The notes under the pieces are model-generated. The model saw nothing but the letters and a program-made list of their open reading frames with translations, was not told the DNA's origin and searched no databases. This document shows, piece by piece, positions 1-64,000 of a DNA stretch of 64,000 nucleotides. The translations under genes and the position numbers were made by a program. Source of the DNA: Buttiauxella sp. B2 (GTDB lineage Bacteria; Pseudomonadota; Gammaproteobacteria; Enterobacterales; Enterobacteriaceae); the NCBI RefSeq assembly GCF_006376615.1, contig NZ_VEXQ01000011.1, positions 1-64,000 on the forward strand. The letters are read 5' to 3'. The first letter of the stretch is position 1; every line of letters begins with the position of its first letter.

Positions 1-625
1 CCTAAATTCGCGTTAATTTTACTGACTGCTGCATTCCACAGCAAAACCCCGCCTTATACGCAGTTGTGCACAAAGTTATCCACAATCACATCGGTATTTT
101 CAACCGAGAGCCCTAAATGATGCACTAAGTTTAGTTAACATCACCCTTAAGGTAGCCCTACACACATTACCTGGCCTGTAGATAGACCCGTTTTAGTTCC
201 CTGCCCTTTATGAGATCCCGGCCAAAAAGGAATATCGTCTATATATAAAGGATAGATAATGTGAGTCTGTACCGCATCACGGGGTTTTACGTCGTTGTAG
301 TCGGGAGGCAACATCGAGTTTACCGGCCTTTACCACCCTTCTTTTCTTCTTTGTGTTCTCCCGTCGGCTTTATCTCTTCTATATATATGCATTCAGATCT
401 ACAGGGGTGACCCTGACCCCGAATCTGTTCCAATCATAATCAGGAGTAACCGTCTTCGTATACTGGCAACCCTATCCAACGAAAAGCGTTTACGAAATAC
501 AGGGCTGCCAAAAGGAAAATCGAATTGATGCCGTTTGAGCGGGCATCCCAATTGTGGGGACAGACACTGAAAGAAACATTCCTGGCCGGTCACAACGGTA
601 TTAAGTAATAAGACCCCCTCAGAAA
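1..625. other. Left flank without a recognised gene
   Basis: I recognise no complete gene here. A perfect DnaA-box consensus (TTATCCACA) lies at 76-84. A stop-free plus-strand frame runs from 450 to a TAA at 606-608, with an ATG at 528. Its 52 codons look protein-like (ending in the residues AGHNGIK), so it may be the 3' remnant of an island gene, but I cannot name it. The stretch ends at the outermost att-like repeat. Confidence 0.4.
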
Positions 626-660
626 TGAGGTCTATTTACATACATATGGTGCAAAGGCGA
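626..660. repeat. Distal att-like copy of the tRNA-Leu 3' end (site A)
   Basis: The 18 bases at 626-643 (TGAGGTCTATTTACATAC) are identical to 10510-10527 and 28372-28389. They are followed by ATGGTGC-AAAGGC, a degraded version of the tRNA-Leu 3' end. The upstream half of the terminator hairpin is also partly kept (agaccccctc). This is most simply the far attachment site of the island chain at the tRNA gene. The ychF remnant begins immediately inside it. Confidence 0.7.
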
Positions 661-1423
661 CCCACGTCTGGACAAGCTGGCTGGAATCGTAAAACCTCAG
701 CGCATTATGCCAACCACCATGGAATTCGTTGATATTGCAGTTCTGGTAAAAGGCGCGTCGAAAGACGAAGGCCTGGGCAACCAGTTCCTGACCAACATTC
801 GTGAAACCGAAGCTATCGGCCACGTGGTGCGCTGTTTCGAGAACGACAACATCATCCACGTGAATAATAAAGTGGACCCGGCTGATGACATCGACGTTAT
901 CAATACCGAGCTGGCGTTGTCCGACCTCGATACCTGCGAACGTGCGATTCACCGCGGACGGAAGAAAGCTAAAGACGGCGATAAAGACGCAAAAGCTGAA
1001 CTGATTGCGCTGGAAAAATGCCTGCCACAGCTTGAGAACGCTAGCATGCTGCGTTCGTTGGAGCTGGCCGAAGAAGACAAGGACACTATCAAATATCTGA
1101 ACTTCCTGGTGCTGAAACCAACCATGTACATCGCCAACGTTAACGAAGATGGTTATGAAAATAACCCATACCTCGATATCGAGCGTGAAATCACCGCAGC
1201 TGAAGGTTCCGTTGTGGTTACCGTCAGTGCTGCGGTTGAATCAGGCAGCGGGTAAATCCACACCGACTTCGAAAAAGGCTTCATCCGCGCACAAACTATC
1301 GCGTACAAAGACTTCATCACCTACAAGGGTGAGCAAGGCGCGAAAGAAGCCGGAAAGATGCGTGCTAAAGGCAAAGACTACATCGTTAAAGATGGCGATG
1401 TGATGAACTTCTTGTTCAACGTC
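656..1423 (+). pseudogene. ychF: ychF remnant (Obg-like ATPase), internally deleted
   Basis: Codons from about 656 match YchF, the ribosome-associated Obg-family ATPase of about 363 residues, starting near residue 50 (DPRLDKLAG). They continue through the conserved [17 protein letters not shown] and [13 protein letters not shown] segments. Frame 707-1252 then hits TAA at 1253. The reading resumes at once with the C-terminal TGS-domain end ([14 protein letters not shown] to [12 protein letters not shown], 1256-1423). About 85-90 residues in between are missing, the N-terminal P-loop region is absent and the native stop is lost. Several otherwise conserved residues differ, so this is a decayed extra copy, not the working gene, which should lie elsewhere in the chromosome. 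Confidence 0.88.
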
Positions 1424-1452
1424 TACATCTCCTTCTTCGTATCACCCTTAAG

Positions 1453-1481
1453 AAAATCCGCGCAATGGCGTGGATTTTTAT
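1453..1481. terminator. Rho-independent terminator after the ychF remnant and hydroxyproline operon
   Basis: An imperfect hairpin (AAATCCGCGC - loop - GGCGTGGATTT) is followed by a T run on plus. It is A-rich on the left, so it could work in both directions. On minus it lies 37 bases beyond the stop of the last operon gene. It may be the original ychF terminator carried along with the fragment. Confidence 0.6.
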
Positions 1482-1517
1482 TTTCAGAACGGTTCAAACC
1501 GTGGAAAAAAAATATTC

Positions 1518-2759
1518 TTAGCTAAAACGAGATATTGAATAGGGTGAAAGATCGAAGTTTGCGTTCTTTTCAAACACCAGATCGGCAATTAATCTGCCGG
1601 TCGTTGCCGACTGCGTCAGCCCGAGATGCCCATGACCAAAGGCATAAAAAACGTGCTGGTGTAAACCAGATCGGCTGATGACTGGCAGGCTGTCTGGAGT
1701 ACTTGGACGGTGCCCAGCCCAGGCAATACCTTCTGTATTTTTCAGTGTTGGCAAATACATTTTTGCCAGTTTGGTCAACACTGCTGAACGCTTATAGTTT
1801 GGTTTATTCTCAATCCCTCCGAACTCTGCTGCTCCGCCAATGCGCAAACCACAGCTGAGAGGGGTGACGACAAATTTTCGTTCGGCAAAGATCACTTCAC
1901 GAGACAGAGTTATTCCCGACTGCTGAATGGTGGTGTTATAACCCCGCTCGCTCTCCACACAACTCTTCTCGCCCAACAAATGGGCCAGCGATTTCGACCA
2001 GACACCTGCGGCAATCACCACGTCATCCGTGGAAAAAACTCGTCCATCAGTCAGTTTTATCTGCTGAACACCGTGATCTGCGACATGGAGGTTTTGAACT
2101 TCACCCTGAATAACTTTGACACCCTGTTGAGTCAGCCACTGGCGCAACTCATCAACAATGACCTTCGGGTCGCTGACATAAGCCGCCTGAGAGGCAAAAA
2201 CCGCATGTCGAACCCGCTCACCCAGGGCAGGCTCAAGCGTCCTGGCCTCGTTAGCGGAGAGATACTGCATCTCCACCCCCGCCTTTTTCCGCATCTCCCA
2301 GGTCGGTTTATCCGCCTCAAAACCGGCGTCACTCTCATAGACAATCAACGCACCGTTGCGATGTAGTTTGTCGGTTAAGCGAGCCTCTTCGAGCATCGGC
2401 AGCAGATCGTCGTACACCCGAAGATTCAAGGCTGATAAAGCCCGATGAATACGCAGCGACTCTTTTTGCTTGCCCGCCTTATAAAACCGATAAAGCCAGG
2501 GAAGCAGTTTTAACGCATAGGAAGGTCTGACGGAGAGTGGTCCCAGAGGGTCCAGCATCCAACCAGGCACTTTCCAGAATACGCCGGGGACAGCTGCTGG
2601 ATTCACTTCCATAACGGCTATCGAGCCAGCATTACCAAATGACGTTTTATCCCCCGCGGGATCTCGGTCAATAATGGTAACTTGTGCCCCTTCTTTATAA
2701 AGATAATAAGCGACTGAAAGTCCGATAATCCCTGCGCCAACGACTGTCACTTTTTTCAT
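1518..2759 (-). CDS. FAD-dependent D-hydroxyproline/D-amino acid dehydrogenase (DadA-like)
   Basis: A 413-residue DAO-family flavoprotein. The N-terminal dinucleotide-binding motif VGAGIIG (residues 7-13) binds FAD, and a late segment ([11 protein letters not shown]-terminal) closes the FAD site as in DadA. DadA-type enzymes oxidise D-amino acids to imino acids and pass electrons to the membrane chain. Next to a hydroxyproline epimerase, the expected substrate is cis-4-hydroxy-D-proline, giving 1-pyrroline-4-hydroxy-2-carboxylate, the role of HypO/LhpB-type enzymes. It is the last gene of the minus-strand operon, 70 bases after the ketimine reductase gene. No signal peptide is apparent. Family assignment is firm; the exact substrate is inferred from its neighbours. 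Confidence 0.85.
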
Positions 2760-2829
2760 GTCTTTACCTTAGCCTTGCGGTTATGCAGGCTGCTGTTTTT
2801 CACACAATGAGGAGTCATCTTTCACAGCC

Positions 2830-3831
2830 TTAACGCAGATTAATCAAGTCCTGATACAAGGAGTCACTAATATTCAGCCCCTGAGCGAGGCTTTGTTCAC
2901 GCGCAGCGTAACGCCGTTGTGAAGGAAGACGCGCCCCTTGTCCCACGATGGAATCAAACAGCACTTCTGCTCGCTGCAGATTATCTTCTGTAGAAGCCCC
3001 CAGGAAACCCTGCGGGTTGAAAGCTATCAGCAATTCACCATGGTAAGGCGATGAGTTCGTACCCCGATCGTATTCCAGTGATTCAGCACTGGTCAGGTCA
3101 CCAATCAGTGGACCAGCAATCAGCTCAATCATCGCCGCCAGAGCAGACCCTTTATGGCCGCCGAAGGTCAACATCGCGCCATGGTCAATAACCTCGGCAG
3201 CATCGGTGCAGGCGTTGCCAGCACGATCAATACCCCATCCTTCCGGGATCGTTTTACCCTCACGCCGATGGAGTTGAATCTCCCCCCGAGCCACCTCACT
3301 GGTGGCAAAGTCGAAGATAAAAGGAGGGAAGTTTTTACGTGGCCAGCCAAACGCCATTGGGTTGGTACCAAATACCGGGGATTGTCCCCCAGCCGGTGCA
3401 ACCCATGCATGGCTGGGCGTAAAGGCCATCGCCACCAGATCGGCATCAGTCAGCTTTTCAATTTCTGCCCACAGGGCGGAAAAGTGCACGCAATGATTAA
3501 TCGCCATCGCCGCGATCCCCTGAGCGCGCGCTTTCTTCTGCAACAAAGGCAAACCTGCCTCAAAAGCTAACGGAGAGAAGCCCCCCTGAGCATCAACTGC
3601 CAGCAACCCTGGGGCGAGATCTTTGATTTTTGGTTGTGCATCGGGGATCACTTTGCCGTTTTTCAAGGTGCTCACACAGCCCAGGGTTCGCCATAATCCG
3701 TGTGATGCACAGCCATCAATCTCGCCCGAAACAATGGTTTCCATCACAGCATTAGCATTGGGTTGGTCGAGCCCGGCATTGAGTAGAATATCCAGAACCA
3801 ACTCTTTGGCCTGATCAATACTGAGTTTCAT
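2830..3831 (-). CDS. Malate/lactate-dehydrogenase-2 family oxidoreductase, probable 1-pyrroline-2-carboxylate reductase
   Basis: A 333-residue member of the Ldh2/MDG2 NAD(P)H-dependent family. Family features include INHCVHFSALW (about residues 109-120, catalytic His region), GGQSPVFGTNPMAFGWP and, near the C terminus, GGHKGSALA. Relatives include DpkA and LhpD-type reductases, which convert cyclic ketimines such as 1-pyrroline-2-carboxylate to L-proline. In this cluster it could recover D-proline or 3-hydroxyproline products, or act as a malate/sulfolactate-type dehydrogenase; sequence alone does not decide. Its ATG overlaps the 3' end of the aldehyde dehydrogenase gene by 17 bases, so the two are translationally coupled. 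Confidence 0.75.
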   Translation of the reverse strand: MKLSIDQAKELVLDILLNAGLDQPNANAVMETIVSGEIDGCASHGLWRTLGCVSTLKNGKVIPDAQPKIKDLAPGLLAVDAQGGFSPLAFEAGLPLLQKKARAQGIAAMAINHCVHFSALWAEIEKLTDADLVAMAFTPSHAWVAPAGGQSPVFGTNPMAFGWPRKNFPPFIFDFATSEVARGEIQLHRREGKTIPEGWGIDRAGNACTDAAEVIDHGAMLTFGGHKGSALAAMIELIAGPLIGDLTSAESLEYDRGTNSSPYHGELLIAFNPQGFLGASTEDNLQRAEVLFDSIVGQGARLPSQRRYAAREQSLAQGLNISDSLYQDLINLR

Positions 3832-5419
3832 GCTGGATCTCCTGGAGCTGATCGCAGGTGTAAACGCCGTTCACCAGACGCATGATCCCCAGAGGGTTTC
3901 CATCCTGCAACGCCTCTGGCAGCAAGTGCTGAGGATAGTTTTGGTAACAAACTGGGCGCAGGTAGCGATCGATTGCCAGCGTGCCTACCGAACTACCACG
4001 AGAGTCAGATGTCGCAGGATAAGGTCCGCCATGTACCATGGCATCACAAACTTCCACCCCGGTAGGATAGCCATTTAGCAACAGACGTCCGGCTTTTTGC
4101 TCCAGTACCGGCACCAAAGTAGAGAATTGCTGTAAGTCCTCCGGCTCGGCAATCAGCGTAGCGGTGAGTTGCCCGCGCAGCCCTCGTAGAGTTTGCAGTA
4201 ATTGTTCAGCATCCTGCACTTCTATCACCACAGTAACTGGACCAAAGACTTCTTCTTGTAATAGCGCATCACCCTCAATCAGCAATTGAGCTTCAGCCTG
4301 AAACAGCTGCGGGCTAGCCTGTTTGCCGTTTTGCTCTTTGCCCGCCAGTTGGATAACTCCATCATGCTGGCGTAGCGCTGACAGACCTTTTTCATAACTG
4401 GCCAGCGTGCCCCGATTTAACATGGTTTGCGGCGGGCTGGCATCGATTCTGTCTTTCAACGTCTGCATAAATGCACTGAATGCCACAGAGCGAATGCCGA
4501 TAATCATGCCGGGATTAGTGCAAAACTGCCCACAACCTGCGGTCACAGAATCAGTTAGCTCACCAGCAATTTGCTCCCCACGCTGGATTAACGCCTGTGG
4601 CAATAAAATTACCGGATTGATGCTGCTCATTTCGGCAAATACCGGAATGGGATGTGGGCGTGCAGCGGCCATGTCGCAGATAGCACGACCGCCTTTTAAA
4701 GAGCCGGTAAAGCCTACGGCCTGTATAGCCGGATGTTTAACCACGACCGCGCCAATATCCTGGCCATAGATCATATTAAATACACCAGCAGGCATACCGC
4801 ATTTATCGGCGGCACGAAGAATGGCATCAGCTACATATTCTGCGGTGGCCATATGGCCTGAATGAGCTTTCATCACAACCGTACAGCCAGCCGCCAGCGC
4901 CGATGCGGTATCGCCACCTGCGGTAGAAAAAGCCAACGGGAAGTTGCTGGCACCAAATACGGCAACTGGCCCTACTCCCATACGCACCTGGCGGAGATCA
5001 GGACGCGGTAAGGGCTTTCTTTTCGGTAGTGCGCAGTCAATGCGTGCGCCCAGGTAATCGCCACGGCGCAACACGGTAGCAAACAAACGCATCTGCCCGC
5101 TCGTACGCGCCCGCTCTCCCACAATACGTCCCTGCGGTAATGCAGTCTCGCGCATCACCAACTGGATAAAGTCGTCACCAAACGCATCAAGTTCATCAGC
5201 GATAGTTTCAAGAAATTCCGCTCGTTGCTCAGGAGACGTCAGCCGGTACTCGGCAAAAGCCGATTGAGCGCCGTCACAGGCCTGGTTAGCCTCACTTTCG
5301 GTTGCCTGGTAAAAAGAGAAAGGCAAGGCTTCCCCACTGTGCGCATCATAACTGGTCAGCGTTTGGTTACTTTGGCCGCTTCTCTTACCTTTGATGTAAT
5401 TTTTTCCAACAATGCTCAT
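3815..5419 (-). CDS. 2,5-dioxovalerate (2-oxoglutarate semialdehyde) dehydrogenase
   Basis: A 534-residue aldehyde dehydrogenase of the KGSADH type. Visible active-site elements are FGASNFPLAFS with Asn159, Lys184 (VVMKAHSGH), GFTGS at 236-240, the general base Glu263 (FAEMSS) and the nucleophile Cys300 (GCGQFCTNPG). The FAEMSSINPV signature is typical of 2-oxoglutarate-semialdehyde dehydrogenases. The reaction, oxidation to 2-oxoglutarate with NAD(P), is the final step of hydroxyproline (and of some sugar-acid) catabolism. It follows the epimerase gene by 63 bases and overlaps the next gene. The ATG at 5419 gives a normal family N terminus. Function is well supported by context. Confidence 0.9.
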   Translation of the reverse strand: MSIVGKNYIKGKRSGQSNQTLTSYDAHSGEALPFSFYQATESEANQACDGAQSAFAEYRLTSPEQRAEFLETIADELDAFGDDFIQLVMRETALPQGRIVGERARTSGQMRLFATVLRRGDYLGARIDCALPKRKPLPRPDLRQVRMGVGPVAVFGASNFPLAFSTAGGDTASALAAGCTVVMKAHSGHMATAEYVADAILRAADKCGMPAGVFNMIYGQDIGAVVVKHPAIQAVGFTGSLKGGRAICDMAAARPHPIPVFAEMSSINPVILLPQALIQRGEQIAGELTDSVTAGCGQFCTNPGMIIGIRSVAFSAFMQTLKDRIDASPPQTMLNRGTLASYEKGLSALRQHDGVIQLAGKEQNGKQASPQLFQAEAQLLIEGDALLQEEVFGPVTVVIEVQDAEQLLQTLRGLRGQLTATLIAEPEDLQQFSTLVPVLEQKAGRLLLNGYPTGVEVCDAMVHGGPYPATSDSRGSSVGTLAIDRYLRPVCYQNYPQHLLPEALQDGNPLGIMRLVNGVYTCDQLQEIQHETQY

Positions 5420-5482
5420 CGTGATGATCCTGTGTCCATGTGATGATAAGTAAAGGTTTCAGTGCTTACCCTGCGAGGGCAA

Positions 5483-6412
5483 TCATGTAACGCCCCAGGC
5501 AAAAGGATCCTCTTTATCAATCAATAACGTTGTTTCTGCACAGACCGAGGCACTGCCGCGAATAACAGGCTGAATGCCTTTTTCCAGGGGTTCATAGTGA
5601 GCTTCAAAGACGCTGCCAATCACGCTGGCTTGTCGCCAGATCTTGTGCGCAGGCAATTTCCCGTCGGCAGCCAGACAGGCAAGCTTAGCGCTGGTTCCTG
5701 TTCCGCAAGGCGAGCGGTCATAAGCTCCACCGGGGCACATAACAAAACTGCGGCTGTCGGCAGAGTCATCACTGGAAAACAACTCAATATGATCAATCAG
5801 CTCGTCATTTTCAGCGAAAATGGCTTGCCGCTGTAACTCTCTTTGGATCTCCACAGTGAACTCGGAAAGCCTGGAAATATTCTCTCGGGAAATCGTCAAG
5901 CCATGGTCATTAACCAAAAAGAACCAGTTTCCTCCCCAGACAATATCACCGGTTATCCTGCCCAAGTTTGGGCTTTCCAGAACCACCGCTTTTTTATATC
6001 GCCAGGAAGGAACATTACGCACGCTGACCGAATAGTCTTCATGCAATATAGCCGTGACGTCGCCAACTGGTGTTTCCAGCTTGTGCGTTCCGGGGGAGAT
6101 TTTCCTCATATAGGCCAGCGAGCGCACCAATCCGATAGTGCCGTGTCCACACATGCCGAGATAGCCGGCATTATTGAAAAAAATGACTCCAGCACTGGCC
6201 GAAGGATCGACCGGTGTGCAAAGTAAAGCGCCAACTAACACATCATTACCACGAGGTTCAAGAATGCAGGCGCGACGATAATGGTCATATTCGCGAGCCA
6301 AAATTTCCCGTCTCTCTTTCATTGAGCCATTACCCAGGTCAGGAAAACCGTCTATCACCAGACGAGTCGGTTCTCCGCCGGTATGAGAGTCGATAATGGA
6401 AATTCTTTGCAT
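5483..6412 (-). CDS. 4-hydroxyproline 2-epimerase (proline racemase family)
   Basis: A 309-residue proline-racemase-family enzyme. Both catalytic cysteines are present: Cys88 in MCGHGTIG and Cys236 in DRSPCGTGT. Two cysteines indicate racemase/epimerase chemistry, whereas trans-3-hydroxyproline dehydratases have Thr at the second place. CGHG and the overall pattern fit HypRE/LhpA-type 4-hydroxyproline epimerases, which turn trans-4-hydroxy-L-proline into cis-4-hydroxy-D-proline. I chose the ATG at 6412, because GAGGAA stands 8 bases before it and the protein then starts with the family's [18 protein letters not shown] longer frame upstream overlaps the regulator gene and has no homology to support it. 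Confidence 0.92.
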
Positions 6413-6435
6413 AATTATTTCCTCAAGGATGCGTG

Positions 6436-7104
6436 TTATTTTTGATTTAGGTTGTCCAGTAGCGACTGGCAAACACCGTATATATGTTGTTTCAGTATGG
6501 CGACGACCTTTTCCACCTCTCCTTTGCGGCATAAGGCAATAATTTCGGCATGTTCGCGATCGGCTCTGGCTTTGCCGTCAGAGAGACTGATCTGCATGCG
6601 CAGATATCGTTCCAGTTTCTGGTTGATCATCCTCACTGTTTCCACAATCAGTGGGCGATTAGCCGCATGATAGAGCGCGGCATGAAACTCCCAGTTCAGA
6701 TTCGACCAGTTCTGGATATTGGTATCAGAAACATAGCGCTCATAAGCTTCGTCAATAAGGGCAAAGTCACGATCCTTCATCGCAGGCACCGATAACTCCA
6801 GAAGGCGAACCTCCAGTAAGATCCTTATTTCGAATAACTGAGCCAGCTCATCGTCACTCATCCTTGTCACAATGGCGCCGCGATTCCTGACAAAAATAAC
6901 CAGCCCTTCCGCCTCGAGTTTTTTTAAAGCTTCACGGACTGGAATCTTGCTGACATTAAACTTTTTGGCTACCTCATCCTGGCGAATAGGTTCATTTTCA
7001 TCGAAATATTCACTGAGAATGGCTCGCCTTAAATATTGAGCAATGACCTCTGAGGTCGAAGGCACTTTTGTCAAATCAGGTGTGTCAAATGGCTTCATAT
7101 TCAC
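6436..7104 (-). CDS. GntR-family regulator (FadR/FCD subfamily) of the hydroxyproline operon
   Basis: A 222-residue regulator. The N-terminal winged helix spans about residues 15-80 ([13 protein letters not shown] to [19 protein letters not shown], the classic GntR helix-turn-helix). A C-terminal all-helical FCD domain has the metal-binding pattern expected near [12 protein letters not shown], and a later HAEII. FCD regulators sense small organic acids or amino acids. It sits inside the operon between the deaminase and the epimerase, 23 bases from the latter. The palindrome ATCGTATACGAT at 9802-9813 is a good candidate operator for this class. Whether it represses or activates cannot be read from the sequence. 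Confidence 0.9.
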
Positions 7105-7155
7105 CTTTCACTTTTAACCGTTGGCCTTCTTCCTCAATTGAAGTCATCAATTCAA

Positions 7156-8082
7156 TCAAAGTCGTGACAGACCAACATCAGGAAGCACTGGACGATTTTC
7201 CAGAGCTATCCGCATAATTTCATAGACATGCTCACGATCTGCACCTTGTAATGCCAGACGTGGCGGACGGGTTAACGCGCTCCCTCGACCTGCGATTTCT
7301 TCACACAGCTTGATACATTGCACTAAATCAGGGCGGGCATCGAGATGCAGGATAGGCATCAGCCATTCGTAGATAGGCATGGCCTCAGCAAAGCGGCCCT
7401 CTTTGCACAGGCGGAAAATGGTTTCACCTTCTTTAGGGAAGACGTTAGACATGCCGGATATCCAACCCTCGGCACCGACAGCGAGACTTTCCAGTACTAC
7501 ATCATCGAGGCCTGCAAACAGAATAAAGCGATTACCCACACGGTTGCGGACATCAATAAAACGACGGGTGTCGCCTGAGCTGTCTTTGAAGCAAACAATA
7601 TTCTCGCAATCAGACAGCGAAATCAGAATATCAGGGGTCACATCATTCTTATAAATTGGTGGGTTGTTATATACCATCACCGGCAGATTCGTGTTGTTAG
7701 CCACATATCTGAAATGCTGAGCTGTTTCGTGGGGCTTGGAACTGTAAACCAATGCTGGCATGACCATGATGCCATCAACCCCCACAGCTTCAACGGCTTT
7801 GGCTACTTTTGCCGCACCCACGCTTGTAAATTCAGCAATACCACAAATAACAGGGATTTTTCCGTTGGCCGCATCTTTAGCGACTTCCGTGACAGCCATT
7901 TTCTCGTCAATGGTCAGAGATGTGTTTTCACCCACGCTGCCACAGACAACCAATCCTGAAACGCCATCTTTTACCAGATTACTAATAACTTTATGCGTCG
8001 CGTCCAGGTTGACCGAAAAGTCCTCATTGAACTGAGTGGTAACCGCAGGGAAAACGCCAGTCCAGTTAACATTGTGCGTCAT
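7156..8082 (-). CDS. DapA-family deaminase/dehydratase, probable 1-pyrroline-4-hydroxy-2-carboxylate deaminase
   Basis: A 308-residue member of the dihydrodipicolinate synthase superfamily of class I aldolases. The Schiff-base lysine is Lys166 (VCFKDSSGD), the assisting tyrosine Tyr138 (VYNNPP), and the carboxylate-binding loop is GSVGENT (48-54). In hydroxyproline clusters this family (LhpC/HypD) opens and deaminates 1-pyrroline-4-hydroxy-2-carboxylate to 2-oxoglutarate semialdehyde, the substrate of the adjacent dehydrogenase. Two ATGs are close together (8088 and 8082). AAGGAA touches the first and is well spaced for the second, so I prefer 8082. Confidence 0.88.
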   Translation of the reverse strand: MTHNVNWTGVFPAVTTQFNEDFSVNLDATHKVISNLVKDGVSGLVVCGSVGENTSLTIDEKMAVTEVAKDAANGKIPVICGIAEFTSVGAAKVAKAVEAVGVDGIMVMPALVYSSKPHETAQHFRYVANNTNLPVMVYNNPPIYKNDVTPDILISLSDCENIVCFKDSSGDTRRFIDVRNRVGNRFILFAGLDDVVLESLAVGAEGWISGMSNVFPKEGETIFRLCKEGRFAEAMPIYEWLMPILHLDARPDLVQCIKLCEEIAGRGSALTRPPRLALQGADREHVYEIMRIALENRPVLPDVGLSRL

Positions 8083-8107
8083 TATCATTTCCTTAATAGT
8101 TAATTAA

Positions 8108-9733
8108 TTAAATAATTTTTGCATCATGCAATAGCGAACCTGTTTCTACAGATCCTTCATTTTGGAAACTTTCTTCATCTTCACTTTCTAAATCAACAAG
8201 GGGTTTAGGCAGGCCTACCGCAGCACCCCAGTAATAAATAGCCAGTGCGGAAACTGCCACGACGAGCGTATCAAACGGGTGAGTAATATAACTATGGCCG
8301 CCAAAGGTTCCCGCCCAGGATAAAACCATCATGACAATATAAAAACCGACCAACCATGAAGAAGAAATAATCTGTTGCTTCAAAGATATTTTTTTCGTTG
8401 GCGCAAATCTTGAGAAAATAATATAACCAACAAAGATGACCAACTGCACGCCCAGCAACCAGGAGAGAGTATTCCATCCTGACCAGTAAACAATGAACGA
8501 AGCAATAATAAAGGATAATGGGCCGATAACTGTAAAGCCTGAAACCCTGAATGGACGAGCAAGTTCAGGATGACTCTTCCTTAATGCAGCAGCAGAAATT
8601 GGTGCCAGAGCATAGCTGAGTACCAGCGCTGCCGAGACGACGTTAATCAGGGCCTCCCATGAAGGGAATGGCAGCGTCCAGAAAATTGACAACCCAAAGG
8701 TCAGCCACAATGCAGGCCGTGGTATCCCTGATTTTTCATCAATATTGGTAAATATACGAAATAGCGTTCCTGACTTTGCCCAGGCATACACAATACGTGG
8801 TGTGGCATTCATATAAATGTTGCCACATCCAGCCGGAGAAATAATCGCATCGGAAACCACCAGGTAGCTCAACCAGACTACACCCAGAGTCAAAGCAATA
8901 TCACGGTAAGGCAATGAAAACTCCTTACCGATATTATGCCAACCTTGCGCTAACATTTCGGTCGGGATACTACCGATAAACGCGAGCTGTAATAAAATAT
9001 AAATTACCGCTGACAGCAATACCGATAGGATCATCGCAATAGGAATTGTTTTCTGCGGATTCTTAACTTCACTGGCCACAGAAATAATCGGCGTCAAACC
9101 CAGATAGGCAAAAATCACCCCACCTGCGGAGACCGCCATTTCAATACCGCTCATTCCAAAAGGGGCAAATCCGGCAACTGTTAAGTTAGCGGGTTTAAAG
9201 AAATAATACAGCGTCAGAATAACCAATAGAGGAACGACAAACTTGAAAATACTGATGATATTGTTAGTTCTGGCAAAAGTTTTCACGCTGTTGTAGTTGA
9301 TGTAGAAAAAACCACAGAGGAGCAGAAACTGAACAAGCCAGCCAAGAAGAGTAGGATTACCTGTCCCAGCAAGGGTTAATTCGGGGAACCAGGCCCCGGC
9401 ATACTGCCTTGCAGCGACAACCTCAATGGCAACCAGGCTAGTAAACGCGATGACGGTGATAGACCCCATCAAATAACCCAACAGCGGGCCGTGCGAAATA
9501 ACCGGGTAGGAAATGACGCCACCAGCTCTAGGCAAAGCAGCACCCAACTCGCAAAAAACAAGCCCCAACAGGAAGACAGCAAAACCCCCGATCATCCATG
9601 AAAAGATCCCTGCCGGTCCTGCAATCGCGGAAACATGGCTGGCGGCAAACAGCCAACCCGATCCAAAAATTGCTCCCAGACCAATAAACGTCAGGTCAGT
9701 GAGTGTGAGCTGCTTCTTAAATTTTCCAGACAT
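8108..9733 (-). CDS. APC-family amino acid permease, probable hydroxyproline transporter
   Basis: A 541-residue integral membrane protein of the amino acid-polyamine-organocation family. The first helix carries the family motif (FIGLGAIFGSGWLFA), and about twelve hydrophobic helices follow. The C-terminal tail is long and acidic (ESEDEESFQNEGS). It is the first gene of the operon and ends 25 bases before the deaminase start, which makes a hydroxyproline or proline uptake role likely by context. A GTG at 9739 is possible, but the ATG at 9733 has a better-placed AGGGG. The closest transporter type cannot be decided by eye. Confidence 0.85.
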   Translation of the reverse strand: MSGKFKKQLTLTDLTFIGLGAIFGSGWLFAASHVSAIAGPAGIFSWMIGGFAVFLLGLVFCELGAALPRAGGVISYPVISHGPLLGYLMGSITVIAFTSLVAIEVVAARQYAGAWFPELTLAGTGNPTLLGWLVQFLLLCGFFYINYNSVKTFARTNNIISIFKFVVPLLVILTLYYFFKPANLTVAGFAPFGMSGIEMAVSAGGVIFAYLGLTPIISVASEVKNPQKTIPIAMILSVLLSAVIYILLQLAFIGSIPTEMLAQGWHNIGKEFSLPYRDIALTLGVVWLSYLVVSDAIISPAGCGNIYMNATPRIVYAWAKSGTLFRIFTNIDEKSGIPRPALWLTFGLSIFWTLPFPSWEALINVVSAALVLSYALAPISAAALRKSHPELARPFRVSGFTVIGPLSFIIASFIVYWSGWNTLSWLLGVQLVIFVGYIIFSRFAPTKKISLKQQIISSSWLVGFYIVMMVLSWAGTFGGHSYITHPFDTLVVAVSALAIYYWGAAVGLPKPLVDLESEDEESFQNEGSVETGSLLHDAKII

Positions 9734-9801
9734 AAACACCCCTACTTCATCAGGTTTGATCGTGCTTTACCGTTCTTTTTTATCCGCCCACAACAAAGTA
9801 T

Positions 9802-9813
9802 ATCGTATACGAT
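9802..9813. promoter_or_regulatory. Perfect 12-bp palindrome, candidate GntR/FCD operator
   Basis: ATCGTATACGAT lies 69 bases before the permease start, in the leader of the hydroxyproline operon. FadR/FCD-type GntR proteins commonly bind sites with a central GTATAC. I saw no second copy in the other gaps of the operon. The rest of 9734-10020 holds no recognisable gene. Confidence 0.65.
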
Positions 9814-10020
9814 TTAACTTAGAACAAAACACGAACTCCTGTGGAGTAGTCGTGTTTTGATTTTTTTCGATTAACTTTAGATGGCTGACGAGAACGATCA
9901 CTTTAGGTGTATCAGTCGTACCAATACCGCACAGCTCGGAACGATTTTTGAAACACTACATTTACATTAGCAACATTTCTGTGACATGTGACTCATTCAG
10001 GCGAATTTCATCCTCGATGA

Positions 10021-10361
10021 GGCTTTGTTGAATAAATCGAACTCTTGGTCGCCACCAGGATCAGATCACCAAATTCCTGACTCTGTAGCGGTATCCCGTG
10101 ACAAAACAAAAGTTCAAAATCACCAACTGGAACACCTACAACAAGGCGCTCGGTGGCGGAAACGGCGATGTATCGTGTAAAGCAACTATTCGGTGGTCAT
10201 TTGACCCTGTGGGGTTACGATGCCCAGGTTGGAGAGGCTATGGCGATGATCTGTGCCTTAAACAAAATGACACGTGCAGATATACAAGAAAGTGTCCGGA
10301 TTACCTGAGGAACTGACTGACATGGGGCCTTTTATCTAAATCTGATTTATTCAACAAAGCC
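10021..10361 (+). mobile_element. Internally deleted IS903-like element (IS5 family)
   Basis: Both 18-bp terminal inverted repeats are present: GGCTTTGTTGAATAAATC at 10021 and its complement ending at 10361. Inside are only the first codons of an IS903-type transposase (MTKQKFKITNWNTYNKAL, from 10098) and a short transposase C-terminal part in another frame (GGHLTLWGYDAQVGEAMAM). About 700 bases of a normal IS903 are missing, so the element cannot move by itself. The flanking 9-mers differ (CCTCGATGA / GGGTTCTGT), so no target duplication is left. The right end touches a copy of the integrase leader. Confidence 0.9.
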
Positions 10362-10548
10362 GGGTTCTGTGTGGGTACAAACATTATCGAACCAAGATAT
10401 ACCCGCATCAGTAAGTTGATGTAGATTGAATCAGGTTGACTTATGTTGACTGAAAAAGCGAGAGGAGCCTTACGGGGACTGGATTTTAGGCATAAAAAAA
10501 GACCTCAGTTGAGGTCTATTTACATACTGTTGGTGCGAAGGCCGGACT
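10362..10548. repeat. Internal att site (B) with duplicated integrase leader
   Basis: This block is a near-identical direct repeat of 28212-28408: the integrase upstream leader (GTGGGTACAAA at 10371-10381), the tRNA terminator hairpin and the tRNA-Leu 3' end (10531-10546). The right copy has about 12 extra bases from a doubled ACCCGCAT unit. Just after it, CTTGTACCCAC (10616-10626) mirrors the arm motif TTTGTACCCGC at 28258-28268, as expected for the left arm of the second island. It marks the border between two tandem islands. Confidence 0.85.
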
Positions 10549-10608
10549 CGCATAAACCAATCAATAAACTGTTTTCAATACGTTTTATTTTCAACGCTAC
10601 TGCTTTAT

Positions 10609-10626
10609 ACCCGCACTTGTACCCAC
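10609..10626. promoter_or_regulatory. Candidate integrase arm-type site, left end of island 2
   Basis: ACCCGCACTTGTACCCAC resembles ACCCGCATTTGTACCC beside the integrase gene at the other end (28251-28266). Matching arm motifs at the two ends fit attachment arms of a P4-type integrase. The rest of 10549-10712 shows no gene. Confidence 0.45.
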
Positions 10627-10712
10627 AAACAGAAATCCGTACAAAAATCAGACACTGCTAACGGGCACAAAGCCATACCAGTACAACACCAATATGGCGG
10701 CCAAGACAAGGG

Positions 10713-11720
10713 TTAAGCAGGTAAGAATGTTTTCTTCAGAGGCACCAAAAGTTTGGTCTCAATATCAACTTGCTCGTAGTTTTCAATGAGCGCCCGAACG
10801 AGATCATCAAGCGTCCAAAGAGTCAGAGGAATCGTCGAGCGATCGGCCTCATAGCGAGCATCCTTACTAAAGCCGCCGGTACTGACATAAAGTCCGCGAT
10901 CATCTTTATGGCGACCACCAATAAAGCTACGAATCTGTTGGCTTCCCATCTGCTCTCTACGATGTTTCACCTCAACTATAATACGCGGATTTTCAAAACC
11001 AAATCCATCGGGCGAAGCAATAATATCTTTACCCCGGTCGGCCCCCGCTGGAGAAACCTGCGTTTTATATCCCATGCTGCGCAAGACTCCAGCAACAAGG
11101 TTCTGCATTTCGTCCCAATCGAGAGAGTTGATTCGATCTTTGATACCCTCAAACGCTAGCATTTCCATGTCACGAAGCGGATCAGAAACGACTTCATCTT
11201 CATCCATTGCATTTGGATTCTGAACAATAACATCTATGGTAGGTTTCTTATCCTGCAAAAGCTCTTCTAGCGCATATTCCGGGAGTTGGAAAACCGTCAG
11301 TGTGGAGCCCAGAGTATTTTTTGTAGCAACAGACAATCGGTCACGGTCGATTTCTTGAGTATTCCATTTAACCTGCCGAGCGATCCCCATTCCCTCTTCC
11401 ACCCATTCAGGATGATATTGGAAGTCTGATGTAACTTTGCCTAGCAGATAAGTACGGTTGGCTGGAGAATAGGTAATAACCCAATCACTCTTTTGGATTT
11501 CGTTCACAAAACGCCAGACCTGCGATGCTCCAGAACGGGCTGTTCCTAGCTTCGTTAAGGGGTCTGCTTCCTGGTATAAAGCGAGCAACTGGGATCGGGA
11601 CAGACCGGGTTTGACCAAAGGAGCCAGCTGAGGCCAACCGATTCCCACAATTTGTTTATCGCGGAAATCGTCATAGAGTTTGCCGCCGTCACCGCGAATC
11701 ATCCACATTCTGTTGCCCAT
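10713..11720 (-). CDS. Mrr-type restriction endonuclease
   Basis: A 335-residue protein whose C-terminal domain (about 195-315) has the Mrr-catalytic PD-(D/E)xK fold. Asp232 is in GADRGKDII, Glu250-x-Lys252 in IIVEVKHR, and Gln261/262 follow. The N-terminal part (WMIRGDGG, IVGIGWP, FVNEIQKSDWVITY, YLLGKV) resembles the PUA-like reader domains that often precede such nucleases. Mrr-family enzymes cut DNA carrying foreign modification, or are paired with other defence genes; here it stands alone at the left edge of island 2. Target specificity cannot be told from sequence. The ATG at 11720 has AAGGGACGGG upstream. Confidence 0.87.
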   Translation of the reverse strand: MGNRMWMIRGDGGKLYDDFRDKQIVGIGWPQLAPLVKPGLSRSQLLALYQEADPLTKLGTARSGASQVWRFVNEIQKSDWVITYSPANRTYLLGKVTSDFQYHPEWVEEGMGIARQVKWNTQEIDRDRLSVATKNTLGSTLTVFQLPEYALEELLQDKKPTIDVIVQNPNAMDEDEVVSDPLRDMEMLAFEGIKDRINSLDWDEMQNLVAGVLRSMGYKTQVSPAGADRGKDIIASPDGFGFENPRIIVEVKHRREQMGSQQIRSFIGGRHKDDRGLYVSTGGFSKDARYEADRSTIPLTLWTLDDLVRALIENYEQVDIETKLLVPLKKTFLPA

Positions 11721-11746
11721 ACCCGTCCCTTCATGAGGAAAAGAAA

Positions 11747-11866
11747 TTAAGCTGGATCATAATCTTGTTCGCCGCATGCGTCAAAACCATCAACAACGAC
11801 GGACCAGCATTCCCGGATTGTGTTTGCGATGATGTGCCCAGTTAAAATTACAGCCTCAAGTTGCAT
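11747..11866 (-). CDS. Possible 39-residue small protein
   Basis: A short minus-strand frame (MQLEAVILTGH to YDPA) ends 26 bases before the Mrr-type gene start and begins just past the cbtA terminator. There is no clear ribosome-binding site and I know no homologue. It may be a leader peptide, a degraded tail of a P4-island gene, or chance. Confidence 0.25.
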   Translation of the reverse strand: MQLEAVILTGHIIANTIRECWSVVVDGFDACGEQDYDPA

Positions 11867-11886
11867 GATATTTCGTCCATATAAGC

Positions 11887-11918
11887 AAAAGCACCGGCCC
11901 GCATCAGCTGGTGCTTTT
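11887..11918. terminator. Terminator hairpin downstream of cbtA
   Basis: The stem AAAAGCACC/GGTGCTTTT has flanking A and T runs. It lies 43 bases beyond the cbtA stop on minus and can act in both directions. Confidence 0.75.
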
Positions 11919-11960
11919 GTAATAAGTAAATAAATATGTCTGGAATATGAATCAGGGAGG

Positions 11961-12311
11961 CTATTCCCAATATTCAACGTGTTGCGTTAATACGATTTTC
12001 AATAAACCAGTTGCCTGTCGCGCCCGCAGAATATCGACAGCCCGCAGGTATGGGGACTGTTCTTGCCAGTTGAATCCCCTGCGATCAATACGAACCAGTT
12101 CGTACTTATCCACCAGAAAGTTAACGGCATCAGCCAGCGTAATACCAGCAGTGATATGTTCCTGAATAACAGTCTCATCACTGAATGGTGTGTCGTTCAG
12201 TGTCAGGCCATAGTGCTGTTCCAGCAGGCGTGTCAGTAACATTTGCCAGACAGACACGGGCGAAAGACATAGCTTCGCCGCCTGCGGAGTCGTTGCAGGT
12301 AGAGTTTTCAT
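11961..12311 (-). CDS. cbtA: CbtA (YeeV-family) toxin of a type IV toxin-antitoxin pair
   Basis: A 116-residue protein matching the CbtA/YeeV/YkfI family. It starts with [10 protein letters not shown] and contains [15 protein letters not shown], the [19 protein letters not shown] block and [11 protein letters not shown]. Family members bind FtsZ and MreB and block cell division and shape control. The partner antitoxin gene lies 20 bases upstream. A longer frame begins at 12374, but the ATG at 12311 agrees with the family and avoids overlap with the antitoxin gene. The C terminus ([10 protein letters not shown]) differs from the K-12 copies, as is usual in this family. Confidence 0.93.
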
Positions 12312-12331
12312 GTTTGCTCTCGTGAAATTAG

Positions 12332-12652
12332 TTAGCGTTGAGTGGGATAAACGGCGATGTATATGTAGCCGCAACTGCCAAGGGTATCGGCTTCACAGGT
12401 AAAACCGTTGTGGTACAGGGTGACACAGTTGGCATGGTGAGGATTCATTTCACCAGTGGTCAGCATCAACTCCATCTGGCTAATAAAATGCGGAAATGCC
12501 GCATCCAGCTTCAGACATTCGGCATTACTGAATTTGCCGGTCATACTGGCCCGGTCAACCAGATAGTGCAGCCGGTTGCCCTCCTGCACCAGACGTGCTC
12601 CCAGGTGCGGCGTGATATCCCGCTGCAGTCCCCATGTGACATTACTTCTCAT
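12332..12652 (-). CDS. cbeA: CbeA (YeeU-family) antitoxin
   Basis: A 106-residue protein matching YeeU/YfjZ/Yaf[58 protein letters not shown]. CbeA opposes CbtA indirectly by stabilising FtsZ and MreB polymers (type IV antitoxin). It lies directly before cbtA on minus, and its ATG overlaps the end of the upstream yeeT-like frame (GATGAG), as in the usual yeeS-yeeT-yeeU-yeeV order of CP4-type islands. Confidence 0.93.
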
Positions 12653-12870
12653 CGGGCTTCTCCTTTAGGGTGATACTCATCAGACAGGCATAGGGCCCGT
12701 TGCGGTCCTGGCGGCGTTCGGCGTATACCGCCAGCACGCCGGGAATATCAGGAACTACCTGACCAGTGTAATGACAGACACTGCCATGCCAATGGTATCT
12801 GCCTGTGCAGTATCGAAAAATGCGGGAGGCCGGATGTCGACGGTGCCCGGCGTTTACTGATAATTTTCAT
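12642..12870 (-). pseudogene. yeeT-like (DUF987) gene with N-terminal frameshift
   Basis: The conserved DUF987 body is open (HPASRIFRYCTGRYHWHGS, then PDIPGVLAVYAERRQDRNGPY) and ends at TAA 12642-12644, overlapping cbeA. The family's start (MKIIS..., ATG at 12870) lies in another frame, and the body frame has a TGA just upstream with no good start. A small indel near 12840 therefore splits the 73-residue family protein. A sequencing error could give the same picture. Confidence 0.7.
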
Positions 12871-12878
12871 GTAACCCC

Positions 12879-13358
12879 TCACAGCAGACCATGTTCAGCA
12901 AACGACAATATCTGCGTGCCACCGACGATAAGATGGTCAGGCACACGGATATCAACGAGCTGGAGCGCCTGCACCAAACGCTGCGTGATGGTCTTATCGG
13001 CCTGACTGGGTGCGATGTCGCCGGAGGGATGGTTATGCGCCAGTATCACTGCTGCCGCATTGAAATACAGGGCGCGTTTGACCACCTCACGGGGATGTAC
13101 CTCGGTACTGCTGATGGAACCGGCAAACAGGGTTTCGTGGGCAATCAACTGGTTCTGCTGGTTCAGGTACAGCACCATAAATTCTTCGCGCTCCAGTCCC
13201 GCCATTTTCAGTTTCAGCCAGTCACGGGCAGCCTGGGTGGACGTGAATGCTACACCTGTTTCTCGCAGGTGTCGGCCAAGTAGCGTTAAAGCACGTTTTA
13301 CCGTGCGTTGTGCGGTCAGTGAGAGTACCGGAGCCAGTGGGGTAAGTGACTGTTCCAT
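12879..13358 (-). CDS. RadC-like JAB-domain protein (YeeS family)
   Basis: A 159-residue RadC/YeeS protein lacking the helix-hairpin-helix part of full RadC. The JAMM metalloprotease-like motif is intact: Glu59 region, His108 and His110 in HNHPSGD, and Asp121. The family is widespread in CP4-type islands and plasmids. Its biochemical role is unsettled; despite the name, RadC is not established as a DNA repair protein. It sits between ardB and the yeeT-like remnant, a common order. Confidence 0.9.
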   Translation of the reverse strand: MEQSLTPLAPVLSLTAQRTVKRALTLLGRHLRETGVAFTSTQAARDWLKLKMAGLEREEFMVLYLNQQNQLIAHETLFAGSISSTEVHPREVVKRALYFNAAAVILAHNHPSGDIAPSQADKTITQRLVQALQLVDIRVPDHLIVGGTQILSFAEHGLL

Positions 13359-13369
13359 AGTGAGTATCC

Positions 13370-13825
13370 TTAATCAATAATGCGTAAAATGGCGCTGAAT
13401 TCAGGGTGCTGCAGGGCGTAATCCCGCAGGCGGTAATAGTGCTCCGTCATGGCATCGCATTCGGTGCGACAGGCATGATGACTGTACTCGATCAGGCACA
13501 CCGCAATGCCCGCCGCCTCAGCGCTCATTTCCGCGCTATTGCCATTCATGTTATTGAACAACTTCCATTTCTCGTCATCTTCAGCTTCAGGTGCCAAAAA
13601 TGCGCCACCGTTACTGAGTGTGCGGAAGTTCCAGATACCGCCGCTGTAGTCTCCGCAGAAGCGGTCCATCCAGCCAAAGATTCGGGGCTCGAGAACTATC
13701 CACTGTGGGATACGCCCAAAGTGCTGTGGCCAGAAGCCAGTACGCTGCTCATCAGGTACGAGGCTGGTAGCGATTTGTACATCAGCAATAATAGATGTGT
13801 GGGTGTTCTCAGTTTGTGTGGTCAT
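13370..13825 (-). CDS. ArdB/KlcA-family antirestriction protein
   Basis: A 151-residue protein of the KlcA/ArdB/YfjX family: LVPDEQRTGFWPQHFG near the start, a GGIWNFRTLSNGGAFLAP core and AEAAGIAVCLIEYSHHA. ArdB proteins relieve type I restriction without being DNA mimics. I chose the ATG at 13825 (MTTQTENTH), with GGAGT upstream, over an upstream ATG at 13873. Its presence together with two restriction-type nucleases makes this island both defensive and anti-defensive. Confidence 0.92.
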   Translation of the reverse strand: MTTQTENTHTSIIADVQIATSLVPDEQRTGFWPQHFGRIPQWIVLEPRIFGWMDRFCGDYSGGIWNFRTLSNGGAFLAPEAEDDEKWKLFNNMNGNSAEMSAEAAGIAVCLIEYSHHACRTECDAMTEHYYRLRDYALQHPEFSAILRIID

Positions 13826-13945
13826 GGTTTTACTCCGTAATAAAAAATGCCTGCCTGTCAGGACTGGCATCAAGTGAGTTATGGATTAAAAGCGCGGGAC
13901 AGGAAGGCAACGAAACCGGCTCAGACATCACACCCTCCTTAAATG

Positions 13946-13979
13946 CAAAAAGCCCCTGTTGCGTGAGCAGCAGGGGCTG
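13946..13979 (-). terminator. Rho-independent terminator
   Basis: AGCCCCTG/CAGGGGCT stem with an A run on the left, hence a T run on minus. It follows the secreted-protein gene at 14005-14412 and separates it from ardB. Confidence 0.85.
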
Positions 13980-14004
13980 TGTTTATTTTATGTCGATAGC
14001 GGTA

Positions 14005-14412
14005 TCAGTATCCGGTTTTCACTTTATACATCAGCAGTGTTTTACTGCCCCGGGTGACTTTCACGAACAGGGCATTATCCTTCACGGTCCGCACGAAACC
14101 GGCCTTCACATCACCCTGACAGTCACCGCCATCGTAGGGCACATTAATGCCGGTCCCATGTACCAGGTCGATAACACCAAAATTATTATCAGCACAGGCA
14201 GTACCCGGCCAGTCCTGAATCAAAGCAAATTTATGGTCGTCACTGACACCGGTCAGCGAGCAAACGGAGCTGTTGATATCGTCTCCCTGACACCAGTACG
14301 ACTCGCCCGGGTTATCTTTATCCATCAGTTGTTCGGGTAACTGTGCGGCACTGGTGGGAAAGGCGGCCAGAGACAGCACAATGGCGGATACTGCAGTTAT
14401 CATTCTGAACAT
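14005..14412 (-). CDS. Secreted four-cysteine protein of unknown function (paralogue 1)
   Basis: A 135-residue protein with a Sec signal peptide (about residues 1-22, ending TSAAQ), so it is probably periplasmic. The mature part has four cysteines (YWCQG, SSVCSL, TACADN, GDCQG) in spacing that resembles the next gene's product, suggesting two disulfides and a shared fold. Both end in a basic Tyr-containing tail (LMYKVKTGY here). I recognise no named family. Gene order places it with other membrane/secreted genes of the island. Confidence 0.7.
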   Translation of the reverse strand: MFRMITAVSAIVLSLAAFPTSAAQLPEQLMDKDNPGESYWCQGDDINSSVCSLTGVSDDHKFALIQDWPGTACADNNFGVIDLVHGTGINVPYDGGDCQGDVKAGFVRTVKDNALFVKVTRGSKTLLMYKVKTGY

Positions 14413-14479
14413 GGTTTACTCCCTGAACCCTCAGTGGCGCATGGCTGCACTGATTTGTTCTGTGCCAGTCATGGCATGA

Positions 14480-14917
14480 TTAAAAGCGTTTATAGCGGAA
14501 CAGTTCTTTTCCCTGGTACAGCACCACCAAGTCGTCGTAATCTGGCTTTTTGTGGTTAGGCAAAAAGGTGACAGTCGTTCCCGGACGACACAGGTCTTTC
14601 ACGGTGACACCGAATTTCTGGTCAGGTGTGATGGTGAAGCCTTTTGACGCTTCATCACGCCTGATGCTTATCCAGCCCCACAGGCCGCCTTCGCAGTCTT
14701 TAAGCGGCGCTGAGCGTATCGTTACCATTACGCCCATCCGGTCGACGGACATAGCCTCACACTTCCCTGTAACCTGACGGTGTGCATCACACCAGAATAT
14801 ATTGCCGTTGTTGTCATTGACTGCAGCAGGTAGTACCCGGTTATAGGGTGCAGCCTGCACAGTGACGCAGGTCAGCAGACTGCCTGCTATGAGCAGCGCT
14901 CTGAACAGATTTTTCAT
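14480..14917 (-). CDS. Secreted four-cysteine protein of unknown function (paralogue 2)
   Basis: A 145-residue protein with a clear signal peptide (MKNLFRALLIAGSLLTCVTVQA). The mature part has FWCDA, TGKCEA, LKDCEG and DLCRPG, matching the cysteine order of the adjacent gene, and ends LFRYKRF. The tandem arrangement (67 bases apart) suggests duplication and divergence. Function unknown. A lipoprotein is unlikely, because the signal-peptide cysteine is not followed by a normal lipobox context. Confidence 0.7.
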   Translation of the reverse strand: MKNLFRALLIAGSLLTCVTVQAAPYNRVLPAAVNDNNGNIFWCDAHRQVTGKCEAMSVDRMGVMVTIRSAPLKDCEGGLWGWISIRRDEASKGFTITPDQKFGVTVKDLCRPGTTVTFLPNHKKPDYDDLVVLYQGKELFRYKRF

Positions 14918-14967
14918 GTTGATTTCCTTAAAAGAGAATCCACTGGTTTAAGGCCGGTGGGAATACG

Positions 14968-15504
14968 TCAGGCCACCAGCGTCAGGAACAGCATGACCAG
15001 CCAGACCCAGAAATAAGCTGGTTTCTGCCCCAGTGATTTCGCCCGTCGCCAGAGATAGAACGGTACCAGCCACGCCAGCTTGCCGAAGGCTGCTGTATCC
15101 ACCCCTGCCTTACGCAGGCGTCTTTCATCCAGATAACCCAAGGCAATATTGAGCAGCAGTGTAATAAACCAGTACTGCCCACCCGATACGGCGTCATATG
15201 CTTCCTCAAACGCCATCCCGCTCAGTCCTGCCGTCCACAGCTCAAGCGCGTAGCCAATGATCGGGGCAAAGGCCAATGTCCAGACGACACCACCCGGAAT
15301 ACGGTGCCCCGGAAGTGCAGGTGGTGTGATGCGCTGTGCCAGAGCGGCCATCAGCGGGGTGGCGGATAAGGGCTGCCAGTCGGTCATGCCCAGCTGCCAC
15401 ACCAGTGTGGAGGCGGTAAGTTCGCCGCATTTGATGCGCTCTGTCATTTCTTCTTCAGTCACACCGTCGTGACGGACGCCATTTTTCTCGTAATGCCAGT
15501 TCAT
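14968..15504 (-). CDS. GYF_2/DUF4339 membrane protein
   Basis: A 178-residue protein. The N-terminal 55 residues (MNWHYEKNGVRHDG, LVWQLGMTDWQPL) form a GYF_2-type domain thought to bind peptides. Three hydrophobic segments follow (IPGGVVWTLAFAPIIGYAL, YWFITLLLNIALGYL, YFWVWLVMLFLTLVA). The ATG at 15504 has GGAG upstream; an earlier start would run into the regulator gene. Function unknown. It may act with the secreted paralogues beside it. Confidence 0.7.
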   Translation of the reverse strand: MNWHYEKNGVRHDGVTEEEMTERIKCGELTASTLVWQLGMTDWQPLSATPLMAALAQRITPPALPGHRIPGGVVWTLAFAPIIGYALELWTAGLSGMAFEEAYDAVSGGQYWFITLLLNIALGYLDERRLRKAGVDTAAFGKLAWLVPFYLWRRAKSLGQKPAYFWVWLVMLFLTLVA

Positions 15505-15547
15505 GATTCTCCTTATCTCTGAAAGACCGGCACAGGCCGGAGGCTGA

Positions 15548-16258
15548 TTAATTAGCACTACCCGCTGAGCTTCTGTTAGTAGAGGTCAGTAACAGGGCTT
15601 CGCGAATAAAACTAAAGTGAGGAAGTGCGTGGATGAAAGCAGGCTGACTGGTCAACTGGCTGATGGTTTTTCTGGGCGTAAAGGTGGTGTTCAGCACCGT
15701 GACGGCGTGAATGTCCGTCAGCGGATGGACCGTGATATGTCCCCGAAACTCACCGGCCAGATACCAGCAACCTGACTGCGAAATCAGCCGATACGGAGCC
15801 AGACTCTCACAGCGTTGCCCCTCAGCCAGCAGCGTCACCCGCTGGCGGGAGGTAATGGCGGTTACCAGTCGGTAAAACACTAGTGAGCCGGAAGGACTCA
15901 CCCCGTGTGGCAGTTGCCACACCAGACAGGGTGCATCATCCGAGGCCAGCAGGGCACTGACCAGCCTGCGATCAAAGCCCGGAAAGATATCAGCGAGCCC
16001 GGTGCGGTGAGCAAAAGTCAGCACATCCAGTTCACCCTGCGCACCGTTACCTCCGGTACGCAGACGGCAGAGACCCTGACGGTACTCCAGGTCCAGATAC
16101 ATCAGCCGCTCTCGAAAATCCCGCCGCAGGGTGCGGACTGACACCCCGAACTCGACGGCAAGCTTCGTCACATTCAGGGTTTCGCCCGCCACCAGGCGAC
16201 CGATGATGAGTGACAGTCTGACCGCCAGCCGGTCATGGCGACGTTCTGCCTGTGTCAT
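15548..16258 (-). CDS. HTH/WYL-domain transcriptional regulator (YfjR-like)
   Basis: A 236-residue regulator. The N-terminal DeoR-like winged helix (about 12-65: [21 protein letters not shown]) is followed by a WYL ligand-binding domain ([17 protein letters not shown], about 165-182). It resembles YfjR of the CP4-57 prophage, and this architecture is also used by regulators of phage defence genes. It is the first gene after a 240-base gap and probably controls the minus-strand genes downstream or itself. Confidence 0.85.
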
Positions 16259-16329
16259 GGAATATTCTCCGTGAAGGATTAACTGACTGAAATTAATGTG
16301 ATTACTTTACAGAGGGGGGCGGACAGGGA

Positions 16330-16449
16330 ATGGACACTGCGGGAACTATTTTTTGCATCTGCATAATGTTAGAGCAGGCGCGACCTACAGCGGTTCCTGG
16401 CTATTTTATCAACAATCACTACAAGGGAAAACGGACAGGTGGTGTCCAT
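16330..16449. promoter_or_regulatory. Inverted ATGGACAC / GTGTCCAT pair upstream of the WYL regulator
   Basis: ATGGACAC at 16330-16337 and its exact complement at 16442-16449 stand about 100 bases apart in the gap before the regulator gene. GGACAGG occurs beside both (16321 and 16435). They could be operator half-sites or distant operators for the adjacent WYL protein. This is a weak, pattern-based call. Confidence 0.35.
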
Positions 16450-16501
16450 CGTTAACGAAGTGGTAACAATGCCTGTGTTGCAAAGAGTACAACTCGCCCC
16501 G

Positions 16502-17320
16502 TTAGAACTGCTCCAGCATGGTTTCTGCCATCACCCACAGGGCACGATTAAGTTTCACATCACCATCTATGCCACGTACTGCCCGGGTATGCATGCGCTT
16601 CCCTTTTGCCGATTCACCCCGTAAACCGCCTTTAACCAGGTTCTCTTGAATGCGCTGATACGTGGTCCACAGGTCATCGCTGTAATCCTCATAGCGCCGT
16701 GGCGTCAGGACCTGTGCCGGAGTCACCGGCTGGTGGTCTTCACCAAACCGGTAAGTAATCGCCGCTTTAGCCAGCGCCTGTCGGGCCGTAGGGGATAGCA
16801 TCAGCGACTGCATGGCATCGCGTTTTTCCTCCACCCGCTCAAAAATACCCAGTACCTCATACGCCCCCTCAATCACCTGACTCACTACGTCTCCTTTATG
16901 CGGAACACGTACCTCGCCAAAAGTCTCACCGCAAATCAGTCCGTTCTGGCAAACCTGACGAAACAGCCCCGGCAGCATCTGGTACGAACTGGAGCCATCA
17001 TGGGAGTTGAGCAGAATAATTTCCGGCACCTGCTTTCCGGTGATTTGCCCCTCACGTCGCAGGCGCAACATATGTTTAGTGTGTTCCCGACGCTCCGGGT
17101 CACGCACCCGGGTCTGGCAGGCAAAAAATGGTTGAAAGCCTTCGTGCTGCAGGCTGTCCAGTAGGGAAATTGTGGGGATGTACGTATACCGCTCGCTGCG
17201 TGAGACGTGTTTATCCTCGCTGAAGACACTGGGAACTGTGCGGAACAGTTCTTCACGGGTTAGCGGGCGGTCACGACGGATAACATTTGCTGCGCCAAAG
17301 CGCGAAGCCAGACGGGCCAT
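16502..17320 (-). CDS. DUF932 protein (YfjQ/YafZ family)
   Basis: A 272-residue DUF932 protein typical of CP4-type islands (YfjQ, YafZ, YkfF neighbours). Family segments include RYTYIPTISLLDSLQHEGF, HTKHMLRLRR, EIILLNSHDGSSSYQM and CQNGLICGETFGEVRVPHKGD. No catalytic motif is known and its function in islands is unclear. The ATG at 17320 has AAGGAG upstream; a TTG two codons earlier is less likely. Confidence 0.88.
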   Translation of the reverse strand: MARLASRFGAANVIRRDRPLTREELFRTVPSVFSEDKHVSRSERYTYIPTISLLDSLQHEGFQPFFACQTRVRDPERREHTKHMLRLRREGQITGKQVPEIILLNSHDGSSSYQMLPGLFRQVCQNGLICGETFGEVRVPHKGDVVSQVIEGAYEVLGIFERVEEKRDAMQSLMLSPTARQALAKAAITYRFGEDHQPVTPAQVLTPRRYEDYSDDLWTTYQRIQENLVKGGLRGESAKGKRMHTRAVRGIDGDVKLNRALWVMAETMLEQF

Positions 17321-17407
17321 AAACAAACTCCTTACGGAAATTAAATATAGAAAAACCCCGTCGCACAGGCGACAGGGCTCAGGGAACGGCAGAAAGTAGA
17401 ATAAAGC

Positions 17408-18271
17408 TCAGAAGAAGAAATTCCAGACCGTACGGGCAACCGATACCACCGTGTCGCGCACAGCCTGAATAACGGTACGAACCGGGGTTGGTACAAACGG
17501 CAGGCTGAGCAAGGCATCCAGTACTGTACCTGCGGTTTCACCAAAATCGTCACGGGCTTTTTTATTCACCTCATCGGTACGAAAGGGATGCTGGAGTTGC
17601 GCCACTACAGGGCTACTGGCCTCACGAGGAAGGCTGTAGATCATGCGTTCAACCATCACCCTGAGTCCCCACGTCATTCTGACGGACACAGCACAGACGG
17701 GGTTCACTGGCTGGAAAAGCTCATGCAGCAGGCCGATTTTGCGGCTGATATTTTGTTTCTGTTCAGTGGATAATTTATTGCCACTGCTTCCTGGTTCGAC
17801 TTTATCTGACTGACTAATAACAAACAGCACCTTATGCCAGTAAGCTTCTCCAATTACCTGACGGTAAAAATGTTCATCCACCGCCAACGCTCGGTCATCG
17901 GCCTTAATCAGCCACAGCACCAGGTCAAGCCGGGGAAGCTGTTGCCGGTACAGCGTGGCATATTCCGCATCACGACTTTCGCTTTCACCGACACCTGGTA
18001 AGTCCACAATAGTCATAAAGCGCTCGCCAACCTGCAAACGAAAGCGCAGGGGGGCACGGGTACAGGCCACCACATCGCTGACCGGCGATACCTCTCCGGC
18101 AAACAGGGCATTGCACAGACTGGATTTACCAGCCCCGGTTTTACCCATAATGCCGATCATTGGTTCATAGTGAGTAAGCTGGTTTATCTGCTGCAGAATG
18201 CGTTCAGATACCCACTGGGGCAGGCCAGAAAGCGAGTTCTGCAGGGACTGTTGTCCTTCACTTTTATTCAT
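17408..18271 (-). CDS. Dynamin-like/Era-type GTPase (YfjP/YeeP family)
   Basis: A 287-residue GTP-binding protein: G1 GKTGAGKS (43-50), G3 DLPGVG (90-95) and a variant G4 SQSDK (153-157). The C-terminal part is amphipathic (TVLDALLSLPFVPTPVRTVIQAV to WNFFF) and may touch membranes. It matches YfjP/YkfA of CP4 prophages, whose function is unknown. The neighbours yfjQ-type and alpA-type genes support the assignment. Confidence 0.87.
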   Translation of the reverse strand: MNKSEGQQSLQNSLSGLPQWVSERILQQINQLTHYEPMIGIMGKTGAGKSSLCNALFAGEVSPVSDVVACTRAPLRFRLQVGERFMTIVDLPGVGESESRDAEYATLYRQQLPRLDLVLWLIKADDRALAVDEHFYRQVIGEAYWHKVLFVISQSDKVEPGSSGNKLSTEQKQNISRKIGLLHELFQPVNPVCAVSVRMTWGLRVMVERMIYSLPREASSPVVAQLQHPFRTDEVNKKARDDFGETAGTVLDALLSLPFVPTPVRTVIQAVRDTVVSVARTVWNFFF

Positions 18272-18362
18272 AGCACTTTCTCAGACAGAAAAAGAAAATC
18301 CCCATTCCAGTGAAGGAGTGGGGACGGTTCGTAGAGATAATATCTGTCTGAAAATATTTGGA

Positions 18363-19103
18363 TTATTGCTTCCATATATCGTAAGGGAAGTTCACTGTAA
18401 AATCTCCTTCTTGTCTGACCACATAGTTTGAGTTTTCTTTGCGTATTGCAGCCATAAACAGATACCCGTCAGCAACTTTTGTTAGCGGAGCCCATGAGAG
18501 GTGCAACCGGTTTTTGTTTTTAAGATTTCTCTTCATGTAATCGTTAATGCCGCAATAAAAAAAATCTTCCTCTCTGACAAAACACAGCGAATTAATATCG
18601 AAGCAATAGTCATCGACAATTAACGACCTGAAATTAATTATAATTGATGTGTACGTTTCCTTCCTCAGGTAATCAGGGTACAGAACACAAGCATAATAAC
18701 CATTGTCACATGGCCTGTATATATCGAGCATTTTGTTTACTTTACTTTGAAATTGCTCTCTCATATCAGGCCATCGGTCTCTATCCGGCAATGTAAACTG
18801 AATTGAATCTTTGCTTATAACGGAATAAGAAATGTTTTTTATATTTTGATAAAAATGCCTAAAGAAAATTTCATCTTTAGATATTTTTGCCTCTACCTCC
18901 TTAAGTTCATACGCAAACAAGTTTAATAACTTAGTCTCCATTTCGCGTTTTAAATCATTTTGGAAAACCAAATAATCGAGAGCGGGTGATATTGAATCAA
19001 GCAAATCAGAAATAACTTTCGATCTTGATATTCCATAGCTTTTTGCATATCTGTCAATTGTATTAATTGTCAGTTCGCTATCTGAATTAAATGTTATTCT
19101 CAT
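18363..19103 (-). CDS. Ribbon-helix-helix N-terminal protein of unknown function
   Basis: A 246-residue AT-rich gene. The first 45 residues (MRITFNSDSELTINTIDRYAKSYGISRSKVISDLLD) fit an Arc/MetJ-type ribbon-helix-helix DNA-binding domain. The remaining 200 residues have no domain I know and include several aromatic beta-like segments. A perfect inverted repeat (19115-19142) starts 12 bases before the start codon, consistent with self-repression. The lower GC than its neighbours suggests separate acquisition. Confidence 0.65.
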   Translation of the reverse strand: MRITFNSDSELTINTIDRYAKSYGISRSKVISDLLDSISPALDYLVFQNDLKREMETKLLNLFAYELKEVEAKISKDEIFFRHFYQNIKNISYSVISKDSIQFTLPDRDRWPDMREQFQSKVNKMLDIYRPCDNGYYACVLYPDYLRKETYTSIIINFRSLIVDDYCFDINSLCFVREEDFFYCGINDYMKRNLKNKNRLHLSWAPLTKVADGYLFMAAIRKENSNYVVRQEGDFTVNFPYDIWKQ

Positions 19104-19114
19104 GGTGATGGTCC

Positions 19115-19142
19115 GTTATGCATTTTTAATTTTATGCATAAC
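19115..19142. promoter_or_regulatory. Perfect inverted repeat GTTATGCAT-N10-ATGCATAAC, candidate operator
   Basis: Two 9-base arms are separated by 10 AT-rich bases, ending 12 bases before the ATG of the ribbon-helix-helix gene (minus). The position fits an operator bound by that protein. Confidence 0.7.
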
Positions 19143-19601
19143 AATAACATAAGCCTCTCACTTTATGGTGATGTGAGTCACATTTTATCTGCAAGATACG
19201 GATAGCACTCCCCTATTCGTCGTCAACGCAGATCTGATAGAAGGAGTAGCCAGTGCATTATTTTTACGTCATCACCGGTTGCTATAGAGAAACAAGGGCC
19301 ATGATAAAAACTTAGCGGTGCTTACTGAAAAGTATCAGGCCAACGCATTCAGGAACTCGATAAAAAGTACTTCATCGGGTCCAGTCGCAAGGCATGTCGG
19401 CGATCAAAGAGAGACTGTTTGTCTTAAAATTGATAATTAAGGTTAATTGGTATTATAGGGAAGTAGATCTCAACGGAAACCAACTATCCCCCACCAGGGG
19501 ATGGCACATATTTGCCTGAAACGATTTCAACCTAAAGCCCCTCAGTGTCAGAAAAAAACAGTTCTTGCCGTTCCTTTGAACTCATCCAAAGGAACAGAAC
19601 A
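19143..19601. other. Divergent regulatory gap before the plus-strand island genes
   Basis: About 460 bases without a recognised gene between the divergent gene sets. A plausible sigma-70 promoter on plus is TTGATA with TTATAG 17 bases later (around 19428-19456). The frame could extend upstream to 19545, but no ribosome-binding site supports it. Some protein-like fragments near 19250-19390 suggest a decayed gene that I cannot identify. Confidence 0.4.
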
Positions 19602-20183
19602 ATGCAAAGACATTACCCACACTTCAAAAAAATCACACCCAATGATTTTCTCCTGAATATGATCAATCACCATCTTAATCAGATTCTAAACTGTCACTCC
19701 AAAATACTGGCGTTCCGAATGGATTTTGATTACCAGCGAGGTACTAACCGATTCATTCGTAATTCATCATTTGAGATACAGGATGACCTCCGGGAGTTAA
19801 CTCAGGCTGTAATGCAAATACCTCAACTCTGTGGTTGTTTCTGGGTGCTGGAATGGACAAAGACAAATACCATCCATGCTCATGCCATTTTTTATCTCAA
19901 TGGGCAGAAGCACCAGAAGTCATTTCCGTTTATTCAGCAAACGGGTGAATTGTGGTTGAAGATAACTAACAACGAAGGGAAATACGAGCGTTGCAAACCG
20001 AAGGAGTACTGCCGGGACAATATCAATAACGTCGTTGATTATGACAACGACGAAGACGTTAATAGCCTGAGACGTATTGTCAGCTATTTGACGAAAGAAT
20101 CTCAGAAGGACGGTTATCTGATTTGGGGATCTAATGAGGTCCCTGCACCTGCACGACAGGGCAGACCCAGAAGATCCAAATAA
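19602..20183 (+). CDS. Inovirus Gp2/YagK-like replication-initiator-related protein
   Basis: A 193-residue protein of the Gp2-like family found in P4-type islands (YagK, YfjJ relatives). It has LAFRMDFDYQRG, a FWVLEWTKTNTIHAHAIFYLNG core (HxH within a hydrophobic strand, like rolling-circle Rep HUH motifs) and a late IVSYLTKESQKDG with Tyr and Lys. Whether it still nicks DNA is unknown. The ATG at 19602 has AAAGGAAC at good spacing, better than the ATG at 19545. Confidence 0.7.
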   Translation: MQRHYPHFKKITPNDFLLNMINHHLNQILNCHSKILAFRMDFDYQRGTNRFIRNSSFEIQDDLRELTQAVMQIPQLCGCFWVLEWTKTNTIHAHAIFYLNGQKHQKSFPFIQQTGELWLKITNNEGKYERCKPKEYCRDNINNVVDYDNDEDVNSLRRIVSYLTKESQKDGYLIWGSNEVPAPARQGRPRRSK

Positions 20184-20288
20184 TCTAACGACGCTTTTTT
20201 TACAGCACCACCGGTACCTATGCCGGAGCGGACAGTAACAACAATCATCCCTGCTCCGGTTCCCCTTTAGCTACCGGAGAATCAAATA

Positions 20289-20498
20289 ATGACCATCAAA
20301 CCTTCCCTACTTGAAGACCAGTTCATCGATATGGTGTTTATCACACGCCTACTTGGGGTTAGTGATAAATGGATATACCGACTCATCAAGGAGGGGCTTT
20401 TTCCTAAACAGATAAAGCTGGGACGCAGCTCTCGCTGGTTGCAAAGTGAAGTGGAAGCCTGGCTTCAGGCCCGTATTGAAGAATCCCGCAAACAATAG
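20289..20498 (+). CDS. AlpA-family transcriptional regulator
   Basis: A 69-residue MerR-like winged helix: FITRLLGVSDKWIYRLIKEGLFPKQIKLG then SRWLQSEVEAWLQARI. AlpA of CP4-57 activates the prophage integrase and promotes excision, and P4 Vis is related. It is 105 bases after the Gp2-like gene. A ribosome-binding site (ACCGGAGA) precedes the ATG. Confidence 0.93.
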   Translation: MTIKPSLLEDQFIDMVFITRLLGVSDKWIYRLIKEGLFPKQIKLGRSSRWLQSEVEAWLQARIEESRKQ

Positions 20499-20604
20499 TA
20501 AGCCTTACTTCACCAAATAACATTCATCCTGGCCGTGCTTGCACTATCCGCTCTCTGCGGAGGCTTACGGCTGCCTGAAATTTAATAGTCAAGGAAAATC
20601 ACCT

Positions 20605-21138
20605 ATGAAAAACATCCCATTGCTTAACCATTACCAGGCTTGGCTCAATGATTTTACCCGCATCAATTTGTTCCATGGTTTGTGTCAGCAGGAAATAGAG
20701 CACTGGCACAAGCTGGCAATTACATCGTGCCGGTCGTCGGGTGGCATGGCATCGGTAATTGTAGTCCCACAGTATCTGTTAAAGGTCACTCAAACATCCC
20801 AGGAGGAAGAGTGTGCTGTTATCCCCCGACTGAACAAACGTACTGACTATTCTCTGTTACCGGGAGTGTTGCTCAGTGAATGTTACCGCCTTGGGAAAAG
20901 CAGACTGGCGGAACAATTACAGATGTTATTCCGGCTGCATACGCAACCGGGCTTTCGACAAACGCTGACACTACTCTGCTGGTGTGAACTGGTTGCAGGC
21001 CGGGATTTGGATGAATGGTATTCGCTGCACTTACCGCTTCCTGACACGCTGAAGCAATGGATGTCAGAAAAACAGAAATCTTATCGGGGTCTGAAGACAC
21101 TGACTGAAAATTATATTCGTACCACCAGGCCAATGTGA
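20605..21138 (+). CDS. P4-type island protein of unknown function
   Basis: A 177-residue protein beginning MKNIPLLNHYQAWLND, with AAGGAAA 8 bases before the ATG; an in-frame ATG at 20539 has no such site. It is rich in Trp, Leu and Cys, with no motif I can name. Its place between AlpA and a zinc-ribbon protein is shared by many CP4-type islands, which suggests a backbone gene rather than cargo. Confidence 0.6.
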   Translation: MKNIPLLNHYQAWLNDFTRINLFHGLCQQEIEHWHKLAITSCRSSGGMASVIVVPQYLLKVTQTSQEEECAVIPRLNKRTDYSLLPGVLLSECYRLGKSRLAEQLQMLFRLHTQPGFRQTLTLLCWCELVAGRDLDEWYSLHLPLPDTLKQWMSEKQKSYRGLKTLTENYIRTTRPM

Positions 21139-21148
21139 GGGCTGGTAA

Positions 21149-21529
21149 ATGCGAATACAAAAGTGTTATATCGCGCAACGCAGCACCGGCGAAATTGTGC
21201 CAGCCCGCCAGGTGAATATGACCGAAGGTGAAGAGTGGCGCTGCCATCATTGTCAGTGCCCATTGATATTCCACCTCCCCACCAGAACGTCACCGCCCTG
21301 GTTTGAACACGATATCCCACGGGGACAACCGATAGCCCTGTTGCAATGCCCCTGGCTGGCACCAGCAAGTGGGAAGTCTTCTGCCATACAGAAACTCCAG
21401 CAACTCGTGACACAGCTGCCTCCGGTCATTACGACCACCCGGTGGCGATGCACCATGTGTGGCCTGTCGTATGGTGGTGAGAAACGCTGCCCTCAATGTG
21501 GAAAAGGGATATATAGTCTGGAGGCATGA
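21149..21529 (+). CDS. Putative zinc-ribbon protein of P4-type islands
   Basis: A 126-residue protein. An N-terminal CHHCQC segment (31-36) and a C-terminal WRCTMCGL ... RCPQCGKG form CxxC pairs expected to bind zinc. Middle motifs are PPWFEHD and LLQCPWL. It begins 10 bases after the preceding stop, so it is probably cotranscribed. It resembles the zinc-ribbon proteins next to yfjI/alpA-type genes; function unknown. Confidence 0.7.
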   Translation: MRIQKCYIAQRSTGEIVPARQVNMTEGEEWRCHHCQCPLIFHLPTRTSPPWFEHDIPRGQPIALLQCPWLAPASGKSSAIQKLQQLVTQLPPVITTTRWRCTMCGLSYGGEKRCPQCGKGIYSLEA

Positions 21530-21865
21530 ATTTATTGATACGTATCAGTCACTCATGAGATTTGCCGGTGCAGCAGAACTTTATTATATGGGGAATATAA
21601 CTTTGGAGTAAAAATCAACCTCTTTTCGTCATTCGCCCCTTAGTGCTGGTGGATTGGTCATTAGTAGCCCATGACGGGTTGGTAATATTAATTAACCAAC
21701 TGATATATAAACAATATTATCTCAATACCACGCCCATATACGATTACGCATACACGAAAGCCTTAATGGCTGGTATTACCACCCTTTAAATCCTTTAAAC
21801 CCTTTAACGACCCACTACGGGTCAGGCTTTGCCCTACCCGTAATTTATTACCCAAGTAAAATTAT
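21530..21865. other. AT-rich gap with 9-bp iterated repeats
   Basis: No gene is seen. CCTTTAA recurs at 21783, 21792 and 21801 in exact 9-base steps (units CCTTTAAAT, CCTTTAAAC, CCTTTAACG). A hairpin-capable CCCACTACGGGT / ACCCGTAA stretch follows. The iterated units lie just before the Gp2/YfjJ-like gene and could bind a regulator or initiator protein. Confidence 0.45.
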
Positions 21866-22477
21866 ATGTTTGACAATATCTGTCTCGATAGACGGCATAC
21901 ACCATTCAACACCACATACCTGCCGCGTATTCTGCGCGTTATAGATAACGCGACAGCAGAGCACATACGCACGATGGCGGTACGGGTGGACCTGCGTCTT
22001 CCTGACGATATTCTCATTACACGACAAGGCCTGATATCTCGTTTCATTGAATCCCTTGATGCGAAGATTGCAGCACGCTACAGAAGTAAGCAGAGGCAAG
22101 GTAAACGAACATACCCGAGCCATCTTCGTGATCTCTGGGTTCGGGAGGTGGGTGAGATTAATCAGAAATCGCATTACCACATGGTGTTGTTCGTGAATAA
22201 CGATACGTTCAACGGACTGGGAAGTTACAAAGAAGACGGGACGGGCCTGGCGTCTTTGATACGAGAGGCCTGGTTGAGTGCTTTACAGTTTAGTCACCGC
22301 CCAGAGCACTGGACGCTAGCCCGCTTTCCCGATAATCCACTTTATTACCTGGATATTAACTCACCCGGTTACAGAGAGGTTTATGATCAACTGACGTTTC
22401 GGTTAAGTTATTTTGCGAAAGAACGCACCAAAGATTACAGCAGGGAGGAGCGGTCTTTTGGATGTAGCCAGTCGTGA
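21866..22477 (+). CDS. Inovirus Gp2 family protein (YfjJ-like)
   Basis: A 203-residue member of the Gp2/YfjJ family (DUF3296): MAVRVDLRLPDD, DLWVREVGEINQKSHYHMVLFVNND (HxH core), DNPLYYLDINSPGY and a C-terminal SYFAKERTKDY. In CP4-57 the homologue is YfjJ. The HxH and late Tyr recall relaxase/Rep proteins, so an initiator ancestry is likely. The downstream gap (22478-22733) holds a protein-like minus-strand frame (22542-22685) without a start codon, probably another relic. Confidence 0.8.
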   Translation: MFDNICLDRRHTPFNTTYLPRILRVIDNATAEHIRTMAVRVDLRLPDDILITRQGLISRFIESLDAKIAARYRSKQRQGKRTYPSHLRDLWVREVGEINQKSHYHMVLFVNNDTFNGLGSYKEDGTGLASLIREAWLSALQFSHRPEHWTLARFPDNPLYYLDINSPGYREVYDQLTFRLSYFAKERTKDYSREERSFGCSQS

Positions 22478-22733
22478 CAGCTGGCTGGAGTATGCCTGGG
22501 AATAGGTGGGAAAATCCATTTAGCAAAATAACAAACCCATTCTACATCAGCGAAAGAGCCTTGCATTTATGAGGCTCACTACGTTCCTGATACACACCAT
22601 AGAGTACTCCCACAAGCACCCTGCCATTACGTAGAATGAGTTTGTCCCCTTGATGTACTCCCGGCTGGTATACATAGACAAAACCCTATTCAAAGTAAGA
22701 TAATAAAATTTTATTAATCTTAACAGTGACTAT

Positions 22734-24164
22734 ATGGCTAAATTACCCGGTAAAACAACATACTCAGGTATCAGAAGAACTACTACCAGAAAATCAGGAT
22801 TCAAAAGCCATCCGGACAGCACTGGGGGTGAATATAAACGTGAGGAGGTAACTCCGTTTCTACTAGAAGCAGGCAAAACATTGACAGTGTGCTTTCGGTT
22901 CCCCGTTAGCGACGGACAGACATATGTTGGCTTTGGTGGCTTCTTCCAATGTGAAAATTTTGTTGAAATAGTTTTTCATAACTCCAACTCAGTAAAGAAT
23001 GAGTTTTCAAGGCGAACCTCAACTGATACGTCAAAATTTGGCTCAATGTGGAAACGTAATGGCATCTCAGAAAATGTAACTATTAGTTTTTATTCGAAAG
23101 TAGACACATACGTTGCTTTATATGGGTTGGAATGCGGTTTAATCTGGCATGATGCTTTCGATACAGCAATCGAAAATGATCAACTTGGATACCTCGATAA
23201 CATGTATTCAATTATGCCTGAAGCAGGTTTTTACACAAATGAGGGGGAGGTGATATTATCGTACGATGGCCATTTAAAACTGCACAATCACAATATTATT
23301 TTCCACCTTAAATCATGCAACCGCTGTGCTAGGTTTCTGCCCATTAATGTAAACGATGAACGAGAGCACTTATGTTTCTCGAACCATTGTGTCGCCAAGG
23401 CACCTTGCAGACATAAAGGGTTTGGTATAGTTACTGATGTTGATACTGGCGAGACAAAATTACTACATTTTGGATATCAACTTGAATGTCGTTTCTGTAA
23501 GAAATATTACGTAAATATGCCATTGAATTGGCAAAGGACGGCAGCGCAAATGAAGGAGGATGGTCAGCGGCGCAGAAATTTTGAATTACTAATTGCTGAA
23601 ATTTATCAACTATCACCACAGTTAAGCTATCGTGCAAAAACAGGTCGTGAATTACTAGATGACATATGGAATAGATTCAATGGTCATTGTTTTAATTGTA
23701 ATGATCCCTTAGAAAACAAACGAAAAATGCACCTTGATCATACACGCCCATTAGCTCTTTTATGGCCACTTGACGGAACTGCCACGGCTCTATGTGCAAC
23801 TTGCAATACTAGAAAACGTGACAGGCCACCATCACAATTCTATAATCCAGATCAGATCAGTCAGCTCTCGCAATTGACCGGTCTCTCTGTAGATGAACTC
23901 ATGGCTCCAGAGCCTAACCATGAAGTTATCACCGAAATACTCAATCGTTTAGATTGGTTGTACGAGGAGTTTCTAACAAAGCCTTCGTTACTCATGGAGC
24001 GTGACGGTAAAATTGCAGCTGAACTTGTTGTTAAGGCTTTGGATAAAGTATTGATACGCTCAAAAATAGTTAAATACAACTTTTCATTCGTTGATGAATA
24101 TAACCGTCGACGAGACAGACATATCACTTTCGATATCAATGAAAATACTGACATTATTGTTTAG
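22734..24164 (+). CDS. HNH endonuclease with zinc-binding Cys clusters, probable restriction enzyme
   Basis: A 476-residue protein. The C-terminal half has a typical HNH nuclease: C319-x2-C322, the H333-x-D335-H336 signature (MHLDHTRPL), C354-x2-C357 and Asn358. A middle region (195-255) holds further cysteines (CNRC, LCFSNHC, APCRHKG, CRFC) that look like one or two zinc fingers, a likely DNA-reading part. The first 190 residues look beta-rich and match nothing I know. It converges on a DNA methyltransferase gene 56 bases away, so it is most likely the nuclease of a restriction-modification pair. The recognition site is unknown. The DNA is AT-rich compared with the core genes. Confidence 0.8.
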   Translation: MAKLPGKTTYSGIRRTTTRKSGFKSHPDSTGGEYKREEVTPFLLEAGKTLTVCFRFPVSDGQTYVGFGGFFQCENFVEIVFHNSNSVKNEFSRRTSTDTSKFGSMWKRNGISENVTISFYSKVDTYVALYGLECGLIWHDAFDTAIENDQLGYLDNMYSIMPEAGFYTNEGEVILSYDGHLKLHNHNIIFHLKSCNRCARFLPINVNDEREHLCFSNHCVAKAPCRHKGFGIVTDVDTGETKLLHFGYQLECRFCKKYYVNMPLNWQRTAAQMKEDGQRRRNFELLIAEIYQLSPQLSYRAKTGRELLDDIWNRFNGHCFNCNDPLENKRKMHLDHTRPLALLWPLDGTATALCATCNTRKRDRPPSQFYNPDQISQLSQLTGLSVDELMAPEPNHEVITEILNRLDWLYEEFLTKPSLLMERDGKIAAELVVKALDKVLIRSKIVKYNFSFVDEYNRRRDRHITFDINENTDIIV

Positions 24165-24175
24165 CACATAAAAAA

Positions 24176-24199
24176 AGGGCAGATGCTATTTCTGCCCTT
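24176..24199. terminator. Bidirectional terminator between the convergent restriction and methylase genes
   Basis: Stem AAGGGCAGA/TCTGCCCTT, preceded by seven A and followed by T-rich sequence. It lies 12 bases past the HNH stop and about 20 bases from the methylase stop. Confidence 0.85.
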
Positions 24200-24220
24200 A
24201 CTCTGTCAAAAGCCAGTCGA

Positions 24221-26644
24221 TTATTTTCGCAATACTAAATATTGGTGACCAGTAACCCCTCCTTTGTCAGCGATACCGTGTTTTTCACAGTGCTCTACAG
24301 ACTCAGTAAAGATATCCACCACACTAAAGTATTTTTCTGCATAGGGTTTTAACGAATCCGCCATATTACATTTATCCGAATGCCCCAAATGGAATACAGC
24401 ATAACCACCAAACTTTAGCCTTTCATGACACTGACTAAATATAAAGTCATAAGCATCAAACGACTTTTTCTGAATCACTTCAACAAAGCTCTTTGGTTGA
24501 GTATCAAAATCGTTCCTAGTCCAACCACAAAACCAGTATCTCATCCAGTTAGTCATATAAAATTTTGTACTGTCAAAGAATGGAGGTGAAGTAATGATCG
24601 CATCTAAATCCTGTATTTCTTCTGGCCATTGAACAAGTATGTCAGCTTGATAGCAATTTCCCGGAACAAAGCTGTCGCCAACCTCAGTGTCCAAAGACTT
24701 ATTTACCTTAACCCACAGTTTTTCAATTAATTTTTTGTATACGAAATCGCCAGAAGGAGCATATGGTGTAATTGGATGACTTATACGGCTCAAAGCATAA
24801 GGTCTATTACCATGTAAAATATGCAACATACATGACATAACCAAAGCCCAATCGGCTGATTGAGCATCATGATTTTTGATAAAGAAATCTCGGGCGCAGA
24901 TTATTTCTTTGAATGTATTCTCATGAAAATACTCAGGAATAGTCTTATTGAATTTTACTTCAGTTGCATCTTTAATCGATTTCTTACTAGGTTGAGAGCT
25001 AGCAATATACTCCTCCAAAGAGTCAATTATTTCAGTGACCTTAGCACGACTTGGCCGCTTCATTTTGGCGTTACTAAGACTTGTTGCCAACAAACCAATA
25101 TCCATACCAAATGACTTGCGCCCATTTAGTGCAGCTTCAAAAGGAATGGTTCCTGACCCACTAAAAGGGTCGAGGATTCTGTCACCTACTTTAGAGAATG
25201 CTTCTACAAGTTTAAATGCTAATGCAGGTTTCATCTTCCCCTGGTATGAACAAACTGAGTGCAGAGCATTGCCCCAGTTACGCTTCGAATAAGGATGCTG
25301 AAGGTGTGGCAAAGACTCTTTGAACATATCCCACTTATGAGAAATATCACAACCTTGTATATCAACTCCAGCAACAGATATTTTATCGACATTAGTCTTT
25401 TCCAAGACAATTAATGACTGAGTTAAAGGGGCCCCTGATTTAGATTTCCTCCCCCTCAACCTTACAATATCAAGAGTTCCAAAACCAAAATCCTCTGCTA
25501 TTGCACTGAGGATGTCATGCGTAGGGACGTGTATACCGCCATAAAGTGAATCTCCAATATCAATAGCAGCAATACTGCCTGCTTTCATATGCTTGGAAAG
25601 CCCCTTAAATACAAGCCCCATTTCCTCAAAATATCCTGCAGCCATTTTAGGAATGCGTTCATCATATGCATTGGCTGCAAGTTCAGAAACAACAGTTTGG
25701 GCAGCTGGGTGGACAATATTACCTTTATTTTTTGTTACATCATTAATTCCCGAAGTCACAACATCATCTCGAAAACTGCGTAAACAATTAGCCGTAGTAA
25801 TAAACCCCATGTACCACAACTCTAACTTAGTATTCCTAAAGTAGTTCGTCCCATTCAAGTACGGTGGGCTTGTAATTACACCATCAACATTAAGTGGCTG
25901 CAATTCATGAAGTTGTTTTGCGTTGTGCGCGACTAGCTTTGCCTCGACTAAAGATGTTGGACAACGTAAGCAATCTTCTGCTAAAAGCATTAATTGCTCT
26001 TGAACTGATTTAATAAATTCAGGTAGGCCTTTCGCAAGTTCTTTAGTTGTTTTGAACCGAACATCGCCAGCACGTTTTAAGCGAGAGCAAATGATAAGTT
26101 TCGAGATAACAGCCACTTCAAGTGCTAACCCTACTACTGGCTTTTTAGATAATAACTCATCGTTCAAAGTTCTAATTTTCAGAAGCTTTAAAAACATGTC
26201 ATCATCAAAATATACGCTATCTTTGAATGCTATTGTATAATGTTCTCTCAACTCTTTTTTTTCACAAAAACTACCATACATATTTGGCAATTCTTTAGAT
26301 AGCTGCCTAATTTCATTGTAAAGATTAATTTTTTTATCTTTTGGCAAAGCTGCAATTGTTAACTTTGCATTAATAACTTTGCGCATTGCTGGGTTTATTT
26401 CACAATAAAATGTCTGAATATTTTGAAAACCAAGCGTCAAAGGAGTAGTTCCTACTCCAGCAAACGGTTCTAGGATACTTTTAGCTCTAGGCATATATGT
26501 ATCTAAAACAGAACGAACAAATTCAGATGAATAACCTTCAAGGTATGCATACCAATCATGAAGGAACTCCCCTTTACCACCAACATGGGTAACATCTTTG
26601 GGATCAACTTTTAAATCTAAAGGTAGGTAGTTAGACACAGACAT
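24221..26644 (-). CDS. Two-headed DNA methyltransferase (two N4/N6 amino-methylase domains)
   Basis: An 807-residue protein with two complete sets of methylase motifs. Half 1 has motif I EPFAGVGTT (59-67) and motif IV TSPPYLNG (258-265). Half 2 has motif I DPFSGSGT (492-499) and motif IV TSPPFFDS (685-692). (S)PPY/F motifs are used by N4-cytosine and N6-adenine methylases. Two heads in one chain are known for enzymes that protect asymmetric sites, each head modifying one strand (M.FokI is the classic case). With the convergent HNH nuclease it forms a likely type II/IIS-like system located beside the integrase, the usual cargo position of P4-like elements. The ATG at 26644 is used; RAGDVRFKTT may contribute to DNA contacts. 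Confidence 0.85.
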   Translation of the reverse strand: MSVSNYLPLDLKVDPKDVTHVGGKGEFLHDWYAYLEGYSSEFVRSVLDTYMPRAKSILEPFAGVGTTPLTLGFQNIQTFYCEINPAMRKVINAKLTIAALPKDKKINLYNEIRQLSKELPNMYGSFCEKKELREHYTIAFKDSVYFDDDMFLKLLKIRTLNDELLSKKPVVGLALEVAVISKLIICSRLKRAGDVRFKTTKELAKGLPEFIKSVQEQLMLLAEDCLRCPTSLVEAKLVAHNAKQLHELQPLNVDGVITSPPYLNGTNYFRNTKLELWYMGFITTANCLRSFRDDVVTSGINDVTKNKGNIVHPAAQTVVSELAANAYDERIPKMAAGYFEEMGLVFKGLSKHMKAGSIAAIDIGDSLYGGIHVPTHDILSAIAEDFGFGTLDIVRLRGRKSKSGAPLTQSLIVLEKTNVDKISVAGVDIQGCDISHKWDMFKESLPHLQHPYSKRNWGNALHSVCSYQGKMKPALAFKLVEAFSKVGDRILDPFSGSGTIPFEAALNGRKSFGMDIGLLATSLSNAKMKRPSRAKVTEIIDSLEEYIASSQPSKKSIKDATEVKFNKTIPEYFHENTFKEIICARDFFIKNHDAQSADWALVMSCMLHILHGNRPYALSRISHPITPYAPSGDFVYKKLIEKLWVKVNKSLDTEVGDSFVPGNCYQADILVQWPEEIQDLDAIITSPPFFDSTKFYMTNWMRYWFCGWTRNDFDTQPKSFVEVIQKKSFDAYDFIFSQCHERLKFGGYAVFHLGHSDKCNMADSLKPYAEKYFSVVDIFTESVEHCEKHGIADKGGVTGHQYLVLRK

Positions 26645-26725
26645 TTTTTAACCTTTTCAGCGTTGGCGATAACAGCGAAGGATATTAATAGTTGTCTCGC
26701 TTATATCAACCACTTCATCAACTTG

Positions 26726-26747
26726 ATACTGTATTAATTAACAGTAT
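26726..26747. promoter_or_regulatory. Inverted repeat ATACTGT-N8-ACAGTAT upstream of the methylase
   Basis: Perfect 7-base arms around ATTAATTA, 82 bases before the methylase ATG. It could be an operator controlling methylase expression, as is common in restriction systems, although I find no controller (C) protein gene. The rest of 26645-26922 has no gene. Confidence 0.5.
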
Positions 26748-26922
26748 TGCATATGTAAGCAATTATGGATATTGCAATTTCGTTAGAGAAAATTTTTCTG
26801 AGACATATTTGTTGTAACTTCCGAAGCTACTGCATACTACGTTGTTGAATAAAAATGATTTTTCTGATGGCAAGCGAGGCTACAGAGAAAATCAAATCAT
26901 GGGATTCCCCAGTAGTCCGCGC

Positions 26923-28194
26923 TTAACCCACATGTTTATGGGCATTAGTTTTTCCAAAATCAAACGGACTAATCCCCTTATCCCGATTCGTATCCAGATA
27001 ATCCGCCCACCACTGCAGCATTAGCCTGCGCTCCCCCAGATGCTCGGCCTTATGAATATAAGCAGCCCGCACAGAGTTACGTTCCTGGTGACTCATCTGT
27101 CGCTCTACCGCATCCTTCGACCATAGCCCCGACTCAATCAACGAACTACATGCCATCGTCCTAAAACCATGCCCGCAGACTTCAACTTTCGTATCATAGC
27201 CCATAACCCGCAAAGCCTTATTGACAGTGTTTTCACTCATCGGCTTACGTGGATCGTGATCACCAACGAAGATCAGCTCACGGTTTCCGCTCATACTTTT
27301 GATCTTTTCCAGAATGGCAAGAGCTTGACGCGATAAAGGAACAAGATGTGGAGTCTTCATCTTGGATCCACGCTGAGAGTGTTTAACGCCTTCCAGCGGT
27401 TCACGCTCTCCGGGAATCTTCCACATAGCCGTTTCAAAATCCACTTCTGTCCAGCGAGCAAAACGTAACTCGCTCGAACGGATGAAAACCAGTAACGTCA
27501 AATCCACAGCTAACCGCGTTAATGGTCTGCCGGTGTAGTTATCAATACGATGGAGTAACTCAGGAATGCGGTTGAGATCTAGCGCAGCGCGATGCTTTCG
27601 TTTAGCTGTTGCGATCGCACCAGCGATCTCTTGTGCAGGATTGTAATCAATTAAGCCGTTCTGTACCGCAAAGCGCATTATTGCCGTTGTTCGCTGTTGA
27701 AGACGCGCAGCCACTTCAAGGCGTCCTGACTTTTCCACTGCTTTAATTGGAACCAGTAAGTCACGAGTACCAATATCTTTGATATTTCGCTTCCCAACTG
27801 AAGCAAATAAATTGTCTTCCAGGCTTTTCAATACACGAGCACTATGCGATGCCGACCACTTCTGATTGCTGGCGTGCCAGTCTCTGGCTACCACTTCAAA
27901 AGTTATCGCTTCTTGCTCCTGCTCTACCTGAACGGCTTTCTTGTTCTCACTGGGATCAACGCCGTTAGCTAAAAGCTTACGAGCTTCATCACGCCGTGCC
28001 CTGGCATCAGCCAGCGACACTTCAGGGTATTTCCCTAAAGCCAGCATCTTTTCTTTACCGCCGAAGCGATAACGCAGCCGCCAATATTTCGAACCGTTCG
28101 GGTGAACAAGCAAAACCATGCCGTCACCATCCGTCAGCTTATAAGCTTTTTCTTCGGGCTTGGCTGTACGAACCTTCACATCACTCAGAGCCAT
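26923..28194 (-). CDS. P4-type tyrosine integrase
   Basis: A 423-residue tyrosine recombinase with the N-terminal DUF4102 arm-binding domain (MALSDVKVRTAKPEEKAYKL, LALGKYPEVSLADAR). Catalytic residues are Arg239 (FIRSSELRFARW), His342 and Arg345 (HGFRTMA), His369 (MSHQ) and Tyr379 (AAYIHKAEHL). It reads away from the tRNA-Leu gene, whose 3' end lies about 200 bases upstream, the standard layout for integration at a tRNA end. I chose the ATG at 28194, with GAAAGGATA upstream; a longer frame starts at 28230. It looks intact, so island 2 may still be mobile. Confidence 0.95.
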   Translation of the reverse strand: MALSDVKVRTAKPEEKAYKLTDGDGMVLLVHPNGSKYWRLRYRFGGKEKMLALGKYPEVSLADARARRDEARKLLANGVDPSENKKAVQVEQEQEAITFEVVARDWHASNQKWSASHSARVLKSLEDNLFASVGKRNIKDIGTRDLLVPIKAVEKSGRLEVAARLQQRTTAIMRFAVQNGLIDYNPAQEIAGAIATAKRKHRAALDLNRIPELLHRIDNYTGRPLTRLAVDLTLLVFIRSSELRFARWTEVDFETAMWKIPGEREPLEGVKHSQRGSKMKTPHLVPLSRQALAILEKIKSMSGNRELIFVGDHDPRKPMSENTVNKALRVMGYDTKVEVCGHGFRTMACSSLIESGLWSKDAVERQMSHQERNSVRAAYIHKAEHLGERRLMLQWWADYLDTNRDKGISPFDFGKTNAHKHVG

Positions 28195-28211
28195 GTTGAG
28201 TATCCTTTCAA

Positions 28212-28408
28212 GGGTTCTGTGTGGGTACAAACATTATCGAACCGGGATATACCCGCATTTGTACCCGCATCAGTAAGTTGATGTAGATTGAATCAGGTTG
28301 ACTTATGTTGACTGAAAAAGCGAGGTGAGCCTTGCGGAGACTGGATTTTAGGCATAAAAAAAGACCTCAATTGAGGTCTATTTACATACTAATGGTGCCG
28401 AAGGCCGG
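28212..28408. repeat. tRNA-proximal att site (C) and integrase leader
   Basis: This direct repeat partner of 10362-10548 contains arm-like motifs GTGGGTACAAA (28221-28231) and TTTGTACCCGC (28258-28268), the terminator palindrome and the tRNA-Leu 3' end (28393-28408). Its core TTGAGGTCTATTTACATAC (28371-28389) also occurs at 10509 and, without the first base, at 626. It forms the chromosomal border of the islands. Confidence 0.85.
28355..28379 (-). terminator. tRNA-Leu terminator
   Basis: The palindrome AGACCTCAATTGAGGTCT is followed on minus by a run of seven T. It lies 14 bases beyond the tRNA CCA end and was copied with the att repeats. Confidence 0.9.
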
Positions 28409-28477
28409 AATCGAACCGGCACGTATTTCTACGGTTGATTTTGAATCAACTGCGTCTACCGATTTCGCCACTTCGGC
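28393..28477 (-). tRNA. tRNA-Leu (CAA)
   Basis: An 85-base tRNA on minus: acceptor GCCGAAG/CTTCGGC, anticodon stem-loop GTTGATTCAAAATCAAC with anticodon CAA, a long variable arm, T loop GGTTCGATTCC and an encoded CCA (28393-28395). It resembles E. coli leuX, but in this location it stands before ygjR. It is the target of the islands to its left; island integration keeps the gene whole. Confidence 0.97.
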
Positions 28478-28505
28478 ACGAAGAGGTATGCGGAAAACGT
28501 TGGGG

Positions 28506-28533
28506 ATTATACCTGTCACAGACCGCCTTGCAA
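28506..28533 (-). promoter_or_regulatory. tRNA-Leu promoter
   Basis: On minus, TTGCAA (-35, 28528-28533) and a consensus TATAAT (-10, 28506-28511) are 16 bases apart, with a short GC-containing discriminator. The -10 box lies 28 bases before the mature tRNA. Confidence 0.85.
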
Positions 28534-28724
28534 GCCCCATTCTACCTTTTGCGTGCTAAGTGCTGAAAAAACAAACGCATTATCGCTTTATTATGCGTAT
28601 GGAGCTGATATAGCGGTGATCTATCTCATCTGAGCACCTCAAATCTGCGGCGCCCAGCACTGGTTTTCCCATCACATCATGATAGTCTTTCAAAGATAAT
28701 CCCCTTCGGAGATAGCACCCGTTT

Positions 28725-29723
28725 ATGATACGCCTCGCTGTTATTGGAACTAACTGGATCACCCGTCAGTTCGTCGATGCTGCTCACGAAAGTGGCAAAT
28801 ATAAACTCACCGCGGTCTACTCCCGCTCACTTGAACAAGCGCAAACCTTCGCCAGCGACTATCCGGTGGAGCATCTGTTTATCGACCTGAATGCGATGGC
28901 GCAAAGCGATGCGTTTGATGCGGTTTACATCGCCAGCCCGAATTCCCTGCACTCCCCGCAAACGCTGTTGTTCCTTAGCCATAAAAAACATGTGATTTGC
29001 GAGAAGCCGCTGGCGTCTAATTTGCGCGAAGTGGAAGCGGCAATTGCCTGTGCGCGTGAAAACCAGGTGGTGCTGTTCGAAGCGTTTAAAACTGCTAGCT
29101 TGCCGAATTTTATCGCGCTTCAGCAGGCGTTGCCGAAAGTGGGCAAGATCCGCAAAGTACTGCTCAACTATTGCCAGTATTCATCTCGCTATCAGCGTTA
29201 TCTGGATGGCGAGAATCCAAATACCTTTAATCCGGCGCTCTCTAACGGCTCGATTATGGACATTGGTTTTTACACCCTGGCCTCTGCGGTTGCGCTGTGG
29301 GGTGAGCCGTATTCGGTTCATGCCACCGCCAGTCTTCTGGAAAGCGGTGTTGATGCGCACGGTTCAGTGCAGATGAATTACGGTGATTTTGATGTAAATC
29401 TGCTGCACTCCAAAGTGAGTGATTCGGTGATTCCAAGTGAGATCCAGGGTGAAGCGGGTTCGCTGGTTATCGAGAAAATATCTGAGTGCCAGCGCATTAC
29501 ATTTATTCCGCGTGGTGGCAAACCGCAGGATCTGACGCTGCCGCAGCATATCAATACTATGCTTTATGAAGCCGAAGTCTTTGCTCGTTTAGTCGCTGGC
29601 AACGAAGTGAATCATCCAGGTTTAGTCACGTCGCGTTCCACTGCGGCGCTGAGTACGGAAATCCGCGCCCAGACTGGCGTGAAATTCCCGGCGGATGATG
29701 TGCCGGCACATTCTCCTGTGTGA
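28725..29723 (+). CDS. ygjR: Gfo/Idh/MocA-family oxidoreductase YgjR
   Basis: A 332-residue NAD(P)-dependent oxidoreductase matching E. coli YgjR in length and neighbours (alx, sstT follow). The N-terminal Rossmann fold starts LAVIGTNWITRQF, and the family EKP motif is in HVICEKPLASN (about 90-100). The C-terminal substrate domain contains NGSIMDIGFYTL. Substrate unknown; a sugar or cyclitol is likely for the family. Everything from here rightward fits the conserved chromosomal backbone. Confidence 0.95.
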   Translation: MIRLAVIGTNWITRQFVDAAHESGKYKLTAVYSRSLEQAQTFASDYPVEHLFIDLNAMAQSDAFDAVYIASPNSLHSPQTLLFLSHKKHVICEKPLASNLREVEAAIACARENQVVLFEAFKTASLPNFIALQQALPKVGKIRKVLLNYCQYSSRYQRYLDGENPNTFNPALSNGSIMDIGFYTLASAVALWGEPYSVHATASLLESGVDAHGSVQMNYGDFDVNLLHSKVSDSVIPSEIQGEAGSLVIEKISECQRITFIPRGGKPQDLTLPQHINTMLYEAEVFARLVAGNEVNHPGLVTSRSTAALSTEIRAQTGVKFPADDVPAHSPV

Positions 29724-29798
29724 TATACGGCGTAAAGCTGTGTAAAACAAAAGGTGAAATGTTGACGAAATGTGTGCAATGTAATAATTTCCCGCCCG

Positions 29799-29965
29799 CA
29801 AAGGGGAGTAACTTCATTGCCGGTTAATCGTCATTACGGTGCTACTAAAGCACCCGGTTGCCGGGCAACGTTTTATACGTTGTAAGTGAGACCTTGCCGG
29901 AAGGCGAGATCCCTGTTGCAAGCATTAGCGGCTGGCGTCTTCCGACGTTGGCCGTTTTTGTTTTT
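29799..29965 (+). ncRNA. yybP-ykoY manganese riboswitch in the alx leader
   Basis: The alx leader carries the conserved yybP-ykoY start AAGGGGAGTA (29801-29810), a CCCGGTTGCCGGGC hairpin and the GTGAGACCTTGCCGG segment, then GC-rich strands before a T run (GGCCGTTTTTGTTTTTG). In E. coli this element senses Mn2+ and alkaline pH and controls alx translation. Boundaries are approximate. A promoter TTGACG/TAATTT (17-base spacing) lies just upstream at about 29762-29790. Confidence 0.88.
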
Positions 29966-29980
29966 GAAGGAATAATTTTT

Positions 29981-30949
29981 ATGAATAGTGTCGGCACTCC
30001 ATTACTGTGGGGCGGTTTTGCCGTTGTGGTCGTCATCATGCTGGCTATCGACCTCCTGCTCCAGGGGCGTAAAGGCTCGCACACCATGTCCATGAAACAG
30101 GCAGCAGCCTGGTCCCTGGTCTGGGTTTCGCTTTCGCTGCTGTTTAACGCAGCATTCTGGTGGTATCTCACCGGAACATCTGGCCGTGAAGTGGCGGACA
30201 CACAAGCTCTCGCCTTCCTCACTGGTTATCTGATTGAAAAAGCGCTGGCAGTAGATAACGTCTTCGTCTGGCTGATGCTGTTTAGCTATTTCGCTGTTCC
30301 TGCTGCATTGCAGCGCCGCGTGCTGGTCTACGGTGTGCTGGGTGCGATTGTGCTGCGTACCATTATGATCTTCGCGGGTAGCTGGTTGATTTCCCAGTTT
30401 GAATGGCTGCTGTATATCTTCGGCGCGTTCTTGCTGTTCACGGGTATCAAGATGGCGCTGGCAAAAGCAGATGAAGGTGGTATCGGCGATAAGCCGCTGG
30501 TGCGCTGGATTCGTAGTCACCTACGCATGACGGATAAAATTGAAGGCGAGCACTTCTTTATTCGTAAAAACGGCGTGTTGTTCGCAACACCGTTACTGCT
30601 GGTACTGATTCTGGTTGAACTGAGCGACGTGATTTTCGCGGTCGACAGTATTCCGGCTATCTTCGCGGTGACAACTGATCCGTTCATCGTGCTGACGTCG
30701 AATCTGTTTGCAATCCTGGGTTTGCGTGCGATGTACTTCCTGCTGGCAGGCGTAGCAGAGCGTTTCTCAATGCTGAAGTATGGTCTATCGATCATTCTGG
30801 TATTCATTGGCGTGAAGATGATGATTGTCGATTTCTACCATATCCCAATCGCGATTTCGCTGGGCGTGGTGGGTGGCATTCTGGCACTGACGCTTATCAT
30901 CAACGCCATTGTGAACTACCGTAACGATCAGAAGAAACTCGCGAAGTAA
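29981..30949 (+). CDS. alx: TerC-family membrane protein Alx
   Basis: A 322-residue inner-membrane protein of the TerC family matching E. coli Alx, which is implicated in manganese export and alkaline response. Conserved acidic membrane motifs are visible: [14 protein letters not shown] and [20 protein letters not shown]. Eight to nine hydrophobic segments are seen. The ATG at 29981 follows GAAGGAAT; the frame extends upstream through the riboswitch but is untranslated there. Regulation is by the leader riboswitch. Confidence 0.97.
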
Positions 30950-30963
30950 CCCTTCACGATTGA

Positions 30964-31005
30964 AAAACCCCGCCATTCACTTCAATTGGCGGGGTTTTCT
31001 TTTTA
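30964..31005 (+). terminator. alx terminator
   Basis: Stem AACCCCGCCA/TTGGCGGGGTT, then TTTCTTTTT. It begins 15 bases after the alx stop. Confidence 0.95.
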
Positions 31006-31254
31006 AGGCACGTAAATCTGGCAAGTCAATTAGCCGTTCAGCTCAGGCTTTGCGATTTGTCGCTAATATCACACATTTGTTAATAAACAGTTAAAAAATC
31101 TAACCGATGCCGAAATAATCAGTGATTACTACTTACTACCCTGCGACATTTCCTTATACTCAACCAGGCAAACACAATTCTTTACATCCGGTGAATTAAG
31201 TACCTCAGAGTACCAATGCTGGATGGGACGACATACAACACAGGAAGGTTATTC

Positions 31255-32499
31255 ATGGCTACACAATCCCCGGGTATTTTTCAACGCCTGGCACAGGGCA
31301 GTCTGGTAAAACAGATTTTAGTTGGTCTGGTGCTCGGTATCGCACTGGCGGCAATTTCAAAACCAGCGGCAATTGCCGTCGGTTTGCTCGGTACATTATT
31401 CGTTGGTGCGCTGAAAGCTGTCGCCCCAGTATTGGTTCTGATGCTGGTGATGGCGTCGATTGCCAACCATCAACACGGTCAGAAAACCAGTATTCGCCCT
31501 ATTCTGGTGCTTTACCTTCTGGGCACGTTCACTGCGGCACTCACCGCGGTCGTGGTCAGCTTCCTGTTCCCTTCCACACTGCACCTGGTGGCTGGCGCGA
31601 CAGATATCACTCCGCCATCGGGCATTGTGGAAGTTCTGCGCGGCCTGCTACTGAGCATGGTATCTAACCCAATTAATGCGCTGCTGAACGCCAACTACAT
31701 CGGCATTCTGGTGTGGGCTGTGGGCCTGGGCTTTGCTCTGCGCCATGGTAACGAAAGCACTAAAAACTTGATTAACGATGTCTCCAACGCAGTCACCTTT
31801 ATCGTGAAAGTGGTGATTCGCTTTGCCCCAATCGGTATTTTTGGTCTGGTGGCGTCAACACTTGCCACAACTGGCTTTGAAACGCTGTGGGGTTACGGAC
31901 AACTGCTGCTGGTTTTGGTTGGTTGTATGTTCGGCGTGGCACTTATCATCAACCCGCTGCTGGTGTTCGTGAAAATTCGTCGCAATCCGTATCCACTGGT
32001 GTTCGCTTGCCTGCGTGAAAGTGGCGTAACAGCCTTCTTCACCCGTAGTTCTGCGGCCAACATTCCAGTAAATATGGCGCTGTGTGAGAAGCTGAATCTG
32101 GACCGCGATACTTATTCCGTGTCCATCCCGTTGGGCGCAACCATTAACATGGCTGGTGCGGCAATCACTATTACCGTTCTGACATTGGCTGCGGTAAATA
32201 CTCTGGGTGTGCCAGTGGATCTGCCAACAGCCATACTGCTGAGCGTGGTGGCTTCTCTGTGTGCATGCGGGGCGTCTGGTGTGGCGGGCGGTTCTCTACT
32301 ACTGATCCCACTGGCTTGCGGCATGTTTGGCATCCCAAATGAGATTGCCATGCAGGTGGTTGCAGTCGGCTTCATCATCGGCGTGTTGCAGGATTCTTGC
32401 GAGACTGCACTGAACTCCTCAACCGACGTGCTGTTTACTGCGGCGGCTTGCCAGGCAGAAGATGCACGCCTGGCTGATAAAAACCCGTTACGCGGTTAA
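31255..32499 (+). CDS. sstT: Sodium:serine/threonine symporter SstT
   Basis: A 414-residue DAACS-family symporter, the same length as E. coli SstT. It imports serine and threonine with Na+. Family hairpin-region motifs include [16 protein letters not shown], the [17 protein letters not shown] core (Na+/substrate site) and [19 protein letters not shown] chose the ATG at 31255 (MATQSPG), with GGAAGG upstream; the longer frame from 31216 has no support. It is monocistronic between two terminators. The 30950-31254 gap holds the alx terminator and the sstT promoter region only. Confidence 0.97.
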
Positions 32500-32507
32500 T
32501 GCTCAAC

Positions 32508-32537
32508 ACTCCCTGCCTTTCGAGGCGGGGAGTTTTT
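32508..32537. terminator. sstT terminator
   Basis: ACTCCCTGCCT-TTCG-AGGCGGGGAGT hairpin followed by TTTTT. It lies between the convergent sstT and ygjV genes and touches the ygjV stop. Confidence 0.95.
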
Positions 32538-33078
32538 ATTCCTGTTGTTGCACTTCTTTTTCAATTTTAAACGGATCAATTCCTCGCCTTTGCATACGCC
32601 AGAAGCGAATGATGGTCAGGCCGTTCATAACCAGAAAACTCCCTTCGATTAATGTCCCGCCAATCGACCCCAACCAGAAGTTATGTGTCACCCAACAAGC
32701 CGTGGAACACCACATTACGCAGCGCGTGGTTAGCCCTTTGCAACGGAATAATGCCCAGGTACTGGCAACTGTTCCGGCAATCGGCAGTAATTCCATTGCA
32801 TGGTTAAACTTCGCAAGGCCAAATCCCAGCGTTAAGGCAATAAAAATCCCCATAACCCAGAGGCTACGGGTGCGTAGGGAAATCACGGTTCGTATCGCGT
32901 TAAGTTCCGCACTCATGCCCGCCGGGCTTGCTCCCATCAAAAAGAAGTGAATACCAATGATGGCGCTATAACCTGCCAGTTGTAACTTAAAACGCCGTTC
33001 ATCGCGGTTGATGAAGGTGGTGATGCCAACCACAAAGGCGAGAACGCCGACGCCCTGGGCAACCCAATACGCGGTCAT
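32536..33078 (-). CDS. ygjV: Inner-membrane protein YgjV
   Basis: A 180-residue hydrophobic protein of the YgjV family (about 183 residues in E. coli), with five to six membrane helices and segments such as FVVGITTFINRDERRF and FWLGSIGGTLIEGSF. Function is unknown. It is convergent with sstT and 88 bases from the end of uxaA on the same strand. The C terminus contains a charged tail (DPFKIEKEVQQQE). Confidence 0.93.
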   Translation of the reverse strand: MTAYWVAQGVGVLAFVVGITTFINRDERRFKLQLAGYSAIIGIHFFLMGASPAGMSAELNAIRTVISLRTRSLWVMGIFIALTLGFGLAKFNHAMELLPIAGTVASTWALFRCKGLTTRCVMWCSTACWVTHNFWLGSIGGTLIEGSFLVMNGLTIIRFWRMQRRGIDPFKIEKEVQQQE

Positions 33079-33112
33079 GACATGTCCTTGTTTGTAAACT
33101 CAAGACGAAAAA

Positions 33113-33143
33113 AAACGGCATTCTGAATATCAAAATGCCGTTT
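33113..33143 (-). terminator. uxaCA terminator
   Basis: AAACGGCATT/AATGCCGTTT stem with an A run on the left (T run on minus), 24 bases past the uxaA stop. Confidence 0.93.
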
Positions 33144-33166
33144 CATGGTAGCACCTATAATGCTAC

Positions 33167-34654
33167 TTACAACGTGACGCCGCTTTTAAAGATGGCTAAC
33201 TCGCGGAAATCATTACGTTCGTTGCAGGTTTTCTTGCCGTTAGCGAAATCAACAATGGTGTCGATAAACTCTGTCAGCAGTGTGTTCATGTCGCTACCAT
33301 GCAGCAGTTTGCCTGCGTCAAAATCAATCCAGTGTGGCTTTTTGGTCGCCAGCTCACTATTGGTTGCGATTTTAACTGTCGGCACAAAACCGCCGTATGG
33401 CGTGCCGCGGCCAGTGCTGAACAGCACCATATGGCAGCCTGCTCCAGCCAGCGCACTGGTGGCAACAGCATCGTTACCTGGCGCGCTTAACAGATTCAGG
33501 CCAGGCGTTTTCAGGCGCTCGCCATAACGCAGCACATCGACCACCTCACTCTCACCGGCTTTTTGCGTACAGCCGAGGGATTTTTCTTCAAGCGTGGTGA
33601 TACCGCCAGCCTTGTTCCCTGGTGATGGGTTTTCGTAAATCGGCTGATTGTGTTCAATGAAGTACTGTTTGAAGTCGTTCACCATGGTGACCGTTTTTTC
33701 AAACGTGGCTTCGTCTCGGCAGTGGCTCATCAGAATGCGTTCAGCGCCAAACATTTCTGGGACTTCGGTCAGTACAGTCGTACCGCCATTTGCCACCATA
33801 TAGTCTGAGAAACGACCCAGCATTGGGTTAGCCGTAATACCGGACAAACCATCTGAGCCGCCGCACTCAAGGCCGAATTTCAGCTCGCTGAGTTTGCCCG
33901 GCTCACGCTTGTCGTGGCGCATCACTTCATAAAGCTCTTGCAGTTGCTCAAGCCCGGCTTCTACTTCATCGTCTTGCTGCTGGCAAACCATGAATTGCAC
34001 GCGAGACGCATCGTATTCACCCAGCGTTTCGCGGAAGGCGCTCACCTGGTTGTTTTCACAACCCAGGCCAATCACCAGTACTGCACCCGCGTTTGGGTGA
34101 TGCACCATGTTTTGCAGCATGGTGCGGGTGTTAACGTGGTCTTCACCCAGTTGTGAACAACCGAACGGGTGGCTGAAAAGGAATACGCCGTCGATATCTT
34201 CGGCGTCGTTGTTCTGTTTCAGGAAACGGTTCTGAATCTGACGCGCGATGCCGTTTACACAGCCTACAGTTGGCAGGATCCACAACTCGTTACGCACACC
34301 CACCGTTCCGTTATCACGACGATAAACGCTTACTTCGCGGTCTGCAGCCTGCTTAGCCAAAGACTGGAAATCAGGTTGATAGCGATACTCGTCCAAATCG
34401 CTCAGATTGGTACGCGCGTTGTGTGAATGAATGTGCTCACCGGCTTCAATCGTTGCCAAAGCGTGGCCAATTGGCAAACCGTATTTAACGACATTTTCAC
34501 CTTGCGCAATGGTGGTAAGCGCAAATTTATGGCCACGTAGCACCGGTTGGCGCAAAGCAATTTCTGCACCGTCAACGGTAACGATTTCACTTTCGGCCAG
34601 GTCCACTAACGCAACAGCGACGTTATCTTGCGTATGGATCTTGATGTATTGCAT
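33167..34654 (-). CDS. uxaA: Altronate dehydratase UxaA
   Basis: A 495-residue enzyme, the same length as E. coli UxaA. It dehydrates D-altronate to 2-keto-3-deoxygluconate in galacturonate breakdown. The N-terminal SAF-like domain (about 1-90) is followed by the catalytic domain with conserved metal-site segments FGLECGGSDGLSGITANP, NPSPGNKAGGITTLEEKSLG and [10 protein letters not shown]. GarD in the same window is a homologue with the same motifs. It lies 18 bases after uxaC in one minus-strand operon. Confidence 0.97.
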   Translation of the reverse strand: MQYIKIHTQDNVAVALVDLAESEIVTVDGAEIALRQPVLRGHKFALTTIAQGENVVKYGLPIGHALATIEAGEHIHSHNARTNLSDLDEYRYQPDFQSLAKQAADREVSVYRRDNGTVGVRNELWILPTVGCVNGIARQIQNRFLKQNNDAEDIDGVFLFSHPFGCSQLGEDHVNTRTMLQNMVHHPNAGAVLVIGLGCENNQVSAFRETLGEYDASRVQFMVCQQQDDEVEAGLEQLQELYEVMRHDKREPGKLSELKFGLECGGSDGLSGITANPMLGRFSDYMVANGGTTVLTEVPEMFGAERILMSHCRDEATFEKTVTMVNDFKQYFIEHNQPIYENPSPGNKAGGITTLEEKSLGCTQKAGESEVVDVLRYGERLKTPGLNLLSAPGNDAVATSALAGAGCHMVLFSTGRGTPYGGFVPTVKIATNSELATKKPHWIDFDAGKLLHGSDMNTLLTEFIDTIVDFANGKKTCNERNDFRELAIFKSGVTL

Positions 34655-34672
34655 ATCAACCTCAGAGCCTGA

Positions 34673-36082
34673 TTAGTTCAGTTCAATGCCAAAGTAGTCT
34701 CGGGCGTTGTTAAAGCAGATGTTTTCCACCATTTTGCCCAGCAACTGGATATCTGCCGGTGCTTCGCCCGCTTCAACCCAACGGCCAATCATCTGGCACA
34801 GGATACGGCGGAAATATTCGTGGCGGGTGTATGACAGGAAGCTACGGCTGTCAGTCAGCATCCCGACGAAACGGCTCAGTAGACCAAGCTGTGCGAGCTG
34901 CGTCATTTGACGCTCCATGCCATCTTTCTGATCGTTGAACCACCAACCGGAACCAAACTGCATCTTGCCTGGCATACCTTCGCCCTGGAAGTTGCCAATC
35001 ATGGTGCCCAACACTTCGTTATCGCGCGGGTTCAGACAGTACAGGATAGTTTTTGGCAGTTCGTTGTTTTCGTTTTGCTTGCTAAGCAGGCGAGAAAGTT
35101 CTTCAGCCATTGGACGGTCGTTGATGGAGTCAAAGCCCACATCAGGCCCCAGCAGTTTGAACTGGCGCAGGTTGTTATTACGCAGCGCACCAATGTGGTA
35201 CTGCTGAACCCAACCGCGACGGGTATATTCCGCAGCCAGCCAAACCAGAACAGCAGTTTTGAACTGTGCAACTTCGTGCTCGCTTGGCGTAGAACCTGAA
35301 AGACGACGAGCCAGAATGCCGTCCAGAGTCGCTTCGTCTGCTTCGGCAAACAAAACAACGTCTAATGCGTGGTCGGAAACTTTACAGCCGTGTTCTGCGA
35401 AGTGGTCCAGGCGCTTGCTCAGTGCAGTTTGCAGATCACTGAAACGACGGATGTCGGTATCGGAAACTTCTGCCAGTTTGCCCATGTACTCAGCAAAGGT
35501 AGCTTGTTCAATGTTAAACGCTTTATCCGGGCGCCAGCTAGGCAGCACTTTGGTTTCAAAACCGTCGAGTGCGATTTGGCGGTGGAAACGCAGATCGTCG
35601 ATAGGGTCATCAGTCGTGCCGACCATTTTCACGTTCATCTGCTTCATGATGCCACGTGCGGAGAAGCTATCCTGAGTCAGCAACTCATTACATTCGTCCC
35701 AGATTTCATCAGCAGTTGTAGGAGATAACAGTTTGCCAGTGATGCCGAACGGCCGACGCAGTTCGAGGTGAGTCCAGTGATATAGAGGGTTACCGATGGT
35801 GTGCGGAACCGTCGCGGCCCAAGCATCGAATTTCTCACGGTCAGTCGCATCGCCAGTACACAAGCGCTCTTCCACCCCGTTTGCGCGCATACCACGCCAC
35901 TTGTAGTGATCACCTTTTAACCAGATGTCATACAGGTTTTTAAAACGATAGTCTTCAGCAACTTGCTGCGGTGGTAAATGGCAGTGATAGTCAAAAATAG
36001 GCTGATCGGCTGCAAACTCATGATACAAGCGGCGGGCAAATTCGGTGTCCAGGAGAAAATCTTCAGTCATAAACTGGGCCAT
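34673..36082 (-). CDS. uxaC: Uronate isomerase UxaC
   Basis: A 469-residue amidohydrolase-superfamily enzyme (E. coli 470) that isomerises D-galacturonate to D-tagaturonate and glucuronate to fructuronate. The metal-binding HCHLPPQQ motif is near residue 33. Long stretches such as [23 protein letters not shown] and [16 protein letters not shown] are almost as in E. coli. I chose the ATG at 36082 (MAQFMTEDF) with AGAGGAA upstream, in agreement with the family. It is the first gene of uxaCA, divergent from exuT. Confidence 0.97.
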
Positions 36083-36562
36083 TGTAGGGTTCCTCTGTTC
36101 ATAGCAGTTCGATGCTTGCGCATAATGCAAACAAAGTTATCACACCAATTTCTTGAGACCGAGTGGATTTTTGAGGTATTCATCACAAAAACCACACTTT
36201 TATTGTTAATACTCTGTTTAAAACGAACCCGTATCCCGCGCCAGTTCTGGTCTGCAAGCCCCTACCCCCTTGGAGTGAGCTGATCAACACTTTTGTGATA
36301 TCACTCAACTTTTAAAGCTGTATGACAAGTTATCTTTCTGCCGTCGCAATGCATAAGTAACGGAAATACTTCAGACGCTGATATCACGAACAGCGCAACA
36401 CGGTACGGAAACCGGAATTGCCGCAGGCAGTTTTTTTATATGGCAAGGTACGGGTCGTACCGGGTGATAACCCCCGGATATGAACCCTCTAAATAGAACA
36501 GACGATCGGGCAGCAATGTCGGACGTGCAACCGCATGACATGCGGTTGATTATTAAGACGGG
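36083..36562. promoter_or_regulatory. uxaCA / exuT divergent control region
   Basis: No gene lies in these 480 bases. Reading minus, AAATTGGTGTGATAAC (36136-36151) resembles the ExuR/UxuR operator (AATTGGTATACCAATT type). GTGATATCAC at 36294-36303 is a perfect 10-base palindrome near the exuT side, possibly part of a CRP or ExuR site. The E. coli counterpart is controlled by ExuR and cAMP-CRP. Confidence 0.55.
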
Positions 36563-37870
36563 ATGAACTTCAAAATGCGAAAGATTCAAGGCTTGCGCTG
36601 GTACATGATTGCCCTGGTAACCATGGGCACCATACTGGGTTATCTGACACGTAATACTATTGCGGCGGCTGCACCAACATTGATGCAAGAGCTGCATATT
36701 TCCACTCAGCAATATTCCTACATCATCGCCGCCTATTCAGCTTGCTACACCATCATGCAACCTGTTGCCGGTTATGTACTTGATGTGCTGGGCACGAAAG
36801 TTGGCTACGCATTCTTTGCTGTCGCATGGGCAATTTTCTGCGGTGCAACTGCACTGGCGGGAAGCTGGGGTGGCCTGGCAATCGCTCGTGGTGCCGTGGG
36901 TGCTGCTGAAGCTGCCATGATCCCTGCCGGCTTGAAAGCCAGTAGCGAATGGTTCCCGGCTAAAGAGCGTTCTATTGCTGTTGGCTACTTCAACGTTGGC
37001 TCATCTATCGGCGGCATGATTGCTCCACCATTAGTGGTTTGGGCGATTGTCATGCACAGCTGGCAGATGGCGTTCATCATCTCCGGTGTTCTGAGCTTTG
37101 CCTGGGCAATGGCATGGCTGATTTTCTACAAACACCCACGCGACCAGAAACACCTGTCAGAAGAAGAACGTGAATATATTATTGGTGGTCAGGAAGCGCA
37201 GCACCAGACCAACAACAGCAAAAAAATGAGTGCCTGGAAAATCTTACAAAACCGTCAATTCTGGGGTATCGCTCTGCCACGTTTCCTTGCAGAACCGGCC
37301 TGGGGTACTTTCAACGCCTGGATTCCACTGTTCATGTTTAAAGCATATGGCTTTGATCTGAAACACATTGCGATGTTTGCCTGGATGCCAATGCTGTTTG
37401 CTGACCTGGGTTGTATCGTTGGCGGCTACCTGCCACCTTTCTTCCAGCGCGTATTCGGCGTGAACCTGATTGTTTCTCGTAAACTGGTTGTGACCATGGG
37501 TGCGATTCTGATGATTGCTCCCGGGACTATCGGTCTGTTCACTAGCCCATACGTTGCAATCGCCCTGCTGTGTGTTGGTGGTTTCGCTCACCAGTCGCTG
37601 TCTGGCGCACTGATCACCCTGTCTTCTGATGTGTTTGGTCGTAACGAAGTAGCAACAGCAAACGGTCTGACCGGTATGGCCGCCTGGACCGCAAGTACCC
37701 TGTTTGCTCTGGTTGTTGGTGCGTTGGCCGATACCCTTGGCTTCAGCCCGCTGTTCGCCGCTCTGGCAGTATTCGATATCCTCGGTGCTATCGTTATCTG
37801 GACTGTGCTGCAAAACAAACCTATCAGTGAGTTAAATGACTCGCAAAAATCGAAACAAGCATTAGCCTAA
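36563..37870 (+). CDS. exuT: Hexuronate transporter ExuT
   Basis: A 435-residue major-facilitator protein of the anion:cation symporter group, matching E. coli ExuT, the importer of galacturonate and glucuronate. Twelve helices are expected; conserved segments include GYLTRNTIAAAAPTLM, AEAAMIPAGLKASSEWFPAKERS and ALPRFLAEPAWGTFNAWIPLFM. The annotated E. coli start corresponds to the ATG at 36575 (MRKIQG). The ATG at 36563 has slightly better upstream purines, so the start is uncertain by four codons. Confidence 0.96.
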   Translation: MNFKMRKIQGLRWYMIALVTMGTILGYLTRNTIAAAAPTLMQELHISTQQYSYIIAAYSACYTIMQPVAGYVLDVLGTKVGYAFFAVAWAIFCGATALAGSWGGLAIARGAVGAAEAAMIPAGLKASSEWFPAKERSIAVGYFNVGSSIGGMIAPPLVVWAIVMHSWQMAFIISGVLSFAWAMAWLIFYKHPRDQKHLSEEEREYIIGGQEAQHQTNNSKKMSAWKILQNRQFWGIALPRFLAEPAWGTFNAWIPLFMFKAYGFDLKHIAMFAWMPMLFADLGCIVGGYLPPFFQRVFGVNLIVSRKLVVTMGAILMIAPGTIGLFTSPYVAIALLCVGGFAHQSLSGALITLSSDVFGRNEVATANGLTGMAAWTASTLFALVVGALADTLGFSPLFAALAVFDILGAIVIWTVLQNKPISELNDSQKSKQALA

Positions 37871-37892
37871 TCGGTGTCTCAATTTGCATACA

Positions 37893-37917
37893 AAGCCGCC
37901 GTACAGGCGGCTTTTGT
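37893..37917 (+). terminator. exuT terminator
   Basis: AAGCCGCC-GTAC-AGGCGGCTT hairpin followed by TTG. It starts 22 bases after the exuT stop. Confidence 0.9.
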
Positions 37918-37944
37918 GTATCTGGGATGTGGAGCCTAACTTTG

Positions 37945-37964
37945 AAAAGTGGTATAACAAATAA
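37945..37964 (+). promoter_or_regulatory. Candidate ExuR operator in the exuR promoter
   Basis: AAAAGTGGTATAACAAATAA resembles the ExuR/UxuR consensus with its central GGTATA. It lies 33 bases before the exuR start, so autoregulation is likely, as in E. coli. Confidence 0.6.
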
Positions 37965-37996
37965 GGTTACCCGCAGGGTCTTTCCCGGAGCTACAG

Positions 37997-38773
37997 ATGG
38001 AAATTATGGAACCACGTCGTCTTTATCAGCAATTGGCCGCTGAACTTAAACAACGCATCGAAAACGGTGTTTATCTGGTCGGGGAAAAACTCCCGGCTGA
38101 GCGCTTTATTGCTGAAGAAAAGAACGTGAGCCGCACTGTGGTTCGTGAAGCGATTATCATGCTGGAAGTGGAAGGCTACGTCGAAGTCCGCAAGGGTTCC
38201 GGCATCCACGTTATGTCTAATCAGGCAAAATATACCAATATTCCTGATGAGCGGTTTGAGTTCGCAAGCTTTGGGCCATTTGAACTGTTGCAAGCTCGCC
38301 AGTTGATTGAAAGTAATATTGCTGAATTTGCGGCAACTCAGGTCACCAAACAAGATATCGTCAAGCTTATGGAAATTCAGGAAATGGCGCGTAATGAGCA
38401 TAATTTCCAGGATTCAGAATGGGACCTTCATTTTCACACTCAGGTTGCGCTGGCCTCTCAGAATAGTGCCCTCGCCGCGATTGTAGAAAAAATGTGGAGC
38501 CAACGTATCCACAACCCGTACTGGAAAAAACTCCACGAACATATTGATAAGCGCACCGCTGACAACTGGTGTGATGATCATGACCAGATTCTTAAAGCAC
38601 TGATTCGTAAAGACCCACATGCTGCTAAACTGGCGATGTGGCAACATCTGGAAAACACCAAACAGATGCTGTTTGATGCAACCAGCGATGATTTCGAATT
38701 TAATGCCGATCGCTACTTATTTGCTGATAATCCTGTTATTCATCTCGACACAGCCGCAAACGGTCAAAAATAG
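37997..38773 (+). CDS. exuR: Hexuronate repressor ExuR (GntR/FadR family)
   Basis: A 258-residue regulator, the same length as E. coli ExuR, which represses uxaCA, uxuAB and exuT until galacturonate is present. The N-terminal winged helix ([35 protein letters not shown]) is followed by an FCD domain ([28 protein letters not shown]). It lies directly after exuT with its own promoter region. A few residues near 80 differ from E. coli. Confidence 0.97.
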
Positions 38774-39101
38774 CCATTTCCTCGCGCGAGGGTAAGCAAA
38801 CCAACCAATAGTGTCAGCGTTTGTAAATACCCTCGCCAGCCCCTCTGCTAGTCAGCAAAATCAGCCCTCAACAAAGCACAAATACTGTGACGCATACGGC
38901 AGAGCTTTGTTACAATTAGATGCAATTTCTCCGTCGGTGTTAGCTTTGCTTCCACCAACCTGGCCCGCATTCACATGGAGTTGTGACACGACCAGGTAAC
39001 AAGCGGTGGATTACAATCGGCAACAACACACACATAACAATGCCGTGCTCTACCAATCTGACTTTGATCAGCGGTCTTAACCGATGTGCCAGGAACACTG
39101 A
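38774..39101. other. exuR-yqjA intergenic region
   Basis: 328 bases without a recognised gene. It must contain the yqjA promoter; in E. coli this region is under CpxR control, but I do not see a clear CpxR box pair. No obvious terminator hairpin for exuR is visible. Confidence 0.5.
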
Positions 39102-39764
39102 ATGGAACTTTTCACGCAACTGTTGAACGCTCTCTGGAGCCAGGATTTTGAAACACTCGCCAATCCAGGAATGATTGGCATGCTTTACTTCGTGTTATTC
39201 ATGATTTTATTCCTTGAAAACGGCCTACTGCCAGCAGCTTTCCTGCCAGGCGATAGTTTGTTGGTTTTAGTCGGCGTGCTGATTGCTAAAGGAGCAATGG
39301 GTTTTCCGGAAACACTTCTTCTGTTAACAACAGCTGCGAGCCTGGGTTGTTGGCTCAGTTATATTCAAGGGCGCTGGCTTGGAAACACGCGAATCGTGCA
39401 GAACTGGCTATCGCATCTTCCCGCACATTATCACCAGCGCGCGCACAACCTGTTCCATAAACATGGCCTGTCTGCATTACTGATTGGTCGCTTTATTGCT
39501 TTTGTTCGAACCTTGTTACCAACTATTGCTGGTTTGTCTGGTCTGAACAATGCGCGCTTCCAGTTCTTCAACTGGATGAGCGGCCTGTTATGGGTACTGA
39601 TCCTCACCTCGCTAGGATACCTGCTCGGCAAAACGCCGGTGTTCCTGAAATATGAAGATGCATTGATGTCCTGCCTGATGCTATTACCTGTCGTGTTACT
39701 GGTATTTGGCCTGATCGGTTCGTTGATTGTGCTTTGGCGTAAAAAATACGGAAATCGCAGTTAA
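39102..39764 (+). CDS. yqjA: DedA-family membrane transporter YqjA
   Basis: A 220-residue inner-membrane protein (E. coli 220) needed for growth at alkaline pH and for cell-envelope homeostasis. DedA signatures: [18 protein letters not shown] with the conserved acidic residues, and [20 protein letters not shown] with the essential arginines. Recent work links the family to undecaprenyl-phosphate recycling. The gene is followed after 11 bases by mzrA, as in E. coli, so the two are cotranscribed. Confidence 0.96.
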
Positions 39765-39775
39765 GAGGGATGACG

Positions 39776-40153
39776 ATGAAACCACATTTTTTCCGTGGCC
39801 TGAGGGCTACGATGCTGATAGGCGCCATTGTGCTGGCCGCCATCCTGATATGGTCAGGGATGCAAAGCACAGAATCCACGCTGGAAATACGCACCAGCCA
39901 GCAAGGCATTAGCATGCCAGATGGTTTTTCTGTCTGGCACCATCTTGACGCCAATGGCATTCGCTTTAAAAGCATTACCCCGGACAACAACACGTTGCTT
40001 ATCAAGTTTGACTCTATTGCGCAAAGTGAAGCGGCCAAAGAAGTGCTTTATAAAACGCTGCCGCATGGTTACGTGATTGCTCAACAAGAAGAAGATATCA
40101 GCGCCGGCAACTGGCTTACGCGTGTGCTCAACGAAAATATCCGCATCGGTTAA
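39776..40153 (+). CDS. mzrA: EnvZ/OmpR modulator MzrA
   Basis: A 125-residue protein with one N-terminal membrane helix (ATMLIGAIVLAAILIWSG) and a periplasmic domain. E. coli MzrA (YqjB, 127 residues) binds EnvZ and links the Cpx response to OmpR. The N-terminal cytoplasmic segment is diverged. The ATG at 39776 is 6-7 bases after AAGAGGG; the ATG at 39770 is too close to that site to be good. Confidence 0.9.
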   Translation: MKPHFFRGLRATMLIGAIVLAAILIWSGMQSTESTLEIRTSQQGISMPDGFSVWHHLDANGIRFKSITPDNNTLLIKFDSIAQSEAAKEVLYKTLPHGYVIAQQEEDISAGNWLTRVLNENIRIG

Positions 40154-40323
40154 CCCTTTCCTGAAATCCTAATTTGTTAACAATGGATTGGGTTTTTACT
40201 CAATTTCTGACTATGCTTGTTCTGACCTAAATCGCTATAAATCAGTATTTTCGTTAAGTTTCTGGATTCTATGTGTGTTTAACCTTGCGGCTTAACGTAC
40301 ATTCACAATGGAAGGTTTTTATC

Positions 40324-40692
40324 ATGAACTATCGTACCGTATTGGCTATCGCCTTGTTATCCCTGACATCTGCAGCACATGCGAGCTCGCTGTGCAGCGA
40401 AAAAGAGCAGGATATTCAGCGAGAAATTGGCTATGCGGAGAAACACCAGAACAAAAGTCGTGTTGATGGGCTTAACAAAGCGTTGAAAGAAGTTCGCGCC
40501 AATTGCACCGACAGCAGTTTACGTGCGGATCACCAGAAGAAAATTAACGAACAAAAAGCTGAAATCGCCGAACGCAAAGCAGATCTTAAAGAAGCGCGCG
40601 AAAAAGGCGACGCTGACAAAATTTCGAAGCGGGAGCAGAAACTGTCTGAAGCTGAACATGAGCTGAAAACTTTGCAGGCCCGTGATTATTAA
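40324..40692 (+). CDS. yqjC: Periplasmic DUF1090 protein YqjC
   Basis: A 122-residue protein (E. coli 122) with a signal peptide ending at AHAS (about residue 21) and a highly charged helical mature part. It has two conserved cysteines (SLCSEKEQD, RANCTDS), and the helical charge pattern suggests a coiled coil. Function unknown. The ATG at 40324 has GGAAGG upstream; the frame upstream to 40273 is not supported. It starts the yqjCDEK group. Confidence 0.93.
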   Translation: MNYRTVLAIALLSLTSAAHASSLCSEKEQDIQREIGYAEKHQNKSRVDGLNKALKEVRANCTDSSLRADHQKKINEQKAEIAERKADLKEAREKGDADKISKREQKLSEAEHELKTLQARDY

Positions 40693-40727
40693 GTTTAAGG
40701 ATCAACCTCGAACACCTGGAGAGAACC

Positions 40728-41033
40728 ATGTCAAAAGATACTACATCAGAACATTTGCGCGCTGAGTTGAAATCCCTGGCAGATACCCTTGAAGAGGTGC
40801 TGAGCGCATCGACGGACAAGTCCAAATCCGAATTGGAAAGACTGCGTGGCAAAGCGGAAAAAGCACTGAAAGAAAGCCGCATACGTCTGGGAGATACTAG
40901 CGACATTATTGCCAAACAGACGCGCGAAGCTGCAGCAAAAGCTGACGACTATGTCCGTGAAAATCCGTGGACTGGCGTTGGTATTGGGGCGGCGATTGGC
41001 GTCGTACTCGGTGTCCTGCTCACTCGTCGTTAA
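40728..41033 (+). CDS. yqjD: Membrane-anchored ribosome-binding protein YqjD
   Basis: A 101-residue ElaB/YqjD/YgaM-family protein. A long charged amphipathic helix is followed by the DUF883 end motif RENPWTGVGIGAAIGVVLGVLLTRR, which is a C-terminal membrane anchor. In E. coli YqjD binds 70S/100S ribosomes at the inner membrane in stationary phase. It lies 35 bases after yqjC and two bases before yqjE. Confidence 0.95.
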   Translation: MSKDTTSEHLRAELKSLADTLEEVLSASTDKSKSELERLRGKAEKALKESRIRLGDTSDIIAKQTREAAAKADDYVRENPWTGVGIGAAIGVVLGVLLTRR

Positions 41034-41035
41034 TT

Positions 41036-41434
41036 ATGCCTGAATCTCATCAAACTCAGGGGCCGGGTAAAAGTGTCCTCGGTATAGGTCAACGTATTGT
41101 CACCATCATCGTTGGGATGGTGGAGACACGTTTACGCCTTGCTGTTGTAGAGTTGGAAGAAGAGAAAGCTCACATCATTCAGCTCTTATTGATGCTTGGA
41201 TTAACCATGCTGTTTGCAGCATTCGGATTAATGAGTCTGATGGTGCTGGTTATCTGGGCAGTCGATCCTCAGTATCGCCTGAATGCCATGATTGCAACGA
41301 CAGTCGTACTGCTGGCACTGGCATTAATCGGTGGTATATGGACACTCCATAAATCCCGGCAGTCCACATTGTTACGCCATACCCGGCGCGAGCTCGACAA
41401 CGATCGTGCGTTGCTTGAAGACAACAAGCCATGA
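41036..41434 (+). CDS. yqjE: Inner-membrane protein YqjE
   Basis: A 132-residue member of the phage-holin-III-like YqjE family (E. coli 134). An amphipathic N terminus is followed by two membrane helices (IIQLLLMLGLTMLFAAFGLM and MIATTVVLLALALIGGIW). The ATG at 41036 follows the yqjD stop by two bases, and its end overlaps the yqjK start by four (ATGA). Function unknown. Confidence 0.93.
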   Translation: MPESHQTQGPGKSVLGIGQRIVTIIVGMVETRLRLAVVELEEEKAHIIQLLLMLGLTMLFAAFGLMSLMVLVIWAVDPQYRLNAMIATTVVLLALALIGGIWTLHKSRQSTLLRHTRRELDNDRALLEDNKP

Positions 41435-41721
41435 GTGACCGTGAGCGCGAACAGCGCAAAGCATTTTTGCTCAGCCAAATTCAACAACAGCGGCTGGATT
41501 TAAGTGCAGGCAGGCGCGATTGGCTTGAAGTGACAGGCACTTATGATAGAGGCTGGAACACGCTAGTGAGCTTACGGCGCTATGCGTTAGCCGCCAGCAG
41601 CGTGATGGCTATCTGGACGGTGCGCCACCCTAGCTTCATGATGCGCTGGGCCAGACGTGGTTTTGGAGCCTGGAGCGCCTGGCGCCTGGTCCGCAACACT
41701 ATTCAACAGCAATCGCGTTAA
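41431..41721 (+). CDS. yqjK: Small protein YqjK
   Basis: A 96-residue basic protein (E. coli YqjK 99) with KAFLLSQIQQQRLDLSAGRRDWLEVT near the start and a moderately hydrophobic middle. It is translationally coupled to yqjE through an ATGA overlap. Function unknown; it belongs to the conserved yqjCDEK stationary-phase group. Confidence 0.92.
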   Translation: MSDREREQRKAFLLSQIQQQRLDLSAGRRDWLEVTGTYDRGWNTLVSLRRYALAASSVMAIWTVRHPSFMMRWARRGFGAWSAWRLVRNTIQQQSR

Positions 41722-41725
41722 TTCT

Positions 41726-41754
41726 AAACGCCGCCTGATTCAGGCGGCGTTTTT
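41726..41754 (+). terminator. yqjCDEK terminator
   Basis: AAACGCCGCCTGA-TTCAGGCGGCGTTT with T run, 5 bases after the yqjK stop. Confidence 0.95.
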
Positions 41755-41930
41755 ATATCCAGCATCACTCAATATATTTGAAGAACATCGACAGTTTTCC
41801 TTGCTAACAATCCTTTAACCTCACGTCTATTATCCTCCCCATCAACCGCAGTTAACGGTAACCACCGGAAATTGCAAAAACAAACATCCCTGGGTTGATA
41901 GCACCCACAAGAGATTCGCTGGAGAGTAAA

Positions 41931-42323
41931 ATGAAAAAATTAGATGATGCTGGTGTACTGTTAGCTCGTGTTTTGATGCCGATTCTGTTCATCGTTGCAG
42001 GCTGGGGCAAAATTAACGGTTATTCCGGCACTCAACAATATATGGAAGCGATGGGCGTTCCAGGGTTCTTACTGCCGTTGACCATTTTGCTTGAGTTCGG
42101 TGGCGGCCTGGCGATTCTGTTCGGTTTCTTCACTCGTACAACAGCGATTATTACTGCAGTGTTTACGATTCTGACTGCGTTTTTGTTCCACGGCGATTTC
42201 AGCCAGGGAATGAACTCCACCATGTTTATGAAGAACTTCACCATTGCAGGTGGTTATCTGTTGCTGGCAACCTTCGGGCCGGGTGCTTACAGCATCGACC
42301 GTGTACTGAATAAAAAGTGGTAA
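41931..42323 (+). CDS. yqjF: DoxX-family membrane protein YqjF
   Basis: A 130-residue protein (E. coli 130) with four membrane helices and the family motifs RVLMPILFIVAGWGKI and LLEFGGGLAILFGF. DoxX relatives act in oxidative or sulfur stress. In E. coli yqjF is known for induction by nitroaromatics such as dinitrotoluene via YhaJ, which is also in this window. The ATG at 41931 has GGAGAG upstream; an earlier in-frame ATG at 41895 is unsupported. Confidence 0.95.
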   Translation: MKKLDDAGVLLARVLMPILFIVAGWGKINGYSGTQQYMEAMGVPGFLLPLTILLEFGGGLAILFGFFTRTTAIITAVFTILTAFLFHGDFSQGMNSTMFMKNFTIAGGYLLLATFGPGAYSIDRVLNKKW

Positions 42324-42345
42324 CAGTTCTATACTGAGTACTGAT

Positions 42346-42378
42346 AAAAGCGAAGGTTAACCCCTTCGCTTTTTTGTT
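42346..42378 (+). terminator. yqjF terminator
   Basis: AAAAGCGAAGG-TTAACC-CCTTCGCTTTT, then T-rich, 22 bases after the yqjF stop. Confidence 0.93.
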
Positions 42379-42407
42379 TTTAAAGGCAACACAAAGAGGA
42401 GTGAAAC

Positions 42408-43400
42408 ATGGGACAGCTTATTGATGGCGTCTGGCACGACGTCTGGTATGACACCAAATCGACGGGTGGCAGTTTCAAGCGTTCGGAGTCTGCATTTCGT
42501 AACTGGCTGACTGCTGATGGCGAAGCAGGCCCGACCGGTAAAGGAGGTTTTGCTGCCGAAAAAGACCGCTATCACCTCTATGTTTCCCTCGCCTGCCCTT
42601 GGGCGCATCGCACGTTGATCATGCGCGCGCTAAAAGGCCTTGAGTCTTTTATCTCCGTTTCGGTAGTTAACCCACTCATGTTGCAAGATGGCTGGACGTT
42701 TGACGATGACTTCCCGAACGCGACTGGCGACGGCCTGTACCAACACGAATATCTCTACCAGCTTTACCTGCAAGCCGACCCAGAGTACACAGGCCGCGTT
42801 ACCGTGCCGGTTTTATGGGACAAGAAAACACAGACGATTGTCAGTAACGAATCGGCTGAAATCATTCGCATGCTGAATACCGCGTTTGATGCAAAAGGTG
42901 CCCGCGCAGGGGATTACTACCCGACTCAGTTACGCAGCCAGATTGATGAATTGAATAGCTGGATTTACGACACCATTAATAATGGTGTGTATAAAGCGGG
43001 TTTTGCCACATCGCAAGAAGCCTATGATGAAGCTGTGACGAAAGTGTTTGAAGCACTGGCTCGCGTAGAACAAATCCTGGGCCAGCACCGTTATTTAACC
43101 GGTGACCAACTAACTGAAGCGGATATTCGTTTGTGGACAACACTGGTGCGTTTCGACCCGGTTTATGTCACTCACTTTAAATGCGACAAACACCGCATAA
43201 GTGATTACCTGAATCTGTACGGTTTCTTGCGCGATATTTACCAAATGCCAGGCATTGCTGAAACCGTCGACTTCGCGCATATCCGCAATCACTATTACCG
43301 TAGCCATAAGACGATTAACCCGACCGGAATTATTTCCATTGGCCCCGCCCAAGATTTAAACAAACCACACGGACGCGACGAACGGTTTAACAAAGGTTGA
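42408..43400 (+). CDS. yqjG: Glutathionyl-hydroquinone reductase YqjG
   Basis: A 330-residue xi-class glutathione transferase (E. coli 328) that reduces glutathionyl-hydroquinones with GSH. The catalytic cysteine is in LACPWAHRT (about residue 64). The substrate-pocket and GSH-site segments (VPVLWDKKTQTIVSNESAEIIRML) and the helical C-terminal domain with TGDQLTEADIRLWTTLVRFD are intact. AAAGAGGAG precedes the ATG. It lies after yqjF, separated by a terminator. Confidence 0.96.
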   Translation: MGQLIDGVWHDVWYDTKSTGGSFKRSESAFRNWLTADGEAGPTGKGGFAAEKDRYHLYVSLACPWAHRTLIMRALKGLESFISVSVVNPLMLQDGWTFDDDFPNATGDGLYQHEYLYQLYLQADPEYTGRVTVPVLWDKKTQTIVSNESAEIIRMLNTAFDAKGARAGDYYPTQLRSQIDELNSWIYDTINNGVYKAGFATSQEAYDEAVTKVFEALARVEQILGQHRYLTGDQLTEADIRLWTTLVRFDPVYVTHFKCDKHRISDYLNLYGFLRDIYQMPGIAETVDFAHIRNHYYRSHKTINPTGIISIGPAQDLNKPHGRDERFNKG

Positions 43401-43486
43401 TTAAATTCATCAAGACTATGATTTACGTGAAATCCATTCACGGCTACTCTTGAAATAGATTGATGACAAATCAAGGCAGGCTAAAA

Positions 43487-43870
43487 ATGGATTGGTATTT
43501 CAAAGTATTAAAAAATTATGTTGGCTTTAGTGGGCGCGCACGCCGCAAAGAGTTCTGGATGTTTATCTTGGTTAACCTTGTGTTGACCGGGGTATTAGCC
43601 ATTCTGGATAAAATGTTAGGGCTGCGCATTGCAAAGGATGAAGGTCTGCTCACCACAATTTATGGTGTGCTCATATTCTTACCTTACTGGGCCGTACAGT
43701 TCCGACGCCTGCACGATACCGATCGTTCAGCCTGGTGGTTGTTACTGCTGCTAATTCCAATTGTCGGCTGGCTGATTATTCTGGCATTTAACTGCCAGAG
43801 CGGTACGCCAGGAGTTAATACGTTTGGTCGCGATCCAAAAATATTGGATGCCAGAATAGTGACTGATTAA
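43487..43870 (+). CDS. yhaH: DUF805 membrane protein YhaH
   Basis: A 127-residue DUF805 protein (E. coli 121) with MDWYFKVLKNYVGFSGRARRKEFWMF, three to four helices and PYWAVQFRRLHDTDRSAWW. Function unknown. E. coli has a second copy, yhaI, directly after; here a terminator and yhaJ follow, so only one copy is present. The ATG at 43487 matches the family start; 43460 is an upstream in-frame alternative. Confidence 0.93.
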   Translation: MDWYFKVLKNYVGFSGRARRKEFWMFILVNLVLTGVLAILDKMLGLRIAKDEGLLTTIYGVLIFLPYWAVQFRRLHDTDRSAWWLLLLLIPIVGWLIILAFNCQSGTPGVNTFGRDPKILDARIVTD

Positions 43871-43878
43871 TAAATATT

Positions 43879-43905
43879 GTGGGTGGATGAACCACCCACT
43901 TTTTA
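43879..43905 (+). terminator. yhaH terminator
   Basis: GTGGGTGG-ATGAA-CCACCCAC followed by TTTTT. It overlaps the end of the convergent yhaJ by a few bases. Confidence 0.9.
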
Positions 43906-44793
43906 CTTCAACAGTTTCGGTATTTCACGCAGGCACCAGGCTTTTGCCTCGCCCATACTATCGCGTCGCCACGCCATTATTATGTCCAGTTCGTTGGTAT
44001 ATTCAGGGCTCACCACACGTAAGCGCCCTTCGGCAATATCCTGCTCAACCATCGGATAAGGCATGGTCGCCACGCCCAAGCCCGCCAGCAACGCCTGACG
44101 CTTATCTTCCATGCTACTCACCGTTAGACGCGGTTGTTTATCCAGTAATCGTACCGTCAGAGCTGGCCGTTCACGTGCGGTATCCGCCACTGCGATTCCG
44201 CGATATTTAACACGCGTCATTTCTGAAAGTGGCTCAGGTTCGCTGTGAATCGGGTGATCTGGGGCAGCGACATACACGCTCATGGTTTTATACAGTTTGC
44301 GCGAGTTAATTTCCGATGAAGAACGGAAATGCATATCCGGCGCAATGACAATATCGGCACGCCCCTGCTCCAGACTCTCCCACGACCCCGCCAATACCTC
44401 GGTAATAATCGACAGTTGCGTATCCGCTTTTTCAGCCAATTTTCGCACTAATGGATAGAGCTTGGCCGTCGGCACCAGAGCCTCAGTCACAATAGTGAGA
44501 TGTGTTTCCCAGCCTCGCGCCAGCGCTTCTGCATCGGTGGTAAGTTTTTCAGCTGCTTCGAGCAAAACTCGCCCACGTTCCAGCAACATTCGCCCGACGT
44601 TAGTGAATTTTGTGCGATGGCCTGAGCGATCAAACAGCACGACATCTAATTCTTCTTCCAGCTTTTGCATGGTGTAACTCAGTGCCGACGGCACGCGCCC
44701 CAGCTCATCAGCTGCAGCGGCAAAACTCCCGCGCCTGTCAATTGCGTCCATGACCCGCAATGCTTCCAGCGTCAATGCTCTCTCTTTTGCCAT
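43903..44793 (-). CDS. yhaJ: LysR-family regulator YhaJ
   Basis: A 296-residue LysR protein (E. coli 298). The N-terminal helix-turn-helix (LEALRVMDAIDRRGSFAAAADELG, VPSALSYTMQKLEEEL) is followed by the effector-binding domain. In E. coli YhaJ activates yqjF on dinitrotoluene exposure and, in pathogens, virulence genes. It is divergent from yhaK, with about 106 bases between starts. The ATG at 44793 agrees with the family; the frame extends upstream to 44826 and overlaps a yhaK-frame extension. Confidence 0.95.
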   Translation of the reverse strand: MAKERALTLEALRVMDAIDRRGSFAAAADELGRVPSALSYTMQKLEEELDVVLFDRSGHRTKFTNVGRMLLERGRVLLEAAEKLTTDAEALARGWETHLTIVTEALVPTAKLYPLVRKLAEKADTQLSIITEVLAGSWESLEQGRADIVIAPDMHFRSSSEINSRKLYKTMSVYVAAPDHPIHSEPEPLSEMTRVKYRGIAVADTARERPALTVRLLDKQPRLTVSSMEDKRQALLAGLGVATMPYPMVEQDIAEGRLRVVSPEYTNELDIIMAWRRDSMGEAKAWCLREIPKLLK

Positions 44794-44899
44794 CTCGTTC
44801 TCATTCAGGAAATTTGAACATACCAAGCAGATTAACTGGCTAACAATGCATCGTCCAGAGCTTTACCATGGGTTTAGTGTAAAAAGAGGCCAAGACATT

Positions 44900-45601
44900 A
44901 TGATTACGCCAAGAACTGCCAAACAATGCGGGAAAGCGGACTACGGGTGGCTACAGGCACGCTATACGTTTTCCTTCGGTCACTATTTCGACCCTAAATT
45001 GCTGGGCTATGCTTCGTTGCGTGTACTCAATCAGGAAGTATTAGCACCAGGCGCATCTTTCCAACCGCGTACCTACCCAAAGGTCGACATTCTTAATTTG
45101 ATACTGGAAGGTGAAGCAGAATACCGCGATAGCGAAGGTAACCACGCTCAGGTTAAAGCCGGTGAAGCCCTGCTGCTTTCTACCCAGCCAGGGCTAAGTT
45201 ACAGCGAGCATAACCTCAGCAAAGAGAATTCGCTGACACGGATGCAGCTATGGTTGGACGCATGCCCGGAACGTGAAAACCCTCTGGTGCAAAAAATCAC
45301 GCTTGCAGATCAACCGCAGCAATTACTGGCTTCGCCTGATGGCAGCAAAGATAGCCTGCAATTGCGCCAACAAGTGTGGATTCACCAGATTGAACTGGAG
45401 AAAGGCCAGCAGCTAAGTTTCCAGCTACATGGCCCGCGAGCGTATTTGCAGTCGATTCACGGAACCGTTCACGCGGTGACTTCGGCCGAGGAAAAAGAAG
45501 GGCTTACCTGTGGCGATGGGGCTTTTATCCGTGACGAAGCTAACATAACGCTGGTCGCTGATACCTCATTGCGTGCATTGCTGATAGATTTACCGGTCTG
45601 A
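44900..45601 (+). CDS. yhaK: Pirin-family protein YhaK
   Basis: A 233-residue bicupin, the same length as E. coli YhaK, a redox-sensitive cytosolic protein. Pirin motifs: the early TFSFGHYFDPK segment, then HGPRAYLQSIHGTV in the second cupin. Some canonical pirin metal ligands are absent in YhaK proteins generally. The start at 44900 (MITPRTAKQCG) fits the family; a longer frame from 44750 overlaps yhaJ and is unlikely. It is probably controlled by divergent YhaJ. Confidence 0.94.
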   Translation: MITPRTAKQCGKADYGWLQARYTFSFGHYFDPKLLGYASLRVLNQEVLAPGASFQPRTYPKVDILNLILEGEAEYRDSEGNHAQVKAGEALLLSTQPGLSYSEHNLSKENSLTRMQLWLDACPERENPLVQKITLADQPQQLLASPDGSKDSLQLRQQVWIHQIELEKGQQLSFQLHGPRAYLQSIHGTVHAVTSAEEKEGLTCGDGAFIRDEANITLVADTSLRALLIDLPV

Positions 45602-45635
45602 CCAGTACCGGCCGGCATACCAACAGGAGTCATTT

Positions 45636-45812
45636 GTGAGTAAGAAATCAGCAGCAAAACGAAGCGAGAAAAATACAGTGTCGCCAGCAGCGGCTGCCAT
45701 TGTAATGGAAACCGCCGCCTCCGAACTGAGTTACGATGAAATGTTGACGGAGCTGGAAGCGATTGTCAGCGAAGCCGGTGTGCGGCTGGCTGAAGAAGAA
45801 GCCAGCCTGTAG
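45636..45812 (+). CDS. yhaL: Small protein YhaL
   Basis: A 58-residue protein starting at GTG 45636, with CAGGAG 7 bases upstream. It reads MSKKSAAKRSEK then ELSYDEMLTELEAIVSEAG and RLAEEEASL, matching the end of E. coli YhaL (54 residues: YEEMLSELEAIV, RLAEDEA). The C-terminal part looks like a short helical hairpin similar to exonuclease VII small-subunit-type proteins. It follows yhaK by 34 bases and converges on cyuA. Confidence 0.85.
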   Translation: MSKKSAAKRSEKNTVSPAAAAIVMETAASELSYDEMLTELEAIVSEAGVRLAEEEASL

Positions 45813-45825
45813 TTGCCTGATTTAA

Positions 45826-47133
45826 TTAAGCAACCTTGCTCGCCATTATCTCAATAATCTGACGATCTGTGTGCTGCATAGCATTGCTTGCCAGCGCACA
45901 CAGATTGCGAATCGACTGTTCCACATCATTCGCGACAATCCCTTCATTGCCACTGACAGCGGTATTGTCCAGCGCCATCAAAACCGCCTTCCATGCCGAA
46001 GCAGCACTGGTAGTGACTTTCATTGCGCAGCTATTTGATGCGCCATCACAAATCATGCCGCTGACATCACCGATCATATTGCTAATCGCCATTGAGATAC
46101 TCTGATAGCTGCCCTCGATTAGCCAGGTTATCCCTGCCGCAGCTCCCATTGCAGCCGTTGTTGCGGCACACAAGGCAGAAAGCGAAGGTAGCTGATGGTG
46201 GATATAAATCGCCGTGAGATGTGAAAGTATCAGTGCCCGCGCCAACTGCTCGCTATCACATCCAAGGTGTTCAGCCACCACCACAACCGGCATGGTCGCT
46301 GTAATCCCCTGGTTCCCGGAACCTGAATTACTCATCGCAGGAAGACAAGCGCCTCCCATTCGCGCATCAGACGCAGCCGCGGTGCGGATCATTATGTCGG
46401 TTAACAGATCTTTGGCCATTAAGCCTCGTGAACGCTGCCGCTGTAATGTCGAACCAATATGCAAACCATATTGGGCACGAAGCCCTTCGCGAGACAACTC
46501 ACTATTGAGCAAGGCTGCATCCAGAATGAAGCCAATTTCAACGAAGGGAACACCTTGCGTAAACTCAACGAGTTGCTGAAGGTTAAATCGTTCCATATGG
46601 CATTCCTGCCCGTCCTCAACTGGCTGACGTTCTCCTTTTGCATCAAATAGCACTATGCCGTCTTTTTCGATTCTCGTTACTTTTGTGTGCTCACCAGAAA
46701 TGACCACGGTTGCCGACTCATCTTCGGTATACACAGTGGCGCTGGCGTACAGTATTTCGTCGCAAGGTTTCTGGATTGCCACCATCACTTTACCGCTCGC
46801 CAGCAGAAGTTTTCCGGCAGCAATAGCCTCTACCGGTGCACCTTTTAGCACTTCTAAACCAGCGTGAGGATCTCCGCCCAGCGCACCTACTGCAGCGGCA
46901 ATAGGCAGGCCAACCATACCCGTTCCAGGAACCGTCACACCCATACCATTTTTCATCAGATTCGGTGAAACTTTGGCTTCAATTCGAATCACTCGCCCTG
47001 CCAAATGTGAGGCCGCCAATGCACTTGCCAGCGCCAGTGAGACAGGTTCTGTACAACCAACGGCTGGCTTCACATTTTGTTTTACAGCACGGATTAATTC
47101 GGCCCATTCAGGACTCATTTCATGATTTGCCAT
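45826..47133 (-). CDS. cyuA: L-cysteine desulfidase CyuA
   Basis: A 435-residue enzyme (E. coli YhaM/CyuA 436) that cleaves cysteine to pyruvate, ammonia and sulfide, mainly under anaerobiosis. Family features: Cys27 in [10 protein letters not shown] and the late [15 protein letters not shown], which with a third cysteine hold an iron-sulfur cluster. [13 protein letters not shown] is also conserved. It lies 44 bases after cyuP in one operon. It is not the tdcG serine dehydratase. Confidence 0.95.
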
Positions 47134-47177
47134 TTTTTAGCCTTAATACTTATAACTACAATACAAACACTCGCTTC

Positions 47178-48500
47178 TCATGAGAAGGCGAGGAACGGAG
47201 AAATGCACAGCAACAACCCGGTAATAATGATGATGACCAGTGAAGCGCCTTTGTATTTATGCAATGCAGGGACTTTATAAACCAACCATGCCGGAATTAA
47301 ACATCCCACCATGCCAAATATTGGGCTGCAAATTGAAGTGAAGCTTAATACTGGAGCATTGAGTACAATTGCACTCCACGCCAACAATATGGCAAACACC
47401 ATAATTCCTCGCTGAACCCATTTCTCGTTAATTTTTTCCTCGGGTATTTTGCGGCGTAGAATATTAATAACGATACCTTGAGTCGCCTCACGGAAACCAA
47501 GATAAACACCAAAGAAGGCCGTCACCACTGCAAAGATATTTAATATCACGCTCACAACCGTAACCCATGCACCGGAGGTTCCATTAATGAATTGAGCCGC
47601 AATAGCAAGTGCAGAAATATTTTGCTCGTAGGCTTTTACTGCTTCGTCATGTCCCATTGCGAGAGTAAAAGATACCGCGTAAAAGAAGACAGTGACGAAA
47701 AGCACGCCAAACGCAATATTCATGGCGCGCAGCGCTTTAAAGCGCGCAACCTCCCGTGATTTTTCCTTTGAACGATAAGAAATAACCATTGGACTAAGCG
47801 TTTGAATAAACAAAATGGAAGTCAGAGTAAAAGGCAATGTAATGATAGCATTCTTGATAAGTAGCCCCATTGGCGGCAATGTCCCTGCGTTATACAGGTG
47901 CCACATGCCTATCATTGATACACCTAGTGCTGCGACGACCAGGAGTTTGGTCAAAACCATAAAGCTCGAAACTTTAAATAAAAGTTTTTCCCCACGCGAG
48001 GAGATAGCGACCAAAATACAAATCAGCGCCAGACCATAAAAAGGGTTATCAGACAAAAGCCCTTTGGTCACACCGAAAGTATGTAAATAGGAGGCACTGT
48101 CATTCGTAATAGCTGTGGAATAAACGAACATCCAGATAACCAGCATAATGAAATAGAGCGCACCTAATAACACACCCCAGTTCTTACCGAGATATCCACT
48201 AATAACACTGGGGTAGTCCTTACATTCCGGTGACTCAGCAAGCGTATTAATAAACAATCGCTGGAAAAGATACATCGCCGGATACCCGACTATCGAGGAG
48301 AGCAGAAATACCCACAGCCCCATTAATCCAACCTGTACGGGTAAAAAAACTATCCCTGCACCAATTGCCATACCGATACTCATGATTACCCAGCCAACAT
48401 CGGTACTATCAAACTTGGTTGCTGCTTGCCACTCACTCTCTGTCATTCCTGCTCGGCCAGATGCTGGAATATCAATCGCAGTAATGCTTCCTATTTCCAT
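47178..48500 (-). CDS. cyuP: Cysteine/serine transporter CyuP
   Basis: A 440-residue HAAAP-family permease (E. coli YhaO/CyuP 443) with eleven hydrophobic helices. The N-terminal cytoplasmic stretch contains MTESEWQAATKFDSTDVGWV, and the first helices have IGAGIVFLPVQVGLMG. CyuP takes up cysteine for CyuA. Expression in E. coli needs the Lrp-type activator CyuR (DecR), encoded elsewhere; matching AT-rich inverted repeats lie upstream (48632-48689). Confidence 0.95.
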   Translation of the reverse strand: MEIGSITAIDIPASGRAGMTESEWQAATKFDSTDVGWVIMSIGMAIGAGIVFLPVQVGLMGLWVFLLSSIVGYPAMYLFQRLFINTLAESPECKDYPSVISGYLGKNWGVLLGALYFIMLVIWMFVYSTAITNDSASYLHTFGVTKGLLSDNPFYGLALICILVAISSRGEKLLFKVSSFMVLTKLLVVAALGVSMIGMWHLYNAGTLPPMGLLIKNAIITLPFTLTSILFIQTLSPMVISYRSKEKSREVARFKALRAMNIAFGVLFVTVFFYAVSFTLAMGHDEAVKAYEQNISALAIAAQFINGTSGAWVTVVSVILNIFAVVTAFFGVYLGFREATQGIVINILRRKIPEEKINEKWVQRGIMVFAILLAWSAIVLNAPVLSFTSICSPIFGMVGCLIPAWLVYKVPALHKYKGASLVIIIITGLLLCISPFLAFS

Positions 48501-48631
48501 AAAAGTGCTCGCTTATATTTGTAGGTTTTAATTGTGATTATTAATTACAGAGTTATTTCCCAGACGATAGAATTCCTGAAATCAATGTTTCCCAGGTCTT
48601 ATTAGAATTCGAAAAGGATAGCGCGAGCACT

Positions 48632-48689
48632 GGAGAAAAAATTTGCTACTCCATACAAACAATATGGGTAAAAGAGGAAAAATTTCTCC
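48632..48689 (-). promoter_or_regulatory. Candidate CyuR/Lrp-type activator sites upstream of cyuPA
   Basis: Two similar AT-centred inverted repeats stand 42 bases apart: GGAGAAAAAATTTGCTACTCC (48632-48652, imperfect) and GAGGAAAAATTTCTCC (48674-48689, near perfect). Spacing of four helical turns suits an octameric Lrp-family protein. The remaining gap to 49012 has no assigned gene. Confidence 0.55.
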
Positions 48690-49012
48690 ATTCAGTGAAA
48701 AATCCACATATTTACTTTGTATTTTTTGCGATTATGTAGGAAATAATTATTGAGGGGTATTTCTTTACAGTATAACAATTTGTTTTTAAAGGCTTTTATC
48801 TAAATCGTATTTCTTAAGGGAAACGGCTTTCACATAAAGGGGTGTGAGCCAGCGCACCAACCGAGGTTAATACCATGTAACATCGCCGGCTCCAGTTTTT
48901 GAAGCACTTCACACTCTACAAGCCATTCAGAATTAACATCTAAATATTGTAAATATAAAGTTAAGGTTTAGTGCTTTTCACTGCCATCATGCCATTTCCT
49001 TACAGCTAACTA
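48690..49012. other. Gap where the tdc operon is located in E. coli
   Basis: No complete gene. On minus, a frame from about 48968 down to a TGA near 48836 reads like protein (ending NLGWCAGSHPFM), but its only Met codons are close to the end. It could be a leftover of a deleted gene. The E. coli tdcRABCDEFG genes are absent. Confidence 0.4.
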
Positions 49013-50110
49013 TTATGAAAGACGGTTCACGGACGTCTCGCCGTTTTCAATGGCCAGTTGATAAAGCGTAAACGGCGTATGTTTTCCGATAAGCGTGGCC
49101 AGCTCTGGCGAATGGCTGGTTAGCCAAATTTGTGTATAGCGGCTCGCTTGCGCAATAAGGTGCGCAAGTGCAGGCAACATTTGTGGGTGCAGGCTATTTT
49201 CAGGTTCATTCAATGCAATAAAAAGAGGCGGGCGTGGGCTAAGCAGCGCGACGGTCAGACACAGAAAACGCAGAGTTCCGTCCGAAAACTCAGCTGACTC
49301 CAGTGGGCGGTTGATCCCCTGCCGGTGCATCATCATCTGGAAGCGTCCGTTACTGTTATCACAGAAGAACGTACATTCCGGGAACGCCTCATCCAATACC
49401 GCATACATCAATTCGCTATCACCAATCTCGACGATAGTCTGGAAAGCGGCGGCCAGGTTTAAGCCATCACCCGCCAGCACTGGCGAACGATAACCCACCT
49501 GCGGCAAACGTAAACCAGCCCCTTTAGAGATATCGAACTCATGATAAAAGCGCCAGTTACGGAGCGTTTCACGCGCGCTGGATACTTCCGGATACAAATG
49601 CGGTTCACCCAATTGGCCAAACAGAGATTCGTTTTCGTAAAGCGTGGCGGCATGAGTCACTTTTTCACCGTTAACATCGTTGAGAAAAACGGCCTGGTTG
49701 CGGCGATGCATAATGGAAGACGAAGGGCGGCGGCGAAACCCGCTCAGCCAGATTTGCTCTTCTTTGACGATAGGATCGAGATCGAACATTGTCGGATACG
49801 GCAGTTTGTCGGGGAAGCCGACCTGCAATTCATACTCAAAATCGTCGGTATCCACCGCGAGCGTCATACGACGTGGCGCACTTGCATACCCTTTTGCACG
49901 AGCTCCCGCCCACATGACTTTCTGAATCCCACCTTCATCTGACAGCCAGTGCGACAGCATCCCGCCCGCGGCACCATGCATCAAATGGATCGCTTTATAA
50001 ATGTTGGACTTCCCACAGCCATTCGGACCGACAACCACGTTCAGTTGTCCCAGATCGATGGAGAGTTTGCGCACTGAACGGTAATTGTCGATATGCAGGG
50101 ATTTGATCAT
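49013..50110 (-). CDS. AAA/ABC-type ATPase, RecF/OLD-like
   Basis: A 365-residue ATPase. Walker A is VVGPNGCGKSN (about 27-37) within the typical MIKSLHIDNYRSVRKLSIDLGQLN start; the signature region is FSDGTLRFLCLTVALLSP; the Walker B-like strand is LFIALNEPENSLHP, with Asn where most relatives have Asp; the H-loop is TSHSPELA. Such stand-alone SMC-like ATPases are often tied to DNA repair or phage defence, but no partner nuclease gene is adjacent. The ATG at 50110 starts at the conserved N terminus; the frame extends to 50188 across the terminator, which argues against the longer form. Confidence 0.8.
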   Translation of the reverse strand: MIKSLHIDNYRSVRKLSIDLGQLNVVVGPNGCGKSNIYKAIHLMHGAAGGMLSHWLSDEGGIQKVMWAGARAKGYASAPRRMTLAVDTDDFEYELQVGFPDKLPYPTMFDLDPIVKEEQIWLSGFRRRPSSSIMHRRNQAVFLNDVNGEKVTHAATLYENESLFGQLGEPHLYPEVSSARETLRNWRFYHEFDISKGAGLRLPQVGYRSPVLAGDGLNLAAAFQTIVEIGDSELMYAVLDEAFPECTFFCDNSNGRFQMMMHRQGINRPLESAEFSDGTLRFLCLTVALLSPRPPLFIALNEPENSLHPQMLPALAHLIAQASRYTQIWLTSHSPELATLIGKHTPFTLYQLAIENGETSVNRLS

Positions 50111-50173
50111 GCAGGGCAGTCCAATGGTGGGAAGAGGTTCTATTATGGCAATAGTTCGTCCTCGCCCCAAAAG

Positions 50174-50209
50174 AAAAACCCCACACAATTTACATTGCGT
50201 GGGGTTTTT
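50174..50209. terminator. Displaced rnpB terminator
   Basis: AAAAACCCCACACAAT/ATTGCGTGGGGTTTTT hairpin with A and T runs at both ends. On minus it stands 8 bases after the copy of the RNase P RNA 3' end (50217-50242). Without the 5-kb insert it would directly follow rnpB, so it is most likely the original rnpB terminator. Confidence 0.8.
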
Positions 50210-50216
50210 ATGAATG

Positions 50217-50242
50217 GTTGAAGCTGACCGATAAGCCGGGTT
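50217..50242. repeat. attachment repeat: copy of the rnpB 3' end (distal)
   Basis: GTTGAAGCTGACCGATAAGC plus GCCGGGTT-type continuation: 26 bases identical to 55176-55201, the 3' end of RNase P RNA. Just inside both ends are further similar stretches (ATGTATCCCATTGTGTATCAC at about 50298 and ATGTATCCCATTCTGTATCTC at about 55107, both split here only by description), probably integrase-binding sites. It marks the left border of the small island. Confidence 0.9.
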
Positions 50243-50631
50243 TGTATCCCATCTAAGCAGGCATCAAAAGCGGTGGTAGCGTGGTTGTAGCCCACAATGT
50301 ATCCCATTGTGTATCACATTTGCAGTTTCCTATTTTAATATTTTTGCTCCTGGTTTTAAGGACATCCCCCCAGAAATGGAAGTCATGCGTACTGACATAT
50401 GTTCATCGATGGGGTCATGTCAAAAGTGAAGAAAAGTGAAGCTGATTATCTTTGTAAGACGGAAGGTCTAATCAAAAGACGAGTTTGAATGGTACGGGTA
50501 GTGAATATAATATTTTTTGGTGAAGGTGATTATTTTTTCAATTTGTGGTAAATGTTTGAAAAAGTGGATTTAATGCTTTTAGTATCTTTATGAACTACTT
50601 CTTAATATTTATCAGAATGTATTTTGATCTG
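50243..50631. other. Left end of the rnpB island, no gene
   Basis: 390 AT-rich bases after the att repeat with no recognised coding sequence. The first 90 bases contain ACCACGC/GCGTGGT-like and ACAATG-TATCCCATTGTG inverted structure that may be recombination sites. The remainder may hold the terminator of the regulator gene, but no clear hairpin is seen. Confidence 0.4.
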
Positions 50632-51273
50632 CTAAAAATCATATGGCAATGTTCTATCGATTGAAATAAGCTTTCCTTTTTTAACGGTGATATACCCCCC
50701 TTCCTTTAATTCTGCAAGAACACGAAAAACATAACTTCTGGAAATATTGGTCCTTCGAATTATAAAGTTAGCAATACCTTCATTTTCTTGCGTATTTACT
50801 GTTCTTCTATAGAGATAACGACGTAACATTGCTTTAATAGTGTGATAACCAGAATCTGCTCTTCTTTCGACATGGACATCTAAAACAACAATGAGCATAT
50901 ATGAAAGAATGGTAGTCAATTCCTTCATGTAGTCCATTGAAGTGTTAAAAAAAATTCGTTCAAAATCACTGGTACTTATTTTTAATATCTTTGCGGAGGT
51001 AAGTGCGGTGTAGTTAAACGAAACCATTGGACACAGATACTCCAGTAATCCAACAGGCATATATTCGATGGTTGTACCAATAATTCTGGGATCCTCATCC
51101 ATGGCGATAGACAGTACACCCTCCGGAACATAATAAATATAACCTGCTTCAGGCATAAGTGGCTCATTGACCTTGAGCATGAAGGATTGAGCACAGGAAA
51201 TAACTTCACCTTGATGTTTATTTAACTCAAGAGTCCTGTAATGTTCATGAATATTTTCAAAAACAAAGCGCAT
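50632..51273 (-). CDS. Crp-like winged-helix regulator (IprA/YaiV type)
   Basis: A 213-residue regulator. The N-terminal half resembles a cyclic-nucleotide-binding-like sensor (EAGYIYYVPEGVLSIAMDEDPRIIG, VGLLEYLC). The C-terminal winged helix is of the IprA type (NFIIRRTNISRSYVFRVLAELKEGGYITVKKGKLISID). No cAMP-binding RS motif is seen. It is divergent from the two DUF1254 genes, with about 270 bases between, so it probably controls them. The ATG at 51273 follows GGGGGA; 51285 is the alternative. The gene is AT-rich relative to its neighbours. Confidence 0.75.
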   Translation of the reverse strand: MRFVFENIHEHYRTLELNKHQGEVISCAQSFMLKVNEPLMPEAGYIYYVPEGVLSIAMDEDPRIIGTTIEYMPVGLLEYLCPMVSFNYTALTSAKILKISTSDFERIFFNTSMDYMKELTTILSYMLIVVLDVHVERRADSGYHTIKAMLRRYLYRRTVNTQENEGIANFIIRRTNISRSYVFRVLAELKEGGYITVKKGKLISIDRTLPYDF

Positions 51274-51553
51274 AAAATCCCCCATCTATGATTGACGCAA
51301 ATATGCCATCATATTTTCCACGCAGCAACTGCGGTCGTCAATTTTCCCCATAAGTCCCTGCATGGACTATCGAATGTAAAAAATCTGAGTAGACTAACTA
51401 TCAAGATTAACCCGTAGGCCTTCAAATATCCTGAACGTTTTATACTCATAAAAACGAGTGTTACGGCTATCTGCAACCTCAGAATGGCTTTCCTTCCAGT
51501 AGAAGCAGACTACGCTAATCTAAAACTTAACTCTTTGTATAATGGGGTTTCCA

Positions 51554-53053
51554 ATGTTCAATCAACAATTTGCTAAACGATTGATAGAAAGTGCAGTCAT
51601 AGCGGCTTGCCTGGCGTCTTCTGTCGCTATTGCGGCTGATACCTCAGCGCCAATGTCTCCACTGATGAAGCAACTGAATAACGGTAACTGGTTACCACAA
51701 CAAGAAGCGACGAACCTTAGTGATGAACTGTATTATCAGGATGCTATTCATGCTTATATTCAAACGCTTCCATTGCTGAACACTATCGGTTTGCGCGATG
51801 GTTCAGAGGCCGCGTTTGGTAAAGGCTACAATGTCCTGCCGATCTGGAAAGAGCGTATGGATAGCCGCGCCGTGGTTCCAACACCTAATGGCGATGTCAT
51901 TTATTCGATGAGCTACTTGGATCTGAAAGAAACGGGTCCTCTGGTCGTGAAAGCACCAGCCAATGTGATCGGTATGTTTACCGACTTCTTCCAGAAAACG
52001 ATTACGGATGTGGGTGCCATTGGCCCGGATCGTGCTCGTGGAGGTCTGTATCTCCTGTTACCGCCTGATTATGAAGGACCTATTCCTCAGGGATACTACG
52101 CGTTCAAATCCTCTACTTATAACGTGTTCTTGTTCTTCCGTACCATTATGGGGAAAGGTGATGGCAAACCAGATCCGACCCCTGCGGTGAAAAATGCCGA
52201 AACAACACGCATTTACCCGCTGTGGGACGTGGAAAAAGAAGTGAAGCCGATGCAGTTCCCGGACGCCAGCGGAAAACGCGTCAATATGATGTACCCAACG
52301 GATAGCAGCTACTGGAAAAAGCTGAAAGACTTCGTGGACTACGAACCACTGACCGCGATTCCGGATGATACCCGCAGCGCGCTTTTAAGCGTTGGTATTG
52401 TGAAAGGCAAACCGTTTAAACCAACGGCTAAACAGCAGGAACTGCTGAAGAAAGCGGTAGAAACAGCGCCACGCATGATCCTCGCTCGCCGTCAGGTGGG
52501 TCGTGATGATCAACGTCAGCTGTATTACAAAAATCGCCAGTACGAAAATTCATGGGCAGGTGCAACCGCCGAGTGGATGCAGTACGGCACGCTTGATGCA
52601 AACCAGCGTGCATCTTTCTTCCAGATTGCCTATTCCAGCGCTGCGGCGATGGTGATGCACACGACAGGTGCAGGTTCAAAATATCCGTACACAACCAAAG
52701 ATAATACCGGTAAGCATCTTGACGGAAGCAATACCTATAAATTGCATCTTCCGCCGAATCCACCTGCGGGTCTGTTCTGGGCGGTGACGGCTTATAACAT
52801 CACCGACGGCACCATGCCTGAAACCGATCAGCTGCTGCCATCCACCAATGGTTACTACAACCTGCCGAAAAATAGCGATGGTTCCCTTGATATCTGGTTT
52901 GGTCCGAAAAAACCGGACGGTGTAGCTGATAACGCCTTTATCAAAACGGTGTCTAATCGTAACTTCCTGGTGGCATTGCGTCTGTATGGCACGGGTGATG
53001 GATTCTACGATCAGACTTGGGTGCCAGATGATCTGGTGCAAACCAATAAGTAA
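51554..53053 (+). CDS. Secreted DUF1254/DUF1214 protein (paralogue 1)
   Basis: A 499-residue protein with a signal peptide (AVIAACLASSVAIAADTSA) and the DUF1254 N-terminal and DUF1214 C-terminal domains. Characteristic segments are PTPNGDVIYSMSYLDLKETGP, DFFQKTITDVGAIGPDRARGG, WAVTAYNITDGTMPETDQLLPS and DIWFGPKKPDG. The family is widespread, exported and mostly uncharacterised. The ATG at 51542 sits inside a TATAATG that looks like a -10 box, so I prefer the ATG at 51554. It is followed 12 bases later by its paralogue. Probably periplasmic. Confidence 0.85.
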   Translation: MFNQQFAKRLIESAVIAACLASSVAIAADTSAPMSPLMKQLNNGNWLPQQEATNLSDELYYQDAIHAYIQTLPLLNTIGLRDGSEAAFGKGYNVLPIWKERMDSRAVVPTPNGDVIYSMSYLDLKETGPLVVKAPANVIGMFTDFFQKTITDVGAIGPDRARGGLYLLLPPDYEGPIPQGYYAFKSSTYNVFLFFRTIMGKGDGKPDPTPAVKNAETTRIYPLWDVEKEVKPMQFPDASGKRVNMMYPTDSSYWKKLKDFVDYEPLTAIPDDTRSALLSVGIVKGKPFKPTAKQQELLKKAVETAPRMILARRQVGRDDQRQLYYKNRQYENSWAGATAEWMQYGTLDANQRASFFQIAYSSAAAMVMHTTGAGSKYPYTTKDNTGKHLDGSNTYKLHLPPNPPAGLFWAVTAYNITDGTMPETDQLLPSTNGYYNLPKNSDGSLDIWFGPKKPDGVADNAFIKTVSNRNFLVALRLYGTGDGFYDQTWVPDDLVQTNK

Positions 53054-53065
53054 GAGGTTTTTATT

Positions 53066-54529
53066 ATGAAATTAAAGCATTTGGCACTTTTAACCGCACT
53101 GGCATTCAGCGCTGGTGCAATGGCACAGTCTGCGCCGCTGGCCATTCCTCATCCGACTAAGTTTGAAGAAATGGCAACCACACCGGCAGAAGTCACTATG
53201 CCGGAAGCCTATGTGAAGGCGATCGCGCAACAGGCTTATATCTGGGGTTGGCCGATGGTAAACCAATTTAACCGTCGCGAAACAATTACCAAAGCTCCAT
53301 ATCCTGCGCTTAATGGCGGAATGGTGCCCGTTGCACCGATGGGTCAGTTGAGTATGTTGACGGACTACATCAAGCCCCAGGAAACCTTTGTGACCTGTCC
53401 AAATCAGGATGTGGCTTATGGTCTGGGGTTCTTTGAGCTGGATAAGGGACCCGTCGTCATTCAAGTTCCTGACTTTGGGAAGCGTTTCTGGGTTTATGCC
53501 ATTTATGATGCCCGAACTAACCAGATTGGCAATATAGGTAAGCCGTACGGAACTAAACCCGGTTTCTATTTGTTGGTCGGGCCAAATTGGAAAGGGGAAA
53601 AACCGAAAGGTTTTAATGGTGTAATCCGTTCCAGTACCGAAATGGCGAACATGATCCCACGCATTCAGATGGACGATACGGCTGAAGATCGTACGGCAAT
53701 TCAAGCCCCGATCAAACAGGTAATGAGCTATCCATTGAGTGAGTTCACTGGCAAGATGAAGTCATATGAATATTCAACTATCCCGTCTATTGGTGGTAAA
53801 CCTGATCCAGATGCTGGTGAAACAAAATGGGTTATTCCTGAGAAATTCTTCGATCAGCTGGATAATGTGCTGAATAAAGTTCCCGCATTGCCGGGGGAAG
53901 AAGCCATGTATGCTCAGTACCATCATCTGATTGAAGCTGGTAAAAAAGACCCGCAGATTCGTAAATGGATGGATGAAGCCGCGGCAGAAACAGATAAGAA
54001 CGTTATTGCTGAATTTTTCAAATGGAAAAATAACGGCGTACCGGCAGGTAATGGCTGGAACCGTTCGAAGAATAATGCTCAGTTTGGCGTGGATTACTAC
54101 AACCGCACAGGCACGGCAAAATCGAACATGTTCGATAACAAACCTGATGAAACTCAGTACTTCTACACCGATAATGATGCTCTAGGAAAACCGCTTTCAG
54201 GGGATCACGACTATACCGTGACCTTCCCGAAAGGTGGCATTCCGCCGGTGAAGGGATTCTGGTCGTTGACCCTTTATAACAGCAAGCATTTGTTCAGCCC
54301 GAATGAACTCAATCGTTACTCTCTGGGGACGAAAAATAAAGATCTCCAATACAATAGCGATGGTTCATTGACGCTGTATGTCAGCAAAACCAATCCTGGA
54401 AAAGATAAAGTGAATAACTGGCTTCCGGCACCAGAAGGGGCATTCTCACTTTACATCCGAGCATATTGGGGTGAGAAGGCTATTCTCGATGGCACCTGGC
54501 AGCCACCGAAAATTGAGATGGCTAAATAA
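53066..54529 (+). CDS. Secreted DUF1254/DUF1214 protein (paralogue 2)
   Basis: A 487-residue protein with a signal peptide ([20 protein letters not shown]). DUF1254 region: [43 protein letters not shown]1214 region: [34 protein letters not shown]. It shares layout but only modest identity with the preceding gene; the two form an operon (12-base gap, AAGAGG site). Joint action on an unknown extracytoplasmic substrate is an inference. Confidence 0.85.
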
Positions 54530-54555
54530 TTTTTTTGAAAACCGATAAGCCCCCT

Positions 54556-54850
54556 TGTTGGAGTGTCCTCGATTCCATAGACAGTTTCTGTCCTCACGAC
54601 GAGGCCTTCTCGAAGGCCTCAGGACTGACACCACCGAGATGGCTATGGCGTCGGCTTCGGTTGTAGAACACTTCAATGTAATCGAAGATATCCGCCCGGG
54701 CCAGTTCCCGGGTTTTATACATCCGTTTTCTGATACGTTCTTTTTTCAGTGAACTGAAGAACGATTCTGCCACCGCATTATCCCAGCAGTTGCCACGCTG
54801 GTGAGCGTCGGCGGGGATATTCTCAACATAGCCAAAAACCTCCGCATGTT
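54556..54850 (-). mobile_element. IS3-family transposase remnant
   Basis: On minus, the C terminus of an IS3-family transposase OrfB is readable: RGNCWDNAVAESFFSSLKKE, ADIFDYIEVFYNRSRRHSHL, GGVSPEAFEKASS, stop at 54594-54596. About 80 residues of some 280 remain, including the last catalytic Glu region. One terminal repeat probably lies at about 54563-54590; the other end is lost. It interrupts or abuts the integrase remnant. Confidence 0.85.
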
Positions 54851-54887
54851 GCGCGACTACAAAAGCATCAATGTCATGCTGGGAGAG

Positions 54888-55115
54888 TTATTTCATCCTT
54901 CGTATGATTCTCTGTAATTGATCGCGGTGGATAGTACCAGATCGTAAAAGAGTGAAGAATGGAGTTAGTCGAGAGATGAGGAACTGACATCGGCGCGGGC
55001 TATCCGTACCAAGCGAGCAACGGAAAAATTGATTATCAGACAATCTGAAGTAGGCGTAAAAAACGCCGTTACGCTGAAGCGTATGAGGTAGGTAACAATC
55101 GTTGATGTATCCCAT
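54888..55115 (-). pseudogene. N-terminal stub of a tyrosine integrase (DUF6538 type)
   Basis: Up to 79 residues (from 55127) or 75 (from 55115): LPHTLQRNGVFYAYFRLSDN and FFRCSLGTDSPRRCQFLISRL match the N-terminal DUF6538-like domain of phage-type integrases. The core-binding and catalytic domains are missing, apparently lost together with the IS3 event. It starts about 60 bases from the rnpB 3' end, exactly where the integrase of an rnpB island should be. The island can no longer move on its own. Confidence 0.75.
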
Positions 55116-55176
55116 TCTGTATCTCACTTATACTTCTAAGCACCTGAGATACATCAACTTATTGTTTTTAAAAAAG

Positions 55177-55553
<377 letters not shown>

Positions 55554-55719
55554 GGCGCGAAGTATAAAGGGTTTGCACCCCGCTGTCACGCCTATACCCG
55601 TCATACTTCAAGCTGCAGGGGTGTTGGCTGCAATCACTGACCCCAGTCACTTACTAAAGCAAGCTCCTGGGGTTCATCTCCCTTGCCGCCTACCTGCAAC
55701 TCGAATTATTTAGGGTGTG

Positions 55720-56865
55720 TTAGTGATTGATATTCATGCCTATTGCAACCGTTGCTGCAATATTGCGCGATGCGCGATAAATATTATCAAATGCATTTTT
55801 CAGTGCTTCTTCCAACGTACCAATACTATTGAGCACGCTATAAACCGCGTCGATGCCATATTGATGGACAACGGCTACATCGCAGGTCAGCGAACCTGCG
55901 ATGCCAATCACTGGTTTGCGGTACTTTTTCGCCACTGCCGCCACACCTACAGGAACTTTGCCGCGAATACTCTGGCTGTCCATGCGCCCTTCACCAGTCA
56001 CAACCAGTGAGCAATCATGGATATGTTCTTCAAGATGCAGAGCTTCCGTCACAATCTCTACACCGCTACGTAACTCGGCACCGAGGAACGCCATTAGCGC
56101 AGCACCCATACCGCCTGCTGCACCCGCACCTGGTGCGTTTTTCACATCAACACGTAAGTCTTTTTTAATCACATCAGCAAAGTGGGCTAGATTGGCATCC
56201 AGCTCAACAATCATTGCTTCATCGGCCCCTTTTTGGGGCCCGAAAATACGTGATGCGCCGTTGTCGCCGATTAATGGATTAGTCACATCGCAGGCAACAT
56301 TAATTATGCAGTCAGCCAAACGGCTATCCAGGCCTGAAATATCGATGCTGTTCAGGCTCATCAGGCTGCCGCCGCCGTAGCCGATTTCTTTGCCTGTTGC
56401 GTCGCACAATTTTGCGCCAAGCGCCTGCACCATGCCTGCGCCGCCGTCGTTCGTAGCACTACCACCGATGCCGATAATAATGTTGCGCGCGCCGTTATCC
56501 AGAGCATGCAAAATCAGTTCGCCAGTACCGTGCGAGGTCGTAACAAGAGGGTTGCGGTCCTCGATTGGCACCAGAGCAAGTCCACTGGCTTCGGCCATTT
56601 CGATAATCGCGGTTTGGCCGTCGCCGGACATTCCCCAGTACGCCGTAACCGGTTCACCCAGCGGCCCTGTCACTGTAGTGGTGATTTTTTTGCCCTGCGT
56701 GGCACTGATCATGGCATCGACCGTCCCTTCCCCGCCATCTGCAACCGGGACCGATATATATTCCGCATCAGGAAATATTTCGCGGAATCCTTTTTCAATC
56801 GCCTGTGCCACTTCAACCGCTGAGAGGCTTTCTTTATAAGAGTCGGGTGCGATAACGATTTTCAT
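55720..56865 (-). CDS. garK: Glycerate 2-kinase GarK
   Basis: A 381-residue kinase, the same length as E. coli GarK, phosphorylating D-glycerate to 2-phosphoglycerate, the last step of galactarate/glucarate use. Conserved: MKIVIAPDSYKESLSA, PVADGGEGTVDA, GIGGSATNDGGAGM and SLVVTGEGRMDSQS. The ATG at 56865 matches the family; the longer frame to 56904 runs into the intergenic spacer. It is the last gene of garPLRK and converges on nothing before rnpB. Confidence 0.97.
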   Translation of the reverse strand: MKIVIAPDSYKESLSAVEVAQAIEKGFREIFPDAEYISVPVADGGEGTVDAMISATQGKKITTTVTGPLGEPVTAYWGMSGDGQTAIIEMAEASGLALVPIEDRNPLVTTSHGTGELILHALDNGARNIIIGIGGSATNDGGAGMVQALGAKLCDATGKEIGYGGGSLMSLNSIDISGLDSRLADCIINVACDVTNPLIGDNGASRIFGPQKGADEAMIVELDANLAHFADVIKKDLRVDVKNAPGAGAAGGMGAALMAFLGAELRSGVEIVTEALHLEEHIHDCSLVVTGEGRMDSQSIRGKVPVGVAAVAKKYRKPVIGIAGSLTCDVAVVHQYGIDAVYSVLNSIGTLEEALKNAFDNIYRASRNIAATVAIGMNINH

Positions 56866-56923
56866 AGTATGTCCATGCCAAAAGGGCCGAGAAAAACTGG
56901 GCATCTGGAGATGCCCATCTCTT

Positions 56924-57814
56924 TTATTTACCGACTTCTACTTTCGCCAGTTTTTCGTAGTAGCACGCGATAGCACTGTGGTCATCGTTACCGTGTCCGT
57001 CTGCACGCAAAGCTTGCATCATTTCCATTACCGCAGCAGTCAGTGGCAGTTGTGCACCAACACCGTGGGATGTATCCAGCGCGTTCGCCAGGTCTTTAAT
57101 GTGCAGGTCGATACGGAAACCTGGCTTGAAGTTACGCTCCAGCACCATTGGCGCTTTAGCTTCCAAAACGGTGCTGCCCGCAAGGCCGCCACGAATAGCC
57201 TGGAAGACTAATTCAGGGTCCACACCCGCTTTGGTAGCCAACACCAGGGCTTCAGACATCGCCGCAATATTCAGCGCCACAATCACCTGGTTTGCCAACT
57301 TGGTCACGTTACCCGCACCAATATCACCGGTATGCACGACGGAACCCGCCATCGCTTTAAGCAGGTCGTAATACTTGTCGAAAATCGCTTTATCACCACC
57401 GACCATAACTGACAGTGTGCCTTCAATCGCTTTTGGCTCGCCGCCGCTTACTGGTGCATCCAGCATGTCGATGCCTTTTGTTTTCAGCGCTTCGCTGATT
57501 TCACGGCTCGCCAGCGGCGCGATGGAACTCATGTCGATAACGACGGTGCCAGGTTTCGCACCTTCGATAATGCCGTTTTCGCCCAACGCGACTTCTTTCA
57601 CATGTGGGGAGTTAGGCAACATGGTGATAATCACATCACACTGCTCAGCAATCTGTTTTGGTGTGGCAGCAGTTTCTGCACCAGCGGCGATAACTTCAGC
57701 AATCACCTCTGCATTACGGTCAGCAACCACCAGGGAATAACCGGCTTTGATGAGGTTTTTACTCATTGGTTTGCCCATGATGCCCAGACCAATAAAACCA
57801 ACTTTCAGTGTCAT
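56924..57814 (-). CDS. garR: Tartronate semialdehyde reductase GarR
   Basis: A 296-residue beta-hydroxyacid dehydrogenase (E. coli 294-296) reducing tartronate semialdehyde to D-glycerate. N-terminal NAD motif GFIGLGIMGKPMSKNL; substrate motif DAPVSGGEPKA; catalytic Lys in GNVTKLANQVIVALN. Between garL (32 bases) and garK (58 bases) in the operon. Confidence 0.97.
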   Translation of the reverse strand: MTLKVGFIGLGIMGKPMSKNLIKAGYSLVVADRNAEVIAEVIAAGAETAATPKQIAEQCDVIITMLPNSPHVKEVALGENGIIEGAKPGTVVIDMSSIAPLASREISEALKTKGIDMLDAPVSGGEPKAIEGTLSVMVGGDKAIFDKYYDLLKAMAGSVVHTGDIGAGNVTKLANQVIVALNIAAMSEALVLATKAGVDPELVFQAIRGGLAGSTVLEAKAPMVLERNFKPGFRIDLHIKDLANALDTSHGVGAQLPLTAAVMEMMQALRADGHGNDDHSAIACYYEKLAKVEVGK

Positions 57815-57846
57815 AGCGTTAATCTCTCTTTAGATACAGGTGGACG

Positions 57847-58617
57847 TTATTTTTTAAACTGGTCGCACAACTTTTGTGTGGCAGAGCGGAATACGCCCAA
57901 ATCACTGCCTACGGCAACAAACGTTGCGCCCCATTCCAGGTAGCGGCGTGCATCGGCTTCGGCTGGAGCCAGGATGCCTGAAGGCTTACCGTGTGCTTTC
58001 GCACGAGCAAAAATATGCTCAATTGCGCTCTGTACTTCCGGATGTGACGGGTTGCCGAGATGCCCTAATGCCGCAGACAAATCGCCAGGGCCGACAAAAA
58101 TGCCATCTACACCGCTGGTCGCGGCAATCGCATCCAGGTTGTCAATACCTTCCTGGCTTTCGATTTGCGCCAGGATGGTGATGTTCTGATTTACTTGTTT
58201 GAAGTAATCCACCACGGTGCCGTAGCCGTTACTACGGTGTGAAACCGACACGCCACGGATACCTTCTGGTGGATAGCGGGTTGAGGACACCGCCAGCTCC
58301 GCATCTTCCTGAGTCTCAACAAACGGAATCAGGAAGTTATAGAAACCAATATCCAGCAAACGCTTAATCACAACAGGGTCGTTGGTCGGAGCACGCACTA
58401 CAGGAGCGCTGTGGCTGCCGGTCAGCGCCATCAGTTGCGGAATAAAAGTCGTGATGTCGTTTGGCGCATGTTCGCCATCCAGCACAATCCAGTCGAACCC
58501 AGCCAGGCCCAGCACTTCAGTGCTGATAGGATTTGCCAACGCAGACCAGCAACCGATTTGAGTCTGATTTGCTGCCAGTGCTGCTTTGAATTTATTTGGG
58601 AAAACGTTGGTATTCAT
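57847..58617 (-). CDS. garL: 5-keto-4-deoxy-D-glucarate aldolase GarL
   Basis: A 256-residue class II aldolase (E. coli 256) of the HpcH/HpaI family, splitting 5-keto-4-deoxyglucarate (and 2-keto-3-deoxyglucarate) into pyruvate and tartronate semialdehyde. Motifs: [14 protein letters not shown] (base His), [17 protein letters not shown] (metal Glu) and [17 protein letters not shown] (metal Asp). It follows garP by 37 bases. Confidence 0.97.
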
Positions 58618-58654
58618 CTGTTGCCCTTATTTATCCAGTTATCTGTTGAGTTAA

Positions 58655-59986
58655 TTACTTCTGCAATTCCATACGTTTAATGTCGCCAACTACGAACAGA
58701 TAACAAACCATTGCCATCAGCGCCGAGCAGCCAACAAAGATCAGCGCCGCATTGAAGGAGTGAAGTTCAGAAACCAGGTAACCAATCACCAGTGGCGTCA
58801 CGATAGAAGCGATATTGCCAAATACGTTGAACACCGCACCGCACAGGCCAACCATCTCTTTTGGAGCGGTATCAGCAATCACCGGCCAACCCAGGGCACC
58901 AAAACCTTTACCGAAGAATGCGAATGCCATCAGTGCGATAACCAGTGCAGTGCTGTCGGTGTAGTTACAAAGAATGATGGTAGAAGCGAGCAACATCCCG
59001 AGAACAATCGGTATCTTACGAGCTACGGTCAGCGAGTAACCGCGTTTGATTAACGAATCCGAGAATACGCCGCCCAACACACCACCAGCAAAACCACACA
59101 GCGCCGGTATTGATGCGACCATACCCACTTTCAGAATCGACATGCCTTTATCTTGAACCAGGTAAATCGGGAACCAGGTCAGGAAGAACCAGGTGATGGT
59201 GTTAATGAAGTACTGGCCAAAGAACACGCCCAGCATCATACGGTTAGTCAGCAACTGCTTGATGTAATGCAGTTTCGGCCCTTCGACGACTGCGCCGGGC
59301 TTTTTGTGGTCCATATCAACCACTGCGCCACCTTTGGAGATGTATTCCAGTTCCTCTTTAGACATACGAGGATGGTCAGTCGGGTTGTGGATAAACTTCA
59401 CCCACAAGAAGGTAAGAACAAAACCAATGCCGCCCATCACGGTAAATACATGTTCCCAGCCCCATGCGAAGGTCAACCAACCGAGCAATGGAGAGAACAG
59501 CGCCAGCGAAAAATACTGTGCAGAGTTAAAAATTGCTGAAGCCGTACCGCGTTCTTTTGTCGGGAACCAGGCGGCAACAATACGGGCGTTAGCCGGGAAA
59601 GAAGGCGCTTCAGAGAAGCCGAGCATAAAGCGCATGATGAACATGGAGATACCGGCGTAGGCCAGCGGCACCATATCGACAAAGCCTTGCATGAACGTAA
59701 ACAGTGACCAAAAGAACAAGCTGTAGGTATAGACTTTCTTCGAGCCGTAGCGGTCAAGTAACCAACCGCCAGGAATTTGCATCAACAGATAAGCCCAACC
59801 AAACGCCGAGAAAATATAGCCCATTGAAATTGCACTGAGCTGCAATTCTTTAGCAACTTCAGTACCCGCAATAGAAAGCGTAGCGCGATCTGCATAGTTA
59901 ATTGTCGTCACAATAAAGATAATTAATAATATTAAGTATCGCGTGTTCTTACCTTTTTTTGATTCGACTACTGTATCCAAAATCAT
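58655..59986 (-). CDS. garP: Galactarate/glucarate transporter GarP
   Basis: A 443-residue major-facilitator protein (E. coli 444) importing galactarate and glucarate. Twelve helices are expected. Conserved: NYADRATLSIAGTEVAKELQLS, GFSEAPSFPANARIVAAWFPTKERGTA and FFLTWFPIYLVQDKGMS. The ATG at 59986 (MILDTV) is well spaced from GAGG and matches E. coli; the ATG at 59995 touches the GAGG and is less likely. It is the first gene of garPLRK, divergent from garD. Confidence 0.96.
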   Translation of the reverse strand: MILDTVVESKKGKNTRYLILLIIFIVTTINYADRATLSIAGTEVAKELQLSAISMGYIFSAFGWAYLLMQIPGGWLLDRYGSKKVYTYSLFFWSLFTFMQGFVDMVPLAYAGISMFIMRFMLGFSEAPSFPANARIVAAWFPTKERGTASAIFNSAQYFSLALFSPLLGWLTFAWGWEHVFTVMGGIGFVLTFLWVKFIHNPTDHPRMSKEELEYISKGGAVVDMDHKKPGAVVEGPKLHYIKQLLTNRMMLGVFFGQYFINTITWFFLTWFPIYLVQDKGMSILKVGMVASIPALCGFAGGVLGGVFSDSLIKRGYSLTVARKIPIVLGMLLASTIILCNYTDSTALVIALMAFAFFGKGFGALGWPVIADTAPKEMVGLCGAVFNVFGNIASIVTPLVIGYLVSELHSFNAALIFVGCSALMAMVCYLFVVGDIKRMELQK

Positions 59987-60162
59987 TTTCGACATCCTCT
60001 GTAGCGGGCACTTAATGCAAGGATTTTTATTTATATAAAGCGGTATTTCACAATTATCTTTTCGATATAAAAGCTTGGGATAATACCGCTAATTGAAATT
60101 AACCTGGTGTTTGTCATTCGCAACACAGTATAGCCAGCACAGAACAAATGAACATTAGGCAT

Positions 60163-60297
60163 TTGCACAATGGATAACACTTTAAAAGCCAAATAATTAA
60201 ACTTGTGCACATGTTTGTGGGGTGTATTGCACAAATTCGTCGATTGCCCCCGCTGCTGGATAAGGTCTCACAATATTAAGTGATCTTGGTCACATTT
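60163..60297. promoter_or_regulatory. garP/garD control region: CdaR-like repeats and a CRP site
   Basis: TTGCACAA occurs at 60163-60170 and 60227-60234, and the complementary TTGTGCAC at 60203-60210. These are candidate boxes for CdaR (SdaR), the activator of the gar genes in E. coli. AAGTGATCTTGGTCACATTT (60278-60297) is a good CRP site closer to garD. No gene lies in 59987-60397. Confidence 0.65.
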
Positions 60298-60397
60298 TTA
60301 TTTACCTCGCCCTGACATTCTTTATTTAGCTTGTGAGAAAATCACGATTAGAAAATTATTTTATTAACATTCAGGTAATATCTGGAGAGTAGCGACA

Positions 60398-61969
60398 ATG
60401 TCAAATATAGAAATTAAACAGCAACCGCCAGGGTCGTTTTATATAAAAGTTCATGAGACAGATAACGTCGCTATTATTGTTAATGACAATGGTCTGAAAG
60501 CAGGCACTCGCTTCCCGGATGGACTGGTGCTCATCGAACATATTCCGCAAGGCCACAAAGCCGCACTGGTGGATATTCCTGCCCACAGTGAAATTATCCG
60601 TTACGGTGAAGTTATCGGTTATGCGGTGCGTGATATTCCTCGCGGTAGCTGGATTGACGAATCATTAGTGGAGTTGCCAAAAGCACCTCCACTCAACACC
60701 CTGCCATTGGCCACTAAAGTGCCAGAACCCTTACCGCCCCTGGAAGGTTATACCTTCGAAGGTTATCGCAATGCGGACGGCAGTGTAGGCACCAAAAACC
60801 TGCTTGGCATCACCACCAGTGTGCATTGCGTTGCGGGCGTGGTGGATTATGTCATCAAAATTATTGAACGTGATTTACTGCCGCGCTACCCGAATGTAGA
60901 CGGTGTAGTTGGCCTCAATCACCTGTACGGTTGCGGTGTGGCTATCAACGCACCTGCGGCGGTTATTCCAATTCGCACTATCCATAATATTTCTCTGAAC
61001 CCGAACTTTGGCGGCGAAATTATGGTGGTGGGCCTGGGCTGTGAAAAGCTACAACCAGAACGCCTGTTGGAAGGCACCGACGACGTTCAGTCGATTAACG
61101 TGGGCGATGCAAGCATTATGCGTCTGCAAGACGAACACCACGTCGGCTTTAAATCGATGGTCGATGACATCCTGACTGTAGCAGAGCGCCATCTGGTCAA
61201 GCTGAACCAGCGCCTACGTGAAACCTGCCCGGCTTCTGAGTTAGTTGTGGGGATGCAGTGTGGCGGTAGCGATGCATTCTCCGGCGTGACAGCAAACCCT
61301 GCGGTGGGTTACGCATCTGATCTGATTGTGCGTTGCGGTGGAACAGTGATGTTCTCTGAAGTCACAGAAGTGCGTGATGCCATCCATTTGTTAACGCCAC
61401 GCGCCATCAACGAAGAAGTCGGTAAACGCCTGCTTGAAGAGATGGAATGGTACGACAACTATCTTGAGATGGGCAAAACTGACCGCAGCGCTAACCCGTC
61501 TCCGGGCAACAAGAAAGGCGGCCTGGCAAACGTGGTGGAAAAAGCACTCGGTTCAATCGCCAAGTCAGGTCAAAGCGCGATTGTCGAAGTGCTTTCACCA
61601 GGACAGCGCCCAACCAAACGCGGCCTGATTTTCGCGGCAACTCCCGCCAGTGATTTCGTCTGCGGCACACAACAGGTGGCATCCGGCATTACGGTGCAAG
61701 TGTTCACCACGGGCCGCGGTACACCGTACGGCTTGTTGGCGGTTCCAGTGATTAAAATGGCAACCCGCACCGCTCTGGCAAACCGTTGGTATGACTTAAT
61801 GGACATCAACGCAGGCACCATCGCCACCGGCGAGGCGACCATTGAAGATGTCGGTTGGGAATTGTTTAAATTTATTCTTGATGTCGCAAGCGGGCGTAAG
61901 AAAACCTTCTCGGATCAATGGGGCCTGCACAACGCCCTGGCAGTATTTAATCCAGCACCAGTGACCTGA
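60398..61969 (+). CDS. garD: Galactarate dehydratase GarD
   Basis: A 523-residue enzyme, the same length as E. coli GarD, dehydrating galactarate to 5-keto-4-deoxyglucarate. N-terminal SAF-like domain (to about 100), then the UxaA/GarD catalytic fold with [41 protein letters not shown] and TTGRGTPYG. It is divergent from garPLRK and probably activated by CdaR and CRP. CTGGAGAG precedes the ATG. Confidence 0.97.
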
Positions 61970-62010
61970 TTCGTTATCTCTTTCTCTTAGGAGAAGAAAC
62001 CTTATGGGTT

Positions 62011-62940
62011 TTACCCCGGCACACGCTCGCGGCAAACTTTCATCACCAGTTGCCGTAACCAGCGATGTGCCGGGTCAACTTCCGAGCGAGGATGCCACAT
62101 CAACGACACTGTAATTTCATTGGTTTTTACCGGCAGCTCAAAAACATGGAGCCTGGCCTCACCAGAATTCCCATTCATACCCGGCTGATTTAACAGGAAA
62201 GTTCCTGGCACCAACGCCACCAAATCGGACGCCTGAGCCACTGCCAATGCAGCAGGAAAACCGGGCACCATCGCCGCAATCTTGCGGGTTAGATTAAGTT
62301 CTGACAGCAACACATCAACCGGGCCGGTGCCTCGTTCATGACGGGATACCACCACATGCCCTAACGCGGCATATTTCTCAGGGGTAATTTCCCCGTCTTG
62401 CTCCAATGAATGGCCTTTTCTGACCACACCGACGAACCTGTCTCGGTAAAGCGCCGTTAACCGTATTTCTGGCCCCATTTCCCCAAGAACACCCACCTCA
62501 AGATCAATCAAGCCTTCACGTAAATACTTCGCGGTTTTCTCCGGTTTTGGCATAAAACGCAGTTGTACCAAAGGCGCGACGACAGCAACGGCGGCAATCA
62601 GCGCTGCACCGAAGATTTCGATAAACCCGGCGTTAGTTCGCAGGGTAAAACTGCGTTCAAGTGTCGCAAGATTCAGTGCATGTGAAGAAGGACGAAGAAT
62701 GGCCCGAGCTTCAAAGGCCGCATTTTGCGCCCGCTCACGGATTTCCTCGGCATACGGTGTCAGCACCATATTACGCCCTGCCCGCACCAATAGCGGGTCG
62801 CCAACCGTGGCGCGAAGGCGGCTTAGTGTCCGGCTCATCGCCGAAGCACTTAGCCCCAGGCGATGGGCAGCACCAACCACACTTCCTTCGGCAAGAAGCA
62901 CATCAAGCGCAATGAGTAAGTTCAGATCGGGTTCAGTCAT
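62011..62940 (-). CDS. LysR-family regulator next to a drug exporter
   Basis: A 309-residue LysR protein. The N-terminal helix-turn-helix (LNLLIALDVLLAEGSVVGAAHRLGLSASAMSRTLSRLR) is followed by a ligand-binding domain (about 95-300). The ATG at 62940 (MTEPDLNLL) matches the usual start; an upstream ATG at 62988 is unsupported. It is divergent from the transporter gene, with 134 bases between starts, so it probably controls it. No specific name is certain. Confidence 0.87.
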   Translation of the reverse strand: MTEPDLNLLIALDVLLAEGSVVGAAHRLGLSASAMSRTLSRLRATVGDPLLVRAGRNMVLTPYAEEIRERAQNAAFEARAILRPSSHALNLATLERSFTLRTNAGFIEIFGAALIAAVAVVAPLVQLRFMPKPEKTAKYLREGLIDLEVGVLGEMGPEIRLTALYRDRFVGVVRKGHSLEQDGEITPEKYAALGHVVVSRHERGTGPVDVLLSELNLTRKIAAMVPGFPAALAVAQASDLVALVPGTFLLNQPGMNGNSGEARLHVFELPVKTNEITVSLMWHPRSEVDPAHRWLRQLVMKVCRERVPG

Positions 62941-63074
62941 ACGGCATAGTAGCTTGCTCTTTAAAATCAGAGAAGGCGTTTCATGCATGTTATTAATGCA
63001 AATGCTGCGTCTTCCGCCACATCTCCAGCCCAGCTATATTTCTGGCACCCACCAGCGAAAAAGAGTTTGAACAG

Positions 63075-64000
63075 ATGGCACTATTTTCCGATAAGCCAGG
63101 CGATGAAGGATTACCGGGCCGCGAGCGCGGTTTAGCGATGGCAGCAGTCATGACAATGACAACAATGGCCGTGTTCGATGGCTCGATGATAAACATAGCA
63201 TTACCCCAAATCGCACGTTCGCTTGATGCCTCAGTGGGTGCCACCGTCTGGGTTTCAAATGGTTATCTGCTCTCTGCGGCGATGACACTTGCGATATTTG
63301 CCGCACTTTCCAGCCGCATCGGATTCCGTTCAATTTTCACCTTTGGCCTCAGCGTTTTCACACTGGCCTCCGTAGGCTGTGCGCTTTCAACATCGCTGGA
63401 TATGCTCATTATCATGCGTGTGTTGCAAGGCATTGGCGGCGCCGCCACATTGAGCATTGGCCCGGCAATCTTGCGCTCAGTTTTCCCCAACCGCCTGCTG
63501 GGGCGAATACTCGGGCTGAACGCATTGCTGATTGGCTCAAGCACCGCTATCGCCCCCATTCTTGGTGGAACAATACTCTCAACGATGAGCTGGCAATGGC
63601 TGTTTGCGATTAATATTCCGCTGGGCATTATTGCGGTTACCCTTACGCTGCGTGTTATCCCTGATAACCCAGCGTTAAAACGTGAACCATTCGATTTTGC
63701 AGGAGCCTTGTTATCTGCCATCGCCTTAGGTGCGCTGATCATGGCCGCTGATGCCTTTACCCATCCTGGCAACGGCGACCTGGCCACGGCGATAATTTAC
63801 GCCAGCACCGCCATTATCACGGGCATGGCTTTCGTCTGGGTTCAACGACGTGTGACGAAACCTTTACTGCCTCTCGACATCTTCGCTTCTTCGCGGTTTT
63901 CACTGGCAGCACTCACGTCACTGGCCTCTTTTGTCAGCCAGGGCATCACCTTCATCGCCTTACCGTTCCTGTTTCAAAGCGTATACGGCTACAGCGCACT
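63075..64000 (+). CDS. DHA2-family (14-helix) drug exporter, cut by the window end
   Basis: The first 308 residues of a major-facilitator exporter of the EmrB/SmvA type; the reading frame is open to the last base. Motifs: MAVFDGSMINIALPQIARSL (DHA2 motif D region), VSNGYLLSAAMTLAIFAALSSRIGFR (motif A), MRVLQGIGGAATLSIGPAIL (motif C-like) and WQWLFAINIPLGI. The ATG at 63075 is the first in frame with this N terminus; the ribosome-binding site is weak. Substrates may be quaternary ammonium or dye-type compounds, by family only. Confidence 0.9.
   Translation, partial: MALFSDKPGDEGLPGRERGLAMAAVMTMTTMAVFDGSMINIALPQIARSLDASVGATVWVSNGYLLSAAMTLAIFAALSSRIGFRSIFTFGLSVFTLASVGCALSTSLDMLIIMRVLQGIGGAATLSIGPAILRSVFPNRLLGRILGLNALLIGSSTAIAPILGGTILSTMSWQWLFAINIPLGIIAVTLTLRVIPDNPALKREPFDFAGALLSAIALGALIMAADAFTHPGNGDLATAIIYASTAIITGMAFVWVQRRVTKPLLPLDIFASSRFSLAALTSLASFVSQGITFIALPFLFQSVYGYSA

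What the first reader, a model, noticed from the sequence alone, without database searches (positions are those of the whole stretch)
22734..26644. HNH nuclease convergent with a double-headed DNA methyltransferase: a candidate unusual restriction-modification system
The nuclease has a C-terminal HNH domain, several zinc-binding Cys clusters and an unrecognised 190-residue N-terminal domain. The 807-residue methylase has two full sets of motifs I and IV (EPFAGVGTT/TSPPY and DPFSGSGT/TSPPF). Two heads suggest an asymmetric recognition site with each strand methylated by one head, as in FokI-type systems, but with an HNH instead of a FokI nuclease. The pair lies in the cargo slot beside the integrase, has a shared terminator, and a perfect inverted repeat precedes the methylase.
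Basis: partly seen in the sequence, partly recalled or inferred. Interest (0 to 1): 0.8.

Follow-up and report, generated by a model that had tools for sequence, protein, structure and literature searches.

The report
HNH restriction enzyme with two-headed methylase
This is very probably a DNA-cutting and DNA-protecting gene pair against foreign DNA, of a known general kind; its cutting enzyme belongs to a rare family that the protein-family libraries searched here do not describe.

Summary
The core observation holds. A 476-aa HNH nuclease (22734-24164, +) converges on an 807-aa methyltransferase (24221-26644, -) beside the integrase of a 17.9-kb island at tRNA-Leu(CAA). Both methylase halves carry motifs I and IV, and both model as complete SAM-methyltransferase folds. 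I found 19 other loci with nuclease relatives. In 19 of the 19 loci that can be judged (window included) both heads lie next to the nuclease: one chain in 12, two genes in 6, broken in 1. Motif IV is invariant in the aligned copies. This fits a Type II restriction-modification system for an asymmetric site, one head per strand, probably N4-cytosine on both. The inverted repeat is at chance level. New here: the window's nuclease reaches no Pfam cut-off and has no NCBIfam or PADLOC match; its N-terminal beta domain found no convincing fold match (not tested alone); in two Moraxellaceae the regulator-nuclease unit is duplicated. Site, methylated base and cut position are unknown. Interest is moderate.

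The parts
22734..24164 (+). Putative Type II restriction endonuclease, 476 aa: conserved but low-confidence N-terminal arm (1-22), beta-rich domain (about 33-194), Cys4 group (C195,C198,C252,C255), helical part, HNH (about 306-393; D335 H336 N358; C319,C322,C354,C357), helical C-terminus
24221..26644 (-). Two-headed DNA methyltransferase, 807 aa: N head (about 1-425, TSPPY) and C head (about 426-807, TSPPF), motif I before motif IV in each
   Evidence: ORF; Pfam PF01555 E 6.7e-15; PADLOC MTase_II E 8.7e-55 over 18-416; model, mean pLDDT 81, pTM 0.54; folds; motifs in relatives
24175..24199 (-). Hairpin with T tail on the - strand, terminator-like for the methylase; whether it also stops nuclease transcripts is open
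   Evidence: hairpins between the genes in L003 and L007
26726..26747 (.). 7-bp inverted repeat upstream of the methylase; at chance level, probably not a feature
26923..28230 (-). Tyrosine recombinase (integrase) of the island
   Evidence: Pfam PF00589, PF13356, PF22022
28339..28369 (+). 31-bp direct repeat, island end beside tRNA-Leu(CAA) 28393-28477
10477..10507 (+). Other copy of the 31-bp repeat, far end of the 17.9-kb island

Best explanation
A Type II restriction-modification system for an asymmetric DNA site. The nuclease binds the unmethylated site, probably through its conserved N-terminal arm and beta domain, and cuts with a single HNH active site (D335, H336, N358 by inference), probably after transient dimerisation and beside the site (Type IIS-like). 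The fused methylase protects host DNA: each head methylates one strand, probably at N4 of cytosine in both. Shown: the gene pair, intact motifs, predicted folds, conserved partnership. Inferred: all biochemistry, the site, the cut position, and which domain reads the site.
For: Both methylase heads next to the nuclease (within 0.7 kb) in 19 of 19 judgeable loci, convergent in 18. Heads in one chain in 12, two genes in 6, N-head frame broken in 1 (L021); in the 6 split loci each gene bears motif I and then motif IV of its own. TSPPY in 17 of 17 aligned N heads and TSPPF in 18 of 18 aligned C heads. D335 and H336 in 21 of 21 sequences, N358 in 20 of 21, the miss being a contig end. Distances of nuclease and heads correlate: r 0.73 (N head, 17 loci) and 0.71 (C head, 18 loci), 0 of 5000 permutations as high. 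N head 23% identical over 408 columns to the methylase of D. radiodurans pCP1, which I take to be M.DraR1, shown to be an alpha-class N4-cytosine methylase with SPPY (PMC6712171 passages). A regulator-like HTH gene lies before the nuclease in 6 of 19 loci searched, as control proteins do in some known systems (recalled). HNH Type IIS precedents.
Confidence: 0.85

Rival explanations
1. A Type IIT-like or cut-within-the-site enzyme: the nuclease acts as a homo- or heterodimer on an asymmetric site and cuts inside or very near it, not at a distance.
For: Two tandem nuclease copies, each with an HTH match in front, in L012 and L015; both keep D-H-N. Type IIT systems in general have two methylases, in some systems joined in one chain (PMC4081073 passage).
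Against: One copy only in the window's whole genome and in 6 of the 8 whole genomes searched; L011, a near relative of L012 and L015, has one, so a second copy is not needed.
Confidence: 0.2
2. A restriction-modification system as above, but the two heads modify different bases (one m6A, one m4C), as in HpyAII.
For: HpyAII has one m6A and one m4C methylase (PMC7494987 passage); the heads are only 19.6% identical over 270 columns.
Against: Both heads carry TSPP(Y/F), invariant in the aligned copies; the paper on M.DraR1 names S/DPPY/F as the hallmark of N4-cytosine methylases (PMC6712171 passage).
Confidence: 0.3
3. A modification-dependent (Type IV-like) nuclease with an independent neighbouring methylase.
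For: McrA, which restricts modified DNA, is an HNH nuclease (PMC4081073 passage), and the beta domain could in principle read a modified base.
Against: The pairing is kept in 19 of 19 judgeable loci with correlated divergence.
Confidence: 0.05

Closest known systems
HpyAII and MboII (HNH Type IIS; GAAGA 8/7)
   Same: HNH nuclease, asymmetric site; HpyAII has two exocyclic methylases (PMC7494987 passages; PMC4081073 section 37)
   Different: HpyAII's methylases are two proteins, one m6A and one m4C; no sequence comparison with these nucleases was made here
MnlI, HpyAV, Eco31I
   Same: Restriction enzymes listed as HNH; HpyAV recognises asymmetric CCTTC 6/5
   Different: HpyAV's methylases must modify a C and an A; Eco31I has M1 and M2 named apart; nuclease relation not tested
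MhoVII of Mycoplasma hominis
   Same: Two methylases fused in one chain, modifying complementary non-palindromic motifs (PMC12898733 abstract)
   Different: m6A heads of the YhdJ and D12 branches
M.DraR1 (CCGCGG, m4C, alpha class)
   Same: The relative of the N head found with known chemistry: 23% over 408 columns (identity of gene and record inferred)
   Different: Single head, palindromic site, GIY-YIG partner nuclease (PMC10855626 passages)
FokI-type systems
   Same: Two-headed methylase for an asymmetric site (recalled)
   Different: FokI's cleavage domain is PD-(D/E)XK, not HNH (recalled)

Membership tests
Type II restriction-modification | Nuclease gene beside a DNA methylase gene | tested here: met
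   19 of 19 judgeable loci
Type II restriction-modification | No ATPase/helicase subunit in the two genes | tested here: met
   No ATPase or helicase family in the Pfam and NCBIfam tables; the PADLOC table of the methylase shows 25 of 51 rows; one PHROG named DNA helicase (E 0.008) matches only 478-541, the motif I region of the C head
Type II restriction-modification | Cuts unmodified, spares self-modified DNA | not testable with these tools
   needs enzyme assays
Type IIA (asymmetric site) | Two methylase activities, one per strand | tested here: inconclusive
   Two intact heads; activity and strand not testable
Type IIS | Cleavage at a distance outside the site | not testable with these tools
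   needs run-off sequencing
HNH (beta-beta-alpha-metal) nucleases | Conserved Asp-His and Asn with a Cys4 zinc site | tested here: met
   D335/H336 21 of 21, N358 20 of 21, C319/C322 21 of 21, C354 20 of 21; C357 is His in L014. Catalytic role assigned by recall of other HNH enzymes
HNH (beta-beta-alpha-metal) nucleases | HNH fold | tested here: inconclusive
FokI-type nuclease | PD-(D/E)XK cleavage domain | tested here: inconclusive
   None reported for the nuclease; its conserved residues point to HNH
Alpha-class N4-cytosine methylase | Order motif I, central region, motif IV with S/TPPY or F | tested here: met
   Both heads
Alpha-class N4-cytosine methylase | Transfers methyl to N4 of cytosine | not testable with these tools
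   needs modification data
Type IIT | Two different catalytic sites | tested here: not met
   One nuclease gene with one HNH site in the window; two genes in L012 and L015 only

The most novel reading that the evidence does not exclude
An undescribed lineage of HNH Type II systems in which N4-cytosine protects both strands, the target is read by a beta domain of a new kind, nucleases and methylases have exchanged partners while keeping one specificity, and duplication of the regulator-nuclease unit in Moraxellaceae is giving rise to a heterodimeric HNH enzyme.
Probability: 0.15. Interest if true: 0.5.

Novelty: new member of a known kind. Interest (0 to 1): 0.32.

Why it matters
It would add an uncatalogued HNH restriction nuclease family with a possibly new recognition domain, a possible source of new site-specific cutting and m4C-marking enzymes. 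The natural set of fused and split methylases, with one or two nucleases, is a ready series for asking how asymmetric-site systems evolve. For defence biology it shows that family libraries can miss a likely restriction nuclease: the window's nuclease has no PADLOC match at E up to 0.5 although its neighbour is recognised.

Tried and rejected
Inverted repeat as operator: rejected, chance level and not found in L003 and L007. Relatives of the nuclease in phage records: none by tblastn. Solved relatives by sequence: no hit with the 20-row profile at E up to 10; two insignificant hits with the single sequence. Fold of the N-terminal beta domain: Foldseek with the whole model gave no row at E 0.001 or better and scattered weak beta rows such as adhesins, a cohesin and a CBM; VIA-align tested mostly residues 264-393. 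The first genome-contig scan with one sequence found nothing; the scan with a three-row alignment found 10 loci; pattern scans give lower bounds. Septu (PtuB) was considered because 3 of 20 nucleases match one PtuB model and 1 of 20 another (best E 0.0013), and 2 of 20 a PtuA model: set aside, since 5 of 20 match a Type II REase model as weakly, the window's nuclease has no such hit, and the neighbours scanned include no ATPase. Partner exchange: the methylase tree rejects the nuclease grouping (AU p 2.9e-5) and the nuclease tree rejects the methylase grouping (p 0.03), but the groups were named after seeing the trees, both groupings are unstarred once L014, L016 and (nuclease only) L021 are left out, and long branches meet: suggestive only. 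In print: (plasmid and strain name) found 0 papers; the listings (topic words) showed no paper on this family. One open-access library was searched.

Full report
What is there. The window holds a 476-aa ORF at 22734-24164 (+) and an 807-aa ORF at 24221-26644 (-), converging with 56 bases between them, and a tyrosine integrase at 26923-28230. The methylase matches a PADLOC Type II methylase over its N half (E 8.7e-55, residues 18-416), Pfam UPF0020 over part of its C half (E 9.6e-14, 464-583) and Pfam N6_N4_Mtase (E 6.7e-15); the last stretch, 254-517, runs from motif IV of the N head to motif I of the C head. The window's nuclease reaches no Pfam cut-off (Endonuclease_7 E 0.0032; HNH_5 E 0.44), has no PADLOC or NCBIfam match at E up to 0.5, and matches a PHROG of endonuclease VII at E 1.1e-7. 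Among 20 aligned family members, Pfam matches at E up to 0.01 were HNH_5 in 2, Endonuclease_7 in 2 and a phage family in 1.

The island. A 31-bp exact direct repeat lies at 10477-10507 and 28339-28369, next to tRNA-Leu(CAA) at 28393-28477, so the island is about 17.9 kb. It carries an Mrr-type nuclease near the far end, CbtA/CbeA, RadC, an antirestriction protein and DUF932. E. coli 2013C-3492 has an element at tRNA-Leu whose annotation shows a similar backbone but a methylase-hypothetical-ATPase set beside the integrase; E. coli DETEC-P881 has Type I restriction genes there. In these 2 of 2 elements read, the slot beside the integrase holds defence-type genes, so 'cargo slot' is fair. Of 5426 complete E. 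coli genomes, 679 match the 6.1-kb query and none covers 80% of it. All 40 listed rows, of 680 records and taken at even steps from best to weakest, begin at query position 4750 or later, to the right of the pair; the best covers 22%.

Relatives. The nuclease was found in 2 of 147 relatives searched, one being the window's own genome, in 1 of 369 genomes of the class (its own), in 3 of 299 genomes of the family of G514 (all already known), in 1 of 72,556 plasmid records, in 0 of 50,697 phage records, in 10 loci of genome contigs and in 7 loci of viral contigs. With the window this makes 20 distinct loci. Named hosts include Aeromonas, Moraxellaceae, Halomonadaceae, Neisseriaceae and an Actinomycetota with a complete chromosome; a bin named Akkermansia is close to the Neisseriaceae copy and may be misbinned. 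It looks rare and scattered, as mobile restriction systems are.

The partnership. L022 ends inside the nuclease, so the downstream side cannot be seen; no methylase hit lies in its 4.9 kb upstream. In 19 of the 19 others both methylase heads lie within 0.7 kb of the nuclease. They are convergent in 18; in L014 all three genes run the same way. The heads are one chain in 12 (window, L003, L007-L010, L013, L017-L020, L042), two genes in 6 (L004, L011, L012, L014, L015, L016), and broken in L021, where the N head is in two overlapping frames. Distances of nuclease and heads correlate (r 0.73 and 0.71, 0 of 5000 permutations each).

Regulation and duplication. tblastn with the HTH protein of the Psychrobacter plasmid finds a copy before the nuclease in L004, L011, L012, L013, L015 and L018: 6 of 19 loci searched (L042 was not yet fetched; L007 shows only 86 bases upstream). 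L012 and L015 have a second, partial HTH match in front of a second, tandem nuclease. None was found before the window's nuclease. The second nuclease keeps D-H-N but lacks the C219-C225 loop. Of 8 whole genomes behind these loci, 2 have two copies and 6 have one.

What is known. [quoted passage not shown] Eco31I and HphI are also named (PMC2816704 passages). HpyAII is an HNH Type IIS enzyme with one m6A and one m4C methylase (PMC7494987 passages). Paired methylases are in some systems joined in one chain (PMC4081073 passage), and MhoVII shows such a fusion at work (PMC12898733 abstract). So the kind is known; the nuclease family and perhaps its recognition domain are the new part.

Verdict. 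A real, intact, probably working Type II restriction-modification system, ordinary in principle and new in its nuclease family. Specificity and chemistry remain to be measured.

Noticed in passing
L012:4225-7383 and L015:4272-7383: Two tandem nuclease paralogs (about 50% identical), each with an HTH regulator match in front, opposite two separate methylase genes.
   Followed up: partly
window 10713-11720: Mrr-type restriction nuclease (PF04471 E 3.7e-24) just inside the far end of the same island.
   Followed up: no
window 11961-12652: CbtA toxin and CbeA antitoxin pair.
   Followed up: no
L006:5887-9812: Pseudanabaena plasmid: two adjacent distant relatives of the heads followed by a gene annotated HNH endonuclease that looks unrelated, so the same layout with another nuclease.
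   Followed up: partly
L005:2664-5450: Erwinia aphidicola plasmid: distant methylase relatives followed by an unidentified 292-aa protein, possibly the partner nuclease.
   Followed up: no
L025:4902-7503: Acinetobacter sp. NEB 394 plasmid pBspH1: single-head methylase relative convergent with an unidentified gene and an HTH regulator.
   Followed up: no
upstream of the methylase in L003 and L007: GTACAGC-like direct repeats before the methylase start (TGTACAGCTCTT twice in L003), not seen in the window's 220 bp.
   Followed up: no
L003:1966-4241: The G117 island begins inside a gene that looks like comM/yifB (name recalled), next to a serine recombinase-like gene.
   Followed up: no
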